DNA of 64,000 bases, from contig NZ_JACBZT010000001.1 in assembly GCF_013408985.1 (NCBI RefSeq), positions 5,287,197 through 5,351,196 on the forward strand. The letters run 5' to 3'. The position numbers and the translations under genes are program-made. Below the pieces are notes generated by a model. It had not been told where the DNA came from. It saw only the letters and a list, made by a program, of their open reading frames with translations, and searched no databases. The number at the start of each line of letters is the position of its first letter. Within the stretch, counting starts at the first letter, position 1. The DNA comes from Petropleomorpha daqingensis (lineage in GTDB: Bacteria > Actinomycetota > Actinomycetes > Mycobacteriales > Geodermatophilaceae). Positions 1 to 64,000 of the stretch are shown here, one piece after another.

Positions 1-97
1 GAGGTCTCTCCCGTCGCCGGCGGGCCGGCGACCGACGGAGCCGGAGGCCACAAGGCCTCGTGATGACGACTCCGCCGCGGGCGGGATACTCCCCTCC
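1..97 (-). promoter_or_regulatory. yybP-ykoY (manganese) riboswitch, minus strand
   Basis: Read on the minus strand this stretch has the yybP-ykoY architecture. A 5' GGGGAGTA loop motif lies at 88-95 and an internal CGTCATCAC motif follows. A GAGGCC/GGCCTC hairpin with a TTGT loop sits inside a CGGAG/CTCCG stem. A second hairpin, GTCGCCGGC/GCCGGCGAC, follows, and the 3' end reads GGGAGAGACCTC and closes on the 5' GAGG. The family senses Mn2+ and usually controls TerC-like or other Mn exporters. The regulated gene must lie beyond the left edge of the window, so the terC gene at 288, on the other strand, is not its direct target. Confidence 0.8.
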
Positions 98-139
98 ACG
101 TTCGAATGCCTGGTGCTGCGCACCGGGCATCCACGCGAC

Positions 140-145
140 ACCCTA
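140..145 (-). promoter_or_regulatory. -10 element for riboswitch transcript
   Basis: TAGGGT on the minus strand lies about 40 bases upstream of the riboswitch and fits the actinobacterial TANNNT -10 form. No convincing -35 element is seen at the usual distance. Confidence 0.4.
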
Positions 146-220
146 GGGCGTCTGACGGGTCCAACGCATCCCCGACGCGCTGCTGTTCCCCGGCCGCCGG
201 GACGAGGGTGGGCCGGAGGC

Positions 221-226
221 TACTCT
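221..226 (+). promoter_or_regulatory. -10 element upstream of terC
   Basis: TACTCT fits TANNNT and would give a leader of about 55 bases before the terC ATG. No riboswitch-like fold is seen in that leader. Confidence 0.4.
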
Positions 227-287
227 GGCCGGGCCGGGTGAGCGACGCCCCCGGCCCTTCCCGCAGCGCTCCCGAGGACGTTCCTGC

Positions 288-1268
288 ATGTCGACTTCCG
301 TCTCGCTCGCCGCCTGGATCGCAACGGGCGTGGGCTTCCTGGTGATCGTCGTGCTCGACCTCGCGGTGATCGCGCGCCGGAAGTCCGCCGTGACGATCCG
401 CCAGGCGACGCTCTGGGTAGTCGTGTACGTGAGCCTGGCCGCGGTGTTCGCCCTGGTGCTGTTCCTGTGGCGCGGCGGCCAGTCCGGCGGGGAGTTCGTC
501 GCCGGCTACATCACCGAGTACTCGCTGTCGGTCGACAACCTCTTCGTGTTCGTGATCATCATGTCGCGCTTCGCCGTCCCGGCCCTGGCCGTGGACAAGG
601 TGCTCTACATCGGCATCGTGCTGTCGATGCTGCTGCGCGCGGTGTTCATCGCGGCCGGGGCCGCGGCGATCGCGGCCGCGAGCTGGGTGTTCTACATCTT
701 CGGCGCGTTCCTGGTGTACACGGCGATCCGGCTGGCCTTCGAGAGCGCCGAGGAGGAGGCCGAGTACCAGGAGAACATGGCCGTCCGGCTGGTCCGGAAG
801 GTGCTGCCGCTGGCGCCGGACTACTCGGGGGCCTCGCTGACGGTGCACGAGGGCCGCCGGCGGTTGTTCACGCCGCTGGTCGTGGTCATCGCGGCGATCG
901 GCATCGCCAACGTCGTCTTCGCCCTCGACTCGATCCCCGCGATCTTCGGGCTGACCTCGGACCCGTACGTCATCATCACGGCGAACGCCTTCGCCCTGAT
1001 GGGCCTGCGGCAGCTCTACTTCCTGATCGGCGGGCTGCTGGAGCGGCTGATCTTCCTCAACGTGGGGCTCTCGGTGATCCTGGCCTTCATCGGGGTCAAG
1101 CTGCTGATCGAGGCGCTGCACGGCTCGCACGTCGACAAGATCGGGCCGATCCCGCTGCCGCACATCGGGATCGTCACGTCGCTGTGCTTCATCCTCGGCG
1201 TGCTGCTGGTGACCGTCGTGGCCAGCCTGAGCAAGCAGCGACGGGACCTGCGCCGCTCCGAGGGCTGA
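288..1268 (+). CDS. TerC family integral membrane protein
   Basis: A 326-residue polytopic protein of the TerC family, whose members are linked to metal ion export (notably Mn2+) and tellurium resistance. Hydrophobic segments run nearly the whole length. The two family acidic signatures are present: an EYSLSVDNLFVF stretch near residue 80 and FALDSIPAIFG near residue 210, whose aspartates are proposed to coordinate metal in the membrane. The ATG at 288 precedes the first membrane segment. A Mn2+-type riboswitch lies just upstream on the other strand, which suggests a divergent metal-homeostasis locus. The substrate is inferred from family and context only. Confidence 0.9.
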   Translation: MSTSVSLAAWIATGVGFLVIVVLDLAVIARRKSAVTIRQATLWVVVYVSLAAVFALVLFLWRGGQSGGEFVAGYITEYSLSVDNLFVFVIIMSRFAVPALAVDKVLYIGIVLSMLLRAVFIAAGAAAIAAASWVFYIFGAFLVYTAIRLAFESAEEEAEYQENMAVRLVRKVLPLAPDYSGASLTVHEGRRRLFTPLVVVIAAIGIANVVFALDSIPAIFGLTSDPYVIITANAFALMGLRQLYFLIGGLLERLIFLNVGLSVILAFIGVKLLIEALHGSHVDKIGPIPLPHIGIVTSLCFILGVLLVTVVASLSKQRRDLRRSEG

Positions 1269-1281
1269 GCCCGGCGGGCGG

Positions 1282-1632
1282 TCAGCCGGTGGGGCGCTTG
1301 CTCTTCGGGAGGGCGGCGACGATCGCCTCGTAGGAGGAGTCGATCAGCTCGCGGAGGTCGTCCTCGGGGACCTTGCCGGTCCAGTCGACGGAGTTCCAGC
1401 CGTAGCGGCCGATGTAGCGGCTCGTCTCGATCGCACCCGGGTAGCGCTCGCGCCACTCGGCCGCCTCCTCGGCGTCCCGGCCGCACTTGAGCCCGACCGT
1501 GCCGCCGTCCAGACCGATGAACGCGAACGCCTTGCCGCCCACCTTGGCCACCAGCTCGGCCTCGCCCCAGGGGTAGGTCTCCTCGGCGTCCGGCTTGGCC
1601 AGGCAGTAGGCGACCAGCTCGTCCCGCTCCAC
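1282..1632 (-). CDS. MmcQ/YjbR family protein
   Basis: A 116-residue cytoplasmic protein with the features of the MmcQ/YjbR (CyaY-like fold) family: an N-terminal helix, the YPWGEAE stretch near residue 20, a KCGRDAEEAAEWRERYPGAI segment, and the W-N-S-V turn near residue 79 typical of these proteins. Family members are described as DNA-binding or of unknown function; no catalytic residues are evident. It lies 11 bases downstream of uvrB on the same strand and converges with terC at 1268, so it is probably transcribed with uvrB. A repair role is not implied by its sequence. Confidence 0.8.
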   Translation of the reverse strand: MERDELVAYCLAKPDAEETYPWGEAELVAKVGGKAFAFIGLDGGTVGLKCGRDAEEAAEWRERYPGAIETSRYIGRYGWNSVDWTGKVPEDDLRELIDSSYEAIVAALPKSKRPTG

Positions 1633-1643
1633 GGGCCGGAACC

Positions 1644-3761
<2,118 letters not shown>

Positions 3762-3768
3762 GGGAACG

Positions 3769-3791
3769 ACGGTACGACGCCGGTGTGACAG
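3769..3791 (-). promoter_or_regulatory. PafBC-type (RecA-NDp) DNA-damage promoter of uvrB
   Basis: On the minus strand the sequence reads CTGTCACAC, 8 bases, then TACCGT. It matches the layout of the LexA-independent RecA-NDp promoter recognised by PafBC (TTGTCAGTG, N8, TANNNT). Seven bases separate TACCGT from the uvrB GTG, so transcription should begin at or beside the start codon. Confidence 0.6.
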
Positions 3792-3976
3792 AACGGGCGG
3801 CTGCGCGTTGCGGGGCGATCGGAGGCGAAAGGTGCTCGCCGGGTACTTGTCCTGTCGCGGGGTCTGCCCCTAGCGTTCCGGGACGCAGTAGCGGTGCTCG
3901 TCGGGGACCAGCGCCACCCGGGTTGCCGGGCGAGGTCGGACCCCGGCGGGCACCGCTCTCTTCGTTACCGGGCAGG

Positions 3977-6900
3977 TCAGTCCCGGCCGAGCACCCGGAG
4001 CGCCGGGCGCGCCCCCAGCCGGGTCAGGGTCCCCGTGGCCTCCTCGAGCAGCGCCGCGGCCTCCGCCTGGCGGCCCTCCTCGCGCAGCCGCTCGGCGAGC
4101 TCCCCCTGCACCTGCGCGCGCCAGTACGGGTAGCCGAGGCGGTCCAGCTCGGCGAGGGCGGTGCGCAGCCGCTCCTCGATCCCGGCCCCGTGCTGCAGCG
4201 CCGCCAGGCGCGCCCGGAAGCGGGAGAGCTGGGCCCGGATGAACGGCGGGACCTGGCCGGGCGAGCGCACGGGGACCAGGTCGAGCAGGCGCTCCGCGTC
4301 GTCCGTCCGGCCCAGCCGGAGGGCGGCGTCCACCGCGACCGGCCAGCCCCAGCGGACGGCGTCCGACGACAGCCCGATCGCCGTCCGGGCGTCCCGCGCC
4401 GCCTGGCCGCCGTGCGCGAGGGCGGTCTCGAGATCGCCCTCCGCGGAGGCGACGAGCGCCGAGGCCGCCAGGGCGGAGGCGCGGGCCTGGACGTCGGCGG
4501 AGTCCCGCCAGCCGGCGAGGACGGCGAGGTGCTCCCGGGCGGACTCCACCTCGCCGACGAGGCCCTGGGCGAGCACGACGCCGAAGTGCAGGGCCTGGCT
4601 CTCGACGATGCCCGAGGGCACCTCGTCCAGCACGCCGGCCAGGCGACGCTGCGCCGCGGTCCAGCCGCCGGTGAACAGGTCGAGCTGGGACAGGTTGAGC
4701 GTCGGCCACGCCAGGGCGACGTCGCCGAGCATGCGGGCCAGCTCGACGGCCTCCTCGAGGACGGCCGGCGCACCGGGCCGGTCGGCGCCCAGGTGCAGCG
4801 CGCCGATGTTCGACAGCGCCCGCAGCCGGGGCCGCAGGTCGCCGTCCCGGCCCAGCAGGTCGAGCGCCCAGCGGTAGAGCAGCAGCGACTCGTCGATCCG
4901 CCCGGAGAAGGCCAGCGCGTCGGCCCGCTGGCTCGCGGCGCGGCCGAGCAACCGGGGATCCCCCACCGCCGCGGCGAGCGACAGCGCCCGGTCGGCGTGC
5001 TCCAGCGCGACCGGCACCTCGCCGTCGAGCCAGGCCACCCGGGCGAGCCCGAGCACCCAGTCCGGGATCCCAGGGTCCTCCGGATCGGCCGCGTCCAGCG
5101 CCTCCGCCAGCCGCTTCTCCGCCTCGGCCAGCCGCCGCAGGTTGACCAGCACCTCGCAGCTGGGCGCGACGAGGGCCCGGGCGGCGTCCTCGCGGCCGGC
5201 CGCGCGGTGGTCGGCCGCCACCCGGTCGTAGAGCTCCAGGGCCTCGGCCGACCGGCCGGCGAGGAACGCGGCCCCGGCGGCCGCGGCCAGCCGCCGCGCC
5301 GCCACCTCCTCGTCGGCGGTCAGCTCCGCGGCCGCGCGGTACGCGTGCTCGGCCGCCGCCGGCGCACCGACCGCCCGCGCCCGGTCCCCCGCCCGGCGGA
5401 AGGCCACCGCGGCGTCGTCCCTGATCGCGGCGGCGTCCGGCGCGTCCGGCACGGCCGCCCAGGCCTCCCGGTAGTGGGTGGCCAGGACCTCCACGACCTC
5501 CTCGCCGTCGTCGGGGAAGGCGGCCCGCAGGTGGGCGGCGGCGCGCAGGTGGCGCGCCTTGCGCTCCCGCTTCGAGAGGCTGTCGTAGGCGACCGTGCGC
5601 AGCAGCGACTGGGCGAACGTGTAGTGACCCCGGTCCGGCGAGAGCGGGTCCCGCCGCACGGTGAGGACGTCGCGGCGGACCAGGTCGGCGAGCGCGAGGT
5701 CGACGGCGTCGGCGGGCAGGTCGCTCATCGCGTCCACGGCGGCCCGCGGGAGGCTGCCGCCGAACACGGACAGGTCGCGGACCAGGGCGCGCTCGTCGGG
5801 CGGCAGCGCGTCCAGCCGGGCACCGAGCAGCGCCGACAGGGTGGCCGGCACCTGGAGCTCGTCGATCGGCCCGACCAGCGTCCGTCGTCCGTCCCGCTCC
5901 ACCACCAGGCCGCGGTCGAGCAGGCCACGGATCGTCTCGAGGACGAACAGCGGGTTGCCCGCTGCGTGCCCGGTGATCAGGGTCCGCACCCGGTCCGGCA
6001 GGTCCGGCACGAGCTGGTCGAGCAGCGCGCCCACCGCCGCGTCGGACAGCGGCTCCACCCCGACGGCGGTGGCGTTGCGCCGGCCGGACAGCAGCGACGG
6101 CCGGGCGTCGAACAGCTCGGGGCGGGTTAGGACGACGACGAAGACCCGGTGCGCGGGCGACCAGTCCAGCAGCTGCTCGAGGAAGTCCAGGAGGCCGGCG
6201 TCGGCCCACTGCATGTCCTCGAAGGTGAGGACGACGGGCGCCTCCTCCGCCAGCTGCTCGACGAACAGCCGCCAGCCGGCGAAGAGCTCCTGCCGGGGCA
6301 GCTCGGCGTCCTCGCTGCCGAGCAGCACGCCCAGCCGCGGCTCCACGTACCGGCGGGCCACCGGGTCGCCGACCCAGCGCTCCAGCCCGACCCGCAGCTT
6401 CTCCCGGACGACGTCGGGCGGGTCCTCCTGGGCGATGCCGAGCCGCTGGCGGACCATCTCGGCCAGCGCCCAGTAGGCCACCCCGTCGCCGTAGGCCAGG
6501 CACCGGCCGGTGTGCCACAGAACGCCGAACGCCAGGCCGTCGACGTGCTTCTCGAACTCCCAGTGCAGCCGGCTCTTGCCCACGCCGGCCTGGCCGGTGA
6601 GCGCGACCAGCCGGGTGCGCCGCTCCTCCAGGCAGGAGTGGAAGAGCTCCTTGACGACGGAGAGCTCCCGGGCCCGGCCGACCAGCGGCGCCTCCAACTC
6701 GTCGACCCGGCGGCCGCCCCGGACCCCCGCGATCACCCGCTGGGCGCGCCACAGCCGCAGCTGCTCCGCCTTGCCCTTGAGGGTGTGCGTCCCGGCGTCG
6801 GCGTACTCGATCGCCGCCACCGTGACCTCGTGGGTCGCGGCGTCGACCAGGACGCCGCCCGGCGGCGCGGCCCCCTGCAACCGCGCGGCCGTGTTCACCC

Positions 6901-7450
6901 GGTCGCCGACGACGATGCCCTCCAGCGGGTTGCCGAGCGAGGCGGCCCGGCCGGTGACCACGCCGGCGCGCGCCTGCAGCGCGAGCCCCAGCGCCTCGCC
7001 GTAGACCGGGACGGCGTCGACCAGGTCGAGCGCGGCGCGGACGGCCCGCTCGGCGTCGTCCTCGTGGGCGGCGGGCACCCCCCAGACCGCGACGACGGCG
7101 TCCCCGATGTACTTCTCGATCTCGCCGCCGTAGCGGCGCACCACGGTCCGGGCGACGTCGAAGTACCCCGACAGCACCGCCCGGACGTCCTCGGCGTCGC
7201 GCTGCTCGGCCAGGGCGGTGTAGCCGACCAGGTCGCAGAACAGCACGGAGACCCGCCGCACCTCGGGCGCCGGCGGCGCTGGTGCTTCCGTCTGCGGAGC
7301 TGCCAACGGGACGCCGCAGTCGCCGCAGAACCGCTCTCCCGGCTCGTTGGAGCTGCCGCACGCCGGGCAGGACGCGACCAGCGCCGCACCGCACTCGGCG
7401 CAGAACTTGCGACCCTCGCGGTTGACTGCTCCGCACGCAGCGCAGGTCAT
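3977..7450 (-). CDS. Adenylate cyclase-like domain / AAA ATPase regulator
   Basis: A 1157-residue signalling protein. Two CxxC zinc-ribbon units fill residues 3-46. A class III cyclase domain spans about 64-240, with metal aspartates D73 and D117, an adenine-selecting K113 in EKYIGDA, and D183, N186 and R190 in GDRVNTAAR, so the domain looks catalytically intact and ATP-directed. An ATPase domain follows, with Walker A GQAGVGKS at 286-293 and a Walker B VVLTFED near 410. The long Ala-rich C-terminal half looks like TPR-type helical repeats. The ATG at 7450 is chosen because it opens directly into the zinc ribbon. The signal sensed is unknown. Confidence 0.88.
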   Translation of the reverse strand: MTCAACGAVNREGRKFCAECGAALVASCPACGSSNEPGERFCGDCGVPLAAPQTEAPAPPAPEVRRVSVLFCDLVGYTALAEQRDAEDVRAVLSGYFDVARTVVRRYGGEIEKYIGDAVVAVWGVPAAHEDDAERAVRAALDLVDAVPVYGEALGLALQARAGVVTGRAASLGNPLEGIVVGDRVNTAARLQGAAPPGGVLVDAATHEVTVAAIEYADAGTHTLKGKAEQLRLWRAQRVIAGVRGGRRVDELEAPLVGRARELSVVKELFHSCLEERRTRLVALTGQAGVGKSRLHWEFEKHVDGLAFGVLWHTGRCLAYGDGVAYWALAEMVRQRLGIAQEDPPDVVREKLRVGLERWVGDPVARRYVEPRLGVLLGSEDAELPRQELFAGWRLFVEQLAEEAPVVLTFEDMQWADAGLLDFLEQLLDWSPAHRVFVVVLTRPELFDARPSLLSGRRNATAVGVEPLSDAAVGALLDQLVPDLPDRVRTLITGHAAGNPLFVLETIRGLLDRGLVVERDGRRTLVGPIDELQVPATLSALLGARLDALPPDERALVRDLSVFGGSLPRAAVDAMSDLPADAVDLALADLVRRDVLTVRRDPLSPDRGHYTFAQSLLRTVAYDSLSKRERKARHLRAAAHLRAAFPDDGEEVVEVLATHYREAWAAVPDAPDAAAIRDDAAVAFRRAGDRARAVGAPAAAEHAYRAAAELTADEEVAARRLAAAAGAAFLAGRSAEALELYDRVAADHRAAGREDAARALVAPSCEVLVNLRRLAEAEKRLAEALDAADPEDPGIPDWVLGLARVAWLDGEVPVALEHADRALSLAAAVGDPRLLGRAASQRADALAFSGRIDESLLLYRWALDLLGRDGDLRPRLRALSNIGALHLGADRPGAPAVLEEAVELARMLGDVALAWPTLNLSQLDLFTGGWTAAQRRLAGVLDEVPSGIVESQALHFGVVLAQGLVGEVESAREHLAVLAGWRDSADVQARASALAASALVASAEGDLETALAHGGQAARDARTAIGLSSDAVRWGWPVAVDAALRLGRTDDAERLLDLVPVRSPGQVPPFIRAQLSRFRARLAALQHGAGIEERLRTALAELDRLGYPYWRAQVQGELAERLREEGRQAEAAALLEEATGTLTRLGARPALRVLGRD

Positions 7451-7565
7451 GGTGCGGTCAGGGTCGCCCCGTCCGTCGGAGACGGTCAAGACGATCTGTG
7501 ACCCGCGCGATTGCAGGTGTGCGGAAGGGTGGAGGCGGGCACAGCGCGTGCGACGCCCGTCCGAC

Positions 7566-7593
7566 CCCCTCCCCCGAGCACGGGGAAGGGGGC
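7566..7593 (+). promoter_or_regulatory. GC hairpin in the cyclase/glgX intergenic region
   Basis: CCCCCTCCCCC and GGGGAAGGGGG can form an 11-bp stem with one mismatch and a 6-base loop, about 50 bases upstream of the glgX start. It may be a leader hairpin of glgX; its function is not known. Confidence 0.3.
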
Positions 7594-7640
7594 CACTGCT
7601 CTCTGCCCCGGTGGAGGGCCTCCGCAGGAGGAATACCCGC

Positions 7641-9743
7641 ATGACCCAGGTGTGGCCCGGCTCCGCCTACCCGCTGGGTGCCACGTACGACGGCACCGGC
7701 ACCAACTTCTCCATCTTCAGCGAGGTGGCCGAGAAGGTTGAGCTGTGCCTGTTCGACGAGGACGGCACCGAGCAGCGCATCGAACTGCCCGAGATGGAGG
7801 GCTACGTCTGGCACGCCTTCCTGCCCGGCATCCAGCCCGGCCAGCGCTACGGCTTCCGGGTCTACGGCCCGTACGACCCCGGCCAGGGCCTGCGCTGCAA
7901 CCCGAACAAGCTGCTGCTCGACCCCTACGCCAAGGCCGTCGACGGCCAGGTCGACTGGGACCCGTCCGTGTTCGGCTACGACTTCGAGACCAAGGAGCGC
8001 AACGACGAGGACTCGGCGCCGCACATGCCGAAGTCCGTCGTCGTCAACCCGTACTTCGACTGGGGTGTGGACCGCCCGCCGCAGACGCCGTACCACAAGT
8101 CGGTCATCTACGAGGCCCACGTCAAGGGCCTGACCATGACCCACCCGGGGATCCCCGAGGAGCTGCGCGGCACCTACGCCGGCCTGGCGCACCCGGCGAT
8201 CATCGACCACCTGACCGGCCTGGGTGTGACGGCGATCGAGCTCATGCCGGTGCACCAGTTCGTGCAGGACGACACCCTGCAGCAGAAGGGCCTGCGCAAC
8301 TACTGGGGCTACAACACGATCGGCTTCTTCGCCCCGCACAACGAGTACGCCCAGTGGACCGACGGCCAGCAGGTGCAGGAGTTCAAGGGCATGGTCCGGG
8401 CCCTGCACGAGGCGGGCATCGAGGTCATCCTCGACGTCGTCTACAACCACACCGCCGAGGGCAACCACAACGGCCCGACGCTGTCGTTCAAGGGCATCGA
8501 CAACCAGGCCTACTACCGGCTGGTCGAGGACGACAAGCGGTACTACATGGACACGACGGGCACCGGGAACTCGCTCAACGTCCGGCACCCGCAGTCGCTG
8601 CAGCTGATCATGGACTCGCTGCGGTACTGGGTCACCGAGATGCACGTCGACGGCTTCCGCTTCGACCTCGCCTCCACGCTCGCCCGCCAGTTCCACGAGG
8701 TGGACCGGCTCTCGGCGTTCTTCGACCTGGTGCACCAGGACCCGATCGTCAGCCAGGTCAAGCTCATCGCCGAGCCGTGGGACGTCGGCGACGGCGGTTA
8801 CCAGGTCGGCAACTTCCCCGCGCTGTGGACGGAGTGGAACGGCAAGTACCGCGACACCGTCCGCGACTTCTGGCGCGGCGAGGACGCCACGATCGGCGAG
8901 TTCGCCAGCCGGATCACCGGCTCCTCCGACCTGTACCAGCACTCGGGCCGGCGACCGGTGGCCAGCATCAACTTCGTCACCGCGCACGACGGGTTCACGC
9001 TCAACGACCTCGTCTCCTACAACGAGAAGCACAACGAGGCCAACGGCGAGGACAACAACGACGGCGAGAGCCACAACCGCAGCTGGAACTGCGGCGTCGA
9101 GGGCGAGACCGACGACCCGAAGGTCCTCGCGCTGCGCGCCCGCCAGAAGCGCAACTTCATCGCCACGCTGATGCTGTCCCAGGGCGTGCCGATGCTGCTG
9201 CACGGCGACGAGCTCGGCCGCACCCAGCACGGCAACAACAACGGCTACTGCCAGGACTCCGAGCTCACCTGGATCCACTGGGACGACGTCGACGAGGGCC
9301 TGCTGGAGTTCACCAAGCAGGTGATCCGGCTGCGCACCGAGCACCCGGTGTTCCGCCGCCGGCGGTTCCTGTCCGGCCGGCCGGTCCGCGGTGCCGGCGA
9401 GCCGGTGCCCGACGTCGCGTGGCTGACCCCGACCGGCGACCTGATGAGCGACGAGGACTGGGACGCCGGGTACGCCAAGTCGCTGGCCATGTACCTCAAC
9501 GGCCACGGCATCCGGGAGACCGACGAGCGCGGCGAGCGGATCGTCGACGACTGCTTCTACCTGGCGTTCAACGCCCACCACGAGCCGATGGAGTTCACGC
9601 TGCCGACCAGCGAGTACGCCAGCGCGTGGGCCGTCGTCCTCGACACCGCCGAGCACGGCGACCTCGAGCCCGACGAGCTCAAGCCCGGCGAGACGGTGAC
9701 GGTCGGCGCCCGGGCCACCGTGGTGCTCCGGGCGGCGGCATGA
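7641..9743 (+). CDS. glgX: Glycogen debranching enzyme GlgX (TreX-type)
   Basis: An isoamylase-type GH13 enzyme of 700 residues that hydrolyses alpha-1,6 branches of glycogen. It has an N-terminal CBM48-like domain, a TIM barrel with the nucleophile Asp in GFRFDLA, the acid Glu in LIAEPWD and the third Asp in TAHDGFT, and the GlgX-typical NEANGEDNNDGESHNRSWN stretch. The ATG at 7641 has an AGGAGG ribosome site 9 bases upstream, so upstream in-frame codons are not used. Its stop overlaps the treY start (ATGA), indicating translational coupling. It supplies linear maltodextrins to TreY and TreZ. Confidence 0.96.
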   Translation: MTQVWPGSAYPLGATYDGTGTNFSIFSEVAEKVELCLFDEDGTEQRIELPEMEGYVWHAFLPGIQPGQRYGFRVYGPYDPGQGLRCNPNKLLLDPYAKAVDGQVDWDPSVFGYDFETKERNDEDSAPHMPKSVVVNPYFDWGVDRPPQTPYHKSVIYEAHVKGLTMTHPGIPEELRGTYAGLAHPAIIDHLTGLGVTAIELMPVHQFVQDDTLQQKGLRNYWGYNTIGFFAPHNEYAQWTDGQQVQEFKGMVRALHEAGIEVILDVVYNHTAEGNHNGPTLSFKGIDNQAYYRLVEDDKRYYMDTTGTGNSLNVRHPQSLQLIMDSLRYWVTEMHVDGFRFDLASTLARQFHEVDRLSAFFDLVHQDPIVSQVKLIAEPWDVGDGGYQVGNFPALWTEWNGKYRDTVRDFWRGEDATIGEFASRITGSSDLYQHSGRRPVASINFVTAHDGFTLNDLVSYNEKHNEANGEDNNDGESHNRSWNCGVEGETDDPKVLALRARQKRNFIATLMLSQGVPMLLHGDELGRTQHGNNNGYCQDSELTWIHWDDVDEGLLEFTKQVIRLRTEHPVFRRRRFLSGRPVRGAGEPVPDVAWLTPTGDLMSDEDWDAGYAKSLAMYLNGHGIRETDERGERIVDDCFYLAFNAHHEPMEFTLPTSEYASAWAVVLDTAEHGDLEPDELKPGETVTVGARATVVLRAAA

Positions 9744-12043
9744 CGTCGGGTGTCCCCTCGGCCACCTACCGGCTGCAGATCCACGCCGGCTTCCCGCTCG
9801 ACGACGCCGCCGCCGTCGCGGGCTACCTGGCCGACCTCGGGGTGACGCACGCGTACGCCTCTCCCCTGCTGCGCTCGGCCGAGGGCAGCACGCACGGCTA
9901 CGACACCGTCGACCACGCGCACATCGACGAAGCGCGCGGCGGGCGGGAGGGCTTCGAGCGGTTCGTCGCGGCGCTGCACGAGCACGGGCTCGGGCTGGTG
10001 CTGGACCTCGTGCCCAACCACATGGGCGTGGCCGACCCCGCGGCCGCGCCCTGGTGGTGGGACGTGCTGCAGCACGGTCAGGACTCCGCGCACGCCGCGG
10101 CGTTCGACATCGACTGGGAGTTCGGCGGCGGCAAGGTCCGCATCCCCGTTCTGGGGTCGGCGGACGACGTCGACAAGCTCGAGGTGGTGGATGGCGAGCT
10201 CCGGTACTACGACAACCGCTTCCCCCTCGCCCCGGGCACGGACGACGGCACCCCTCAGGAGGTGCACGCGCGACAGCACTACGAGCTGGTCGACTGGCGG
10301 CGGGCCGACGACGAGCTGAACTACCGCCGGTTCTTCGCGATCAACACCCTCGCCGGGCTGCGCGTCGAGGACCCGGAGATCTTCACGGCCACGCACCAGC
10401 TCGTGCTGCACCTGATCGAAAAGGGCAGCGTCGACGCGCTGCGCATCGACCACCCGGACGGGCTGGCCGATCCGAAGGGCTACCTCGACCGGTTGGCGGC
10501 GGCCTCCGGCGGCCGGTGGACGGTCGTGGAGAAGATCCTCGAGCCCGGCGAGGAGCTGCCGGCCGACTGGGCGACGGCCGGCACGACCGGGTACGACGCG
10601 CTCGCCGAGGTGGACGACGTCCTGGTCGACCCCGCCGGGGAGGCGGCGCTGACCGCGCTGGAGACCGAGCTGGCCGGCCGGGTGGTGGACTACGCGCAGC
10701 TGGTGCACGACTGCAAGCGCGAGGTCACCGACGGGATCCTCGCCTCCGAGGTCGCCCGCCTGGTGCGGGTGGTCGGTGACCTGCCGGGCGTGGACGCCGA
10801 GTCGGTGCGGGAGGCGCTGGCCGAGCTGCTGGCCTCGTTCGACGTCTACCGCAGCTACCTGCCCGAGGGCCGCGAGCACCTGGACGCGACGGTGGCCGCC
10901 GTCCGCGACCGCCGTCCCGACCTGGTGGCCGCGCTCGACGCGCTGCACCCGGTGCTGGCCCAGGCCGGCACCGAGGCGGCCACCCGGTTCGAGCAGACCA
11001 GCGGGCCGGTGATGGCCAAGGGGGTCGAGGACTCCGCCTACTACCGGTGGGCGCGGTTCGTGGCGCTCAACGAGGTCGGCGGCGACCCCACCCGGTTCGG
11101 GTCGACCGTCGAGGAGTTCCACGAGGCGCAGCAGCGCCGGCTGGAGCGCAAGCCCGTCTCGATGACGACGCTGTCGACGCACGACACCAAGCGCAGCGAG
11201 GACGTGCGCGCGCGGCTGGCCGTGCTCGCCGAGCTGCCCACCGAGTGGGCGTCGCTGGTCCGCTACCTGCTGTCGCGGCACCCGCTGACCGACCGGCCGC
11301 TGGCGCACCTGGTGTGGCAGAACCTGGTCGGGGCGTGGCCGATCTCCCGCGAGCGGGCGCACGGGTACGCGGAGAAGGCCGCCCGCGAGGCCGGGACGTC
11401 GACCACCTGGACCGATCCGGTGCAGGAGTTCGAGGAGCAGCTGCACGCGCTGGTGGACGCCGCCTACGACGACGAGGCGGTGGCGGGACGGATCACCAAG
11501 ATCGTCGAGCGGATCGAGGGCTTCGGCCGGTCGAACTCGCTGTCGCAGAAGCTGCTGCAGCTGACCATGCCCGGCGTCCCCGACGTCTACCAGGGCACCG
11601 AGCTGTGGGACCTCTCGCTGGTCGACCCGGACAACCGCCGTCCGGTCGACTACGACCAGCGCCGGCGGCTGCTGGCCGCGCTCGACGCGGGCGACGTGCC
11701 GTCCGTCGACGAGACCGGCGCGGCGAAGCTGCTCGTCGTCTCGCGCACGCTGCGGGCCCGCCGGGACCACCCGGAGTGGTTCGAGGGCTACGAGCCGGTG
11801 GCCGCCACCGGGACGGCCGCGGAGCACGTGGTCGCCTTCGACCGGGGCGGCGCGGTGACCGTGGCGACCCGGCTGCCGGCTGCCCTCGCCGCCGCGGGCG
11901 GCTGGGGCGACACCGGGCTGGCCCTGCCGACGGGTGCGTGGCGGGACCTGTTCACCGGCGCGCGGGTCGTCTCGGACGCGAACGGGGCGAGGCTCGCCGA
12001 GGTGCTCAGCCGCCTCCCCGTCGCCCTGCTCGTCCGCGACTGA
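9740..12043 (+). CDS. treY: Maltooligosyl trehalose synthase (TreY)
   Basis: TreY, 767 residues, isomerises the reducing-end alpha-1,4 bond of a maltodextrin to an alpha,alpha-1,1 bond, making maltooligosyltrehalose. Family features include an N-terminal PSATYRLQIHAGF, the catalytic barrel motif ALRIDHPDGL, VEKILEPGE and a FTALSTHDTK-like stretch (MTTLSTHDTKRSEDVRAR). The C-terminal PGVPDVYQGTE is typical. The ATG overlaps the glgX stop by four bases, so the two are co-translated. A strong hairpin at 12179-12212 probably ends the transcript. Confidence 0.97.
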   Translation: MTSGVPSATYRLQIHAGFPLDDAAAVAGYLADLGVTHAYASPLLRSAEGSTHGYDTVDHAHIDEARGGREGFERFVAALHEHGLGLVLDLVPNHMGVADPAAAPWWWDVLQHGQDSAHAAAFDIDWEFGGGKVRIPVLGSADDVDKLEVVDGELRYYDNRFPLAPGTDDGTPQEVHARQHYELVDWRRADDELNYRRFFAINTLAGLRVEDPEIFTATHQLVLHLIEKGSVDALRIDHPDGLADPKGYLDRLAAASGGRWTVVEKILEPGEELPADWATAGTTGYDALAEVDDVLVDPAGEAALTALETELAGRVVDYAQLVHDCKREVTDGILASEVARLVRVVGDLPGVDAESVREALAELLASFDVYRSYLPEGREHLDATVAAVRDRRPDLVAALDALHPVLAQAGTEAATRFEQTSGPVMAKGVEDSAYYRWARFVALNEVGGDPTRFGSTVEEFHEAQQRRLERKPVSMTTLSTHDTKRSEDVRARLAVLAELPTEWASLVRYLLSRHPLTDRPLAHLVWQNLVGAWPISRERAHGYAEKAAREAGTSTTWTDPVQEFEEQLHALVDAAYDDEAVAGRITKIVERIEGFGRSNSLSQKLLQLTMPGVPDVYQGTELWDLSLVDPDNRRPVDYDQRRRLLAALDAGDVPSVDETGAAKLLVVSRTLRARRDHPEWFEGYEPVAATGTAAEHVVAFDRGGAVTVATRLPAALAAAGGWGDTGLALPTGAWRDLFTGARVVSDANGARLAEVLSRLPVALLVRD

Positions 12044-12053
12044 GCTTGGACGG

Positions 12054-12121
12054 CGAGTGAGCAGTTGCGGTCGCTCCGCGCGGCGTGCCGCCGCGTGTCG
12101 TCGACCGCAACTGCTCACTCG
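12054..12121. repeat. Long palindromic element with 20-bp perfect arms
   Basis: Positions 12054-12073 and 12102-12121 are perfect inverted repeats of 20 bases, with a 28-base GC-rich loop that can itself pair (CGCGGC/GCCGCGG region). It lies 10 bases after the treY stop. There is no T-tract, and a separate better terminator hairpin follows at 12179, so this looks more like a dispersed palindromic repeat than a terminator. Confidence 0.6.
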
Positions 12122-12178
12122 ACTGGGGACCCGGGCGCGACCCGAGCGCGGAGCCGCGAGCAGGCACGGACAGTGACC

Positions 12179-13105
<927 letters not shown>

Positions 13106-13111
13106 CCGGAC

Positions 13112-13147
13112 GGGTGCCCGGCCGGTCGGCCAACCGGCCGGGCGCCC
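13112..13147. terminator. Bidirectional terminator between rpf and phosphotransferase gene
   Basis: GGGTGCCCGGCCGG at 13112-13125 pairs with CCGGCCGGGCGCCC at 13134-13147 (one G-T pair) around an 8-base loop, between convergent genes. Confidence 0.65.
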
Positions 13148-13151
13148 GCAC

Positions 13152-14078
13152 CTACACGACCGCGCGGCCGATCCCGGCCAACGCCTCGGCCAGCAGGGCG
13201 GGCCGGTCGTCGGCGGCGGCGTAGCCGGCCAGCAGCGCGCTGAGCCGCACCGCCAGGCAGCGGGCCCGCAGCTCCCGCTCGGCGCCGACGCCGCCGTACG
13301 CGTCGAGCAGGGCCGCCCGGGCCGGACCGGCGAAGGCCGCGTAGCCGAGCGCGAGGTCGACGGCCGGGTCGGCGAGGCAGACGTCGCCCCAGTCGATGAC
13401 CCCGGCGGCCCCGAGGTCGTCGTCCAGGAGCAGGTGGCGGACGTGCAGGTCGCCGTGCACCAGGACCGGCTCGCCGGACGGCGCCGGCAGCCGCGCGCCG
13501 TCCCGGAGCAGCTCGTCGACCGCCGGGTCCGGCGACCACAGCCCACCTCCGGCCAGCGCGGCGAGCTGCGCGCGCGTCTGCGCCATCCGCGCCACGGGCT
13601 CGGACCGGCGCATCGGGTCGACGGGCAGATCCACGCCGTCCACGAGCGCGCGGGTCGCCGGCGCGTGCAGGACGGCGAGGAACGAGCCCAGCGCCGCGGC
13701 CGCGGGTTCCCGCGCGGCGTCGGGCGGCGCGACCTCGGCCAGCTCGGAGCCGGCCACGAACCGCACCACCGCGAACGGCCAGGGGTCCGCCGGGTCGTCG
13801 TCCGTGCCGGTCCACCGCGGCTCGGGCACCGGGAGCGGCAGCCGGGCGGCGACCACGGGCAGGACGGCGAGCTCGCGGCGGAACCCCGGCAGCGCCATCG
13901 CCCGCCGCGGAAACCGGGCGGTCCAGTCCCCCACCCGGAACACCGTGTTGTCCCAGCCCTCCGACAGCGGCACGACCGGCACCCCGCGGAGCTCCGGCGC
14001 CACGGCGGCGATCAGGCCGGCTGCGCGTTCCGGCTCCGTGGTGCGTTCGGGGGTCCACGACGGTGCGCTCGACACCAC
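13152..14078 (-). CDS. Aminoglycoside phosphotransferase-family protein
   Basis: A 308-residue kinase-like protein of the APH/choline kinase superfamily. The VLVHGDLHVRHLLLDDD stretch is the Brenner catalytic loop (HGDxHxxH variant with R at the usual N-adjacent position), and GVIDWGDVCLADPAVDLA is the metal-binding DxD-type motif. The substrate cannot be told from sequence; members phosphorylate antibiotics, sugars or small metabolites. The GTG start at 14078 is the first in frame. It sits between rpf and treZ, convergent with rpf and divergent from treZ, so it separates the trehalose genes. Confidence 0.82.
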   Translation of the reverse strand: MVSSAPSWTPERTTEPERAAGLIAAVAPELRGVPVVPLSEGWDNTVFRVGDWTARFPRRAMALPGFRRELAVLPVVAARLPLPVPEPRWTGTDDDPADPWPFAVVRFVAGSELAEVAPPDAAREPAAAALGSFLAVLHAPATRALVDGVDLPVDPMRRSEPVARMAQTRAQLAALAGGGLWSPDPAVDELLRDGARLPAPSGEPVLVHGDLHVRHLLLDDDLGAAGVIDWGDVCLADPAVDLALGYAAFAGPARAALLDAYGGVGAERELRARCLAVRLSALLAGYAAADDRPALLAEALAGIGRAVV

Positions 14079-14155
14079 CCGAGTCTGACGGTTGACCTCC
14101 CCCCGTCCGGGCAGAATCCCGCACGACCCCGACCGCCGCTCCTGGAGGCGCCCGC

Positions 14156-15907
14156 ATGTCCGACCCCGTCGAGTTCGCCGTCTGGGCGCCGATCCCCTCG
14201 CGGGTCCGCCTGCAGGTCGACGGCGCCGTCCACGACATGACGCGGGACGACGACGGCTGGTGGCGGGTCGAGGTCGACGCCGGGCCCGAGGCGGACTACG
14301 GCTTCCTGCTCGACGACGCCGAGACGGCGCGGCCGGACCCGCGCTCGCGGCGGCAGCCCGACGGCGTGCACGGGCTGTCCCGGCGGTTCGACCCCGACGC
14401 CCACGCCTGGCGGGACACCGCCTGGACCGGCCGCCCGCTCGCCGGAGGCGTCGTCTACGAGCTGCACGTCGGCACGTTCACCCCCGAGGGCACGCTGGAC
14501 AGCGCGATCGAGAAGCTCGACCACCTGGTCGAGCTCGGCGTCGACTTCGTCGAGCTGCTGCCGGTCAACGCGTTCAACGGCACCCACAACTGGGGCTACG
14601 ACGGCGTCCTCTGGTACGCCGTCCAGGAGACCTACGGCGGGCCGGCGGCCTACCAGCGGTTCGTCGACGCCTGCCACGAGCGCGGCCTCGGCGTGATCCA
14701 GGACGTCGTCTACAACCACCTCGGCCCGTCCGGGAACTACCTGCCGGAGTTCTTCCCGATCTTCGCCGAAGGCGGCGCGAACACCTGGGGCAGCTCGATC
14801 AACCTCTCCGGGCCCGACTCCGACGAGGTCCGCCGCTACGTCCTCGACAACGCCCTCATGTGGTTCCGGGACATGCACGTCGACGGGCTGCGGCTCGACG
14901 CCGTCCACGCGCTGGTCGACGAGCGGGCCACGCACGTGCTGGAGGAGATGGCGCAGGAGGTCGACAAGCTCTCGGTCGCCGTCGGCCGGCCGCTCAGCCT
15001 GATCGCCGAGAGCGACCTCAACGACCCGCGGATGGTCACCCCCCGGGTGGCCGGCGGCCTGGGGCTGACCGCGCAGTGGAGCGACGACTTCCACCACGCG
15101 CTGCACTCGACGCTGACCGGCGAAGGGCAGGGCTACTACTCCGACTTCGCCGAGGCCGGGCTGGCCGGCCTGGCCAAGACGCTGACCGGCGCGTTCTTCC
15201 ACGACGGTGCCTGGTCGAGCTTCCGCCGCCGGCACCACGGCCGCCCGGTCGACACCGCGCTGCTGCCGGGCTGGAAGTTCCTCGGCTACCTGCAGGACCA
15301 CGACCAGATCGGCAACCGGGCGGTCGGCGACCGGATCTCGGCGTCCCTCTCCCCCGACCTGCTCGCAGTGGGCGCCACCCTCGTGCTGACCAGCCCGTTC
15401 ACCCCGATGCTGTTCATGGGCGAGGAGTGGGGCGCCTCGACGCCGTGGCAGTTCTTCACCAGCCACCCCGAGCCGGAGCTGGGCAGGGCAACCGCCGAGG
15501 GCCGGATCGGCGAGTTCGCCGAGCACGGCTGGGACGCCGACGTGGTCCCCGATCCGCAGGACCCGGAGACCTTCACCCGCTCGAAGCTGGACTGGACCGA
15601 GCTGCAGAAGGAGCCCCACGCCGAGCTCCTGGCCACGCACCGGAAGCTCCTGGCCCTGCGCAAGCACCACCCCGAGCTGGTCGACCCCGACCTCGCCGGG
15701 ATGGCGGTCAGCTGGGACGACGACGACCGCTGGATCGTCGTCTCCCGAGGCTCGCTGCGCGTGGTCGCCAACCTGGCCGACGCGCCCCGCGAGATCGACC
15801 TCGACCGCCCCGCGACCGGCGTGCTGTTCAGCACCGGCGAGGCGCCACGGCTCGACCGGGAGACGATCGCGCTGCCCGCCGAGACCGCGGTGGTGCTCAC
15901 GACATGA
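14156..15907 (+). CDS. treZ: Malto-oligosyltrehalose trehalohydrolase (TreZ)
   Basis: TreZ, 583 residues, GH13, hydrolyses maltooligosyltrehalose to free trehalose, the last step of the TreX-TreY-TreZ route. An N-terminal beta domain starting [14 protein letters not shown] is followed by a barrel with the nucleophile in [11 protein letters not shown], the acid Glu in LIAESD, and QDHDQIGNR. The ATG has GGAGG 13 bases upstream. Its stop overlaps the next ATG by four bases (ATGA), coupling it to the reductase-like gene. It lies about 2.1 kb from treY, on the same strand. Confidence 0.97.
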
Positions 15908-16641
15908 GACGGCTGCTGCCCGAGCCGGGTGACGGCCTGACGACCGAGGACGTCGTCGAGGCCTACCGGCTGCCGCCCGGCCGGAACCTGCGGGTCAACT
16001 TCATCGCCTCCCCCGACGGCTCGACCACCGTCGCCGGGAAGAGCCGGGGCCTGCAGATGCCCGGCGACCTGCTGGTGTTCCGGACCCTCCGGGCCCTCGG
16101 GGACGCGATCCTGGTCGGCGCCGGGACCGCCGCCGCGGAGGGCTACGGGCCGATGGAGGACGACCCGGTCGTCGTCCGGCTGCGGGAGGACCTGGGCCGG
16201 CCGGCGACCGCGCCGATCGTCGTCGTCTCGCGGCGGGCCTCGGTGCCGGTGGACACCCGGCTGATCGGCGGCCGCGCGCCGAGCATCCTGGTCACCTGCG
16301 AGGCCGCCGATCCGCAGCGGCGGGCCGCGCTGGCCGCGGCCGGCCTGGAGGTGCTGGTCTGCGGCGAGGACAACGTCGACCTGCCGCTGGCGCAGGACCG
16401 GCTCGCCGAGCGCGGGATCGAGCAGCTCACCTGCGAGGGCGGACCGCAGCTGCTGCACTCCGCGCTGGTCGCCGGGGTGGTCGACGAGCTGGACCTGTCC
16501 ATCTCCCCGTGGCTGGTCGGCGGGCACGAGGTGCGGCTGCTGCCCGACGTCCCGCTGCTGGCGCCGTCGCGGCTGGGGCTGACCTCCCTGCTCGAGGAGG
16601 ACGGGATGCTGTTCGTCCGGTACGCGATCGCGCGCAACTGA
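15904..16641 (+). CDS. RibD C-terminal / dihydrofolate reductase-like protein
   Basis: A 245-residue pyrimidine reductase-family protein related to the C-terminal reductase domain of RibD. Recognisable features are [19 protein letters not shown] near residue 35, [15 protein letters not shown] near residue 70 (the usual RxTxxxYNP-like region), and [12 protein letters not shown], where GGP-L is a hallmark of the NADPH/substrate site. It begins inside the treZ stop codon. It may act on a flavin precursor or another pteridine-like substrate, but its exact reaction is not known and no riboflavin genes adjoin it. Confidence 0.83.
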
Positions 16642-16657
16642 CCGGTCCCGCCGGAGG

Positions 16658-16663
16658 CAGAAT
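16658..16663 (+). promoter_or_regulatory. -10 element of hydrolase-LuxR gene
   Basis: CAGAAT lies 6 bases before the ATG at 16670, a leaderless arrangement. Confidence 0.45.
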
Positions 16664-16669
16664 CCGGCG

Positions 16670-17689
16670 ATGGACCAGCGCATCGGCGAGGTGCGGCTCG
16701 GCGACGGCACGCGCATCGCCTACGCGCGCGCCGGCTCCGGCCCGGCGCTGGTCTACGTGCCCGGCTGGCTCACCCACCTGGAGCTCTCCTGGGCGCTGCC
16801 GGCGGAGCGCGCGTTCTACTCGGCGCTGGCGGAGGGCCGGACGCTGTACCGCTACGACAAGGCCGGCTGCGGGCTGTCCGGCCCGGCCGACCGCGCGCCG
16901 GCCCTGGAGCTCGAGGACGAGACGCTGACGGCGGTGATCGAGGCGGCCGGGAGCGGGCCGGTCGACCTGCTCGGCGTCTCGCTGGGCGCGGCGGTGGCGG
17001 TGCGCTGGGCCGCCGCGCACCCCGACCGGGTGCGCCGGCTGGTGCTCTACGGCGGCTGGGCGGACGGCGCGCGGGTGGCCTCGCCGGCCGTCCGGGAGCA
17101 CGTGCTGGGGCTGGTCGGCTCGCAGTGGGGCCTCGGGTCCGACGTCCTCACCGACATCTTCGCCCCGGACGCCGACCGCACCACCCGCCGCGGCTTCGCC
17201 CGCTACCAGCGGGAGGCCGCCTCGGCGGAGCGGGCCCGCGACATGCTGGCGACCTGCTACGCGGTCGACGTCACGGCGCTGTTGCCGCAGGTCCAAGCCC
17301 CGACGCTGGTCGTGCACCGCGACCGCGACCGCGCCGCCCCCGTGCAGCAGGGGCAGGCCCTGGCCGAGGGCATCCCCGGCGCCCGGTTCCGGACGCTGCC
17401 CGGGCACAGCCACCTGCCCTTCGTCGGCGACGCCGAGGCGCTCTGCCGGACCGTCCGCGGCTTCCTCGGCCTGCCGCCGACGCGGCGCCCGGCCACTGCG
17501 TCGCTCACGCCCCGCCAGCGGGAGGTGGCCGCGCTGGTCGCGGAGGGTCTCACCAACCGCGAGATCGGCCGACGGCTGGTGATCAGCGAGCGCTCCGCCG
17601 AGTCGCACGTCGAGCGGATCCGGATCCGGCTGGGCCTGCGCTCGCGCGCCCAGGTGGCCGCCTGGGTGGTCGAGAGCGGCGCGGAGTGA
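16670..17689 (+). CDS. Alpha/beta hydrolase fused to a LuxR-type HTH domain
   Basis: A 339-residue fusion. Residues 1-265 are an alpha/beta hydrolase with nucleophile elbow GVSLG (S104), an acid in the HRDRDRAAP region and a histidine in PGHSHLPFVGD. Residues about 279-335 are a LuxR/NarL-type HTH (LTPRQREVAALVAEGLTNREIGRRLVISERSAESHV). This layout suggests a regulator that senses or cleaves a small molecule through its hydrolase domain, but that is inference. All three catalytic residues appear intact. It follows the RibD-like gene by 28 bases but has its own -10 hexamer. Confidence 0.88.
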   Translation: MDQRIGEVRLGDGTRIAYARAGSGPALVYVPGWLTHLELSWALPAERAFYSALAEGRTLYRYDKAGCGLSGPADRAPALELEDETLTAVIEAAGSGPVDLLGVSLGAAVAVRWAAAHPDRVRRLVLYGGWADGARVASPAVREHVLGLVGSQWGLGSDVLTDIFAPDADRTTRRGFARYQREAASAERARDMLATCYAVDVTALLPQVQAPTLVVHRDRDRAAPVQQGQALAEGIPGARFRTLPGHSHLPFVGDAEALCRTVRGFLGLPPTRRPATASLTPRQREVAALVAEGLTNREIGRRLVISERSAESHVERIRIRLGLRSRAQVAAWVVESGAE

Positions 17690-17739
17690 GGGGTTTCCAC
17701 GGCTGACTCGCGCCGCCCGGACGTCGAGGGTCTGCAGGC

Positions 17740-18504
17740 ATGCGATCCGCCCGTCCTCCTCTGCAGGCGTACGCCGTCCTGGCCTACGCCGCCTTCCTGC
17801 TCGCCTCGGCCTGGGGCGTGGGCTTCCTGGCGAACCTCTCCGTCGCTCCCACCACGGTCGACGGGCCGCTGCGCGGCCCGCGCTGGGAGTCGCTGCTGAT
17901 CGATGCAGCGCTCCTGCTGCTGTTCGCGGTGCAGCACTCGGTCATGGCGCGGGCCGGGTTCAAGCGCCGGCTGGCCCGCGTGCTGCCCGAGGCCGCCGAG
18001 CGCAGCACGTTCGTCCTGGCGTCCGCGCTGCTGCTCGCGCTGCTGTTCTGGCAGTGGCGGCCGCTGCCGGGCGGGATCTGGACCGTGTCCGGCCAGCCGT
18101 GGGTCGCGCTGCTCTGGGTGCTCTACGGCACGGGCTGGGTGCTCGCGTTCTCGGCGACCGCCATGGTCGACCACTGGGACTTCCTCGGCCTGCGGCAGGC
18201 GAGCTGGGATCCCGCCCGGGGGCCCTACGTGGGGCCCGGGTTCTCCGAGCGGTGGCTGTACGCCTGGGTCCGGCACCCGCTGATGCTCGGCCTGCTGATC
18301 GCCTTCTGGGCGACGCCGCGGATGACCGTCGGGCACCTGTTCTTCGCGATCGCCTCGACCGGCTACATCGCCGTGGGCGTCCGGTTCGAGGAGAGGGACC
18401 TGCGGCGCAGGCTGGGCCCGGTCTACGACGAGTACGCCGATCGGGTGCCCGCCGTGGTGCCCGGAGCCCGCCGTCCTCGCCGGACGTCGTCCCCTGCTGC
18501 TTGA
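17740..18504 (+). CDS. NnrU/MddA-like membrane methyltransferase family protein
   Basis: A 254-residue protein with about six hydrophobic segments. The features VQHSVMARAGFKR, a WVRHPLMLGLLIAFWATPRMTVGHLFFA stretch and FEERDLRRRLGPVYDEYADRVP resemble the NnrU and isoprenylcysteine-methyltransferase-like families, in which MddA methylates methanethiol to dimethyl sulfide. The C-terminal region is the expected SAM-binding part of ICMT-like enzymes. Whether this protein methylates thiols cannot be decided from sequence. It is followed by ligC 9 bases downstream. Confidence 0.75.
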   Translation: MRSARPPLQAYAVLAYAAFLLASAWGVGFLANLSVAPTTVDGPLRGPRWESLLIDAALLLLFAVQHSVMARAGFKRRLARVLPEAAERSTFVLASALLLALLFWQWRPLPGGIWTVSGQPWVALLWVLYGTGWVLAFSATAMVDHWDFLGLRQASWDPARGPYVGPGFSERWLYAWVRHPLMLGLLIAFWATPRMTVGHLFFAIASTGYIAVGVRFEERDLRRRLGPVYDEYADRVPAVVPGARRPRRTSSPAA

Positions 18505-18513
18505 CTGCAGGTC

Positions 18514-19581
18514 ATGAACCTGCCGCTGCTCCCGCCGGTGAAGCCGATGCTGGCCAAGGCCGCCACGAAACTGCCCACGGGCGAGGGCCTGTTCTACGAG
18601 CCCAAGTGGGACGGCTTCCGCTGCATCGTCTTCCGGGACGGCGACGAGGTCGAGCTCGGCAGCCGCAACGAGCGGCCGCTGACCCGGTACTTCCCCGAGG
18701 TGGTCGCGGCGGTCAAGGCGGCACTGCCCGAGCGCTGCGTCGTGGACGGCGAGATCGTCATCCAGAACGGCGACCGGCTGGACTTCGAGGCGCTGCTGCA
18801 GCGCATCCACCCCGCCGAGAGCCGGGTCAACCTGCTCGCCGAGAACACCCCCGGCACCTTCGTCGCCTTCGACCTGCTCGCGCTGGGCGACGAGTCGTTC
18901 CTGGAGACGCCCTTCGGCGAGCGCCAGGCACTCCTCCGACGGGTTGTGGGCAGCACGCAGTCCGTGCACGTCACCTCGATCACCCAGGACGCCGCCACGG
19001 CGCAGCGCTGGTTCGAGGAGTTCGAGGGCGCCGGGCTGGACGGCGTCGTCGCCAAGGCCGCCGACCTGCCGTACGGGCCCGACCAGCGGCTGATGACCAA
19101 GGTCAAGCACGTGCGCACGGCCGACTGCGTCGTCGCCGGGTTCCGCTGGCACAAGAGCGGACCGATCGTCGGCTCGCTGCTGCTCGGGCTCTACGACGGC
19201 GGCCGGCTGCAGCACATCGGCGTCGCGGCGTCGTTCCCGATGACGCGCCGGGCCGAGCTGGTCGAGGAGCTGGCGCCCTACCGGGAGAACGCGCTGGACG
19301 ACCACCCGTGGAAGGACTGGGCCAACGCCCAGACCAACGGCAACGGCGAGGACCGGATGCCCGGCGCGGTCAGCCGCTGGAACGCCAAGAAGGACCTCTC
19401 GTGGGTGCCGCTGCGGCCGGAACTGGTCGTCGAGATCAAGTACGACCAGCTCGAGGGACGTCGTCTTCGTCACACCGGGCAGTTCCTCCGCTGGCGCACC
19501 GACCGCGAACCGCTGAGCTGCACCTACGACCAGCTCGACATCCCGGTGAAGTACGACCTCGCCGAGGTGCTGGACGGCTGA
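18514..19581 (+). CDS. ligC: ATP-dependent DNA ligase (LigC-type)
   Basis: A 355-residue ATP-dependent DNA ligase. The nucleotidyl-transferase lysine is K31 in FYEPKWDGFR, and motifs follow in order: VDGEIVI, LDGVVAKAADLPY and LMTKVKH. The C-terminal OB domain ends with RHTGQFLRWRTDREPLSC. Size and sequence fit LigC, the stand-alone actinobacterial ligase, rather than the multi-domain LigD. LigC proteins can partner with Prim-PolC in gap filling and ligation, and such a polymerase gene lies 1.6 kb downstream at 21231. No Ku gene is visible here. Confidence 0.92.
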   Translation: MNLPLLPPVKPMLAKAATKLPTGEGLFYEPKWDGFRCIVFRDGDEVELGSRNERPLTRYFPEVVAAVKAALPERCVVDGEIVIQNGDRLDFEALLQRIHPAESRVNLLAENTPGTFVAFDLLALGDESFLETPFGERQALLRRVVGSTQSVHVTSITQDAATAQRWFEEFEGAGLDGVVAKAADLPYGPDQRLMTKVKHVRTADCVVAGFRWHKSGPIVGSLLLGLYDGGRLQHIGVAASFPMTRRAELVEELAPYRENALDDHPWKDWANAQTNGNGEDRMPGAVSRWNAKKDLSWVPLRPELVVEIKYDQLEGRRLRHTGQFLRWRTDREPLSCTYDQLDIPVKYDLAEVLDG

Positions 19582-19629
19582 ACGGGTGACCCGGGCCGTC
19601 CGCTTTCTGCGGCGGTGGCGGGCGGCCCA

Positions 19630-19635
19630 TACGCT
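19630..19635 (+). promoter_or_regulatory. -10 element of peptidase lipoprotein gene
   Basis: TACGCT lies exactly 7 bases before the ATG at 19643, implying a leaderless mRNA. Confidence 0.55.
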
Positions 19636-19642
19636 CGTGATC

Positions 19643-21211
19643 ATGCGTTCTCGCTCCACCCTGCTCGTCGCCCTGGTCGGCCTGCTGCTGGTCCTCACCG
19701 GCTGCCAGTCGTTCACCGACTCGATGACCGCCTCGGGGACGGCGGCCGCCAGCAGCTCGGCCAAGCCGACCGAGAAGGCCGCGCCGATCAAGTGGAGCGA
19801 CTGCAACGAGCAGATCAAGCCGCTGATCGCCGGGCAGGCCGGGGCCGACCGACCGCTCAGCTTCGAGTGCGGGCGCACCGAGGTGCCGATCAGCTACAAG
19901 GAGCCCGACGGCGCCACGCTGCCGCTGTTCCTGGTGCGGGTGAAGTCCGCGAACCAGACGAACCGGATCGGCTCGCTGGTCATCAACCCGGGGGGTCCCG
20001 GCGGCTCGGGTGCCGACGCCGCGATCGGCCTGGCGCTGACCATGCCCGAGGACGTGCTCAACCGCTTCGACCTGGTCGGCTTCGACCCGCGCGGGGTCGG
20101 GCTGTCGACGCCGATCGAGTGCATCCCGGCCGACCTCAAGGACAAGCTGATCGCCGCCGAGCCGCGGCCGACCACCGACGCCCAGCTCGACGACGCCTTC
20201 TCCCTCGCCGACCAGGTGGCCAAGGGCTGCGCCGACAAGTACGGCGAGGCGCTGGGCAGCTTCGACACCGTCGACACCGCCCGCGACATGGACCGCATCC
20301 GCGAGGCGCTGGGCGACCAGCAGCTGACCTACCTCGGCTACTCCTACGGCACGACGCTCGGCTCGACCTACGCCGAGCTGTTCCCGAAGAACGTGCGGGC
20401 GGCGGTGCTCGACGGCGCGGTGGATCCCGACAAGGACCCGGTCGCCGACGCCGAGGCCAGCGCGCAGGGGTTCGAGTCCGGCTTCGACGCGTTCGCGCAG
20501 AACTGCGTCGGCCTGGTCTCCGGCTGCCCGCTGGGCGCCAACCCGCGGCAGTTCGTCTACGACCTGCTCACCCAGGCCGGGACGACGCCGATCCCCAGCG
20601 CCAAGCAGGGCGAGACCCGCACGGCGACGGCCGGCGTCGTCATGACCGCGGTCCAGGCGGCGCTCTACGACCAGGACTCCTGGGCGCAGCTGGCGCAGGC
20701 GCTGGCCGCCGCGCAGAAGGGCGACTCGCAGGGCGTCTTCGCCCTCGCCGACAGCTACTCCGGCCGGCTGGACGACGGCACCTACTCGAACCTGTTCGAC
20801 GCCAACATCGCGATCAACTGCGCCGACCAGAGCACCCGCGAGGACGTGACCAAGAGCAAGGTGACGTCACTGGCCCAGGACTGGAGCCAGAAGTACCCGC
20901 TGTTCGGCGCCGGGTCGGCGGTGAGCCTCTACACCTGCTCGGCGTGGAAAGCCGACCGGACGCCGCTGCCGGAGCGCGACGCGGCGGGCGCGGCGCCGAT
21001 CCTGGTCGTCGGCAATTCCGGCGATCCGGTGACGCCGTTGCCCGGTGCGGTGGACATGGCGAAGGATCTGGACTCCGGCGTCCTGCTCACATGGCAGGGT
21101 CAGGGGCACACGAGCTACCCGAAGACGCCGTGCGTGACCACCGCGGTCGACGCGTACCTGATCGACCTCACGGTGCCGCAGGACGGGCTGACCTGCCCGG
21201 CCTCGGGGTAG
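19643..21211 (+). CDS. Secreted alpha/beta hydrolase lipoprotein, tripeptidyl aminopeptidase (TAP) family
   Basis: A 522-residue exported lipoprotein: signal segment LLVALVGLLLVLTGC with the lipobox cysteine at 21. The alpha/beta hydrolase fold shows INPGGPGGSG (oxyanion region), GFDPRGVGLSTP, and nucleophile elbow GYSYGT. The C-terminal TAP-like part ends GQGHTSYPKTPC, supplying the catalytic His. The family releases tripeptides or acts on esters outside the cell. An ATG 7 bases after TACGCT is preferred to an upstream in-frame GTG because it opens the signal peptide. It lies between ligC and the Prim-PolC gene without obvious relation. Confidence 0.92.
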   Translation: MRSRSTLLVALVGLLLVLTGCQSFTDSMTASGTAAASSSAKPTEKAAPIKWSDCNEQIKPLIAGQAGADRPLSFECGRTEVPISYKEPDGATLPLFLVRVKSANQTNRIGSLVINPGGPGGSGADAAIGLALTMPEDVLNRFDLVGFDPRGVGLSTPIECIPADLKDKLIAAEPRPTTDAQLDDAFSLADQVAKGCADKYGEALGSFDTVDTARDMDRIREALGDQQLTYLGYSYGTTLGSTYAELFPKNVRAAVLDGAVDPDKDPVADAEASAQGFESGFDAFAQNCVGLVSGCPLGANPRQFVYDLLTQAGTTPIPSAKQGETRTATAGVVMTAVQAALYDQDSWAQLAQALAAAQKGDSQGVFALADSYSGRLDDGTYSNLFDANIAINCADQSTREDVTKSKVTSLAQDWSQKYPLFGAGSAVSLYTCSAWKADRTPLPERDAAGAAPILVVGNSGDPVTPLPGAVDMAKDLDSGVLLTWQGQGHTSYPKTPCVTTAVDAYLIDLTVPQDGLTCPASG

Positions 21212-21230
21212 CGCCGAGACGAGGAGCCCC

Positions 21231-22316
21231 ATGGCCGCGAGCAAGGACGCCGTCGTCCTGGAGGTCGACGGGCACGAGGTGCGCGTCTCCAACCCGGAGA
21301 AGCCCTACTTCGCCGAGCGCGGGATCCGCAAGATCGACGTCGTCGAGTACTTCATCTCGGTCGGCCCCGGCATCCTGTTCGCGCTGAAGGATCGCCCGAC
21401 GACGCTGGAGCGCTGGCCGGGCGGGGTCTTCGAGGGCGCGCGCATCTCGACGCGGGTGGACAACACCGGCGACGCGTTCTACCAGAAGCGGGTGCCGAAG
21501 AACGCCCCCGAGTGGGTGCAGACCGCGCACATCACTTTCCCGAGCGGGCGGACGGCGGACGAGGTCGCGCCCGACTCGGTCGCCGTCGTCGCCTGGTGCG
21601 CCAACCTCGGCACGCTCACCTTCCACCCGTGGCCGGTGTCCAAGGCCGACGTCGAGTCGCCCAACCAGATCCGCATCGACCTCGACCCGCAGCCGGGCAC
21701 CGACTTCGCCGACGCCGTCTGGGTCGCCCCGCACGTGCGCGAACTCCTGCACGAGTTCGGCATGGAGGGCTGGCCGAAGACCTCGGGCGGGCGCGGGGTG
21801 CACATCTACGTGCCGATCCAGCCGCGGTGGACCTTCCAGGAGGTGCGCGGGGCGGTGATCGCGTTCGGCCGCGAGCTGGAACGCCGGCTGCCCGACCGCG
21901 TGACCATGTCGTGGTGGAAGGAGGAGCGCGGCGAGAAGATCTTCATCGACTACAACCAGATGGCCCGTGACCGCACGATCGCCTCGGCCTACTCGATCCG
22001 CCCGAAGCCGCACGCGCCGGTGTCCGCCCCGCTCGACTGGGACGAGCTGGGCGACGTCTCGCCGTTCGACTTCGACGTGCTGAGCATGCCCAAGCGGTTC
22101 GCCGAGGTCGGCGACAAGCACGCCAGCCTGGCCGACCACGCCTTCGACATCACGCCGCTGCTGGAGCTGCGCGAGCGCCAGGCCAAGGACGAGGGCCTGG
22201 GCGACCTGCCCTATCCCCCGGACTACCCGAAGATGCCGGGTGAGCCGCCCCGGGTGCAGCCGTCGAAGAAGGTCGCCGGCAACTGGGACGACGACGGCAA
22301 CCCCGTCACCACCTGA
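21231..22316 (+). CDS. Prim-PolC / LigD-polymerase-like primase-polymerase
   Basis: A 361-residue archaeo-eukaryotic primase-superfamily polymerase like the LigD PolDom and mycobacterial Prim-PolC. Metal ligands D150 and D152 lie in RIDLDPQ, S186 and H191 in TSGGRGVHIYVP, and the third acidic residue D240 in FIDYNQMARDRTIASAYS, so the active site is complete. It lacks fused ligase and nuclease domains. Prim-PolC fills short gaps in base-excision repair with LigC, whose gene is 1.6 kb upstream. The ATG at 21231 follows GAGGAG. Confidence 0.9.
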   Translation: MAASKDAVVLEVDGHEVRVSNPEKPYFAERGIRKIDVVEYFISVGPGILFALKDRPTTLERWPGGVFEGARISTRVDNTGDAFYQKRVPKNAPEWVQTAHITFPSGRTADEVAPDSVAVVAWCANLGTLTFHPWPVSKADVESPNQIRIDLDPQPGTDFADAVWVAPHVRELLHEFGMEGWPKTSGGRGVHIYVPIQPRWTFQEVRGAVIAFGRELERRLPDRVTMSWWKEERGEKIFIDYNQMARDRTIASAYSIRPKPHAPVSAPLDWDELGDVSPFDFDVLSMPKRFAEVGDKHASLADHAFDITPLLELRERQAKDEGLGDLPYPPDYPKMPGEPPRVQPSKKVAGNWDDDGNPVTT

Positions 22317-22325
22317 CGCCCGTCC

Positions 22326-23561
22326 TCAGCTCATCCCGGACGCCGCGAGCGGGTCGTAACCGCTGCTGGTCAGCAGGGCCTGCATCTGGCGGCGGCGGAC
22401 GCCGATGTTGGAACCCTCGATGATGGGATAGGCCAGCGCCTCGTCGAGGTAGCGCTTGAGCGGGAAGTCGTCGTCGTAGGCCGAGACCCCGACCACGCCG
22501 ACCAGGTCGTTGATCACCTCGACCGCGGTCTCGGACCCGAAGACCTTCGCGTGCAGCGCCCACTCGAGCGCCTGGGGGTCCCCGGACAGTGCCGCATCCA
22601 GAGCGCGCCAGGACAGCAGCCGGGTCGCCTCGATCCGCGCCTTGGCATCGGCCAGGACGTCCGCGACCGCCTGGTGCTCGATGATCGGGACCGCACCGCC
22701 ACGGTGCTCGGTGAGCGCGAAACGGTAGGCGACGTCGAAGGCCTGGCGCATCGCGGCCACCGAGAAGGTCCCGATCGAGGCACCGCTGCCGACGAAGGCG
22801 TTGCGCGTCAGCTCGACGCCTTGGCCTTCCCGACCGAGCAGATTGGCCTTCGGGACACGGACGTCGACCAGGCCGATCCGCGCCGTGAGGCAGCCCCGGA
22901 GAGCCGGCAGGTCGTAGAGGTGCTCGATCTCGATGTGCCCGGCCAGGTGCTCGCGCTCCGCGACCACCAGCGACACGCCGCCGGGCGCGCGGCACACGAT
23001 CGTCATGACGTCGGGACCGTCCCCGTCCCAGCCGGGCAGGTGCGAGGCCCAGGCCTTGCGACCGTTGATGACGTACTCGTCGCCGTCCGGGACGGCGGTG
23101 GTCCGTACGCCCTCCGCCGGCGGCGGGGCCGCGAAGTTCGCGCTGCCGCCGGGCTCGGAGTAGGCCATGGCCGCCACCGGGGCTCCGCCGTCGGCCAGGA
23201 ACGGGGCGACGAACTGCCGGATCTGCTCCGGCGTGCCCACCTGGTAGACGGGCACGAGCGCGATCAGCGGACCGGCCATCGAGATCACGAAATCCGGGCT
23301 GTAGGACGCCCACTCCTCGATCAGGATGGCCGCGTCGACGCCGCTGCCGGCTGCCCCGCCGAAGGGCACGGGGATCAGTCCCTTGAGGAAACCGGCCTCG
23401 ACGGCCTTCTCGAAGGCCGGCCGGGCGAGGTCCGCTCGGCGGGCGGGGTCGGCTTCGTGCCGCACCGCTTCGGCCAGATCGCGGAGATGGGCCTCGGCGA
23501 ACTGCCGGGCCACCTGCTTGAGCTGCTCCTGCTGCGGTGACAGCGAGAACGACACGGCCAT
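22326..23561 (-). CDS. Acyl-CoA dehydrogenase family flavoprotein (copy 1)
   Basis: A 411-residue acyl-CoA dehydrogenase-family protein, about the usual length, with AMAYSEPGGSANFAAPP (the flavin/adenine region), NGRKAWASHLPGWDGDGPD, and a C-terminal GSNIGVRRRQMQALL. The ATG at 23561 follows GGAGGT, so upstream in-frame codons are ruled out. It is the last gene of a five-gene minus-strand unit and is clearly paralogous to the first at 26488-27735, most visibly at the C terminus. The substrate is unknown; the related nitroalkane oxidases share this fold. Confidence 0.88.
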   Translation of the reverse strand: MAVSFSLSPQQEQLKQVARQFAEAHLRDLAEAVRHEADPARRADLARPAFEKAVEAGFLKGLIPVPFGGAAGSGVDAAILIEEWASYSPDFVISMAGPLIALVPVYQVGTPEQIRQFVAPFLADGGAPVAAMAYSEPGGSANFAAPPPAEGVRTTAVPDGDEYVINGRKAWASHLPGWDGDGPDVMTIVCRAPGGVSLVVAEREHLAGHIEIEHLYDLPALRGCLTARIGLVDVRVPKANLLGREGQGVELTRNAFVGSGASIGTFSVAAMRQAFDVAYRFALTEHRGGAVPIIEHQAVADVLADAKARIEATRLLSWRALDAALSGDPQALEWALHAKVFGSETAVEVINDLVGVVGVSAYDDDFPLKRYLDEALAYPIIEGSNIGVRRRQMQALLTSSGYDPLAASGMS

Positions 23562-23626
23562 CGGGCACCTCCGCCATCGGTCCTGGATCGACGCAGAGCC
23601 TCGCCGGGGAAGCGGCGGATGTCTGT

Positions 23627-24577
23627 TCAGTTCGCGCGCACTTCTCGTCCACCTCGCGCAGCAGCGCGCCGGAGGTCGGTCGGTGAGCGGCCGAACTGCC
23701 GCCGGAAGGCGCGGCTGAACGAGGAGGGGCCGTCGAACCCGACCGACGCCGCGATGTCGGTGACCGTCAGCCCAGGTCCGGCGTCGACGAGGAGGACCGC
23801 GGCACGCTCCAGGCGCCGGCGCCGCACCATCGCCGCGAAGGTCTCCCCGCCGGAGCTCACCGCGGTGTGCAATGTGCGTGGCGAGATGCCGATTCGCCGG
23901 CTGACGGTCGCGACGCAGAGCGCCGGATCGGACAGATCGGCGTCCACCACGCGTTCGATCTCCGTGCGCAGGATCGCCCGCCGGTCGGTTCCGGCGCCGG
24001 CCCGCTCCCCCGCGACAGCGCCCAGCGCCGACACCAGGGCCAGTTCCGCGTCCGGCGCACCGAGGCCGTTGTCGAGCCCCCACAGGGAGGACATCACTGC
24101 GGCGACGACTCCACCGGCTCCGCGGGCGTCGATGGCCCGGGCGGTCAGCCCGCGGATGCCGTCCAGCCGGCCCCCGAGCAGAGAGTGCGGGATGCGGTAG
24201 GACACCATCCGCCACGGCAGGTCGAACTGGAACCCGTACGGCTCGGCCGTGTCGACGACGGTGAACTGGCCCGGCCGGACCACGGCGTGGCGCCCGCCCT
24301 GCTCCACTGCGCAGGTCCCGGCCGTCTGCAGGTTCACGAAGAGGTAGGCGCCGTCGGTCCGCGCGACCTCACCCTTGCCGTGCGAGGTCCGCTGTGGCTG
24401 CGAGGTGATCCGCGCCCGGACGAGGTGCGCCAGCGGGCGCGTCTCCACCCGGCTGCGGAAGTCGTCGGCATCGCCGATCCGGGACGGCGTGAGGGGCACG
24501 AACGCCTCGCAGATGACCTCTCGCCAGTACCCGAACTGCTCCTGCGGCGGGCGGCTGGCCACGTCCCACACCGCCAT
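23627..24577 (-). CDS. AraC family transcriptional regulator (copy 1)
   Basis: A 316-residue AraC-type regulator. An N-terminal domain (about 1-200) contains FVNLQTAGTCAVEQGGRHAVVRPGQFTVVDTAEPYGFQFD, the cupin-like ligand-binding segment shared with the next gene. A C-terminal double HTH occupies about 205-310 (ATVSRRIGISPRTLH, then VTDIAASVGFDGPSSFSRAFRRQFGRSPTDLR). The ATG at 24577 follows GGAGGCGGAGC. It sits 65 bases upstream of ACAD copy 1 and 73 bases downstream of AraC copy 2, probably within one operon. Confidence 0.9.
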   Translation of the reverse strand: MAVWDVASRPPQEQFGYWREVICEAFVPLTPSRIGDADDFRSRVETRPLAHLVRARITSQPQRTSHGKGEVARTDGAYLFVNLQTAGTCAVEQGGRHAVVRPGQFTVVDTAEPYGFQFDLPWRMVSYRIPHSLLGGRLDGIRGLTARAIDARGAGGVVAAVMSSLWGLDNGLGAPDAELALVSALGAVAGERAGAGTDRRAILRTEIERVVDADLSDPALCVATVSRRIGISPRTLHTAVSSGGETFAAMVRRRRLERAAVLLVDAGPGLTVTDIAASVGFDGPSSFSRAFRRQFGRSPTDLRRAAARGGREVRAN

Positions 24578-24650
24578 GCTCCGCCTCCGCGCCCTGGTCC
24601 GGTCGTCCGGCCGCCGTCTGGGCACAGGGTCGCCGGTGCGCGACGTCCGG

Positions 24651-25661
24651 TCAACGCGCCGGCGCCGGGGGAACGGTGGCGCTGGAGGACTCACGGTAGG
24701 CCGTCGGGCTGATCCCGTACCTGGCCTTGAACGCCCGGGTGAAGTGCGAGGCGTCGCAGAAGCCCCAGCGGTTCGCCACGTCCGTCACGGTGACCTGCGG
24801 ACCTCCCGTCTCCAGCGAACGGGCCGCCCGCTGGAGGCGCAGGTCGCGGACGGTGGCGCCGAACGTGGTCTCGTGTCCGTCGTACAGCTGGTGGAGCTTG
24901 CGGACGGAGATGCCCACGTGCCGGGCCGCTTCGACGGCGAGCACCTGCCCGTGCGGCAGCCGTTCGTGCACGAAGCGGGCGATGGACGCCCGCAACGCGT
25001 CGTCGACGGAGCTGCGGTCCCCACCCTCCTTCTCGAAGGCCCCGAGCGCGGTGGCGATCACCTCGGTGCAGGCGTGGTCGAGGGCGAGACGTGAGGCGGC
25101 ACTCAGCTGCGCGCGCGAGCGCCACACGCTCGTCATCATGTCCGCCGCGACGGCGCCGGCGCCGGTCCGGGCATCGATGGTGCGCGCGGTGCGCAGGGCC
25201 GGCTGCGGGATCAGCGCCAGCATCTGGTCCCGCGGGATCTTGAAGGAAAGGACGCGCCACGGGGAGCCGTCGGGCGATTCGTCGAACTCGAGCACGTAGG
25301 GCCGCGTCGTGTCGAACACCGCGAACGAACCGGGCGGCACCACGCACCTGCGTCCGTCCTGCTCGCCGCGACCGGTTCCGTCCAGCTGCAGGTTCACGAA
25401 GATCTGCTCGTCGCGGCCGCGCCGGACCTCGGCCGGCCCGTGGGTCAGCCGCTGGGTGCACGAGACGACCTCGGTCGGGGTCGAGTCCGCCAGCCGTTCG
25501 GCCCGTACCCAGCCGGTCAGGCCCTCACCCCAACGGCTCCGGGTGAGGTGCTGCCGGGTGCGCACCGGCGCCAGCGGAGCGCACGCCTCGCAGACGACGT
25601 CGGCCCAGTAGGCGAACTGGTCCTCGGGCGCCAGCCCCTCGGTCGACCAGGTCAGCTCCAT
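24651..25661 (-). CDS. AraC family transcriptional regulator (copy 2)
   Basis: A 336-residue AraC-type regulator, paralogue of the gene at 23627-24577. The N-terminal part carries WADVVCEACAPLAPV and IFVNLQLDGTGRGEQDGRRCVVPPGSFAVFDTTRPYVLEFD; the C-terminal part is a double HTH ending VTDVANRWGFCDASHFTRAFKARYGISPTAYRE. It is followed by AraC copy 1 and preceded by the SDR gene with a 56-base gap. Two AraC paralogues next to two acyl-CoA dehydrogenase paralogues suggest local duplication of a regulator-enzyme pair. Confidence 0.9.
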   Translation of the reverse strand: MELTWSTEGLAPEDQFAYWADVVCEACAPLAPVRTRQHLTRSRWGEGLTGWVRAERLADSTPTEVVSCTQRLTHGPAEVRRGRDEQIFVNLQLDGTGRGEQDGRRCVVPPGSFAVFDTTRPYVLEFDESPDGSPWRVLSFKIPRDQMLALIPQPALRTARTIDARTGAGAVAADMMTSVWRSRAQLSAASRLALDHACTEVIATALGAFEKEGGDRSSVDDALRASIARFVHERLPHGQVLAVEAARHVGISVRKLHQLYDGHETTFGATVRDLRLQRAARSLETGGPQVTVTDVANRWGFCDASHFTRAFKARYGISPTAYRESSSATVPPAPAR

Positions 25662-25717
25662 CGCTCACCTCACCCGCGCTCGATGCCGCCGTACTATCCC
25701 GCGCACGCGGCCGTCCG

Positions 25718-26452
25718 TCACCAGACGCCGGTGGTGGAGCCTCCGTCGACGGCCAGCACGGCACCGGTCACGTAGTCCGAGCCGGTGAGGTACAGGACGG
25801 CGTCGACGACGTCCTGGGGCACGCCGGTCTTCCCGTTCGGGGCGAGCGTCCGGAAGAACGCCCAGTTCTCCTCACCGCGCGGCAGGAGCGGGGTGTCGAT
25901 GACGCCCGGAGCGACCGCGTTCACGTGGACCCCCGACCCGGCGAGCTCCAAGGCCAGAGCCCTGACCGCGTGGTCCAGCGCACCCTTGGTGACGGCGGTC
26001 ATGAAGCACGGCATCTTCACGTTGGGCTGCAGTGCGATGCACGCGGTGATGGCGAGGATGTGGCCGGACCCGTTCGCCGTCATGTGCCGGGCGGCTTCCT
26101 GGGCCGGGTAGACGAATCCCTTGACGTTGGTGCCGAGCATGGCCTCGACGTCGTCGACGGTGAACGCGACGACCGGCTTGGCCATGAAGATGCCCGCGTT
26201 GGCGATCAGGATGTCGACCCTGCCGAACTGCTCGACCGCCCGAGCGAACAACGTCGTGGCGGTCTCGGGCCGGCTGATGTCGCCCTCGACGGGGAGGAAG
26301 TTCTCGGGGTTGCCGAGGGCGGCCGCGGCCTCCTCCAGCCTGGCCCGGGTGCGGGCGTTGCCGACGACGTTGTACCCGAGCTTCAGGTACGCCTCGGTGA
26401 CGGCGAAGCCCAGGCCGCTCGAGGCGCCCGTCACGATCGCGGTCTTGGTCAT
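25718..26452 (-). CDS. SDR-family protein lacking the catalytic tyrosine
   Basis: A 244-residue short-chain dehydrogenase/reductase. The Rossmann TGASSGLG is at 9-16, and VEGDIS, NAGIFMAK and APGVIDTPLL fit classical SDRs. The usual YxxxK is replaced by TAVTK (Thr at the Tyr position, Lys kept), and the usual catalytic Ser region reads ITACIAL, so neither catalytic Ser nor Tyr is in place. It may be inactive, use another residue, or serve a binding role. The ATG at 26452 follows GAGAGGAAG. It lies between ACAD copy 2 and AraC copy 2 in the operon. Confidence 0.85.
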   Translation of the reverse strand: MTKTAIVTGASSGLGFAVTEAYLKLGYNVVGNARTRARLEEAAAALGNPENFLPVEGDISRPETATTLFARAVEQFGRVDILIANAGIFMAKPVVAFTVDDVEAMLGTNVKGFVYPAQEAARHMTANGSGHILAITACIALQPNVKMPCFMTAVTKGALDHAVRALALELAGSGVHVNAVAPGVIDTPLLPRGEENWAFFRTLAPNGKTGVPQDVVDAVLYLTGSDYVTGAVLAVDGGSTTGVW

Positions 26453-26487
26453 CGTGCTTCCTCTCTCGTGGAGTTGGTGTGGGCCGC

Positions 26488-27735
26488 TCAGCTGACGTCG
26501 GACGAGGTGAGCGGGTCGTACTCCGCGCTCTGGATCAGGGCGTGCAGGGCACGTCGTCGCACGCCGAGGTTTCCCCCGCCGAAGACCGGGAGGGCGAGGG
26601 CGTCCTGCAGAAGTCCGTTGAGCGGGTTGGACAGGTCGTAGCTCTCGACGCCGACCACCCGGGTGAGGTCGGTGATGACGCTGACGGCGGTCTCGGAAAC
26701 GAAGATCTTCGCGCAGTTCGCGAGCTCGGCGGCCGCACCGCTTCCCTCGTCGATGCCCCGGCAGGCGCGCCAGGTGAGGGAGCGGCACGCCTCCATGCGC
26801 ACCTTGGCGTGCACGAGCTCGTACCCGACCGCCTGATGGTCGATGATCGGCACGGCGCCGCCACGCCGCTCGGACTTCGCGAACTGCAGGGCGTGGTCGA
26901 ACGCCGCCCGCATGAGGGCGACCCCCATGACACCGACAAGGGCGGACGCATCGGCGAAGGACTCGGCCACCAGGCGGAGGCCTGCCCCCTCCCGGCCGAT
27001 CAGGTTCCGGCGGGAGGTCCGCACGGCCCGCAAGGAGAAGTCAGGCAGGAAGTGCGCCCGGAACCCGGGTGAATCGATGACGCCCTCGAGGACCAGACCG
27101 TCGACCGGTCCCTCGACGGCGAGGACCGACACCCCTTCTCCTGGCGCAACCGCAGGGCCGGTGCGCGCGACGACGCACAACAGGTCCGCACCGCCGCCGT
27201 CCCAGCCGGTGGCCGACGAGACCCATCTCTTGCGCCCGTCGATGATCCAGTCGTCGCCGTCGACGCGGGCGGCGGTGCGCACACCCTCCCCGGGAGGTGG
27301 CGACCCGGCGTTCGCGCTGCCGCCGGGCTCGGAGGAGCAGAACCCCGCGAGCGGTGCGCCGTGCCCGGTGAGGAACGGTGCCAGCAGTCGCGACTGCTGC
27401 TCCCGGGTTCCCCCGACGACCACCGGCTGCAGGCCGAGCACGGTCCCGACCAGCGTGAGAGCGACGCCGGGACTGCCGCAGAACAGTTCCTCGGCGAGGA
27501 GGGCCACGTCGGTGAGGCACGACCTGTCGCCGCCGGCGGTCTCCCGGATGCACGCCCGGAGGAAGCCGTCGGAGACCAGCCGCTCGTACGCCGGCTTCGT
27601 CGCGGCGAACCGCTCAGCAGGAGTGGACAGCTGTTCCGCACTCGCCGTGACGTCGCGCAGCACGTCCTCGGCGAAGCGCCGCGCCTTCGTGCGCAACTCC
27701 GCCTGACGCGCGGTGGGAGTGGAAGCGAGCGGCAT
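26488..27735 (-). CDS. Acyl-CoA dehydrogenase family flavoprotein (copy 2)
   Basis: A 415-residue acyl-CoA dehydrogenase-family protein with the same landmarks as copy 1: GFCSSEPGGSANAGSPP, DGRKRWVSSATGWDGGGADLL, RRGGAVPIIDHQAV, and GGNLGVRRRALHALIQSAEYDPL at the C-terminal end. It is the promoter-proximal gene of the minus-strand unit, followed by the SDR gene after 35 bases. The ATG at 27735 has only a weak AGG upstream. The substrate is unknown. The nearby maleylacetate reductase-like gene suggests a degradation locus, but no ring-cleavage enzyme is visible in the window. Confidence 0.88.
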   Translation of the reverse strand: MPLASTPTARQAELRTKARRFAEDVLRDVTASAEQLSTPAERFAATKPAYERLVSDGFLRACIRETAGGDRSCLTDVALLAEELFCGSPGVALTLVGTVLGLQPVVVGGTREQQSRLLAPFLTGHGAPLAGFCSSEPGGSANAGSPPPGEGVRTAARVDGDDWIIDGRKRWVSSATGWDGGGADLLCVVARTGPAVAPGEGVSVLAVEGPVDGLVLEGVIDSPGFRAHFLPDFSLRAVRTSRRNLIGREGAGLRLVAESFADASALVGVMGVALMRAAFDHALQFAKSERRGGAVPIIDHQAVGYELVHAKVRMEACRSLTWRACRGIDEGSGAAAELANCAKIFVSETAVSVITDLTRVVGVESYDLSNPLNGLLQDALALPVFGGGNLGVRRRALHALIQSAEYDPLTSSDVS

Positions 27736-28197
27736 CCTGCATCAGGCCTTTCCCGTTCTCCGCGAGGCGCTCGACGCCTGGGGACGACGACGGTCGTGGT
27801 CGGCGAAGAAGGCGCCGGTGCCGACGTCCGCCGTCACGGCATGGTGTGCCGACGGCTAGGGCTCTGACGTGGAGATTCGCGCACGGCGACGTGGACGTGC
27901 GTGCACGCTCACCGCTGGTGGGCACGACAGGCGTCCAGCAGCACCTGGCGCCGCGTTGCTCCCCCCGCACCGCGGTCCGCCGATTCCCGGCGCGGGAAGT
28001 CCTGAGCCGACCCGACGGATTCAGTGCCCTGCGAGACCTGACCGGCGCCCTCCGACGGCATCTGCGCCACCATCATGTGAACCCTTCCTCTCATCGAGCA
28101 GGAAGGCCCAGCACGAACCGAAGGGGTGGCCGGTGGGTCGCAGCAAGCGCTCAGGAGAGCTGGTCAGCGAGGGGCGCCAGGCGGCGGTCGTCGCCCC
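27736..28197. other. Gene-poor stretch between ACAD copy 2 and MAR-like gene
   Basis: No convincing gene is seen across about 460 bases. One short minus-strand ORF (27909-28076) has a good ribosome site, but its protein is atypical. No promoter could be assigned firmly. Confidence 0.5.
27909..28076 (-). CDS. Candidate small ORF, possible gene remnant
   Basis: Starting at ATGATG, with a strong GAGAGGAAGGG ribosome site 6 bases upstream, it encodes 55 residues: MMVAQMPSEG, then a low-complexity R/G/S-rich tail ending CRAHQR. After the first ten residues it resembles no protein family. It could be a short gene, or a start region left from a frameshifted or deleted gene. Confidence 0.3.
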   Translation of the reverse strand: MMVAQMPSEGAGQVSQGTESVGSAQDFPRRESADRGAGGATRRQVLLDACRAHQR

Positions 28198-29271
28198 GTG
28201 ACCCGCGAGTTCTCCTACAGCGCGCTGCCGATGCGGGTGCGCTTCGGCCAAGGCTCGCTGGAGCGGCTGCCCGACGAGGTCGTCGGCCTGGGCCTGACCC
28301 GCGTGCTCATGCTCTGCTCGCCGGAACAGGAGGACACCGGCAGGCAGGTCGCGGACGCTCTCGGCGAGCGGGCGGCCGGCGTGCTCCCGGAGGCGCGCAT
28401 GCACGTGCCGATCGAGGTCGCGACGCGCGCCCGCGACCTGGCCCGGGAGCTCGGCGCCGACGGGTGCGTGGCCGTGGGCGGCGGCTCGGCGGTCGGGCTG
28501 GGCAAGGCGATCGCCCTCGAGCACGGGCTGCCGGTGATCGCCGTCCCGACCACCTACGCCGGCTCGGAGATGACCCCGGTGTGGGGGCTGACCGAGGGCG
28601 GGGCGAAGCGCACCGGCCGCGATCCGCGGGTGCTGCCGGTCAGCGTCCTCTACGACCCCGAGCTGACCCTGACGCTGCCGGCCGGGTTGTCGGCCACCAG
28701 CGGCATGAACGCGATCGCGCACGCCGTCGAGGGCCTGTACGCCCCGGACGCCTCGCCGATCGTCTCGCTGATGGCCGAGGACGGGGCTCGGTCACTGGCC
28801 GCCGCCCTCCCCGCCGTCGTGGCCGACGGGAGCGACCTCGACGCGCGCGCCGAGGCCCAGTACGGCGCGTGGCTGTGCGGCGCCGTCCTCGGTGCCACGA
28901 CGATGTCGCTGCACCACAAGCTGTGCCACACCCTCGGCGGCACGCTCGACCTGCCGCACGCCCAGACGCACACCGTCGTCCTGCCGCACGCGCTGGCCTA
29001 CAACGCTCCCGCGGCGCCCGACGCCGTCGCCGCCCTCTCCCGTGCGCTCGGCGGGACCGACGACCCGGCCCGTGCGCTGTGGGAGCTCGCCGGCCGGCTC
29101 GGCGCTCCCCGGTCACTGGCCGAGCTGGGGATGGCCGAGGCCGACATCGACCGGATCGCCGACCTCGCCGCCGCCGACCCGTATGCCAACCCCCGGCCGG
29201 TCACCCGGAACGGCATCGCGGCACTCCTGCACGACGCCTGGAGGGGGTCGGCGCCGATCGTCGCTCACTGA
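28198..29271 (+). CDS. Maleylacetate reductase-like iron-type alcohol dehydrogenase
   Basis: A 357-residue iron-containing alcohol dehydrogenase-family protein resembling maleylacetate reductase (maleylacetate to 3-oxoadipate, NAD(P)H) by length. Key points are the nucleotide site GCVAVGGGSAVGLGKAIAL, VPTTYAGSEMTPVWG, NAIAHAVEGLY and SLHHKLCHTLGGTLDLPHAQTH, whose histidines are the usual metal/substrate ligands. The GTG at 28198 fits the family N-terminus. Its 3' end overlaps a small minus-strand ORF by 7 bases. No hydroxyquinol dioxygenase is seen nearby, so pathway assignment is uncertain. Confidence 0.85.
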   Translation: MTREFSYSALPMRVRFGQGSLERLPDEVVGLGLTRVLMLCSPEQEDTGRQVADALGERAAGVLPEARMHVPIEVATRARDLARELGADGCVAVGGGSAVGLGKAIALEHGLPVIAVPTTYAGSEMTPVWGLTEGGAKRTGRDPRVLPVSVLYDPELTLTLPAGLSATSGMNAIAHAVEGLYAPDASPIVSLMAEDGARSLAAALPAVVADGSDLDARAEAQYGAWLCGAVLGATTMSLHHKLCHTLGGTLDLPHAQTHTVVLPHALAYNAPAAPDAVAALSRALGGTDDPARALWELAGRLGAPRSLAELGMAEADIDRIADLAAADPYANPRPVTRNGIAALLHDAWRGSAPIVAH

Positions 29272-29423
29272 CCGCGGTGCCTGCCGCCCGTCGAGTGCAG
29301 CCGCAGTCGGGCCTCGGGAGCGGGTCGCCGGCGGGGCCGGTGCAGCGGCCAGCGGAACGGCGGCGTCCCCGGACCCTCGGGAGGTACGCGGACGGGTGGA
29401 CGTCGTCGGTGCGACTCGGTCAT
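29265..29423 (-). CDS. Candidate 52-residue Arg/Pro-rich small protein
   Basis: A minus-strand ORF of 52 residues beginning MTESHRRRPPVRVPPEGPG and rich in R and P throughout. It has a strong GGAGGGAAG ribosome site 5 bases before the ATG and a minus-strand TATCGT -10-like hexamer at 29455-29460. That hexamer lies 3 bases from the palindromic operator at 29464, on the far side of which the TetR gene begins. No family is recognised. It could be a real small gene of the TetR regulon. Confidence 0.45.
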   Translation of the reverse strand: MTESHRRRPPVRVPPEGPGTPPFRWPLHRPRRRPAPEARLRLHSTGGRHRGQ

Positions 29424-29463
29424 GGCTCTTCCCTCCGTCGAGTGGTGCACCTCGACGATACTT

Positions 29464-29485
29464 ACTTGTTTGCGTGCAAACAAGT
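29464..29485. promoter_or_regulatory. Palindromic operator for the TetR regulator
   Basis: ACTTGTTTGC, GT, GCAAACAAGT is a perfect 10-bp inverted repeat with a 2-base centre, 24 bases upstream of the TetR GTG and next to a divergent -10-like hexamer. Such palindromes are typical TetR autoregulatory sites. Confidence 0.75.
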
Positions 29486-29509
29486 GCACCGGACTGAGAG
29501 ACTGCGCCG

Positions 29510-30115
29510 GTGCCGACGAAGCAACCGCGCAGGACCCAGGAGGAACGGCGCTCCGAGACCGAGCGGCGCGTCCTGGACGCGGCGACGCGGCTCATCGCCG
29601 AGCGGGGCTCGCGCGCCGTCACGCTCGGGGAGGTCGGTCGCGAGGCCGGGTACAGCCGCGGCATCGTGCACGCGCACTTCGGCAACCGGGAACGGTTGCT
29701 CGAGGCCGTGGTGCGCGATGCGCAGCGCTTCGACGTGCCCGACGTGCCGGGGACCGGGCTGGACCGGCTCGGCGCTCTGGTCGTGGCCTACCTGGGCAAC
29801 CTGCGCGACCGCCGGCCCACGACCGGCGCCTTCCTGCTGCTGTGGGCCGAGTCGGTGGCCGGCGAGCCCGTCCTGGGTCCGCTGTTCGCCGAGCGCGACG
29901 ACGCGTTCCGGGCGGCGTTGGCCGAGTCGGTCCGCGACGGGGCTGCCGACGGCTCGATCCGCGCGGAGGCCGATCCCGAGGCGGTCGCCGTCGTGCTGCT
30001 GGGGCTGCTGCGCGGCATCGGCATGCAGCAGGCCTCACCGGCCGGCCCGTTCGTGGACGACGTACTCGCCGCCCAGGTGGTGGGGATCCTCCGGCACGGT
30101 CTCGCCACGGATTGA
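29510..30115 (+). CDS. TetR family transcriptional regulator
   Basis: A 201-residue TetR-type regulator. The N-terminal HTH domain lies at about 17-63 (RVLDAATRLIAERGSRAVTLGEVGREAGYSRGIVHAHFGNRERLLEAVV), followed by an alpha-helical ligand domain (about 70-195). A perfect palindrome in its promoter suggests autoregulation and control of the divergent ORF at 29265-29423. The GTG start at 29510 is the first plausible codon after the operator. The ligand is unknown. It converges with the universal stress gene at 30132. Confidence 0.9.
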   Translation: MPTKQPRRTQEERRSETERRVLDAATRLIAERGSRAVTLGEVGREAGYSRGIVHAHFGNRERLLEAVVRDAQRFDVPDVPGTGLDRLGALVVAYLGNLRDRRPTTGAFLLLWAESVAGEPVLGPLFAERDDAFRAALAESVRDGAADGSIRAEADPEAVAVVLLGLLRGIGMQQASPAGPFVDDVLAAQVVGILRHGLATD

Positions 30116-30131
30116 CCTCGCCCCGACCGGC

Positions 30132-31016
30132 CTAACCCCGAGGCACCACCACGATCGGGCTGCGAGCCCGACGGACCAGGCGCGACGAGACGCCCCCGAG
30201 CAGCACCCGCCGAGCCGGGCCGTACCCCCGGGACCCGCAGAACAGCACGTCGACCTCGTCGAGCTCGGCGAGGACGTCGACGACGTTGCCGGTGAGGATC
30301 CGGGCGCCCGCCGGCACGCCGGCCGGGATGCCGGCGAGGGCCAGGTCGAGCGCACGCTGGAACCTGTCCTGCGCGGTCGCGGCGAAGGCGTGCTCGGCGT
30401 CCCGGCCGATCACCGGCATGACCAGCTCGGCCTCACCGGCCAGCACCGAGTAGAGGGTGAGGGTCGCGCTCACGCGCACGGCAAGCCGCACCGCGAGGTC
30501 CAGCGCCGCGTGCCCGTCCGGGGTGTCGACGAAGGCGACACCGATGCGCTCCAGCACGCTGATGTTGCGGTCGCGGAACCCCGCGGGCGCGACCCCCACC
30601 GGCGCCTGGCTGCCCGCCAGCAGCCGGTCCGCGGTGCTCCCGGCGAAGAGCCGGCGCTCCGCGGCCGCGCTGCTGGAACCGACCACGATCACCGACGCGC
30701 CCAGCTCCTCGGCGAGGTCGTGCAGGCCGTGGGCGGCCGACGACGAGGCGACGACGCGGTAGTCGACGGCGTCGACGGCGGCGAGCAGGCCGTGCGCGCC
30801 CTCGAGGACCTTCTCCGCCTCGTGGTGCCGGTCGGCCACCCACTCCGCGTCGACCCGCCCGGAGCTGATCGGCGCCGGCGACGGGTGCACCGTGGCGACG
30901 ACCAGCCCGGTGCCGAGCACCCGTGCCCAGGCCCGGGCCAGGACGAGCGCGTCCTCTGCCGACGGGCTCCCGTCGAACCCGGTGACGACGGGGCCCACGG
31001 GCTCGGGCGCGCTCAT
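30132..31016 (-). CDS. Tandem universal stress protein (UspA)
   Basis: A 294-residue protein with two UspA domains (about 1-150 and 155-294). Each ends with a Gly-rich nucleotide-type loop: GSSSAAAERRLFAGSTADRLL, and GSRGYGPARRVLLGGVSSRLV. Usp domains are stress-responsive and often bind ATP. Its ATG overlaps the stop of the upstream permease gene by four bases, so the two are translationally coupled; the pairing suggests that this Usp modulates or reports on the transporter. Confidence 0.9.
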   Translation of the reverse strand: MSAPEPVGPVVTGFDGSPSAEDALVLARAWARVLGTGLVVATVHPSPAPISSGRVDAEWVADRHHEAEKVLEGAHGLLAAVDAVDYRVVASSSAAHGLHDLAEELGASVIVVGSSSAAAERRLFAGSTADRLLAGSQAPVGVAPAGFRDRNISVLERIGVAFVDTPDGHAALDLAVRLAVRVSATLTLYSVLAGEAELVMPVIGRDAEHAFAATAQDRFQRALDLALAGIPAGVPAGARILTGNVVDVLAELDEVDVLFCGSRGYGPARRVLLGGVSSRLVRRARSPIVVVPRG

Positions 31017-32473
31017 GGCCGTTCGGGCGGGTCCGCCGGCTCGACCGGCGCCGGCCCGAGGTCGTGGCGCAGGCGCGAGTGCCGGTAGCCGTACAGCGCG
31101 TAGATGACCAACCCGACCGCCAGCCAGATGACGAACCGGATCCACGTGGCGAGCGGGAGGTCGGTCATCAGGTAGATCGCGGCCGCCACGCCGAGCAGAG
31201 GGAACACCGGGGAGAAGGGAACCCGGTACGGCCGTGGCATGTCGGGCCGGGTGCGCCGGAGGACGATCACACCGATGTTGACCAGCACGAACGCGAACAG
31301 CGTGCCGATGTTGACCAGCTTCACGATCTCGCCCAGGGGCACGAAGGCGGCGAGCAGCGCGATCAGGATGCCCAGCCCGACGGTCAGCTTGGCCGGGGTG
31401 CCGAAGCGCGGGTGCACGTCGGCCAGCCGCTCCGGGAGCAGCCCGTCGCGGGACATCGCGAAGAAGATGCGGGTCTGCCCGTAGAAGATCACCAGCACGA
31501 CGCTGGTGATCGCGATCAGCGCGCCGAGCGCGAGGATCCAGGCCGCCCACGAGATGCCGGCGCCCTCATCGAGCGCCGTGGCCAGCGGTGCGTCGCTGCC
31601 CTCCATCTGCGACGGCGTCGCGATGCCGAGAGCACCGACGGCGGTCAGGATGTAGAACACCGTGCAGATCAGCAGCGACCCGATCACGGCCCACGGCAGG
31701 TCCTTGGCCGGGTTCCGGGCCTCCTCGCTCCCGGTCGACACCGCGTCGAACCCGATGTAGGCGAAGAAGATGACCGCGGCTGCCGCGGTGACCGAGTGGA
31801 AGCCGTTCGGCATGAACGGGGTCAGGTTGTTCGAGCTGAAGTTGACCAGCGCGATGATGATGAAGAACGTCAGCACGGCCAGCTTGACGATGACCATGAC
31901 CAGGTTGGCGCCGGCGCTCTCGCGGGTCCCGCGCACCAGCAGGAAGGTGATCGCCAGCACGATGAAGACGGCGGGCAGGTTGAACACCCCGCCGTCCGAG
32001 GGTGACGTGGAGATCGCGTCGGGCAGCGTGTACCCGAACGCGGCGCTGAGGAAGGCGTTGACGTTGCCGCCCCAGCCCACGGCGACCGCGGCGACGGACA
32101 CCCCGTACTCGAGGATCAGGTCCCAGCCGATGATCCAGGCGACGAGCTCGCCCATCGTGGCGTACGAGTACGTGTAGGCGCTGCCCGAGACCGGGATCGA
32201 CGAGGCCAGCTCCGCGTACGAGAGCGCGGAGAAGGAGCAGGCGAGCGCGGCGAGGACGAAGGAGAGGATCACCGCCGGTCCGGCGATCCCGGCGCCCTGG
32301 CCGATCACGACGAAGATCCCGGTGCCGATGATCGCGCCGACGCCCATCGCGGTCAGCTGGAGGGCGCCGACCGAGCGTTTGAGCTCGTGGCCGGACTCGT
32401 GGGTCTCGGTCGTCAGATCCTGGACGTTCCGGATCCCGAAGATGCCTGGCTTGCGTTGAGCTGGTGCGACCAT
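31013..32473 (-). CDS. APC-superfamily amino acid permease
   Basis: A 486-residue transporter with about 12 hydrophobic segments. The first contains the LTAMGVGAIIGTGIFVVIGQGAG signature of cationic amino acid/polyamine-type APC permeases, and FFAYIGFDAVSTGSEEARNPAKDLPWAVIGSLL the second signature. The substrate cannot be told. The ATG at 32473 follows a region of weak ribosome site. The Usp gene follows with overlapping codons. Confidence 0.9.
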   Translation of the reverse strand: MVAPAQRKPGIFGIRNVQDLTTETHESGHELKRSVGALQLTAMGVGAIIGTGIFVVIGQGAGIAGPAVILSFVLAALACSFSALSYAELASSIPVSGSAYTYSYATMGELVAWIIGWDLILEYGVSVAAVAVGWGGNVNAFLSAAFGYTLPDAISTSPSDGGVFNLPAVFIVLAITFLLVRGTRESAGANLVMVIVKLAVLTFFIIIALVNFSSNNLTPFMPNGFHSVTAAAAVIFFAYIGFDAVSTGSEEARNPAKDLPWAVIGSLLICTVFYILTAVGALGIATPSQMEGSDAPLATALDEGAGISWAAWILALGALIAITSVVLVIFYGQTRIFFAMSRDGLLPERLADVHPRFGTPAKLTVGLGILIALLAAFVPLGEIVKLVNIGTLFAFVLVNIGVIVLRRTRPDMPRPYRVPFSPVFPLLGVAAAIYLMTDLPLATWIRFVIWLAVGLVIYALYGYRHSRLRHDLGPAPVEPADPPERP

Positions 32474-32590
32474 GCGGCGCCTCCCGGGTCGGCCGCTCCC
32501 GCGGCTCTCCAGCCGTGCAGCGTTCTCACAGTGGCCCTGGGGGCGACGGACAGCAATGGCCCTGAGCCTCCGGGTGTGTCGGCCGCGCAC

Positions 32591-32596
32591 TAGCGT
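32591..32596 (+). promoter_or_regulatory. -10 element of SDR gene at 32604
   Basis: TAGCGT is exactly 7 bases before the GTG start, implying a leaderless transcript. Confidence 0.55.
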
Positions 32597-32603
32597 CGCC
32601 GGG

Positions 32604-33284
32604 GTGGATCTCGGGTTGAGCGGTCGCGTGGCACTCGTCGTGGGCGGTACCGGGCTGATCGGCCGGGCGGTGGTCGAGCGGCTCCGCGAGGAGGGCGCCA
32701 CGGTGGTCCCGGCGTCCCGGCACGCGGACGACGGGATCGCGATGGACGCCACGGATCCGGAGTCGGTGAGCGCCGCCGTGGAGTCGGTGGTCGAGCAGCA
32801 CGGCCGCCTCGACGTCCTGGTCGTCGCGGCCGCGCCCAGCGCGCAGACCCTCGACGCCTCCCGGCACGCCGACCCCGAGCAGGTGCTCGGCGCCATCGAC
32901 ACCAAGGCGATGTCGTTCCTCCGCCTGGCGAACGCGGCGATCCCGGTGATGCAGCGCGCCGGCTACGGCCGGATCGTCGGGGTGAGCGGCCAGAACGCCT
33001 TCCTGACCGGCAACGTGGCCGGGTCGGTGCGCAACGCGGCCCTGATCATCGCGGCCAAGAACCTGGCCGACGGGATCGCCGGGTCGGGGGTCACGATCAA
33101 CACGGTCAGTCCGGGAACGGTGAGCACCTCACCGGGAGCCGAGGTCGGACCGGGCCGCGGAGGCGAGTCCAGCCCCGATCAGATCGCGGACCTCATCGCC
33201 TTCCTGGTCTCCCCGCGCGCCGGAGCGATCTCCGGGGAGTCCATCGCCGTCGGTCACCGCGTGCGCGGCGTGACCTCGCTCTGA
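32604..33284 (+). CDS. SDR-family protein without YxxxK
   Basis: A 226-residue short-chain dehydrogenase-like protein with the cofactor loop GGTGLIG at 14-20 and NTVSPGTVST near the C-terminal nicotinamide contact. Where YxxxK is expected it reads AGSVRNAAL, with Asn at the Lys position and no Tyr four residues before it. It therefore does not look like a standard SDR enzyme. The GTG start is chosen from the TAGCGT hexamer 7 bases upstream. Its 3' end overlaps a small minus-strand ORF by about 30 bases. Confidence 0.82.
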   Translation: MDLGLSGRVALVVGGTGLIGRAVVERLREEGATVVPASRHADDGIAMDATDPESVSAAVESVVEQHGRLDVLVVAAAPSAQTLDASRHADPEQVLGAIDTKAMSFLRLANAAIPVMQRAGYGRIVGVSGQNAFLTGNVAGSVRNAALIIAAKNLADGIAGSGVTINTVSPGTVSTSPGAEVGPGRGGESSPDQIADLIAFLVSPRAGAISGESIAVGHRVRGVTSL

Positions 33285-33463
33285 CCGATGCGCCGCCCGG
33301 CCAGGCCGGACACGACGACCGCCGCCACGAACAGCGCTCCGGTCGTGTAGCCGCGCGGCAGGCTCAGAGCGGGGCGATCCGGTCGTCCTGAGACCAGCAC
33401 GTCGAGCAGGCTGACGGTCACCGCGGTCCCTCCATGGACCCACCATGCGCGGGCATCGGCCAC
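33254..33463 (-). CDS. Small hypothetical membrane protein
   Basis: A 69-residue ORF with two hydrophobic stretches (about 10-26 and 42-57: GGTAVTVSLLDVLVSG and ALFVAAVVVSGLAG) and an R-rich end. It starts GTG, with no clear ribosome site, and overlaps the SDR gene by 31 bases at their convergent ends. Nothing identifies its function. It may be spurious; the hydrophobic pattern is the only support. Confidence 0.35.
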   Translation of the reverse strand: MADARAWWVHGGTAVTVSLLDVLVSGRPDRPALSLPRGYTTGALFVAAVVVSGLAGRRIGQSEVTPRTR

Positions 33464-33508
33464 CGGCCGGTTCGCCGACGGTGAGCGGTCGGCAAACAGG
33501 CCGACCGC

Positions 33509-34072
33509 TCAGCGCAGGACGCGGTGGTGGAGAAAGGCGACTCCCGAGCCGAAGGTGCGGGTCTCGAGGAGTTCGAGGTCCACCCGGCGCTCCTGCCGGG
33601 GGAAGAACGGGATCCCCCCGCCGACGAGGACCGGGTAGACCCGGACCCGGTACTCGTCGATCAGACCGAGCGCAGCGGCCTCGCCGGCGAGGGTCGCGCC
33701 GCCGATCGCGATGTCGCCCTCCCCCGGCTCGGCCCGCAGCCGCGCGATCTCCTCCGCCAAGCCGCTGGAGGCCAGGCGGGCGTTGCCCTCCACCGCCGTC
33801 AGCGTGGTCGAGAAGACCACCTTGGGCAGCGCCTTCCACAGCTCGGCGAACTCGTGCATCGGGAAGTCCAGCCCCGGCGGCTGGTCGGTGGTCTCCCAGA
33901 GCACCATCGACTCGTAGAGCCGCCGTCCGAGCAGGTGGACGCCGAGCTGCCGGACCTCGTCGGTGGCGAAGCGGAAGACCTCCTCGTCAGGCGCCGTCCA
34001 GGTGAAGCCGCCGTCCGGCCCGACGATGTAGCCGTCGAGCGAGACGGCCATCGAGCAGGTCACGCGTCGCAT
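33509..34072 (-). CDS. Dihydrofolate reductase/RibD-like protein
   Basis: A 187-residue protein of the RibD C-terminal/dihydrofolate reductase superfamily, beginning MRRVTCSMAVSLDGYIVGPDG, where SLDG is the usual N-terminal motif. LLGRRLYESMVLWE and IAIGGATLAGEAAALGLIDEYRVRVYPVLVGGGIPFF form the NADPH-binding and C-terminal parts. This is the stand-alone yyaP/yorA-like type, of unknown substrate. The ATG at 34072 has a GAGAGGACC ribosome site. It is divergent from gpsA. Confidence 0.88.
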   Translation of the reverse strand: MRRVTCSMAVSLDGYIVGPDGGFTWTAPDEEVFRFATDEVRQLGVHLLGRRLYESMVLWETTDQPPGLDFPMHEFAELWKALPKVVFSTTLTAVEGNARLASSGLAEEIARLRAEPGEGDIAIGGATLAGEAAALGLIDEYRVRVYPVLVGGGIPFFPRQERRVDLELLETRTFGSGVAFLHHRVLR

Positions 34073-34129
34073 CAGGGGTCCTCTCTCGGTGGTGTCGGCC
34101 AGGATCGTCGTGCACGAGGGAGGGTGTCG

Positions 34130-35131
34130 ATGAGGGTGACCGTGCTCGGGGCCGGATCGTGGGGGACGACGGTCGCCGCGCTGCTGTGCCGGCGCGACCA
34201 CGAGGTGCTGCTGTGGGCGCGCAACCCGGACGTCGCCGCCGAGGTGGCCGAGCAGCGCAGCAACGAGGCCTACCTGCCGGGTTCCCGGCTGCCGGCCCGG
34301 CTGCGGGCGACCGCCGACCTCGAGCAGGCCGCTCGGCACGCCGAGCTGCTCGTGGTCGGCGTCCCGACGGCCGCCTTCCGGGAGACGCTGGTGAACGTCC
34401 GGCCGCACCTGGCGCCGTGGTTCCCGGTGGTGAGCCTCAGCAAGGGGCTCGAGCGCGGCACCCACCTGCGCATGACCGAGGTGATCAAGCAGGTGCTGCC
34501 GGGGCGGCCGGCCGCGGCGTTGACGGGGCCGAACCTGGCGCGGGAGATCATGTCCGGCCAGGCGGCAGCCAGCGTGATCGCGACCGAGGACCTGACGGTC
34601 GCCGCGGCGCTGCAGCGCGAGGTGGAGCGCGGGCTGTTCCGCGTGTACACCCACCACGACGTCATCGGGTGCGAGATCGGCGGTGCGTTCAAGAACGTCA
34701 TCGCCATCGCCACCGGCATCGCGGAGGGGCTCGGCGTCGGGGACAACACGCGCGCCGCGGTGATGTCCCGCGGCCTGGCCGAGCTGACCACGCTGGCCGT
34801 GGCCATGGGGGGCGAGGCGACCACCCTGGCCGGGTTGGCCGGCATGGGCGACATGGTGGCCACCTGCATGAGCCCGCAGAGCCGCAACCGGCACGTCGGC
34901 GAGCAGCTCGGCCTCGGCCGGTCCCTGGAGCAGGTGCTCGGCGAGATGCGCATGGTCGCCGAGGGCGTGAAGACGGTCGCCACGGTGGTGGAGCTGGCCG
35001 ACCGGCACGGCCTGCACATGCCGATCGCGCGGACCATCCACGACGTCGTCAACGGCCGGATCCGGGCGGCCGACGCCTACCGGGGCCTGCGCGGCGCCGT
35101 CCCTGCCGGGCACGAGTCCCAGCCCGGGTGA
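34130..35131 (+). CDS. gpsA: Glycerol-3-phosphate dehydrogenase [NAD(P)+]
   Basis: GpsA, 333 residues, reduces dihydroxyacetone phosphate to sn-glycerol-3-phosphate for phospholipids. The Rossmann fingerprint GAGSWGTT is at 7-14. Family motifs LSKGLERGTH, LTGPNLAREIMSGQ and IGGAFKNVIAIATGIAEGLGVGDNTRAAVMSRGLAE (catalytic Lys within) follow. The ATG at 34130 has GAGGGAGGG upstream; an in-frame GTG six bases earlier is less likely. A strong terminator follows. Confidence 0.97.
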   Translation: MRVTVLGAGSWGTTVAALLCRRDHEVLLWARNPDVAAEVAEQRSNEAYLPGSRLPARLRATADLEQAARHAELLVVGVPTAAFRETLVNVRPHLAPWFPVVSLSKGLERGTHLRMTEVIKQVLPGRPAAALTGPNLAREIMSGQAAASVIATEDLTVAAALQREVERGLFRVYTHHDVIGCEIGGAFKNVIAIATGIAEGLGVGDNTRAAVMSRGLAELTTLAVAMGGEATTLAGLAGMGDMVATCMSPQSRNRHVGEQLGLGRSLEQVLGEMRMVAEGVKTVATVVELADRHGLHMPIARTIHDVVNGRIRAADAYRGLRGAVPAGHESQPG

Positions 35132-35139
35132 TGCGGAAC

Positions 35140-35184
35140 GGGACGGAGCCCGCCCGGTCGGGGTGACCAGGCGGGCTCCGTCCC
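35140..35184. terminator. Terminator between gpsA and peptide-binding lipoprotein gene
   Basis: A perfect 15-bp stem (35140-35154 with 35170-35184) around a 15-base loop, between convergent genes. It can serve both. Confidence 0.75.
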
Positions 35185-35193
35185 GCTCACGGG

Positions 35194-36906
35194 TTACTTC
35201 CGCAGCGACCAGTCGTCGGAGTTCCAGAGGACCCCGCTCTGGCTGGCGTTGTTCCGCACGTTCTGCAGCGCGCTGTCGTACGCCACCAGGGTCGGCTTCT
35301 GGTAGAGCGGGATGGTCGCCATCTGCTCCCAGAGCAGCCGGTCGGCCGCGTTGGCGTCGGCCGCCAGCTGGGTGAGGTCCTGGTCCGTGGCGATCTTGTC
35401 CAGCAGCGCGTCGATCGCGGCGGTGCCGGCCCGGGAGACGTTCTGGCCGAAGCCGCGGGCGGGCGACTGGTACGACGGGATCAGGCTGGTCGCGAACGGC
35501 GAGCCGGTCGAGGCGAACAGCGCGATCTGGAACCCGCCGGCGACCACCGAGGTGGGCGAGTCGGGCCCGCTGAACAGGTCGGGGTTCGGGTTGAAGGTCA
35601 CCTCGATGCCGGCCTGCGCGAGCTGCTGCGCCATGACCGTGATCGTGGACTCGCGCAGCGGGTTGCCCGGCGTGGTGTCGATCGTGAAGGACAGCCGCTG
35701 GCGGCCCTTGGCGTAGACCCCGTCGGTCCCGAGCTCGTACCCGGCCTTCTCGAGCAGGGCCTTGGCGCCGGCGATGTCCTGCGCGTCGTACTGCTGGGGG
35801 GCGTTGTCCTGGTACTGCGGCTGGTTGTTGACGTACAGGTGGTTGTCCAGCACCTTCGCGTCCGGCGCGATCTGGCCGACCGTCTGGTCGACGATCTCCT
35901 GGCGGTCCAGCGCCATCGCGAAGGCCCGACGGACGTCGACGTCGGCGAGCTGCGGGTCCTGGGTGTTGAAGTCCAGGTGCTCGAACGTCAGCCCGAAGGT
36001 GCTCTCGCTGGTGACGCCCTGGAGGTTCCCCAGCTGGTCGACCAGGTCGAGCTGCGGCTGCGGGTGGATGACGTCGAGCTCGTGGTTCTCCAGGCCCTGG
36101 ACCTGCGCCGTCGGGTCGGCGCCCACGCCGGTGAAGACGAGCCGGCTCAGCTTCGGCGCGGCACCCCAGTACGTCGGGTTCGGGGTGAGGACGGCGGTCT
36201 GGTCCGCGACGTCGATGTTGGTCTTCTTCAGCTGCCACGGGCCGCCGGAGATGTCCTCGGGCAGGCCGTCGGCGATCGCCCAGCCGGCGTCGAAGGTGGC
36301 GCACTGCTTGGTCGCGTCGGGGTCGGCCAGCAGGTGGGCCGGCAGCAGCGGCTGCGAGCCGGAGAAGAGGCTCTGCCAGTCGGCGAACGGCGTGGCGTAG
36401 GTGACGGTGACGGTCCGGCCGTCGTCCGAGCCCGTGACGGCGCTGATGTTCTCCAGGCCGGCCGTGCTCATGGTGCCGTCGCAGCCGCCCTGGTCGGGCG
36501 TGGTGCTGACGTGCCAGGTGTAAGCGAAGTCGTCGGCGGAGATGGCGGTGCCGTCGCTCCAGACCGCCGCCGGGTTCAGGTGGTAGACGGTGGTCTGGTG
36601 CCCGTCGACGACGCTGTTCTCCGGCTCGTCGGCGAGCAGCTCGCGGTCGTACCGCACGGTGAAGTCGGGCTGCACGATGAACGCCGAGGGCAGCACCCGG
36701 CCGAGCAGGTCCTGCACCGTCGTCGTGTTGCCGGCGGCGATGTACGGGAAGAGGTTCTCCGGCCACGAGTCCGCGACGCCATAGGTGGCGGAGCCGCCGC
36801 CGTCCGCGGGGGTCTGCGCGGTGCCTGCGCAGCCGGACAGCGTGAGCGCTGCCGCAGCGGCCGCCGCGAGCATCGTGGCGCGTGGGTACTTCACGGGGAC
36901 GTGCAT
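35194..36906 (-). CDS. Peptide/nickel-type ABC substrate-binding lipoprotein
   Basis: A 570-residue extracytoplasmic solute-binding protein of family 5 (oligopeptide/nickel type), with lipobox LSGC at residues 23-26 (Cys 26). Typical features are [37 protein letters not shown] near residue 340, and [16 protein letters not shown]. Neither permease nor ATPase genes adjoin it, so it is an orphan that must share a transporter encoded elsewhere. Upstream lies an unusual inverted repeat (36915-37007). It converges with gpsA. Confidence 0.93.
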
Positions 36907-36914
36907 GGGGGGTC

Positions 36915-37007
36915 AGGTGCTCCTGTGCGTCTGGGGCGGACGGCGAAGGGCCGGTCCGGGGCGCGTCGGTCGGCGGCACTGCTGCCGCGAACGCACCAGG
37001 AGCACCT
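36915..37007. promoter_or_regulatory. Inverted repeat upstream of peptide-binding lipoprotein gene
   Basis: AGGTGCTCCTGTGCGT at 36915-36930 faces ACGCACCAGGAGCACCT at 36991-37007, complementary apart from one bulged base, enclosing 60 bases. It starts 9 bases before the lipoprotein gene and could be a leader RNA stem or paired operator half-sites. Confidence 0.5.
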
Positions 37008-37077
37008 TCGGCACCCCGGCGACGGCGCTTGAGCCAGCGGGATTGAGGCCTGCGCCACACCGAGCGCGCGCGGGAGC

Positions 37078-39387
37078 TCAGCCCTCGGCCGAGCGGATCG
37101 CCCGCCAGACCCGCATCGGCGTGGTCGGCATGTCGATGTGCCGGACCCCGAGGTGCGCCACCGCGTCGACGACGGCGTTCTGCACGGCCGGCGTCGAGCC
37201 GATCGTGCCGGCCTCGCCGATCCCCTTCGCGCCGAGCGGGTTGTAGGCGGTCGGCGTCTCGGTGGTGACCAGCTCGAAGGTCGGCACCTCGGTCGCCGAG
37301 ACGATCGGGTAGTCGGCGAACGTCGACGTCGTGGGGTTGCCGTCGGCGTCGAAGAGCACCTCCTCGAGCAGCGCCTGGGCCGCGCCCTGCGCCAGGCCGC
37401 CGTGCCGCTGCCCCTCGGCGATCAGCGGGTTGAGGATCGTGCCGGCGTCGTCCAGCGCGACCAGCCGGACCAGGTCGGCCTTGCCCGACTCGACGTCGAC
37501 CTCGACCACCGCGACGTGCGCGCCGAACGGGTAGGTCGCCCCCGGCTGGCCGAACGTGGTGTGCACGAACAGCCGCTCGGCCCCGGCCAGCGCGGCGTAC
37601 GAGACGCCGGACCCCGGGACGCCGGCCACCCGCAGACCGCCCAGCTCCCGGTCGACCACGAGGTCGGCGGCGTCGACCTCCAGCTGCTCGGCCGCTCGCT
37701 CGCGGGCCAGCTGCAGCAGCTCGGTCGCCGCCTGGCGCACCGCGGCCCCGCCCAGCTGCAGGCTGCGCGAGCCGCCGGTGCCGCCGCCCCGGGGCACGAG
37801 GTCGGTGTCGCCCCACCGCACGGTGATCCGCTCCACCGGGATGCCGAGCTCCTCGCTGGCCAGCATCGCCCAGACCGTCGAGTGACCCTGCCCGTGCGGC
37901 GAGGTGCCGGTGAGGATGGTCGCCGAACCGTCCGGGTGGATCTCGACGGTGGCGTCCTCCTTCGGGCCACCGGCCTCGGCTCCCCCGCCGGTGATCTCCA
38001 CGTACACCGACAGCCCGATGCCCAGCTGCCGGACCTCGCCCCGCTCCCGCCGCCGCGCCTGCTCGGCGCGCAGCCCGGCGTAGTCCGCGGTCTCGAGCAC
38101 GCGGTCCAGCGCCGCGGCGTAGTCGCCGCAGTCGTAGACCGCGCCGGTGGGCGTGGTGTGCGGCTCGTCGAAGGGCGGCAGCAGGTTGCGCCGGCGCACC
38201 TCGGCCGGGTCCGCGCCGAGCTCCGCGGCGAACAGGTCGACGGCCCGCTCGATCGCGGCGGTGGCCTCCGGCCGGCCGGCGCCGCGGTACGCACCGACCG
38301 GGGTGGTGTTGGTGACGACGCTGGCGAACGAGGTCTGCACCACCGGGATGTCGTAGACGCCGGGCGCCATGAGCGCGGTGAGGCTGGGCAGCATCGCGCC
38401 GAACTTCGGGTAGGCGCCGGCGTCCTGCACCACGTGGATGCGGTAGGCCCGGATCCGGCCGTCCCGGTCGCCGCCGATCGTGATCGTCTGGACCTGGGCC
38501 CGGCCGTGCGCCATCCCGATCATGTTCTCCGAGCGGGTCTCGACCCACCGCACGGGCCGGCCGAGCTGCCGGGCGGCCAGGGCGACCACTGCGTGCTCCG
38601 GGTCGGCGCCGAACTTCGCCCCGAACGCGCCGCCGACGTCGGGCGTGACGATCCGCAGATCGGCGTCGGCCACGCCGAGCATGGTGCCGAGCACCGTCTT
38701 GCTGATCTGCGCGCCCTGGTTGGGCAGCCATACGGTGAGCCGGCCGGCGTCGTCCTGGGCCGCGGCGGCGGCGCGCACCTCCAGCGGCGCGACGGCGACC
38801 CGCTGGTTGACGATCTCGCGGGTGACCACCACCTCGCAGCCGGCGAAGGGGTCCTCCCCCGCCGCCTCCCGCCCCAGCGCGACGTTGGAGCCGGCATCGG
38901 GGAACAGCAGCACGTCGCCGGCCAGCGCCTCGCGGGGGTCGACGACGACCGGCAGCGGCTCGTAGTCGACCGCGACCAGCTCGGCGGCGTCCTCGCCGCT
39001 CCAGCGGTCCTCGGTGAGGACGACGGCCACCGGCTCACCGACGTAGCGGACGACGTCGCGGGCCAGCAGCGGCTGCGCCATCGCGCCCGGGTAGGCCCGC
39101 ATCGCGGGCTGCTGCGGCGGTGCGCCGGCCAGGTCGTCGGCGGTCAGGACGGCGACCACGCCCGGGACGCCGACCGCGCCCGAGGGGTCGATCGCGGTGA
39201 TGCGGGCGTGCGCCACCGGGGAGCGGACGAAGGTGGCGTGCACCGCACCGGCCAGCCGCTCGTCGACGAGGTCGTCGGTGTAGACGGCGCCGCGGGTGAG
39301 GAAGCCCGGGTCCTCGACCCGCAGGACCCGCGTGCCGAGGATGCTGCCGCGGAGCTCGCCGGCGGGCGCTTCGGTGGTGTCGGTCAC
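37078..39387 (-). CDS. CoxL-like molybdenum hydroxylase large subunit (form II)
   Basis: A 769-residue xanthine dehydrogenase/CO dehydrogenase-family large subunit binding the molybdopterin cofactor. The active-site loop reads AYRGAGR (366-372), which is the form II CoxL signature rather than the AYXCSFR of true CO dehydrogenase. The C-terminal GIGEAGTIG carries the expected catalytic Glu. [23 protein letters not shown] and [18 protein letters not shown] are also present. No FAD or [2Fe-2S] subunit gene is adjacent, so it is an orphan; the reaction is unknown. The GTG start at 39387 has CAGAAT 6 bases upstream. Confidence 0.92.
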
Positions 39388-39513
39388 GGCCGCATTCTGC
39401 GCCGCGCAGCTGACCGCCCCGGTGCCCCCGCCGCGGCGCGATGATTTCTGCGGCGGCGAGCCGTCTCTTCCCCGCGGGCTCCCGCCCACCCGATCAACTG
39501 CGGAGGAGATGCG

Positions 39514-39927
39514 ATGTCCGTCCAGCTGAACCCGTACCTGAGCTTCCGCGACAACACCCGCCAGGCGATGGAGTTCTACTCCTCCGTCTTCGGCGGCACC
39601 CTGACGATCTCCACGTTCAAGGAGTACCAGGCGTCGTCGGACCCGTCGGAGGACGACCTGGTCATGCACAGCCAGCTCGAGGGCGACCACGGCGTGGTCT
39701 TCATGGCGTCGGACACCCCCAGCCGGATGGAGTACAAGCCGGGCACGAACTTCAGCATGTCGCTGTCCGGGGACGACGAGACCGTGCTGCGGGGCTGGTT
39801 CGACCGGCTCGCCGACGGCGGCACGGTGACCATGCCGCTGGACAAGGCGCCGTGGGGCGACCTGTTCGGCATGTGCACCGACAAGTTCGGCATCGCCTGG
39901 CTGGTCAACGTCTCCGGCCAGGGCTGA
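39514..39927 (+). CDS. VOC/PhnB-like glyoxalase-fold protein
   Basis: A 137-residue protein of the PhnB/VOC type: NPYLSFRDNTRQAMEFYSSVFGGTLTISTF at the N-terminus, LEGDHGVVFMASDTP in the middle and PLDKAPWGDLFGMCTDKFGIAWLVNVSG at the C-terminus. Such proteins often bind a small ligand or metal; function here is not known. The ATG has GGAGGAG 5 bases upstream. It stands alone, divergent from the CoxL-like gene, and is followed by a hairpin at 39942-39970. Confidence 0.9.
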   Translation: MSVQLNPYLSFRDNTRQAMEFYSSVFGGTLTISTFKEYQASSDPSEDDLVMHSQLEGDHGVVFMASDTPSRMEYKPGTNFSMSLSGDDETVLRGWFDRLADGGTVTMPLDKAPWGDLFGMCTDKFGIAWLVNVSGQG

Positions 39928-39941
39928 GGACCGGGGCCGGC

Positions 39942-39970
39942 CGCGGCGGGTGGGGTCAGGACCCGCCGCG
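39942..39970 (+). terminator. Terminator after VOC gene
   Basis: CGCGGCGGGT at 39942-39951 pairs perfectly with ACCCGCCGCG at 39961-39970 around a 9-base loop, with further GC-rich flanks. Confidence 0.55.
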
Positions 39971-40058
39971 ACCGGGCCGGCGTCAGGAGTTCGGACGACA
40001 CCGGGGTCACGGGTGCCGCTGCCCTCTCAGAGGACGTGGCCCCCGCCCAGATACGTCC

Positions 40059-40685
40059 TCACCCGGTGAGCGCCGCGGTGACCCCGACGCCGACCAGCGA
40101 GGCCCCGGCGATCCGCTGCGACCAGACGACGACGCCGGGCCGGCGCAGCCGGGCGAGCGCGGCCGAGGCCACGCCGATCAGCCCCGCGAACCAGACCATC
40201 GCCACGGCCACGTCGATCGAGGAGAGCAGCAGGCTCCACCCGAGCACCGGCTGCCCGGCCGGCACGAACTGCGGCACGCCGGCCAGGTAGAACATCCCGA
40301 TCTTGGGGTTGAGCAGGTCGCTGCACAGCCCGGCCGCGAACGCGCTGCGCAGCCGGTCCGGATGGCGGCTCGGTGCCGGCGCCGCGACCGGCCGCGCCCG
40401 GCGCACCAGCGGCGCCAGCAGGGGCACCAGCCCGAGGACGACGAGGTAGCCCGCGCCGGCGAACCGGATGCCGTCGTACACCGCCGGGGAACGGGCCAGG
40501 ACGCCGGCCAGCCCGATGCCGCTGGCCGCGCCCCACGCCAGGGAGCCGACCGCGATGCCGGCGGCCGAGGCCGCGCCGAGCCGGGGGCCACCGCGGACCG
40601 CGCTTCCGACGACCAGGACGTCGTCCGGCCCGGGGCTCAGCGACAGGACCGCGGCGAGGAGCACGAAACCCCAGAGGCCGTCCAT
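40059..40685 (-). CDS. LysE/RhtB-family exporter
   Basis: A 208-residue membrane protein with about six hydrophobic segments. The N-terminal SLSPGPDDVLVVGSAVRGGPRLG is the LysE/RhtB signature, and the segment NPKIGMFYLAGVPQFV is also typical. The family exports amino acids such as lysine or homoserine lactones. The ATG at 40685 opens directly into the first membrane segment. It is the probable second gene of a minus-strand pair, 112 bases downstream of the uncharacterised gene at 40798. Confidence 0.9.
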   Translation of the reverse strand: MDGLWGFVLLAAVLSLSPGPDDVLVVGSAVRGGPRLGAASAAGIAVGSLAWGAASGIGLAGVLARSPAVYDGIRFAGAGYLVVLGLVPLLAPLVRRARPVAAPAPSRHPDRLRSAFAAGLCSDLLNPKIGMFYLAGVPQFVPAGQPVLGWSLLLSSIDVAVAMVWFAGLIGVASAALARLRRPGVVVWSQRIAGASLVGVGVTAALTG

Positions 40686-40797
40686 GCCCGGGCGGAGGCG
40701 CCGGCGCGCGCCGGGATCCCGAACGGGTGGCGCGCGACGTCGCGCGCGGGTGCGGCGTGCCCGTCGGTGCCCGCGTGGGGGCGGAGGGTGAGCCGGC

Positions 40798-41445
40798 TCA
40801 GAACTGCGGGGCAGCCACCCGAGCGGGGGCCGGTTGGACCCAGCCGATCGTCGACGGCTCGCGCAGCGCGACGTCGGGCTGACGGATGCCGAGCTCGGCG
40901 AGCGCGTCCTCGAAGCACTCGTGCAGCAGCACGAGGCGCTCGACCAGCCGCCCGATGTACCGCAGCGACGACGGGACGGCGAACGGCCGCTGCATGAGGA
41001 ACCAGAAGAAGCGGTCGAGGTCGCGGCCCTCGTCGTACTCGCGCATCTCCGTCTGGCTCGGCTCGTAGCCGATCGCGGCGAGGAACAGCGTGGCCACCCG
41101 GCGGTGCAGGGCGACCGTCGTCCGCGCGTAGGCACCGACGGCGTCGTCCACCTGGTCGGCGGTCATCCCCGGCGCGGGGGCCCATCCGTCGGCCGCCGTC
41201 GGCGGGCGGACGACCAGCCCGACGGCGCGGCCGAGCAGCGGCACCAGCCGTGGTCGGTCGGCGTCGGCGAGCAGGTCGTTGGCGTGCCGCAGCACTGCTG
41301 CGAGCTCCCTGTCGACGCAGGCCGGGGAGTCGCTGAACGGCTCACCGGCGAGCAGTGACGTGTACTCCAGGAAGCAGGCGCCCTTGGCAGGGTTCTTGTG
41401 CTTGCCCCGGCTCAGGACCGGCAGCAGGTCCGGGATCACGGCCAT
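40798..41445 (-). CDS. Uncharacterised 215-residue protein
   Basis: A soluble protein of 215 residues that I do not recognise. It starts MAVIPDLLPVLSRGKHKNPAKGACFLEYTSLLAGEPFSDSP, contains RDLDRFFWFLMQRPFAVP, and is largely alpha-helical in appearance with several conserved-looking charged residues. A TAGCCT hexamer lies 5 bases before the ATG, suggesting leaderless translation. The LysE gene follows on the same strand. No domain can be assigned; it is too long and regular in codon use to be spurious. Confidence 0.75.
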   Translation of the reverse strand: MAVIPDLLPVLSRGKHKNPAKGACFLEYTSLLAGEPFSDSPACVDRELAAVLRHANDLLADADRPRLVPLLGRAVGLVVRPPTAADGWAPAPGMTADQVDDAVGAYARTTVALHRRVATLFLAAIGYEPSQTEMREYDEGRDLDRFFWFLMQRPFAVPSSLRYIGRLVERLVLLHECFEDALAELGIRQPDVALREPSTIGWVQPAPARVAAPQF

Positions 41446-41450
41446 ACGGC

Positions 41451-41456
41451 AGGCTA
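41451..41456 (-). promoter_or_regulatory. -10 element of gene 40798-41445
   Basis: TAGCCT on the minus strand lies 5 bases before the ATG at 41445. Confidence 0.45.
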
Positions 41457-41499
41457 GCCGCGACCGGTGTCCCACCGGGCGGGTTCGCGCGCGGCGGTC

Positions 41500-41817
41500 T
41501 CAGGCCGCGGCGCGGTGCCGGCCGGTGGTGCGCTGGACGGCCGAGGACCAGTTGCTGGCCAGGGCGGCGATGGTCGCCATGGCCTCTTCGTAGATGTCCT
41601 CGTGCACGTCGTGGTGCGACTCGGCGACCGGGGCCGGAGCAGGAGCCGGGGCGGGGGCCGGCTCGGCGGGCGGCTGCTGCGCGCGGACCGCCGCGAACTC
41701 CCTCGTGGCGTCGGGCTGGGCCGCGGTGAGCGTGAGGGCCACCGTCGGGAGCGGACCGGCCGGGGCGGCCGCCACCGGGATCCGCGTGAGCACCTGGGTG
41801 TCTCCGGAAGTCGTCAC
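41500..41817 (-). CDS. Ala/Pro-rich hypothetical protein
   Basis: A 105-residue ORF starting GTG with MTTSGDTQVLTRIPVAAAPAGPLPTVALTLTAAQPD, then a Pro-Ala repeat linker ([15 protein letters not shown]) and an acidic/hydrophobic end with HHDVHEDIYEEAMATIAALASNWS. The ending IYEEAMATIAAL recalls an amphipathic helix. It is divergent from the histidine kinase gene, sharing a 66-base intergenic region. I know of no family; the function is unknown, and the start is a guess. Confidence 0.5.
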   Translation of the reverse strand: MTTSGDTQVLTRIPVAAAPAGPLPTVALTLTAAQPDATREFAAVRAQQPPAEPAPAPAPAPAPVAESHHDVHEDIYEEAMATIAALASNWSSAVQRTTGRHRAAA

Positions 41818-41883
41818 GGCCTTGCTATCGGCGTCCCGGCGGCGTGCCGTGACCGCTACCGGCAGGCTGCCCGCACCGCCATC

Positions 41884-44130
41884 ATGGCGCGCATGCGCGG
41901 CCTGCGCGGCACGGTGCCGGGCTCGTGGGGACGCCGGTGGCCCGTGGTGCTCGCCGCCGGCCTGCTCGTGCTCGGGATCATCGGGACGGCGGTGCGGCTG
42001 GACGCCCCCGCCGACGGCAGTTCGCTGCCGTTCGGGGCGTCGACGTGGCAGACCGGGGCCGTCGTCGTCGACGTCCCCTCCCCCACGGATGGCGGGTTGC
42101 GCACCGGGGACGAGGTGCGCGCGATCGCCGGAGCCCGCTTCGCCGATGGCCTGGGGCAGGTGCCCGAACCGGCGCCGGGCGACGTGCTGCGCTACGACCT
42201 CGCCGGCGACGCGGCCCGCTCGGTGCGGGTGGACCGCCCGGCGATCGGCCCGCTGGTCGCGGCCGGCTGGGGCGACCTCGTCTTCGTCCTGGCCCTCGGC
42301 GGCCTGGCGGTCGCGCTCTGGCTGCGGCGCCCCGACGAGCCGGCCACCGCCCCCCTGCTGGTGGCCGCCGCAGGACTGTTCGGCAGCACCATGACCGTCG
42401 TCGCCGGCCTGCCCGCCCTCGCCCTGGCCACCGGCGGACCACCGCTGTGGCTGTACTACGCGAACACCATCGGCGCGTACTCGATCGCCTGGGGCGCAGT
42501 GCTCGCGATGACGTTCCTCGTCGCGCCCGGCCATCCCTGGCTGACCCGCCGGCCAGGGCGGGTGCTCGGCCTGGCGTACGCCGGGCCGCCGGCTGCCGTG
42601 GCGGTGTGGGCGGTCGCGCTGCTGCTCGCGGTCGACGACCCGATCCGGCGGCTGGGCCTGCTCGGCGCGGGGCAGACCGCGGTGACCGCCGCGTCGCTCC
42701 TCGTCGGGATCGTCGCGGGGGTCGTGGCCTACCGCGGTGCCGCCGATCCGCTCACCCGGGCCCGCCTGCGCTGGATCGCCGGCGGTGGGGCCGTCGCCAC
42801 GCTGACCGGCATCGTCGGGTGGAGCCTGCCGGAGCTGCTCACCGGCAGCCATCCCCTCCCACCCGGCGCGTACGGCCTGTCCGGGCTGCCGTTCGTCGTC
42901 GGCCTCGCCGTCGCGCTGCGCCGGCACCGGCTCTTCGACCTGGAACGGCTGGCCAACCGGTCGCTGGTGTACGCCGTCGTCCTCGCCGTCCTCGTCGGGG
43001 TGTACGTGCTCGCCGTGGCACTGCTCGCCTCCGGGCTGCGGCTCTCCGACGGGGTGGCCGCCGGGCTGGCCGCCGCGCTGGCCGCGCTCGCCCTCGCCCC
43101 GCTGCGGGCCGGCGCCCGGACGGCGGTGAACCGGCTGATGTACGGCCAGCGCGACGACCCGGCGCGCGTGCTGGCCGCGCTCGGCGGCCGCCTGGAGGCG
43201 GCGCTGCGCCCGGGCGACGTCGCCGGCACCGTCGTCGACACCGTGACCCGCTCGCTGCGCGTTCCGTTCGCCGCGCTCGACCTCGCCGAGGGCTCCGGGT
43301 TCCGCACGCTCGCTGCCACCGGGCGTCCCGCCGGCGCCGTCCACGAGGAGCCGCTGGTGCACCTCGGTGAGACCGTCGGCCGGCTGCGGGTCTCCGGTCG
43401 CGGACCCGAGGATCCCCTCGACCCGGTCGACCTGGCGCTGCTGCGCTCGCTCGCCGCGCAGGTGGGACCGGCGGTGCTGGCGGTGCGGCTGCACGAGGAG
43501 GTGCTCCGGTCGCGCACCGCGATCGTGGCGTCGCGGGAGGACGAGCGCCGGCGGCTGCGCCGCGAGCTGCACGACGGGATCGGACCGTCGCTGGCCGCCA
43601 TCGCCCTGAAGACGGGCCTGGCCGAGCGCCAGGTGCCGCAGGGACCGGCGCGCGCCCTGCTCGGGCAGATCAGCGGCGAGGTGCAGAACAGCATCGCCGA
43701 CGTGCGGCGGGTGGTGGACACCCTGCGACCGCCGGCGCTCGACGAGCTGGGCCTCGTCGGCGCGCTGACCGCCCGGGCGGCCGCGCTGTCCGGCGACCTG
43801 GAGATCGCGGTGACCGGGCCGGCGGACCGGCCGGTCCTGCCGGCCGGGGTGGAGACGGCGGCCTACCGGATCGCGGTCGAGGCGATGACCAACGCGGCCC
43901 GGCACAGCGGCGGCTCCCGCTGCACGGTCACCGTCACCGTGGACGAGGACCGGGTCGAGGTCGGCGTCGTCGACGACGGCAGCGGCCTGCCCGGCGTCCG
44001 GCGGCCGGGCGTGGGCCTGCGGTCGATGAGCGAGCGCGCCGCGGAGATCGGGGGCACGTGCGAGGTCAGCAGCCCGGACGGGGCCGGCACGTCGGTGCAC
44101 GCCCTCCTGCCCCTCGGAGCCCCGGCGTGA
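41884..44130 (+). CDS. Sensor histidine kinase (HisKA_3 type) with PDZ-like and membrane parts
   Basis: A 748-residue sensor kinase. A PDZ-like segment at about 55-90 (VVVDVPSPTDGGLRTGDEVRAIAG) lies outside the first membrane helix, followed by about eight hydrophobic segments, a GAF-like region near 420-540, and then the dimerisation/phosphoacceptor domain EDERRRLRRELHDGIGPSLAAI, with H563. The HATPase domain ends DDGSGLPGVRRPGVGLRSMSERA. The response regulator gene overlaps its stop (GTGA), so the pair is one system. It heads a unit leading to a multicopper oxidase. Confidence 0.92.
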   Translation: MARMRGLRGTVPGSWGRRWPVVLAAGLLVLGIIGTAVRLDAPADGSSLPFGASTWQTGAVVVDVPSPTDGGLRTGDEVRAIAGARFADGLGQVPEPAPGDVLRYDLAGDAARSVRVDRPAIGPLVAAGWGDLVFVLALGGLAVALWLRRPDEPATAPLLVAAAGLFGSTMTVVAGLPALALATGGPPLWLYYANTIGAYSIAWGAVLAMTFLVAPGHPWLTRRPGRVLGLAYAGPPAAVAVWAVALLLAVDDPIRRLGLLGAGQTAVTAASLLVGIVAGVVAYRGAADPLTRARLRWIAGGGAVATLTGIVGWSLPELLTGSHPLPPGAYGLSGLPFVVGLAVALRRHRLFDLERLANRSLVYAVVLAVLVGVYVLAVALLASGLRLSDGVAAGLAAALAALALAPLRAGARTAVNRLMYGQRDDPARVLAALGGRLEAALRPGDVAGTVVDTVTRSLRVPFAALDLAEGSGFRTLAATGRPAGAVHEEPLVHLGETVGRLRVSGRGPEDPLDPVDLALLRSLAAQVGPAVLAVRLHEEVLRSRTAIVASREDERRRLRRELHDGIGPSLAAIALKTGLAERQVPQGPARALLGQISGEVQNSIADVRRVVDTLRPPALDELGLVGALTARAAALSGDLEIAVTGPADRPVLPAGVETAAYRIAVEAMTNAARHSGGSRCTVTVTVDEDRVEVGVVDDGSGLPGVRRPGVGLRSMSERAAEIGGTCEVSSPDGAGTSVHALLPLGAPA

Positions 44131-44774
44131 TCCGGGTCGTGCTGGCCGACGACCACCCGGTCTTCGCCGAGGGGTTGAGGACCGTCCTGGAGGCCGAGAC
44201 CGACGTGCGGGTCGTCGCGGTGGCCGGCACCGGCCGGGCGGCGGTCGAGGCGGCCACCGCCGAGGTCCCGGAGGTCGCCGTCCTGGACATCGCGATGCCC
44301 GACGGCGACGGGTTGTGGGCGACCGCGCGGCTGCGCGAAGCGGGGCTGCCCACCCGGGTGCTGGTCCTGACCATGTCCGACGACGCGGAGAGCGTGTTCG
44401 CCGCGCTGCGGGCCGGCGCCGCCGGCTACACCGTCAAGGGCGCCGGCCCCGACGAGGTGGTGGCTGCGGTCCGGGCCGTCGCGAGGGGCGAGGTCCTGTT
44501 CGGCCAGGGCGTGGCCGAGCGGATGCTCCGGCACTTCACCCGGGCCGCGACGACCGGACCGTTCCCGCAGCTGACCGAGCGGGAGCACGAGGTGCTCGAC
44601 CTGCTGGCCCGGGGCCTCGACAACCCGGCGGTCGCCCGCCGGCTGGCGCTGTCGGGCAAGACCGTGCGCAACCACGTCTCCAACATCATCTCCAAGCTGC
44701 AGGTGGTCGACCGGACGGCGGCCATCATCCGGGCGCGGGACGCCGGGCTGGGCGGGGTCCCCGGCCGCTCCTGA
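44127..44774 (+). CDS. NarL/FixJ-type response regulator
   Basis: A 215-residue response regulator. The receiver domain (about 1-120) has the phosphoacceptor D54 in AVLDIAMPDGDGL, acidic residues in ADDHPVF near the start and conserved K in AAGYTVKGAG. The LuxR-type HTH (about 148-210: LTEREHEVLDLLARGLDNPAVARRLALSGKTVRNHVSNIISKLQ) binds DNA. It is the cognate regulator of the upstream kinase, whose stop overlaps its GTG start. Its target is unknown; the downstream membrane/oxidase genes are the obvious candidate. Confidence 0.95.
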   Translation: MIRVVLADDHPVFAEGLRTVLEAETDVRVVAVAGTGRAAVEAATAEVPEVAVLDIAMPDGDGLWATARLREAGLPTRVLVLTMSDDAESVFAALRAGAAGYTVKGAGPDEVVAAVRAVARGEVLFGQGVAERMLRHFTRAATTGPFPQLTEREHEVLDLLARGLDNPAVARRLALSGKTVRNHVSNIISKLQVVDRTAAIIRARDAGLGGVPGRS

Positions 44775-44828
44775 GAATCCCGGGCTCCCGCGGGACATCG
44801 TCCCGTGACGGCGGGACGGCGCCGCCCC

Positions 44829-44834
44829 GACGCT
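44829..44834 (+). promoter_or_regulatory. -10 element before membrane protein gene
   Basis: GACGCT lies 6 bases before the ATG at 44841, a possible second start point for the membrane protein/oxidase part of the operon. Confidence 0.35.
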
Positions 44835-44840
44835 GCCCGC

Positions 44841-45488
44841 ATGAGCACGACGACCACCGCCCCGTTCCGGGGGGCCACCGCTGACAGCCGGGCGCGAGCG
44901 GCCGCTCTGCTCAGCGGCGCAACCGGCGTCGCGGCGAACGTGCTGCTCGTGCTGTTGTTCGCCCTCGCCGAGCCGTTCTCCGGCGCCTCGAACGCGGCGT
45001 CCTGGCTCGGACCGGCCGACGACTGGCTCATGGTGCCGCAGTTCGCCGCGCTGATCCCGGTGGCGCTCGCCCTCGGCCGGCGGTTGCCGGCCACGCGGTG
45101 GGCCCGGGCGCTGAGCGCCGCCGGCGCCGTGGCCATGGCCGTGATCGTGCTGGCGCAGCTGGCGCTGGTCCTCGGTCTGCTCGCCTTCGAGGTCCAGGTC
45201 GGCGTCGTCGTGGGCGCGATCGTCGTCCTCTACCTCTGGCTGCTCGGCACGAGCCTCGTCGGCCACCGCACGGGCCTGCTGCCCCGCCCGGCCACGCGGG
45301 CCGGCGTCCTGCTCGGGACGTCGCTCCCGGTCGGGGCGGCCCTCGTCGCGGCCGGCCTGCTGGTCCCCGGCCCCGCCCGGTGGGCCCTCTGGGCTCCCGG
45401 GTTCGCCCTCGGCGCCGCCGGCTGGCTGACGCTGCCCGTCTTCCCCCTCCTGGTCGCACGGTCCGTCCTTCGGAAGGAGCACCCATGA
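44841..45488 (+). CDS. Hypothetical six-TM membrane protein
   Basis: A 215-residue protein with about six hydrophobic segments and little else that is recognisable: after a polar MSTTTTAPFRGATADSRARA, segments such as LLVLLFALAEPFSG and VVVGAIVVLYLWLLGTSL follow. It overlaps the next gene's start (ATGA), so the two are coupled. I do not recognise a family. Position between the response regulator and the multicopper oxidase suggests a role in that system. Confidence 0.75.
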   Translation: MSTTTTAPFRGATADSRARAAALLSGATGVAANVLLVLLFALAEPFSGASNAASWLGPADDWLMVPQFAALIPVALALGRRLPATRWARALSAAGAVAMAVIVLAQLALVLGLLAFEVQVGVVVGAIVVLYLWLLGTSLVGHRTGLLPRPATRAGVLLGTSLPVGAALVAAGLLVPGPARWALWAPGFALGAAGWLTLPVFPLLVARSVLRKEHP

Positions 45489-45955
45489 GAACCACCTACC
45501 GGGTCCTGGCCTACCTGATCGCGCTGGAGGTGGTCGTCCAGGCGGGCGCCCTGGCGCTGGGGGTCGCCGGTCTCGTGCACTGGGTCGACGGCGGCGGCGT
45601 GCTCGACAGCGCTGTGGTCGAGGGGGACAGCGACCCGTTCCCCGAGGTCGTGGGCCTCATCGTGCACGGGATCAACGGCGGGATCGTCGTCCCGGTGCTG
45701 GCCCTGCTGCTGCTGATCGCGTCGTTCTTCGCCCGCGTCCCCCGCGGGATCCCGTGGGCGCTGGCCGTGCTGGGGTTCGTCGTCGTCCAGGTGATGCTCG
45801 GCTACTCGCTCGCGGACGTGCCCGCGCTGGGCGCCGTGCACGGCATCAACGCGCTGCTGCTGTTCACCGCGGCGCTGATCACCGCTCGCCGCGCGCGGGT
45901 GCGCCGGCCGGCGGCCGAGGACGTCGCCCCGGCGACGGCGGACACGCCGGTCTGA
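45485..45955 (+). CDS. Four-TM membrane protein with repeated HGIN motifs
   Basis: A 156-residue protein with four predicted membrane helices, possibly in the DUF6220 family. Two helices begin with nearly identical motifs, HGINGG at residue 61 and HGINAL at residue 119, and a third histidine is at 32. Paired in-membrane histidines are how b-type cytochromes hold heme, so a heme- or quinone-linked role is possible, but this is inference from the residue pattern alone. It is translationally coupled upstream and followed by the multicopper oxidase after 2 bases. Confidence 0.75.
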   Translation: MRTTYRVLAYLIALEVVVQAGALALGVAGLVHWVDGGGVLDSAVVEGDSDPFPEVVGLIVHGINGGIVVPVLALLLLIASFFARVPRGIPWALAVLGFVVVQVMLGYSLADVPALGAVHGINALLLFTAALITARRARVRRPAAEDVAPATADTPV

Positions 45956-45957
45956 CC

Positions 45958-47421
45958 GTGCGCCGGCGCCTGCGGGTCCTGCTCTCGGCCGGCGCCGCGC
46001 TCGCCGTCCTCGGCCCGCTCGGGTGGTTCTGGCAGGACAGCCTCCTGCCGGGCACCTACTCGGTGATGGACATGGGGTACGTGGACACCGGCGGGGGCGC
46101 TGCCGAGAGCCATGCGCACGGGGACGGCGGGATCGACCTGCGCACCCTCACCGCCGACCCCGACCGGCCGGCGGACGTCTCGGTGACGCTGATCGCCCGG
46201 CAGGAGCGGTTCCGGCTCGCCTCGGGTCGCACGGTCGCCGGCTACACCCTGAACGGGAGCTCTCCCGGGCCGACGATCCGGGCGACCGTCGGCGACCTGG
46301 TGGAGGTCCGGCTGGTCAACATCTCGGTGCCGGACGGCGTCACGATCCACTGGCACGGCGTCGACGTTCCGGGAGCCGAGGACGGCGTCGCCGGCGTCAC
46401 CCAGGACGCCGTCGCCCCGGGAGCGGAGTACGTGTACCGCTTCGTGGCCGACCGCGCGGGCACGTACTGGTACCACTCGCACCAGCGCTCTGCCGAGCAG
46501 GTCGCCGGCGGGCTGCTCGGCGCCCTGGTCGTCGACCCGGCGCCCGTCGCCGATCCGGCCGCCGACGTCCTGGCGCTGGTGCACCACTACGGCGGGGTCG
46601 CGACGGTGAACGGGCGGGAGGGCGACGTGCTCGTGCCGGCGGTGCCGGGGAGCACGGTCCGGGTACGGGTGATCGACACCGACAACGGCCCGATGTGGGT
46701 CTGGGTCGGCGGCGGCCGGTACCAGGTGGCGGCGGTCGACGGCACCGACGTGCACGAGCCGGGCCAGGTCTCCGACCGCGCGCTGCTCGTCCCGGCCGGC
46801 GGGCGGGCGGACGTGCTGGTGACCCTGCCGGACGACGGGTCGCCGCTGCGCGTGCACCTCGGCGGGCGGACCGGGATCGTCCTGAGCTCCTCGGGCCGGG
46901 CGCCGGCGGTGGTGGCCCGGCCGGCGCAGGCGCTCGACCTGCTGTCCTACGGCGCCCCGGCGGCACTCGGGTTCGACCCGGACGCACCGGACCGGCGGTT
47001 CGACTACGACATCGGGCGCCGTCCCGGCTTCCTCGACGGGCGCCCCGGGCTGTGGTGGACGGTCAACGGGCACGCCTACCCGGACGTCCCGATGTTCGTG
47101 GTCAGGGAGGGCGACGTCGTCCTCGTGCGGATCGTCAACGCCAGCGGCGAACGGCACCCGATGCACCTGCACGGTCACCACGCCGTCGTCCTGTCCCGCG
47201 ACGGGGTCCGGGCCACGGGCAGCCCGTGGTGGGTGGACTCGCTGGACGTGGCGGACGGCGAGACCTACGAGATCGCGTTCGTGGCGGACAACCCGGGCGT
47301 GTGGGTCGACCACTGCCACAACCTGCCGCACGCCGAGCAGGGCCTGATCGTGCACCTGGCCTACGCCGGGGTCAGCACCCCGTTCGTGATCGGCGGCCCG
47401 GCGGGCAACGTGCCGGAGTGA
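45958..47421 (+). CDS. Multicopper oxidase
   Basis: A 487-residue exported multicopper oxidase (laccase/CueO-like). An N-terminal membrane-type signal (LRVLLSAGAALAVLGPLGWFW) is followed by cupredoxin domains with all copper motifs: HWHG (H131, H133), HSH (H173, H175), HPMHLHGH (H400, H403, H405), and HCHNLPHAEQGL with T1 ligands H452/C453/H454/H458 and axial Leu463 instead of Met, as in high-potential laccases. It oxidises small substrates or metal ions while reducing O2. The GTG start is 2 bases after the previous stop. It closes the operon that begins with the kinase. Confidence 0.95.
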   Translation: MRRRLRVLLSAGAALAVLGPLGWFWQDSLLPGTYSVMDMGYVDTGGGAAESHAHGDGGIDLRTLTADPDRPADVSVTLIARQERFRLASGRTVAGYTLNGSSPGPTIRATVGDLVEVRLVNISVPDGVTIHWHGVDVPGAEDGVAGVTQDAVAPGAEYVYRFVADRAGTYWYHSHQRSAEQVAGGLLGALVVDPAPVADPAADVLALVHHYGGVATVNGREGDVLVPAVPGSTVRVRVIDTDNGPMWVWVGGGRYQVAAVDGTDVHEPGQVSDRALLVPAGGRADVLVTLPDDGSPLRVHLGGRTGIVLSSSGRAPAVVARPAQALDLLSYGAPAALGFDPDAPDRRFDYDIGRRPGFLDGRPGLWWTVNGHAYPDVPMFVVREGDVVLVRIVNASGERHPMHLHGHHAVVLSRDGVRATGSPWWVDSLDVADGETYEIAFVADNPGVWVDHCHNLPHAEQGLIVHLAYAGVSTPFVIGGPAGNVPE

Positions 47422-47425
47422 GCCG

Positions 47426-47614
47426 TCAGCGGGCCAGGAGCATCGCGGTGACGTCGAGGTCGTGCACGCCCTGCGCGGCGGCGTCGGAGCGGATGGCGAA
47501 GGCCAGGGCCACGGCCTCGGCGACCACGGAGTGGCAGTTCTCGTCGGCGGGGAGGAAGTTCGCGGCCTCCAGGCGGGGACGGGCGACGGGGGCGAAGGTG
47601 GCGGTGGCGGCCAT
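47426..47614 (-). CDS. Small hypothetical protein
   Basis: A 62-residue ORF, MAATATFAPVARPRLEAANFLPADENCHSVVAEAVALAFAIRSDAAAQ, with an AGGAGC ribosome site 8 bases upstream. It is not low-complexity and may be a real small gene convergent with the multicopper oxidase. No function is visible; no membrane segment or metal motif is obvious. Confidence 0.5.
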   Translation of the reverse strand: MAATATFAPVARPRLEAANFLPADENCHSVVAEAVALAFAIRSDAAAQGVHDLDVTAMLLAR

Positions 47615-47833
47615 GGTGGGTGCTCCTGCTCGGTCGGGACGCCGGGTGCGTCCCGGTCACCGAGAACTCTCCGGGGCCGGCCGCAGGGCAGCCGCGAGGA
47701 AACCGCACGATCACCGCAAGACGTCCGGCCTCACCCGGTCGGGTGAGCGCACCCCGTTTCCGGGCACTTCCCGCTCTCGCCGGGGCACCTCCCTGTCGTT
47801 ATGGGGAGGTCGGCTGCCGGAAGGAGGTGGGAC

Positions 47834-48247
47834 GTGCGGATCTCGTTCGTCGTGTACGGGCTGCTCTACATCATGATCGAGCTGGTCGGCGCGCGGCTGG
47901 AGCAGATCGGCTGGCCGTCGCTGACGCCGCTGGACGTCGCCACCGCCGTCGTCCACGCCCTGTTCGCGATCAGCGTGTGCGTCGCCGTCCTGCTGGGCCT
48001 GGACGTGGCCGCCCGGCGCTGGCGGCGTGCCCGGCTGGTGTACCTGCTCGAGCGGGCCCGCCTCGCCGAGGAGGCCGAGCCCGGCACGGTGACCGTCGAG
48101 TCGTGGCGACCGGCGCCGCTGGCGCTGCCGGCCGGCCCGACGCCGGTCGCGTTCGCCGGCCCCGACTACGCCACCCCCCAGGACGGCGGCGCGCTGCCGC
48201 TGTACGTGCCCTCGGAGATCTTCGACCGCGACGGCCACCGGCTCTAG
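47834..48247 (+). CDS. Small membrane-anchored hypothetical protein
   Basis: A 137-residue protein starting GTG, with AAGGAGGTGG upstream. Residues 3-12 (ISFVVYGLLY) and 35-57 (VVHALFAISVCVAVLLGLDVAAR) are hydrophobic; the rest is charged and ends in a Pro-rich tail (RPAPLALPAGPTP). It was probably translated from a strong ribosome site. Unknown family. Confidence 0.65.
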   Translation: MRISFVVYGLLYIMIELVGARLEQIGWPSLTPLDVATAVVHALFAISVCVAVLLGLDVAARRWRRARLVYLLERARLAEEAEPGTVTVESWRPAPLALPAGPTPVAFAGPDYATPQDGGALPLYVPSEIFDRDGHRL

Positions 48248-48263
48248 CAGGCACCTGGGCCGC

Positions 48264-48269
48264 CAGGAT
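48264..48269 (+). promoter_or_regulatory. -10 element of YCII-like gene
   Basis: CAGGAT is exactly 7 bases before the ATG at 48277. Confidence 0.4.
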
Positions 48270-48276
48270 GGCGGCC

Positions 48277-48555
48277 ATGAAGTACCTGATGACCTACCGC
48301 GCCGTGGACGGCTTCCTGCCGCTCGCGCAGGCCAACATCGCCGGTCACCGCGCGCGGCTGCAGGAGTTCCACGACCGCGGGGTGCTGCTGCTGGCCGGCC
48401 CGCTCGGCGAGCCCGGCAACGGCGACGCGATCGGCGTCTTCACCACCCGCGAGGCGGCCGAGGAGTTCATCGCCGGCGACCCGTTCGTGGTCAACGGGGT
48501 GGTCGCCGAGTGGGCGGTGCGGCCGTGGAACGAGGTGCTCCGACCCGACGCGTGA
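48277..48555 (+). CDS. YCII-related protein
   Basis: A 92-residue protein of the YCII family (ferredoxin-like, dimeric): MKYLMTYR, then an AGPLGEPGNGDAIGVFTT stretch, and AEEFIAGDPFVVNGVVAEWAVRPWNEVL. The HxD-type active-site pattern of YCII appears as AGHRARLQEFHDRG. Two in-frame ATGs exist (48268 and 48277); the second fits the -10 spacing and typical YCII start. Function unknown. Confidence 0.75.
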   Translation: MKYLMTYRAVDGFLPLAQANIAGHRARLQEFHDRGVLLLAGPLGEPGNGDAIGVFTTREAAEEFIAGDPFVVNGVVAEWAVRPWNEVLRPDA

Positions 48556-48610
48556 CGCGCTCCCAGCAGATCCAGGGAATCCGGTGACGTCACGAGCAGG
48601 CAGGAACGGC

Positions 48611-48616
48611 TAGGGT
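48611..48616 (+). promoter_or_regulatory. -10 element of cspA-like gene
   Basis: TAGGGT lies about 70 bases before the ATG, leaving a leader of about 60 bases as expected for cold-shock genes. Confidence 0.4.
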
Positions 48617-48683
48617 TCCGGGCGTCGGGAAGGCTCTGCGCGATGGCAGGACCCCGATGCACCACCTCAGCAAGGAGCAGGGA

Positions 48684-48887
48684 ATGCCCGAAGGAACAGT
48701 GAAGTGGTTCAACGCGGAGAAGGGGTTCGGCTTCGCCACCCCTGACGGTGGTGGACCGGACGTCTTCGTCCACTACTCGTCCATCCAGACCAGCGGGTAC
48801 CGCTCGCTCGACGAGGGCCAGCGCATCTCGTTCGACATCGAGCAGGGCCAGAAGGGCCCGCAGGCGGCGAACGTCACGCCTCTCTGA
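48684..48887 (+). CDS. Cold-shock protein (CspA family)
   Basis: A 67-residue CspA-type single-strand nucleic acid-binding protein with RNP1 KGFGFA and RNP2 VFVHY intact: [22 protein letters not shown]. Acts as RNA chaperone. The ATG at 48684 follows AAGGAG; the upstream in-frame ATG at 48657 would add an atypical N-terminus. A strong terminator follows. Confidence 0.96.
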
Positions 48888-48903
48888 TCTTCTGGACCAA
48901 CGC

Positions 48904-48936
48904 AACGCCCCCGTCCGGTTCGCCGGGCGGGGCGTT
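48904..48936. terminator. Terminator after cold-shock gene
   Basis: AACGCCCCCGTCCGG at 48904-48918 pairs with CCGGGCGGGGCGTT at 48923-48936 around a TTCG tetraloop (one bulge or mismatch), followed by TGTCGTT. Confidence 0.75.
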
Positions 48937-48949
48937 GTCGTTCCCGGGG

Positions 48950-49411
48950 CTAGCGGCGCCGGGGCACGTAGCCGCCGATGAGGGCGGCCATGAGCAGCGC
49001 GCCGTCGTCCTCGCCGAGGGCGTCGGCCGCCTCGGCCATCGCCCGCCAGCGCTGCCGCTCCACGTCGGTCGGCGCGTTCGCCGCCCGGACGGCGAGCTGC
49101 TCGACCAGGCGCGCCCACTCCCCCTGCGGCGTCGGCCAGAGCCCGGCCAGCCGGCGCGCCTCGGCCGAGATGCCGGTGAACCGGACGATCTCGCCGGCGT
49201 AGTTGGTGAGCGCCTCGACGTAGCCGGAGTCGACCAGCGCCCGGGCCGCGGCCGTCACGTCCGGCTTGGGCAGCCCGCTGGCCGGCACGACCTGGCCGAG
49301 GTAGGGCGCGCCGCCGTGCTGCGGGGCGTCGACCAGCCGCGCGATCGCCCGGAGCACCGGCAGGTCGCGGGTGAACCAGACGTCGTCCAGCGGGCGGGCG
49401 AGGGGATCCAC
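48950..49411 (-). CDS. Hypothetical protein
   Basis: A 153-residue protein starting GTG (MDPLARPLDDVWFTRDLPVLRAIARLVDAP). It has a winged-helix-like middle (GLPKPDVTAAARALVDSGYVEALTN, a possible HTH near 46-72) and an alpha-helical C-terminal half. A regulator or DNA-associated protein is possible but unproven. TACGGT lies 6 bases before the GTG, suggesting leaderless mRNA. Convergent with the cold-shock gene. Confidence 0.7.
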   Translation of the reverse strand: MDPLARPLDDVWFTRDLPVLRAIARLVDAPQHGGAPYLGQVVPASGLPKPDVTAAARALVDSGYVEALTNYAGEIVRFTGISAEARRLAGLWPTPQGEWARLVEQLAVRAANAPTDVERQRWRAMAEAADALGEDDGALLMAALIGGYVPRRR

Positions 49412-49417
49412 CGCTCC

Positions 49418-49423
49418 ACCGTA
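49418..49423 (-). promoter_or_regulatory. -10 element of gene 48950-49411
   Basis: TACGGT on the minus strand lies 6 bases before the GTG at 49411. Confidence 0.45.
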
Positions 49424-49475
49424 CGGGCCGCCCGGATGCGGAACCCTCCAGACCGATCCTGAGCAGTGGCAACTT

Positions 49476-49497
49476 TGTCACTCATCGTTCACACAGG
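49476..49497 (+). promoter_or_regulatory. Possible PhoP (PHO) box upstream of nuclease gene
   Basis: Two 11-base direct repeat units, TGTCACTCATC and GTTCACACAGG, share TCAC at exactly 11-base spacing and resemble the actinobacterial PHO box unit GTTCAYYYRCG. It lies about 80 bases upstream of the nuclease start. Confidence 0.4.
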
Positions 49498-49524
49498 GTG
49501 GCCACAGGTGAGCAAGGATGAGCG

Positions 49525-49550
49525 GGACCGGAACCCGTTGGTTCCGGTCC
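49525..49550 (+). promoter_or_regulatory. Hairpin in leader of nuclease gene
   Basis: GGACCGGAACC and GGTTCCGGTCC form a perfect 11-bp stem with a CGTT loop, 28 bases before the GTG of the nuclease gene. It could attenuate or stabilise the leader. Confidence 0.4.
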
Positions 49551-49578
49551 TCTCGCACGCTCATCGCCGAGGAGACCC

Positions 49579-52221
49579 GTGTCCCATCGCAATCCCCTCC
49601 GCCCAGCCGTGCTGGGCCTGACCGTCGGCGCCCTCGCCGCGGGCGGGCTGGTCCTGGCACCCGCCGCCTCCGCCGCGCCGTCCCCCGACGTCGTCATCAG
49701 CGAGGTCTACGGCGGCGGCGGCAACGCCGGCGCCCCCTATGCGAACGACTTCATCGAGCTCTACAACCCCACGTCCGCGCCGGTGAGCCTGTCGGGCTGG
49801 GCCGTGCAGTACGCCTCCGCGACCGGTACCTCGTGGAGCGTGACGTCGCTCAGCGGCAGCATCCCGGCCAACGGCCACTACCTCGTGCAGGAGGCCGCCG
49901 GCGCGAACACCGCCGCCCCGGCGCTCCCCGCCCCTGACGCCACCGGCACCCTGGCTCTGAGCGCGACCGCCGGCAAGGTCGCGCTGACGACCGACTCGAC
50001 CAAGCTCACCGACCGGGGGCTCGGCGCCGCGTCCGTGAAGGACTTCGTCGGCTTCGGCACCACGGCGAACGCCTACGAGGGCTCCGGCCCGGCGCCGGCC
50101 CCGTCCAACGGCACGTCGATCGCCCGGACGGGCGGCGACCTGGACCAGAACGCGACCGACTTCGCCACCGGCGCTCCGGGCCCGCAGAACACCGGGACGC
50201 CGACGCCCCCCGACGGCGGCACCGATCCCGGCCCGCTGACCTGCGACACGACGCCGGTCTCCATCGGCTCGGTGCAGGGTCCCGGCGCCACCAGCCCGGT
50301 GGCCGGCTCGACGGTGACCGTGGCCGGCACCGTCGTCGGCGACCTGCAGGAGGGCGGCTTCGGCGGCGTGTTCGTCCAGGACGGCGGCGACCAGAACACC
50401 GCCACCTCCGACGGCATCTTCGTGTTCGGCGGCACCCTGCCGGCGCTGGTGCCCGGTGACGCGGTCGTCGTCCGCGGCAAGGTCACCGAGTACAACGGCC
50501 TGACCGAGCTGGGCTCCCCTACGGCCGTGACCTGCGGCCACCCCGGGCTCCCCGCCGCCACGACGCTGCCGCTGCCGTCGTCGGACGCCGACCGCGAGGC
50601 GCTCGAGGGCATGCTGGTCGCGCCCGCCGAGGACCTCACCGTCACCGAGGTCTACGACCTCAACCGCTACGGCGAGATCCAGCTCGCCCAGGGCGGCCGG
50701 CTGATCACGCCGACCGAGGAGGTCGCGCCGGGCCCGGAGGCCACCGCGCAGGTCGCCGCGAACGCCGCGCGCTCGATCCTGTTCGACGACGGCTCGACGG
50801 CCAACGTGTCCAGCAACCCGCCGTTCCTGACCGTCGACGACCCGGTGCGGGTCGGCGACACGGCTCACCTGGAGCCCGTCGTCCTCAGCTACGGCTTCGA
50901 CTCCTGGCTGCTCGAGCCGGCCGACGGCACCGCCGAGGGGACCACGTTCGCGGCGACCAACCCGCGGCCGGAGGCCCCCCAGGCGGTCGGCGGCGACCTG
51001 CGCATCGCCGACTTCAACGTGCTGAACTACTTCGTCGACTTCCCGTCGGAGTTCGGCGACGACGCCCGCGGCGCGACCAACGCCGCCGAGCTCGCCCAGC
51101 AGCAGACGAAGATCGTCAACGCGCTGGTGGAGCTGGACGCGGACGTGATCACGCTGCACGAGATCGAGAACTCCGCCGTCCTCACCCCGGACACGCCCTA
51201 CCGGGCGGTGGAGACGCTGATCGCGGCCCTCGAGAACGCGGACGGGCACGACTGGGACTACGTGCGCGCCCACGAGGACACCGACGTGATCACCAACGCG
51301 ATCATCTACCGCACCGACCGGGTGACCACGGTGGGCGGCCCGCGCATCCCGTCCGACGCGCAGCTCGCCGCCTTCAGCAACGCCCGGACGCCGATCGCGC
51401 AGACCTTCCGCGCCGGTGACGAGGTCTTCTCGGTGATCGCCAACCACCTGAAGTCCAAGGGCAGCTCCTGCGGCACCGGCAACGACGACCCCTCGGTCGG
51501 CGGCGCGGGCAACTGCAACGGCGCCCGGGTGGCGCAGGCGACGGTGCTGCGCGACTTCGCGGCCACTGTCGCCCAGGAGTCCGGCGACCCCGACGTCCTG
51601 CTGACCGGTGACTTCAACTCCTACCGCTACGAGCCGCCGCTCGACGTGCTGCGCGACGCCGGCTTCCAGGAGGTCTGGACGCCGGGTGAGTACAGCTACG
51701 TGTTCGACGGCGGCTCGGGCTCGCTGGACCACGTGTTCGCCACGTCGTCGATGTACCCCAAGATCACCGGCCACACGATCTGGGACATCAACGCGGTCGA
51801 GTCCTTCGCCTACGAGTACGACGGCGCCGAGTCGCTGTACGCCCCGTACCCCTACCGGGCCAGCGACCACAACCCGACGGTCGTGGGGCTGCGCACCCAG
51901 GTGGCGGCGTCGGCGTCGATCTCGAACCCGCAGCCGTTCCGCGGGGACAAGGTCACCGTGACCGGCACCGGGTTCACCCCTGGGAAGTCGGTCACGGCCA
52001 CCCTGCCGGCGCAGAACAACCGCGTCGTCGGGACGGCGATCGCCGGCCCGGACGGCACGGTGACGATCTCCTTCACGGTCCCGGTGCTGCTGCCGCAGGG
52101 CAGCTACCCCGTCGTCCTGACGGCGGCCGACGGGGAGAAGGCGACCACGTCGTTCTCGCTGTACCCGGTGCTGCAGGAGACGTGGTTGCGGCTGATCGGC
52201 TGGCTGGGCGGGAAGCACTGA
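49579..52221 (+). CDS. Secreted ExeM/NucH-type nuclease
   Basis: An 880-residue exported nuclease. A signal peptide (AGGLVLAPAASAA, about 1-32) precedes a lamin-tail-like beta domain (VVISEVYGGGGNAGAPYANDFIELYNP, about 35-145). An OB-fold YhcR-like region follows (about 210-300), then an endonuclease/exonuclease/phosphatase domain with LRIADFNVLNYF, HEIEN, LLTGDFNSYRYEP and YRASDHNPTVVG (about 470-775). An Ig-like end (PQPFRGDKVTVTGTGFTPGKSV) closes it. Extracellular DNA degradation, probably for phosphate or carbon. GTG start has GAGGAG. Confidence 0.93.
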   Translation: MSHRNPLRPAVLGLTVGALAAGGLVLAPAASAAPSPDVVISEVYGGGGNAGAPYANDFIELYNPTSAPVSLSGWAVQYASATGTSWSVTSLSGSIPANGHYLVQEAAGANTAAPALPAPDATGTLALSATAGKVALTTDSTKLTDRGLGAASVKDFVGFGTTANAYEGSGPAPAPSNGTSIARTGGDLDQNATDFATGAPGPQNTGTPTPPDGGTDPGPLTCDTTPVSIGSVQGPGATSPVAGSTVTVAGTVVGDLQEGGFGGVFVQDGGDQNTATSDGIFVFGGTLPALVPGDAVVVRGKVTEYNGLTELGSPTAVTCGHPGLPAATTLPLPSSDADREALEGMLVAPAEDLTVTEVYDLNRYGEIQLAQGGRLITPTEEVAPGPEATAQVAANAARSILFDDGSTANVSSNPPFLTVDDPVRVGDTAHLEPVVLSYGFDSWLLEPADGTAEGTTFAATNPRPEAPQAVGGDLRIADFNVLNYFVDFPSEFGDDARGATNAAELAQQQTKIVNALVELDADVITLHEIENSAVLTPDTPYRAVETLIAALENADGHDWDYVRAHEDTDVITNAIIYRTDRVTTVGGPRIPSDAQLAAFSNARTPIAQTFRAGDEVFSVIANHLKSKGSSCGTGNDDPSVGGAGNCNGARVAQATVLRDFAATVAQESGDPDVLLTGDFNSYRYEPPLDVLRDAGFQEVWTPGEYSYVFDGGSGSLDHVFATSSMYPKITGHTIWDINAVESFAYEYDGAESLYAPYPYRASDHNPTVVGLRTQVAASASISNPQPFRGDKVTVTGTGFTPGKSVTATLPAQNNRVVGTAIAGPDGTVTISFTVPVLLPQGSYPVVLTAADGEKATTSFSLYPVLQETWLRLIGWLGGKH

Positions 52222-52243
52222 TCTCCCCCCGCTGACCCACCAC

Positions 52244-52285
52244 GGCGGCCGCGTCGCCCGGAACCCTCCGGGTGGCGCGGCCGCC
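52244..52285 (+). terminator. Terminator after nuclease gene
   Basis: A 19-base arm at 52244-52262 pairs with 52267-52285 (a few G-T pairs) around an ACCC loop. Its right arm reaches to just before the msrB -10 hexamer. Confidence 0.65.
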
Positions 52286-52286
52286 G

Positions 52287-52292
52287 TACCGT
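52287..52292 (+). promoter_or_regulatory. -10 element of msrB
   Basis: TACCGT is 6 bases before the msrB ATG, implying leaderless transcription. Confidence 0.5.
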
Positions 52293-52298
52293 TTGGTC

Positions 52299-52724
52299 AT
52301 GACCGCATCCGCTGAGCAACAGCCGAAGGTCGCCAAGACCGACGAGGAGTGGCGGGCCCAGCTCGCGCCGGAGGAGTACGCGGTGCTGCGGCAGGCCGGC
52401 ACCGAACGGCCCTGGACCGGCGAGTACGTCGACACCAAGACCGTCGGCGTCTACAGCTGCCGGGCCTGCGGGGCCGAGCTGTTCCGGTCGGAGACGAAGT
52501 TCGACTCGCACTGCGGCTGGCCGTCGTTCTGGGAGCCGTCGGCGTCGGACAACGTGGTCCTGCGCGAGGACCGCGGCTACGGGATGGTGCGCACCGAGGT
52601 GCTCTGCGGCACCTGCCACAGCCACCTCGGCCACGTCTTCGACGACGCCCCGCAGACGCCGACCGGCGACCGCTACTGCATCAACTCGCTCTCGATCCGC
52701 CTCGAGCCCGCCAACGGAGGCTGA
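52299..52724 (+). CDS. msrB: Peptide-methionine (R)-S-oxide reductase
   Basis: MsrB, 141 residues, reduces the R epimer of methionine sulfoxide in proteins. Zinc ligands are C54/C57 (CRAC) and C103/C106 (CGTC). HCGWPSFW follows, and the catalytic Cys is C127 in RYCINS. The ATG is chosen from TACCGT 6 bases upstream. Convergent with hemQ, with a shared strong terminator at its stop; the neighbouring hemQ-msrB pairing is common in actinobacteria. Confidence 0.97.
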
Positions 52725-52754
52725 GCGCGCAGGTTTTCTGCGCTCTCAGCCTCC
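52716..52754. terminator. Bidirectional terminator between msrB and hemQ
   Basis: A 17-base arm at 52716-52732 pairs with 52738-52754 (one mismatch) around GTTTT. The msrB stop codon lies inside the left arm, and hemQ ends 3 bases after the right arm. Confidence 0.75.
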
Positions 52755-52756
52755 AC

Positions 52757-53476
52757 TTACGCCAGGTCGGCCACGAGCTCGGCGACCGGCTTGCGGACGC
52801 CGGTGTAGAACGGCACCTCTTCGCGGACGTGCCGGCGGGCGGTCGCGGCGCGCAGCTCGCGCATGAGGTCGACGATGCGGTGCAGCTCGTCGGCCTCGAA
52901 GGCGAGCATCCACTCGTAGTCGCCGAGCGCGAAGGCGGCGACGGTGTTGGCCCGGACGTCGGGGTAGTCGCGGGCCATCTTCCCGTGCTCGGCGAGCATG
53001 AACCGCCGCTCCTCGTCGGGCAGCAGGTACCACTCGTAGGAGCGCACGAACGGGTAGACGCACACGAAGCGGCGCGGCTCCTCCTCGGCGAGGAACGCCG
53101 GGATGTGGCTCTTGTTGAACTCCGCCGGCCGGTGCAGCGCCATCTGCGACCACACCGGGTCGAGCCGGCGCCCCAGGGCGGTGCGGCGCAGCCGGCCGTA
53201 GGCCTCCTGCAGCGCCTCCGCCGACGACGCGTGCCACCAGACCATCAGGTCGGCGTCGGCGCGCAGGCCCGAGACGTCGTAGGTGCCGCGGACGACGACG
53301 TCCTTGCCGGCGAGCTCGTCGAACAGGGCCTGGACCTCGTCGGCCGCGGCGGGGCGCTCGTCGTCGGCGAGCGGGCGGGCGAGGCGGAACACCGACCACA
53401 TCGTGTAGCGGATCGAGGCGTTGAGCTCGTTGGCCCGCTTGCCGACGCTGCGCTGGTCGCTCTGCTGCTCGCTCAT
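52757..53476 (-). CDS. hemQ: Coproheme decarboxylase HemQ (chlorite dismutase family)
   Basis: A 239-residue chlorite dismutase-family protein, HemQ/ChdC, which decarboxylates coproheme to heme b at the end of the coproporphyrin-dependent route of actinobacteria and firmicutes. Landmarks are [63 protein letters not shown] and [38 protein letters not shown] lies 6 bases before the ATG. hemE and the hemG-type oxidase lie 4-7 kb upstream on the same strand, separated by other genes. Confidence 0.95.
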
Positions 53477-53532
53477 GGCCTCATTGTCCCTCCCGCCGGT
53501 GGCCGTCCCGGCGGCCACCGGCGAGACGCGGG

Positions 53533-54042
53533 TCACGGCAGGGAAGGGGTGAGCCAGGCGTCGACCTCGATCCGGACGGTCCGCCCGATGAGGATCGACG
53601 GCGCCCGGATGCCGACCGACCTGCGGTCCAGCTCGCCCGTGGCGCGGACCCGCAGCCAGGGGCCGTCGGTCTCGGCGGCGCCGGTCACGGTCAGCGGCGC
53701 CGACGTGCCGCGCACCGAGAGCACACCCTCGGCGGTCCACGAGCCGTCGTCCCGCGGGGTGAACCGCTCCGCCGTCCAGACCATCGTGGGGTGCCGGTCG
53801 ATGTCGAGCAGGCGCGGTTTGCGCAGATCGGCGTCCCGCCTGGCGATCCCGGTGTCGAGGCTGTTCAGGTCCATCTCGGCCCGCACCGCCGCCGGGCAGC
53901 CCTCGGCGTCGAGCCGCAGCTCGCCCCAGCTGCAGGCGACCGAGCCGTGCGCCTGCGTGCCGAGGTTGCCCACCGAGAAGGTGACCCGCGTGCGGCTGTC
54001 GGAGACGGTCCACGTCCCGGCGGCCAGCAGCGGGGCGGTCAC
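53533..54042 (-). CDS. YceI-family lipid-binding-type protein
   Basis: A 169-residue YceI-like protein: [21 protein letters not shown] at the start, [53 protein letters not shown] in the middle, and [26 protein letters not shown] at the end. YceI proteins bind polyprenyl-type lipids and are sometimes stress-induced. No signal peptide is visible, so it may be cytoplasmic. It overlaps the upstream gene by four bases (GTGA). Its role near the heme genes is unknown. Confidence 0.87.
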
Positions 54043-54548
54043 GACCGCACCGCCTGCGGGATGTCCGCACGCACGACGCGGCCGAGCACGGCGCGGTCGA
54101 GGCCCGGCAGCAGGGCGCGGTCCTCGCCGGGCAGCAGCGGGGTGTTCTGGATGCGGTCGCTGACCTCGGTGTGCGTCTCCAGGTCGGTGGCCGTGCCGAC
54201 CACGACGATGCGATGGTCGGCGGACCGGAACACCAGCACGCCCACGAGGCCCTCGACGTCGCGGATCGCCGGGTCGATCCGCTCCCGGCCGCCGCGCTCG
54301 GCGGCCTCGGCCACGGCCGGGTTCCCGGCGCTGTTGACCCAGCCGACCTGGGCGAACAGGGGGGTGCGGCCGGCGGCGGGGCCGTCGGTCCGGTCGACCA
54401 GGCGGTAGACGCGCTCACCGGCCGGCGCGGACTGCTCGTCCGGCCAGAACGCGATCGTGGTGCTCCCCGAACCGTCGAGGTGCGCGACCTCGATCGCGCC
54501 CGCGGGTGCCGCGCCGCTCGGCGGGGTGGGGTGGACGGTGGCGAACAC
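54039..54548 (-). CDS. Hypothetical protein coupled to YceI gene
   Basis: A 169-residue protein beginning [41 protein letters not shown] and including [55 protein letters not shown]. The two halves look like a duplicated ferredoxin-like fold of the antibiotic-biosynthesis monooxygenase (ABM) kind, but this is only a guess from strand-helix rhythm. It has a strong GGAGGGAG ribosome site before its GTG and is co-translated with YceI. Divergent from the LuxR gene. Confidence 0.65.
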
Positions 54549-54686
54549 GGGGTGCTCCCTCCGGTTCGGGGACCGGTGGTTCCGGTCCCGGCGCGGAGAA
54601 CGATCCGGCGGCGAACGGGCCGCGACATCCGTGGAACCACGCAACCGCGCCACTGAAACGGGCTACGCAGGGCACCCGGCCGCCGG

Positions 54687-54692
54687 GATACT
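54687..54692 (+). promoter_or_regulatory. -10 element of LuxR/ATPase gene
   Basis: GATACT lies exactly 7 bases before the GTG at 54700, implying leaderless transcription. Confidence 0.5.
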
Positions 54693-54699
54693 GCGCGCC

Positions 54700-57480
54700 G
54701 TGTTCGTCGGACGCGCGGCCGAGCTCGCGGAGCTCGCGGGGCGCCTCGCCGCGGTCGCGGACGACCGGGGCGGGCTGCTGCTGCTCTCGGGGCCGGCGGG
54801 CATCGGCAAGACCCGCACCGTGGAAGAGGCGGTGGCCGGCACACCCGCGGTGGCCTGGGGCCGGTGCGTGGACGACCCGGGCGCTCCCCCGCTGTGGCCG
54901 TGGCGCCGGGTGATGCGCGCGCTGCCCGCCGTCCGGGCGGTGGTCGACGGAGCGCTGTCGGGCGTCGAGGGGGCCGCCGATCTCGAGGCCGCCCGCTTCG
55001 CCCTGGTCGCCACCACCACCGAGGCGCTGCTCGACGCCGCCGAACCCGGCGGGCTGGTCGTCGTCCTGGAGGACCTGCACTGGGCCGACGAGACGTCGCT
55101 GCGGCTGCTGCGGCACCTCGCCGGCGAGCTGCCCCGCTCCCGGCTTCTGGTGATCGGCACCTACCGCGACCCGTCCGGCCCGGCCGGCGAGCGGCTGGAC
55201 GCGGTGCTCCCCGAACTGCTGCGCGGGCCGGCCACCCGCGCGCTGCCCCTCGCCCCGCTGACCGAGGACGACGTCCGCGCCTACCTGCCCGGGGCCCCGG
55301 ACGACGCGGTCCGGGCCGCCCACCGGCGCAGCGGCGGCAACCCGCTCTACCTGCGGGCGGTGGCACGGGCGCCGGCGGACGGCGCCGACGACGGCGGCAC
55401 CGAGCTCCGGCACCTGGTCCGGACGACGCTCACCGCGCTGCCGCCCACCGCCCTGGACCTGCTCGACAGCGCCTCCGTCCTCGGCGAGGAGGTCGACGCC
55501 GGCCGGCTGGCCGCCGTCACCGCCCGCGCGGCGGACGGGGTCGGGGCCGATCTCGACGCCGCGGTGGCGGCCGGCGTGCTGACCGCGGTGCCGGACCTCC
55601 CGGGACGGCGGCGTTTCGCCCACGCGGTCGTGCGCGACGCCATCTACGCCGACCTCTCCCCCAGCCGGCGCGAGGAGCTGCACCGCCGCGCGGCCGTGGC
55701 GCTCGAGCAGTTCACCGGGGACGACGACTCCGGGGCCGGCGTGGTCGCCGGCCACTGGCTGCGCGCGGCCTCGGACGGGCCGGAGCTGCTCCGGGCGGCG
55801 TCCTGGGCCCGGCGCGCCGCGACGGCGGCCACCCGGTCCCTGGCCTTCGACGAGGCCGCCCGGTTCCTGGCGACCGCGCTGGACGCCGCGGAGCGCGCCG
55901 GGACGGAGCCCGGCGAGCGTGCCGAGCTGCTGCTCGAACTGGCCACCGCGGAGTTCCGGGCCGGGCGGTTCGGCGAGAGCCTGGTGCACGCCACCGCCGC
56001 CTCCGACGCCGCGGCGGCGTGCGGCCGGAGCGATCTGCTGGCCCCCGCCGCGCTCACGGTCCACGACATCGCCGCCCCCGGCTTCCCCCCGGCGGTGATG
56101 CGCATGTGCGAACGGGCGCTCGCGGTCCCCTCGCTACCCCCGGCGCTGCGCGCCCGGCTGCTCGCCCAGTCGGCCTCGGTGCTCGCCGACGCCGGACGGA
56201 TCGGCGCCGCCGCGGCCCACTCCGCCGAGGCCCTCGCGCTGGCCGAGCGCAGCGGGGACCCGGAGGCGGTGCTCGATGCCGTCCGCGCCCGCATGAAGGC
56301 CAGCCCCGCCGCCCTCGACCGGCAGGAGCGGATGCGGCTCGGGCTGCTGGCGATCGAGCACGCCGCGACGACGGGGCAGCCCCTGGTCGAGCTGTGGGGC
56401 GCCAAGTGGCGGATCGACGCGGCGTTGGAGGTCGGCGACGGCGCGATCGTGGAGGACGAGCTGGCCCGGGTCACCGCGCTGGCCCGGCGCACCCGGCTGC
56501 CGCTGGTCCGGTGGCACGACCTGCGGCTGCGGGCGTCGGTCGCGGCGCTGTACGGCCGGTTCGACGAGGCGATGGCGCTCAACGACGAGGCGCGGGTCAT
56601 CGGCGAGGAGGAGCTCGCGCAGGACATCTCGGCAGCGGGCATGTCGGCCGCGTTCCTGTACCAGCACGCGCTGGTCACCGGTGTGGAGCTGGACGTCGAG
56701 CGCTTCGCGCCGCGGCTCCTCGAGACCGCGGGTGACACTCCGATCGTCCTGACCAGCCGGGCGGCGGTCTCCCTCGTGAGCGGGCGGCGCGAGGAGGCGG
56801 CGGCGCGCTACGCGCAGCTGCGGCCGCGGATGGCCGAACGCGACTTCGTCGAGGCGGCCGGCGTGGCCGAGAGCCTCGTCCCCCTAGTCGAGCAGTTCGG
56901 GGACGCCGGGGCGGCGCGAGATCTGGCGGCGGTCCTCGCCGGCATGCCGACGATCGCGGCCGGGGGCGCCGGGGTCTACTGCTCCGGGTCGCCGGACGCC
57001 CTGCGGGGGCGGCTCGCCGTCGTCCGGGAGGAGTGGGACGAGGCGGTGGCGCGGTTCGAGGAGGCGCTGGCCTCCGACAGCCGCACGGGAGCCCTCCCCG
57101 CCGTGGTCAACGACCGCGTCGGGCTGGCGGGGGCGCTCCTCGGGCGCGGGCGGGCCGTCGACCTGCCGCGGGTCCGCGAGCTGGCATCGGCCGCCCGGAC
57201 CGAGGCGCACCGGCTGGGCATGCCCGGGCCCGAACGGCGGGCGGCCGTGCTGGTGGAGCGGGCGGGCCGGGCGGCCCGCGCGGCGGACCCGCTCACCGAT
57301 CGGGAGCGGGAGATCGCCGCGCTCGTCGCCCAGGCGCTGTCCAACCGGCAGATCGCCGAGCGGCTGGTCCTCTCGGAGCGCACGGTCGAGAGCCACGTGC
57401 GCAACATCCTGGCCAAGCTCGGGCTGGCCAACCGGACAGAGCTGGCGACGAGGGTCAGCGGGCCTTCCGTGCGCCGCTGA
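54700..57480 (+). CDS. Large ATP-binding LuxR regulator (LAL family)
   Basis: A 926-residue LAL-type regulator. Walker A GPAGIGKT is at 31-38, followed by Walker [13 protein letters not shown], an AAA/NACHT-type region, then a TPR-rich middle and a C-terminal LuxR HTH (about 860-920: [40 protein letters not shown]). LALs activate catabolic and antibiotic clusters. The GTG at 54700 is chosen from GATACT 7 bases upstream. It lies in the middle of the heme gene neighbourhood, whose genes are on the other strand, and overlaps the 70-residue gene's end by 26 bases. Confidence 0.92.
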
Positions 57481-57667
57481 CCAGGTCGGCCCGGGCTCGG
57501 CGGCAGTCGTCGCAGACGGCCATCCAGACGCTGTGCCGCAGGCACCGGACAGGTCGGTCGGGGATGAGCTTCTTCTTGTCGAGGTCGTGCTGGTGGATCA
57601 CCCCGGACTCAACGGCGTCGGCCTTCCCAGGATGCCCGGTCGCGACGGTGTCTCCCGCCACGTTCAC
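57455..57667 (-). CDS. 70-residue CxxH/CxxC small protein in heme operon
   Basis: A small protein of 70 residues: [22 protein letters not shown], then [39 protein letters not shown]. The CxxH-6-CxxC pattern (C42, H45, C52, C55) fits a small zinc-binding site or a heme/iron-binding site. Its GTG overlaps the hemG-type stop by three bases (GTGA), so it is co-translated with the heme genes. No family is recognised. Its 3' end overlaps the LAL gene by 26 bases in the convergent direction. Confidence 0.72.
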   Translation of the reverse strand: MNVAGDTVATGHPGKADAVESGVIHQHDLDKKKLIPDRPVRCLRHSVWMAVCDDCRRARADLVSGARKAR

Positions 57668-59022
57668 AGGAGCGCGTCGACGGCGCGGTGCGCGTCGCTG
57701 ATGCAGGCGGGGACGCCGACCCCCTCGAACGCGGCGCCGGCGATCGCCAGCCCCGGCACCTCGGCGACCGCGGCCCGGATCGCGGCGACCCGCGCGGGGT
57801 GCCCGACCTGGTACTGCGGCAGGCCACCGCCCCAGCGCTGCAGCGCCGTCTGCACCGGTTCGGGCCGGTCGAGCTGCAGCAGGTCGGCGACGTCGGCGAC
57901 GACGGCGGCGGTGAGGTCGTCGTCGTCCCGCTGGAGCTGGGCCTCGTCGCGGAACCGGCCGACCGACGCGCGCACCAGCAGACCCTCGCCGAGATGCGGC
58001 CACTTGGCCGACGAGACGGTGACCCCCTTGACCAGCCGGCCGGTGACCGGAGGGACGAGCAGCCCCGATCCGGCCGCGACCTGCTGCGGGGGGAAGGCCA
58101 TCGCGACGACGGCCATCGACGCGTACGGGATAGCGCTCAGCGGCTCGACCGCCTCCGGCACGACCGCCGACAGCAGCCGGGCCGACTTCTGCGCGGGTGC
58201 GGTGACCAGCACCGCATCGGCGGTCAGGGTCTCCGGCCGGGCGGCCGGGCCGATCGAGAGCTCGAACCCGCCCTCGATCCGCCGCAGCCCGTGCACCGGG
58301 TTGCCGAGCCGCACGTCGGCGCGAGCGGCGGCGACCAGCGCCTCGGGCAGCGCACCGATGCCGTCGGAGACGGTCACGAACACCGGCCCGTCGGCGTCGC
58401 CGCGGCTGCGGGCGCCGGCGTCACGGGCGGCGGCCGCGGCGGCCAGCACCGACCCGGCGCGCGGCAGCTGACCGGCCAGCGCCGGCATGGTCGCGGCCAG
58501 CGACAGCTCGTCGGCGCGCCCGGCGTAGACGCCGCCGAGCAGCGGCTCGACCAGCCGGTCGACCACCTCGTCGCCGAGCCGCTCGCGCAGCAGCACCCCG
58601 ACGCCGACGTCGCCCTCGAGCGTCACCGGGGGCAGGTCGGACTCGGCACGCACCCGCGCGACGCCGTCCGGCGACAGGAATCCCTCGAGGTCGTCGGCCG
58701 AGGCGGGCACGCCGAGCACGGTCCCGGCCGGCAGCGGGTGCCGCCCGTCGGGCAGGACGACGGAGGCCTGCGTCGTCGCCGGCGCGACGAGCTGATCGGC
58801 CAGCCCGAGCTGCTCGACCAGGCGCACCGCCTCGGGAACCCGCGCGAGCATGGCCTCGGGGCCGGTGTCGTACCAGTGCCCGGCGAGCCGGATGCGGCGC
58901 AGCTTGCCGCCGATCCGGTCGCCGGCCTCGAGGACGACGATCTCGTCGTCCGGACGGCGCCGCCGCCACTCGTACGCGGCGGCCAGACCGGTGATCCCGG
59001 CCCCGACGATCGCGATCCTCAT
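57664..59022 (-). CDS. hemG: Coproporphyrinogen/protoporphyrinogen oxidase (HemG/CgoX)
   Basis: A 452-residue FAD-dependent oxidase of the HemY/CgoX type. The dinucleotide site [11 protein letters not shown] is at 7-17, [21 protein letters not shown] lies in the substrate part, and a C-terminal [19 protein letters not shown] contacts FAD. Given hemQ, the natural substrate is most likely coproporphyrinogen III. Its ATG overlaps the hemE stop (ATGA). In standard nomenclature it is often annotated hemG or hemY; I use hemG. Confidence 0.93.
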
Positions 59023-60053
59023 CGCGCGGACAGCTCGTGGACCAGCTCGACGACGTGGGTCAGCATCCCCGGATCGGTGTCCGGCAGGACGCCGTGGCCC
59101 AGGTTGAACACGTGCCCACGGGCGGCGCGGCCCTGCTCGACGACCCGGCGCACCTCGCGGTCCACGGTCTCCCGGTCGGCGAGCAGCACGGCCGGGTCGA
59201 GGTTGCCCTGCAGCGAGTAGCCGGGCCCGACCCGGCGGGCGGCCTCGTCCAGCGGCACCCGCCAATCGACCCCGACGACGTCGGCCCCGGCGTCGCCGAT
59301 CAGCGGCAGCAGCTCACCCGTGCCGACCCCGAAGTGGATGCGGGGGACGTCGCGCTCCCCCAGCCCGTCGAAGACCGCGCGCGAGTGCGGCAGCACCCGC
59401 TCGGCGTAGTCCGCGGCCGACAGCACGCCGGCCCACGAGTCGAACAGCTGCACGGCGACCGCGCCGGCGTCGACCTGGGCGCGCAGGAAGGTCGCCGCGG
59501 AGACGGCCAGCCGGTCCAGGAGCCGCGACCACGCCTCGGGCTCGGCGTACATGAACGCCTTGGTGCGCGCGTGCTCCTTCGACGGACCCCCCTCGATCAG
59601 GTAGGTGGCCAGCGTGAACGGCGCACCGGCGAAGCCGATCAGCGGCGTCGGCCCGAGCTCGGCGACCAGCTGGCGGACGGCGGTCTGCAAGAACACCAGC
59701 CGCTCCGGCTCCAGCGGCGGCAGCGCGTCGACGTCGGCGACCGAACGCACCGGATCGGCCACGACCGGGCCCACACCCGGCTTGATCTCGATGTCGACGC
59801 CCGCCACCACCAGCGGCAGCACGATGTCGGAGAACAGGATCGCCGCGTCCACGCCGTGCCGGCGCACCGGCTGCAGGGTGATCTCGGTGACCAGGTCCGG
59901 GTCCTGGCAGGCCTCGAGCATCGCGGTCCCGGCCCGCAGCGCGCGGTACTCGGGCAGCGACCGGCCGGCCTGGCGCATGAACCACACAGGGGTGCGGTCC
60001 ACGGGGAGTCCCCGGGCGGCGCGGACGAGACGGGAGTCGGCGGCGGTGCTCAC
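59019..60053 (-). CDS. hemE: Uroporphyrinogen decarboxylase
   Basis: HemE, 344 residues, removes four carboxyl groups from uroporphyrinogen III to give coproporphyrinogen III. The signature [14 protein letters not shown] is near residue 25. [36 protein letters not shown] and a C-terminal [15 protein letters not shown] ([12 protein letters not shown]) follow. The GTG at 60053 has GGGAGGA upstream. First gene of the hemE-hemG-small-protein unit. Confidence 0.97.
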
Positions 60054-60164
60054 GTCCGCCCATCCTCCCAGAACGTTCCGGCCACCCTTCGCGACCAGGG
60101 GATTACGGACGGGAACGGGCAGGCCGTGCGCGGCGTGGCGGCCCCACAGCGGCCGTTTCGGCCC

Positions 60165-60170
60165 TACCCT
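60165..60170 (+). promoter_or_regulatory. -10 element of DUF3000 gene
   Basis: TACCCT lies 8 bases before the GTG at 60179. Confidence 0.5.
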
Positions 60171-60178
60171 CCGAAGGC

Positions 60179-60802
60179 GTGGAGCCGCACAGCCTGGCCG
60201 GCAGCGGAGCTGCGGCCGGCGAGGAGCCGCCCGCTGCGTTCCGGACCGCCCTCGACGCGATCGCGACCGTCCGCGCCCGCCCCGAGATCGTCCTCGAGAC
60301 GATCCCGGCGCCGCAGCGTCTCGCGCCATGGGCGCACGCCCTCGGCGCGCAGGTCTTCGAGCCCGACGGGGACGACGAGGTCGAGGTCGCCAACGGCCGG
60401 TTCATCGTGCTGTTCGACCCGAACGGCCACCAGGCCTGGGACGGCACCACCCGCTGCGTCGCCTACATCTCGGCCGTCACCGACGAGACGCTGGTCGACG
60501 ACGCCATGTTCTCCGAGGTCGCCTGGAGCTGGCTCACCGACGCCCTCGCCGACGCCGGCGCCGGCTCCCACGCGGTCGGCGGCACGGTCACCCGGACGGC
60601 GTCCACCCGCTTCGGCGACCTGGCCGGACCCGAGCACTCGGTCGAGGTCGAGCTGCGCGCGTCGTGGACCGCCGAGGACAACGCCGCGCTCGACCGGCAC
60701 CTCACGGCCTTCCTCGAGGTGCTGGGCACCGCGGCCGGGCTGCCGCCGCCCGGTGTCCACCTTCTGGGTCCCTCCGGCCGCGCGAACGGCGAGACCACCT
60801 AA
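60179..60802 (+). CDS. DUF3000-family protein
   Basis: A 207-residue DUF3000 protein, conserved in actinobacteria next to hemE and RNase D genes, of unknown function. Recognisable stretches include [46 protein letters not shown] and [12 protein letters not shown]. It starts GTG, 8 bases after TACCCT, so probably leaderless. The RNase D-like gene follows after 59 bases. Confidence 0.88.
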
Positions 60803-60805
60803 CAT
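60800..60805 (+). promoter_or_regulatory. -10 element of RNase D-like gene
   Basis: TAACAT overlaps the DUF3000 stop region and would leave a leader of about 50 bases with AAGGTGG ribosome site. Confidence 0.4.
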
Positions 60806-60861
60806 CGCAGGGCGGCCGCGCCTGCTGCACGGCCACGAGACTGCGAGAAGGTGGACGGGAA

Positions 60862-62112
60862 CTGAGCACCGCGCCCTTGGGAGATCCGGCCACGCCGGCG
60901 CCGGACGACGAGGCGCCCACCGCCGTCCCCCTGCTGGCTCCGCGCGACGGGCTGCCGCCGGTCATCGACACCTCGACCCGGCTGGTCGAGTACGCCGAGG
61001 CCCTCGGGTCGGGCAGCGGCCCGGTCGCGGTCGACGCCGAGCGCGCCTCCGGCTACCGCTACGGCCAGCGGGCCTACCTCGTGCAGCTGCGCCGCAACGG
61101 CTCGGGCACCGGGCTCATCGACCCCGTCCCGCTGCCCGACCTCTCCGTCGTCCAGGCCTCGATCGTCGACGAGGAGTGGGTGCTGCACGCGGCCAACCAG
61201 GACCTCCCCTGCCTGGCCGAGATCGGGCTGGTGCCCAAGCGGATCTTCGACACCGAGCTGGCCGCGCGGCTGGCCGGTCTCCCCCGCGTCGGGCTCGCCG
61301 CGGTGGTCGAGTCGCTGCTGGGCTACTCGCTGGTCAAGGGCCACTCCGCCGCGGACTGGAGCACCCGGCCGCTGCCCGAGGAGTGGCTGGTCTACGCCGC
61401 CCTCGACGTCGAGGTGCTGGTCGACCTGCGGGACGCGCTCGCCGCGATCCTCGAGGAGCAGGGCAAGAGCGAGTGGGCGCGGCAGGAGTTCGACGCGATC
61501 CTCGCCGCCGGGCCGCCGGCGCCCAAGCAGGACCCGTGGCGGCGGACCTCCGGCGTGCACGGGTTGCGCACCCGCCGCCAGCTCGGCGTGCTGCGCTCGC
61601 TGTGGCAGGCCCGCGACGACCTCGCCCGCCGTCGCGACATCGCCCCGGGCCGGGTGCTGCCCGACTCGGCGATGGTCTCGGCCGTGCAGGCCGATCCGCG
61701 CACCGAGGCGGCTCTGCTGGAGCTGCCGGTCTTCCGCGGCCGCGCCAACCGCAAGCTGGTCGGTACCTGGTACGGCGCGATCGCCCGCGGCCGCGAGCTG
61801 CCGGAGTCGGACCTGCCGCCGCAGAGCCGCCCGGGCGACGGGCCGCCGCCGGTCAACCGCTGGGCCGACCGCGACCCGGCCGCCGCGACCCGGCTGCAGC
61901 AGGCGCGCGCGGGTCTGGCGACGCTGTCGCAGCAGTGGAACGTCCCGGTGGAGAACCTGCTCTCCCCCGACCTGGTCCGCCGGCTCATGTGGAGCCCGCC
62001 GGAGCCGCGCACGGCCGAGACCGTCGCCGAGACGCTGCGCGCCGGCGGGGCACGCGAGTGGCAGGTCGAGCTCACCGGGCCTTTGCTCACCGAGGCCGTC
62101 GCCGCCGCCTGA
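60862..62112 (+). CDS. RNase D-like 3'-5' exonuclease with HRDC domain
   Basis: A 416-residue DEDDy exonuclease: D58 and E60 in AVDAE, D114 in NQD, Y178 and D182 in YAALD. A C-terminal HRDC domain at about 215-295 carries GLRTRRQLGVLRSLWQARDDLAR. The reading frame has no ATG or GTG near the N-terminus; the best start is CTG at 60862, which lies 7 bases after AAGGTGG. TTG at 60877 is the alternative. The exonuclease residues lie well inside either choice. It acts on RNA 3' ends, for example tRNA precursors. Confidence 0.9.
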   Translation: MSTAPLGDPATPAPDDEAPTAVPLLAPRDGLPPVIDTSTRLVEYAEALGSGSGPVAVDAERASGYRYGQRAYLVQLRRNGSGTGLIDPVPLPDLSVVQASIVDEEWVLHAANQDLPCLAEIGLVPKRIFDTELAARLAGLPRVGLAAVVESLLGYSLVKGHSAADWSTRPLPEEWLVYAALDVEVLVDLRDALAAILEEQGKSEWARQEFDAILAAGPPAPKQDPWRRTSGVHGLRTRRQLGVLRSLWQARDDLARRRDIAPGRVLPDSAMVSAVQADPRTEAALLELPVFRGRANRKLVGTWYGAIARGRELPESDLPPQSRPGDGPPPVNRWADRDPAAATRLQQARAGLATLSQQWNVPVENLLSPDLVRRLMWSPPEPRTAETVAETLRAGGAREWQVELTGPLLTEAVAAA

Positions 62113-62206
62113 TCGGGTGACGACCGGGCCGGGTTCTTGTTGCGAACTTGCAGGTCTGCCCGCAATTTCGAAAAGCGACACCAACTCACGGAATCTCGTT
62201 ATGCCA

Positions 62207-62219
62207 TCGTTACTAACGA
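62207..62219. promoter_or_regulatory. Palindromic operator upstream of sugar transporter operon
   Basis: TCGTTA, C, TAACGA is a perfect palindrome; a further TCGTTA half-site lies 11 bases upstream (62196-62201). It is placed where the -35 region of the transporter promoter is expected, as for a LacI- or ROK-type repressor. Confidence 0.6.
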
Positions 62220-62233
62220 GGCCTCTCGCTGCC

Positions 62234-62239
62234 CTACTG
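62234..62239 (+). promoter_or_regulatory. -10 element of sugar transporter operon
   Basis: TACTGT fits TANNNT and lies about 73 bases before the GTG at 62312. Confidence 0.5.
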
Positions 62240-62311
62240 TGACGCAGCGCACGTTCCACGATCTCGCGAAGCGGACTTCGCACCCTCCTCTGAGAAGGCT
62301 GAGGTTTTGTC

Positions 62312-63379
62312 GTGAACCTGAGGAACTCCGGACTCGCCACGCTGGCGGCGGTGAGCGTTCTCGCCCTGGCGGCGTGTTCGAACAGCGGTGGGGGTGGCAA
62401 CTCCGCCTCGGGGAGCAGTGGGGGCGCCGAGAAGCGCGCCTGTGTGATCCTGCCCGACGCCGCCTCCTCCAACCGGTGGGAGAACGGTGACCGCCCCGCC
62501 CTGGAGAAGGCGTTCAAGGACGCGGGCTTCACCACCGACATCCAGAACGCGCAGGGCGACACCAGCAAGTACTCGACGATCGCGCAGCAGCAGCTCACCA
62601 AGGGCTGCGGCGTCATGCTCCTCGTCGACTACAACAACGCCGGCGTCCAGGTGACGGAGAAGGCCAAGTCGCAGGGGATCCCGGTGATCGCCTACGACCG
62701 CCCGATCCAGGGTGCGGACTACTACGTCTCCTTCGACAACTTCCACGTCGGTGAGCTCGAGGGCCAGATGATCGTCGACGGGCTCAAGGCCGGCGGCAAG
62801 GACCCGGCGACGGCGCAGGTCGTCTACGTCGGTGGCGACCCGACCGACGGCAACGCCAAGCAGTTCCACGACGGCGCCGACAGCGTCATGTCCGCCGCGG
62901 GGATCAAGCCGGCGTTCGAGACCCAGGGCACCTGGGACGGCGCCAAGGCCGGCACGTTCTTCGAGCAGGCCTACACCGCCCTCGGCGGCAACATCGACGC
63001 CGTCTGGGCGGCCAACGACACCAACGCCGCGAGCGTCATCTCGGTGCTGGACAAGAACGGCAAGACGGTCCCGGTCAGCGGCCAGGACGCCAGCCCCGCC
63101 GCCCTGCAGAACATCCTGCTCGGCAAGCAGGCCGGCACGGTCTACAAGCCGTTCCAGCTCGAGGCGAAGGCCGCCTCCGACCTCGCCATCCAGCTGCTGA
63201 ACGGCGAGAAGCCGAGCGTCGACAAGAAGACCGACGACGGCACGCCGTTCATCGCCGAGACGCCGATCGTCGTCAACGCCGACAACATGCAGCAGGTGTT
63301 CGACGACGGGAACGCCAACGTCGCCGACGTCTGCAAGGGCGACGTCGCCGCCATCTGCACGCAGAAGGGCATCAAGTAG
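62312..63379 (+). CDS. Sugar ABC substrate-binding lipoprotein (XylF-like)
   Basis: A 355-residue periplasmic-binding-protein-type lipoprotein. Lipobox LAAC ends at Cys 22, then a Gly/Ser-rich linker. ILPDAASSNRWENGDRPALEKAFKDAGF, IPVIAYDRPIQGADYYVSFDN and VWAANDTNAASVISVLDKNGKTVPVSGQDASPAALQNIL fit the D-xylose/arabinose-type branch (XylF, ChvE). The GTG start follows AGGCTGAGG. It binds sugar outside the membrane and delivers it to the transporter whose ATPase follows. Confidence 0.93.
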   Translation: MNLRNSGLATLAAVSVLALAACSNSGGGGNSASGSSGGAEKRACVILPDAASSNRWENGDRPALEKAFKDAGFTTDIQNAQGDTSKYSTIAQQQLTKGCGVMLLVDYNNAGVQVTEKAKSQGIPVIAYDRPIQGADYYVSFDNFHVGELEGQMIVDGLKAGGKDPATAQVVYVGGDPTDGNAKQFHDGADSVMSAAGIKPAFETQGTWDGAKAGTFFEQAYTALGGNIDAVWAANDTNAASVISVLDKNGKTVPVSGQDASPAALQNILLGKQAGTVYKPFQLEAKAASDLAIQLLNGEKPSVDKKTDDGTPFIAETPIVVNADNMQQVFDDGNANVADVCKGDVAAICTQKGIK

Positions 63380-63395
63380 CACCACCGGACGCCCA

Positions 63396-63434
63396 GGGTG
63401 GACGCCGGCCGCGCCTCGCGGTCGGCGTCCACCC
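63396..63434 (+). promoter_or_regulatory. Intercistronic hairpin between SBP and ATPase genes
   Basis: GGGTGGACGCCGGCCGCG at 63396-63413 pairs with CGCGGTCGGCGTCCACCC at 63417-63434 (one G-T) around a CCT loop, 70 bases before the ATPase start. It could partially terminate or protect the upstream mRNA, favouring excess binding protein. Confidence 0.6.
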
Positions 63435-63504
63435 GTCCCGTCCAGCAACGATCAACAGCGCTGCCGGCAGGCAGCCCCCCGGTTGCACAGGTGAGGACCT
63501 TCCC

Positions 63505-64000
63505 GTGGCCGTACCGATCATCGAACTCCGTGACATCCGCAAGAGCTTCGGCCCCGTCGAGGTGCTCAAGGGGGTGAACATGAAGGTCGAGGCCGGCAAG
63601 GTCACGGCACTGGTCGGCGACAACGGCGCCGGCAAGTCCACCCTGATCAAAGGCCTGTCCGGCGCCCAGCCGTACGACTCCGGCGACATCCTCTTCGAGG
63701 GCGAGGCGGTGACCCTGGGCACGCCGCGCGAGGCCGCGGCGCTCGGCATCGAGGTCGTCTACCAGGACCTCGCCCTCTGCGAGAACCTCGACATCGTGCA
63801 GAACATGTTCCTCGGCCGCGAGGACGTGCACCTCGGGATGCTGGACACCCCCGAGATGGAGAAGAAGGCGGCGGCGACGCTGCAGTCGCTGTCGGTGCGG
63901 ACGATGAAGTCCGTCCGGCAGAAGGTCTCGTCGCTGTCCGGTGGCCAGCGCCAGACGGTCGCGATCGCCCGCGCGGTGCTGCAGAAGGCGAAGCTCGTGA
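63505..64000 (+). CDS. Sugar ABC transporter ATP-binding protein (partial)
   Basis: The first 165 residues of a XylG/RbsA-type ABC ATPase, cut by the right edge of the window. It has Walker A GDNGAGKST (about residues 38-46), Q-loop VVYQDLALCENLDI, and ABC signature LSGGQRQTVAIARAVLQKA. The GTG start at 63505 follows GTGAGGACC. It probably forms a xylose-type import system with the upstream lipoprotein; permease and repressor genes may follow beyond the window. Confidence 0.93.
   Translation, partial: MAVPIIELRDIRKSFGPVEVLKGVNMKVEAGKVTALVGDNGAGKSTLIKGLSGAQPYDSGDILFEGEAVTLGTPREAAALGIEVVYQDLALCENLDIVQNMFLGREDVHLGMLDTPEMEKKAAATLQSLSVRTMKSVRQKVSSLSGGQRQTVAIARAVLQKAKLV

Follow-up and report, generated by a model that had tools for sequence, protein, structure and literature searches.

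A TetR-family gene and a divergent small arginine/proline-rich protein gene as a candidate one-operator cassette

The window analysed here, a 64,000-nucleotide stretch of the Petropleomorpha daqingensis genome, contains a TetR-family gene running divergently from an open reading frame (ORF) of only 52 codons, with a perfect palindrome between the two. Is so short a frame a gene, and is it the target of the adjacent regulator? Genes so short easily escape annotation; conservation, a dedicated operator and a regulator with a single site point to one here.

Layout of the divergent pair

The features of the locus are as follows.

29265-29423, minus strand: small Arg/Pro-rich protein gene, ATG at 29423 to TGA at 29267-29265 (52 codons plus stop)
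29430-29436, minus strand: Shine-Dalgarno-like GGAGGGA of the small ORF
29455-29460, minus strand: putative -10 hexamer TATCGT of the small gene
29464-29485: perfect palindrome of 22 bp, ACTTGTTTGC-GT-GCAAACAAGT, candidate TetR operator (ACTTG-N12-CAAGT)
29475-29480, plus strand: weak putative -35 hexamer TGCAAA of tetR, inside the operator (weak match by eye)
29478-29483, minus strand: putative -35 hexamer TTGTTT of the small gene, inside the operator (17-bp spacer)
29498-29503, plus strand: putative -10 hexamer GAGACT of tetR, 6 bases before the GTG
29510-30115, plus strand: TetR-family regulator of 201 aa, GTG start

The regulator belongs to the TetR family by both of its domains and by its fold. 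Its N-terminal helix-turn-helix domain (TetR_N, PF00440) was recognised above the cut-off with an E-value of 1.4e-13 and its all-helical ligand/dimer domain (TetR_C_6, PF13977) with 8.2e-12, and the best PDB matches of its AlphaFold2 model (pLDDT 89.8) are TetR regulators, e.g. KstR2 and Rhodococcus 2g3b. The YSRGIV-type recognition region is conserved across a 21-row alignment.

The initial annotation had described the small Arg/Pro-rich ORF divergent from TetR, its ribosome site and a TATCGT hexamer beside the perfect palindrome, all of which are present at the positions listed above. In a mechanical list of ORFs the frame starts at a GTG at 29489. The ATG at 29423 is the likelier start, since the GTG lies upstream of the putative -10 hexamer, at the edge of the palindrome, and GGAGGGA precedes the ATG. 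The start codons of the small ORF and tetR are thereby separated by 86 bp. The palindrome overlies the -35-like hexamer of the small gene together with 14 of the 17 spacer bases. The promoter-like pair of tetR (TGCAAA-17-GAGACT) is weaker than that of the small gene (TTGTTT-17-TATCGT), all hexamers being assigned by eye, and because the putative tetR -10 ends 6 bases before the GTG, the tetR mRNA may be leaderless. In the upstream sequences of the relatives described below, hexamers comparable to TATCGT (TATGGG, TATGAG, TGTGAG and TACGGT) can be recognised by eye after the operator.

The exact palindrome occurs once in the 5,376,835-bp source genome (a reversed control does not occur), and no copy with up to 3 mismatches was found elsewhere in that genome. 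Perfect 10+2+10 inverted repeats are found twice within the window, the palindrome among them, so a repeat of such kind alone is not unique. The second, AGCTCGACCACCTGGTCGAGCT, is located at 14514-14535.

Conservation and nature of the small protein

Several features of the window copy would suit another reading, in which the palindrome serves only the autoregulation of TetR and the small frame is open by accident. The ORF is short, it does not show the GC3 excess that such genomes usually have (GC1/2/3 of 0.81/0.72/0.77, with GC3 below GC1; relatives have GC3 of 0.81-0.98), and its product has no match in the Pfam and NCBIfam libraries.

The relatives argue otherwise. Of 112 family genomes, eight have a TetR orthologue at E<=1e-20 (the source genome, six genomes in genus g9 and one in g10), and a small ORF with the core GTPPFRWP, residues 19-26 of the window protein, is present in seven of these eight; homologues next to TetR genes, a check proposed with the initial annotation, do thus exist. 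Besides the window, an obvious divergent small ORF adjoins TetR in G076, G078, G081, G083 and G107, and in G084 it is located about 1 kb from TetR. G077 has the TetR without small ORF or operator. The eight family TetRs fall on one side of a branch in the TetR tree (support 90/89), where G077 stands next to G084 (support 99/92; dN/dS of these two TetRs is 0.26), a grouping that makes loss the preferred explanation for the missing ORF in G077.

A profile of the seven small proteins, which are 31, 31, 31, 40, 42, 48 and 52 residues in length, gives matches at E<=1.6e-9 in exactly those 7 of 112 family genomes, suggesting that the small ORF is more than chance. Their alignment is invariant at T2 (alignment numbering), throughout GTPPFRWP and at one R further on, and the 31-residue relatives have nothing that corresponds to the window protein beyond about residue 33. 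All five variable columns of the 24-nt core are third positions and synonymous (P=0.0013 for random placement). In 21 pairwise comparisons of the 14 codons surrounding the core, differences number 16/45/115 at codon positions 1/2/3, a descriptive count as the pairs are not independent, and dN is below dS in each of three pairs of 31-codon ORFs (dN/dS of 0.12/0.35, 0.016/0.20 and 0.10/0.61). A core that is invariant across seven genomes, with synonymous change only, is hardly expected of an accidental frame, and we give that reading very little credence. With this coding pattern of change, the conservation on which the initial annotation had made its proposal depend is present, and the small ORF looks like a real gene that is supported by its relatives.

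Beyond these seven genomes the signal fades. In a phylum sample, the small-protein profile matched 22 of 396 genomes at E<=0.01, the source genome at 7.1e-15 and the other 21 at E-values of at least 3.8e-5. A rescan of their 22 loci revealed no GTPPFRWP core and no CTTG-N12-CAAG site; L034, L048 and L051, which are cut by contig ends and were unreadable at first inspection, were rescanned later. L034 comes close with EPPFRWP directly ahead of a stop, and L039 with GTPPFRW. A profile search of the family gave five further genomes at 2.2e-4 to 0.0056, among them a frame with PPFRWP at 2.2e-4 (L104, G033); these five loci have no operator and their genomes no TetR orthologue at 1e-20. We judge the weak matches of both searches to be chance, which is a judgement and not a proof.

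Used as a DNA pattern, GTPPFRWPL was found in five stretches among 84,980 species genomes, four of them in Klenkia and one in a Prevotella MAG, where the frame is broken by stops. Viral contigs contain no match to this pattern, and in plasmids neither the small protein (E 0.1) nor TetR (E 1e-20) is matched. PDB sequences gave no match to a 31-residue relative, and for FRWPLRR, PPFRWP and GTPPFRW no paper was found in the open literature searched. Within Pfam, NCBIfam, PDB and these literature searches, the small-protein family, seven genomes in size, appears to be undescribed; the protein family appears new, its switch layout already known.

The structure model of the small protein is of low confidence (pLDDT 63.5, pTM 0.13) and indicates only that no fold is predicted; the protein is probably disordered. 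A Pro/Arg-rich chain predicted without a stable fold could act as an intracellular toxin or inhibitor, in the manner of a ribosome-plugging proline-rich antimicrobial peptide, and be silenced by TetR; the small protein may resemble such peptides. However, many frames in high-GC genomes are Arg/Pro-rich, Pfam, NCBIfam and PDB offer no match, and neither an immunity gene nor an export gene is a constant neighbour. We regard a toxic role as improbable.

The palindrome as the probable site of TetR

That the palindrome should bind TetR was part of the initial proposal. An ACTTG..CAAGT palindrome is located close upstream of all seven small ORFs, beginning 16 to 43 bases from the start codon, and is 22 nt long in five genomes and 26 nt in G084 and G107. 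The exact pattern ACTTG-N12-CAAGT was searched in 11 genomes, namely the eight with TetR and three Klenkia without it. It occurs once per genome, always at the cassette locus, in five of the 11, a count that covers the exact pattern only. It is unmatched in G084 and G107 because their palindromes are longer, and does not occur in G077, G079, G080 and G082. A methyltransferase-like gene separates TetR from the small ORF in G084; there the palindrome lies 38 bases from the start of the small ORF and about 940 from TetR, and no CTTG-N12-CAAG is found within 200 bp before TetR. That the palindrome stays at the small ORF in this genome also speaks against an accidental frame.

The site is not confined to this family. 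CTTG-N12-CAAG is present within 200 bp upstream of 6 of the 8 family TetRs (0.005 expected) and of 6 of 26 TetRs from beyond the family (identity 34-64%; 0.029 expected under first-order Markov resampling). When the whole locus of about 3.5 kb is considered, the N12 site is found in 11 of the 26 outside loci and is absent in 15, including all six of L085-L090. In L069, L070, L072 and L073 it is located a short way downstream of TetR, and in the first two a hydrolase-like ORF starts directly after it (the L070 fragment matches Abhydrolase_6 at 5.8e-4, under its cut-off). In L083 it precedes an alpha/beta hydrolase, and elsewhere among the outside loci a short MLNL-type protein without Pfam match. 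The common element across the outside loci is, at the sequence level, TetR plus the site and not the target. Since TetRs of 38-63% identity carry ACTTG-N12-CAAGT beside differing genes, the palindrome is likely the TetR operator; to that extent the initial proposal gains support, binding itself being a prediction from conservation.

The initial annotation had further suggested that the small protein could be the only structural gene of the switch. The occurrence of the operator pattern once per genome in five genomes is in favour of this suggestion. Against it, the intact TetR of G077, without ORF or operator, indicates that the regulator can have another use, and another gene closely follows the small ORF or TetR in some relatives. 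Overall, the initial interpretation is supported in part.

Chromosomal settings and the proposed cassette

Comparison of eight regions of 15-16 kb, using ORFs of at least 90 codons, shows that only the TetR cluster is common to all eight (the ORFs were chosen by a GC3 rule, and some genes may be missed). The cassette is found in four chromosomal settings, listed here with neighbour genes whose NCBIfam scores are mostly under the curated cut-offs.

Setting 1: the source window
Setting 2: G076/G081/G083, with an aminodeoxychorismate-synthase-like gene and a HelR-like ATPase gene
Setting 3: G078/G107, with common flanks containing MocA-like and MoaE-like genes
Setting 4: G084/G077, with a zinc alcohol-dehydrogenase-like gene

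In the window, SDR, acyl-CoA dehydrogenase and Fe-alcohol-dehydrogenase-family genes (25721-29271) adjoin the cassette and are absent from the other settings; the last of these is presumably maleylacetate-reductase-like. A HelR/HelD-like ATPase ORF starts about 13 bases after the TetR ORF in L062, L065 and L066 (G076, G081 and G083), the G076 copy scoring below its NCBIfam cut-off. The TetR gene of G107 (L068, 7257-7934) runs into the beginning of an ORF for a MocA-like nucleotidyltransferase (7931-8506), and translational coupling between them is possible. In G084 (L067, 6165-6365) a repeated stretch that contains an N adjoins the small ORF and is perhaps an assembly artefact.

These settings bear on the possibility that the small ORF is a leader peptide controlling a downstream gene in cis. 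On the same strand, an aminodeoxychorismate-synthase-like gene follows the small ORF in G076, G081 and G083, and a WrbA-type quinone oxidoreductase gene follows it in G078, which favours this reading. However, the downstream gene differs across the four settings, the next gene in the window, one of the Fe-alcohol-dehydrogenase family (28199-29271), is convergent and reaches 7 bases into the small ORF, and the next listed gene of G084 also runs towards the small ORF; in G107 the ORF calls on the downstream side conflict. The changing and, in the window, convergent neighbour weakens the leader-peptide reading, which we consider very improbable.

The explanation we favour, with a probability of roughly 0.6, is a local TetR with one operator that represses itself together with a small, trans-acting cationic protein until a ligand releases it. 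What the sequences themselves show is the set of parts and its conservation, the coding pattern of change, and an operator pattern that is unique. TetR would bind the palindrome common to both genes, where it would cover the -35 region of the small gene and probably its own, so repressing both, and a ligand would release it. The product would be a cationic, proline-rich and probably disordered protein of 31-52 residues that acts in trans, its GTPPFRWP core and arginine flanks possibly docking on a cell component such as a regulator, RNA polymerase, the ribosome or RNA. If true, this account would provide a genetically separable switch of very small size, a clear test of TetR control reaching tiny proteins, and a defined eight-residue core for fishing out the partner.

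The docking partner might instead be TetR. The small protein would then be a peptide inducer or antirepressor of its own TetR, forming a self-locking switch; ArmR relieves MexR repression in a similar way, but here the adjacent repressor would be the one acted on. The two are inherited together in 7 of 8 genomes, two-gene receptor-plus-peptide units are known elsewhere (RRNPP), and binding of MexR by ArmR is described in passages of PMC6018408 and PMC3290565. Mere adjacency also yields co-inheritance, however, and no structural or sequence sign of the small protein binding TetR was obtained, which leaves this feedback unlikely in our estimate.

A broader version of the favoured cassette is more tentative, and we hold it to be possible rather than probable. 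It supposes a new family of disordered, 31-52-residue Arg/Pro-rich effectors whose eight-residue core GTPPFRWP engages either a core cell machine or the family's own TetR, encoded in a self-contained TetR plus one-operator cassette that has stayed together in four settings.

The layout has a close parallel in Pseudomonas aeruginosa. According to parts of PMC3290565 and PMC6018408, the TetR-type NalC is divergent from PA3720-armR, binds an inverted repeat over the promoters and controls the 53-residue antirepressor ArmR, whose partner is MexR. A divergent TetR gene, a gene for a protein of about 50 residues and an inverted repeat over the promoters are likewise found here. In contrast, armR is second in a two-gene operon, whereas the small gene here stands alone or with varying neighbours, and the MexR partner is established there; searches of Pfam, NCBIfam and PDB sequences gave no match that would tie the small protein to ArmR. 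The likeness is one of layout and not of membership.

For divergent TetR-family targets in general, the text of PMC3511530, as far as it is covered here, gives a '<200 bp' gap rule and classes the targets as 60% enzymes, 26% membrane proteins and 13% without motifs. The cassette agrees in its divergent genes, its 86-bp gap and the palindrome between them, and differs in having a target of 31-52 residues where enzymes and membrane proteins prevail. Ribosome profiling in mycobacteria has revealed unannotated small ORFs and common leaderless transcripts, many of the small ORFs being upstream ORFs coupled to a downstream gene (PMC4633059, in part). The small ORF described here is similarly an unannotated actinobacterial one, but it differs from those upstream ORFs in having its own candidate operator and no constant downstream gene.

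Follow-up and report, generated by a model that had tools for sequence, protein, structure and literature searches.

What does a multicopper oxidase (MCO) have to do with the small histidine-bearing membrane protein encoded directly upstream of it, and does the neighbouring two-component system belong with the two? These questions are raised by a five-gene locus of the actinomycete Petropleomorpha daqingensis (Geodermatophilaceae), which lies in a window of 64,000 nucleotides, the whole stretch of DNA that was analysed. All five genes foreseen in the original prediction are present on the forward strand, with the expected overlaps and gaps (coordinates are those of the window):

41884..44130, + strand: sensor histidine kinase, 748 aa; the precise start codon is uncertain
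44127..44774, + strand: NarL/LuxR-type response regulator, 215 aa; GTG start, 4-nt overlap with the kinase gene
44792..44818, + strand: predicted regulator-binding site, 27 bp, GGGACATCGTCCCGTGACGGCGGGACG, inside the 66-bp gap between the regulator gene and the third gene
44841..45488, + strand: third gene, a 215-aa protein with several transmembrane (TM) helices and no family; 66-nt gap after the regulator gene
45485..45955, + strand: 4-TM DUF6220-like protein, predicted bis-His b-haem protein; 4-nt overlap with the third gene
45665..45667, + strand: codon of H61 (TM2), predicted haem ligand; invariant in 28/28 sequences, aligns with a ligand His of CtaA
45839..45841, + strand: codon of H119 (TM4), predicted haem ligand; invariant in 28/28 sequences, aligns with a ligand His of CtaA
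45958..47421, + strand: membrane-anchored MCO, 487 aa; GTG start, 2-nt gap after the 4-TM gene

The pair across genomes

Searches for the MCO in 112 genomes of the same family, 296 genomes of the same class and a scan of GTDB contigs identified a group of enzymes about 54–69% identical to that of the window. At every locus with a called MCO of this group (46/46, counting that of the window), the MCO gene is immediately preceded, in the same orientation, by a 4-TM gene of the same family, and the surroundings of the pair mostly vary from locus to locus; gene calls in the relatives were made with a small coding-score finder, and their start codons may be off. The core of the locus is a two-gene unit, formed from the 4-TM gene and the MCO gene. 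The conserved neighbourhood originally envisaged thus holds for this pair and not for the full five-gene arrangement, which was rejected as the conserved block, as orthologous kinases are found at five loci only and several other loci carry different kinase–regulator types. Of the 51 DUF6220 matches listed in the 296 genomes, 35 are no more than about 2 kb from an MCO of this kind (coordinates matched manually).

In a tree of 106 MCOs, obtained by a short search and with SH-aLRT support only, 45 MCOs of the pair group form one branch (SH-aLRT 99). The window MCO branches with Streptosporangiaceae and a few others (SH-aLRT 97), and not with the copies from its own family (L060–L063), a placement which suggests that the operon may have been transferred horizontally. 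Only a single distant MCO relative was seen on a plasmid. In a second group of relatives (loci L052–L058 and L118), the MCO carries extra N-terminal TM helices and its gene likewise directly follows a 4-TM gene, and at L059 (1441-3564, minus strand) a natural single open frame joins DUF6220 to a membrane-domain MCO, the fusion seeming by eye to be without TM4 and the second predicted haem-ligand His. The window's genome has one copy of the pair-type MCO; a second DUF6220 match in that genome, outside the window (G000:C1:1679801-1679968), has no such MCO beside it. At L064 and L065 the 4-TM gene is kept and the MCO frame is broken, by decay or sequencing error. A literature search on DUF6220 returned no paper naming the family, and one for the DUF6220–MCO pair returned no title recognised as describing it (titles only).

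Pairing of this kind fits any dedicated partner, such as a maturation factor. On that explanation the 4-TM protein would load the MCO with metal, for example as an assembly helper or a haem-based reductase of Cu(II), and the MCO would in turn oxidise external substrates such as Cu(I) or phenols. Obligate pairing suits a helper equally with an electron donor, and the kinship to CtaA/Cox15 described below is to an oxidase-assembly family. However, the copper ligands around the HCH motif persist in relatives that lack the 4-TM gene (L048–L051 and many Bacillota), so such MCOs do not generally need the 4-TM protein, and no copper-handling genes are conspicuous among the neighbours, which were grouped by clustering and mostly lack annotation. 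A maturation role is, on balance, improbable.

The gene in third position differs among loci. In the window its product is a membrane protein, as had been claimed, with five TM helices by hydropathy scan where six had been counted; it matched no family in the domain search, and distant homologues (38–43%) occur in two of 108 same-family genomes. Elsewhere, the position is filled by a 4-TM protein with no similarity detected to that of the window (L104), a relative of this 4-TM protein (L085), or two other genes (L071 and L073). Kinship between the third genes of the window and L104 was rejected, with no similarity by BLAST.

The multicopper oxidase

The MCO consists of one N-terminal TM helix followed by a complete four-copper oxidase. 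Its domains (PF07732, PF07731 and PF00394) score over the Pfam cutoffs, and all four copper motifs are complete, comprising ten His (131, 133, 173, 175, 400, 403, 405, 452, 454 and 458) and Cys453, every one of them invariant in 15 aligned sequences. Judged by sequence, the enzyme should consume O2. The axial residue of its type 1 (T1) copper is Leu463, and among the 45 rows of the pair group with a readable motif this position is Leu in 41, Met in three and Phe in one, two of the rows (L069 and L082) looking like the same record. Outside the pair group most relatives have Met, with Leu also at L048–L051, L110 and L154. A higher T1 potential in the window MCO is plausible by analogy, because a Leu to Met change lowers that of Botrytis laccase by 140 mV (PMC4220974).

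Laccase-like MCOs, the nearest in the PDB being 6vox and 4f7k, share these copper ligands and domains, whereas the TM anchor, the fixed 4-TM partner and the axial Leu set the window MCO apart from them. MCOs are commonly laccases or cuprous oxidases, and CopA, laccase and CueO models all match the MCO domains, as would be expected were this an ordinary laccase or copper-detoxification enzyme, with the 4-TM protein merely its anchor or a bystander and the kinase sensing copper or oxidants. Membership of the CueO and CopA copper-resistance oxidases was nevertheless rejected on NCBIfam scores far below the cutoffs (130 against 479 bits for CopA, 88 against 525 bits for CueO). The MCO also carries a TM anchor of its own, and a mere anchoring role would hardly account for the two invariant His and two invariant Gln within the 4-TM bundle. 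This explanation is regarded as unlikely.

Some MCO relatives without the 4-TM gene have other membrane or redox features. At L048–L051, the protein encoded directly upstream ends in a cupredoxin-like Cys/His/Met arrangement (by eye); Pfam recognised none of the three tested, and the protein is perhaps an alternative electron partner. At L102–L109, L111 and L112 (Paenibacillus, Brevibacillus and Micromonosporaceae), the MCO has an N-terminal membrane domain of 4–6 TM helices, unnamed by Pfam in the two scanned (L102 and L112), and no 4-TM gene was found by profile.

The 4-TM protein and its predicted haem site

Against Pfam DUF6220 (PF19728), the window 4-TM protein scores 23.7 bits (E 6e-5), below the cutoff of 29.8, and pair-type 4-TM proteins match the family in 28/28 cases at E up to 1, the best at 8e-13. 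On these profile matches, the protein is a diverged relative of DUF6220. An AF2 model gives a confident four-helix bundle (pLDDT 92.5, pTM 0.83), and both sequence profile and model suggest that the protein resembles one half of the haem A synthase CtaA/Cox15 (PF02628; PDB 6A2J). A profile of the 4-TM family scored 26.5 against the second half of CtaA (14 sequences), compared with a maximum of 8.2 among 61 control families of other membrane proteins from these loci, shallow and mostly single sequences or pairs, and with 5.4 for the reversed alignment. Pfam COX15-CtaA is matched weakly by 17 of the 28 4-TM proteins (best 2e-4), the window protein itself scoring 9.1 bits against PF02628, below the cutoff of 29.9. 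Among the Foldseek matches listed for the model, 6a2j has the highest probability (0.89; E-value 1.1), and VIA aligned the model with the 6a2j C bundle at Z 8.2, with unrelated generic helical bundles ranking above it. Helical bundles readily match one another. A sequence search for solved structures of the 4-TM family returned nothing at E 10.

Both HGIN motifs noted at the outset were found, at H61 and H119. These residues lie on helices 55–83 and 113–136 of the model, both align with CtaA His, and, together with Q19, G65, P70 and Q102, they are invariant in 28 aligned 4-TM proteins. Each bundle of CtaA reportedly binds haem through His on its second and fourth helices (PMC12808453), and haem b is located in the C bundle (PMC7327177). 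The 4-TM protein therefore shares with CtaA/Cox15 a four-helix bundle with His on the second and fourth helix, but has four TM helices, not eight, always adjoins an MCO, and lacks the catalytic Glu, the position three residues before the first His being F, L, H, I or A in the 28 sequences. As this Glu is absent, haem A synthase activity is not expected of the protein. With the ligand His pair kept and the Glu missing, a bis-His b-haem held by H61 and H119 is likely, and would lie near the outer membrane face, where both residues are placed by the positive-inside rule (by eye). The suggestion that a His-bearing 4-TM protein passes electrons fits this CtaA-like family, its invariant predicted ligand pair and its obligate pairing with an MCO.

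An outward-facing b-haem and an MCO would also suit a metal-redox pair, the 4-TM haem protein reducing Fe(III) or Cu(II) outside the cell and the MCO re-oxidising it, in the manner of uptake by a ferric reductase and a ferroxidase. VIA does list cytochrome b561 (4o6y) for the 4-TM model, at a Z of 8.2 that is below the level informative for bundles, but cytochrome b561 is absent from the Pfam matches of the 4-TM proteins, and such a cycle appears very unlikely.

Proposed two-component control and electron route

The kinase and regulator are of the NarL type: HisKA_3 and HATPase_c were found in the former (GAF_2 is weak and below cutoff), and Response_reg (REC) and GerE (LuxR/NarL type) in the latter. 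From its N-terminus, the kinase is ordered as TM1, a short extracytoplasmic PDZ-like motif, several TM helices, a GAF-like region, HisKA_3 and HATPase_c. The PDZ-like segment originally proposed is a conserved motif, but a classical PDZ domain is not supported: no Pfam PDZ model matches the window protein, one kinase orthologue reaches PDZ_2 at E 0.024, below cutoff, and fold prediction of the segment gave a low-confidence model (pLDDT 49).

Orthologues of the kinase in Nonomuraea soli (L085) and Planotetraspora (L104), at 58–60%, and at L071 and L073, at 38–39%, all lie upstream of a 4-TM–MCO pair, and the regulators of L085 and L104 share 65–67% identity with that of the window. Full-length kinases ranking next in the class sample (33%) are away from the loci listed with a pair-type MCO. 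With 24 HisKA_3 genes in the 5.38 Mb of the window's genome, chance alone would place a kinase beside the pair at a few percent of loci; a kinase of this cluster stands at ten of the 46, several of these being close kin. Different HisKA_3-like kinases and regulators, facing away, are found at L076, L100, L121 and L151, and another regulator type at L077–L079. The kinase–regulator pair is orthologous at only five loci, and at those it belongs to the 4-TM–MCO module.

Between regulator and third gene, the window and L104 have in common GGGAC-N3-GTCCC followed by GTGACG-N-CGGGACG, with a degenerate copy of the GGGAC/GTCCC site at the same place in L085; this candidate site is conserved in Streptosporangiaceae. 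With up to 3 mismatches allowed, the window's copy is the only one in its genome; the backwards control and the shuffled window each gave 0 matches. The half-sites are those of DosR/DevR from Mycobacterium tuberculosis, but the spacer in the window and L104 is 3 bases, not the 4 of the DosR-type palindrome GGGAC-N4-GTCCC, and a third half-site is present. DosR contacts DNA through K179, K182 and N183 (PMC5999986), which KTVRN in the regulator's recognition helix (KTVRNHVS) matches, Arg being tolerated at K182 (PMC5999986); among PDB regulators, VraR and NarL are closer to the window regulator than DosR. Binding of the regulator at 44792..44818 is predicted. Together, the orthologous kinase–regulator pairs at five loci and the conserved gap site support the proposed link between the two-component system and the oxidase genes.

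The computed results comprise the gene pairing, the family relationship, the complete copper sites, the orthologous operon, and the conservation of both the ligands and the gap site. The reading preferred here, which is tentative and to our minds a little short of an even chance, is that of a membrane oxidase under regulation, whose cytochrome b-like 4-TM protein passes membrane electrons to the MCO; for this we infer haem binding, the direction of electron flow, quinol as donor, regulator binding and a signal. A membrane donor, most simply menaquinol, would reduce the single b-haem held between H61 and H119 at the outer face of this small cytochrome b-like protein, and the haem would reduce the T1 copper of the anchored, extracytoplasmic MCO, whose trinuclear site would reduce O2 to water. 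The kinase–regulator pair would act through the GGGAC/GTCCC site to switch on the three genes that follow it, from the third gene to the MCO gene. A broader proposal, which we consider doubtful, is that DUF6220–MCO may be a new respiratory quinol oxidase, unrelated to the haem-copper, bd and alternative oxidases, in which a one-haem cytochrome b works with an MCO reducing O2 outside the cell; it would be widespread in Actinomycetota and, at this locus, governed by a two-component system of its own.

A function is thus proposed for the uncharacterised family DUF6220, tied to one clade of membrane MCOs, and the conserved gap site offers a direct handle for finding the signal. If the predicted haem protein does feed the MCO, the pair would constitute a compact O2-consuming route in actinomycetes, outside the known terminal oxidases.
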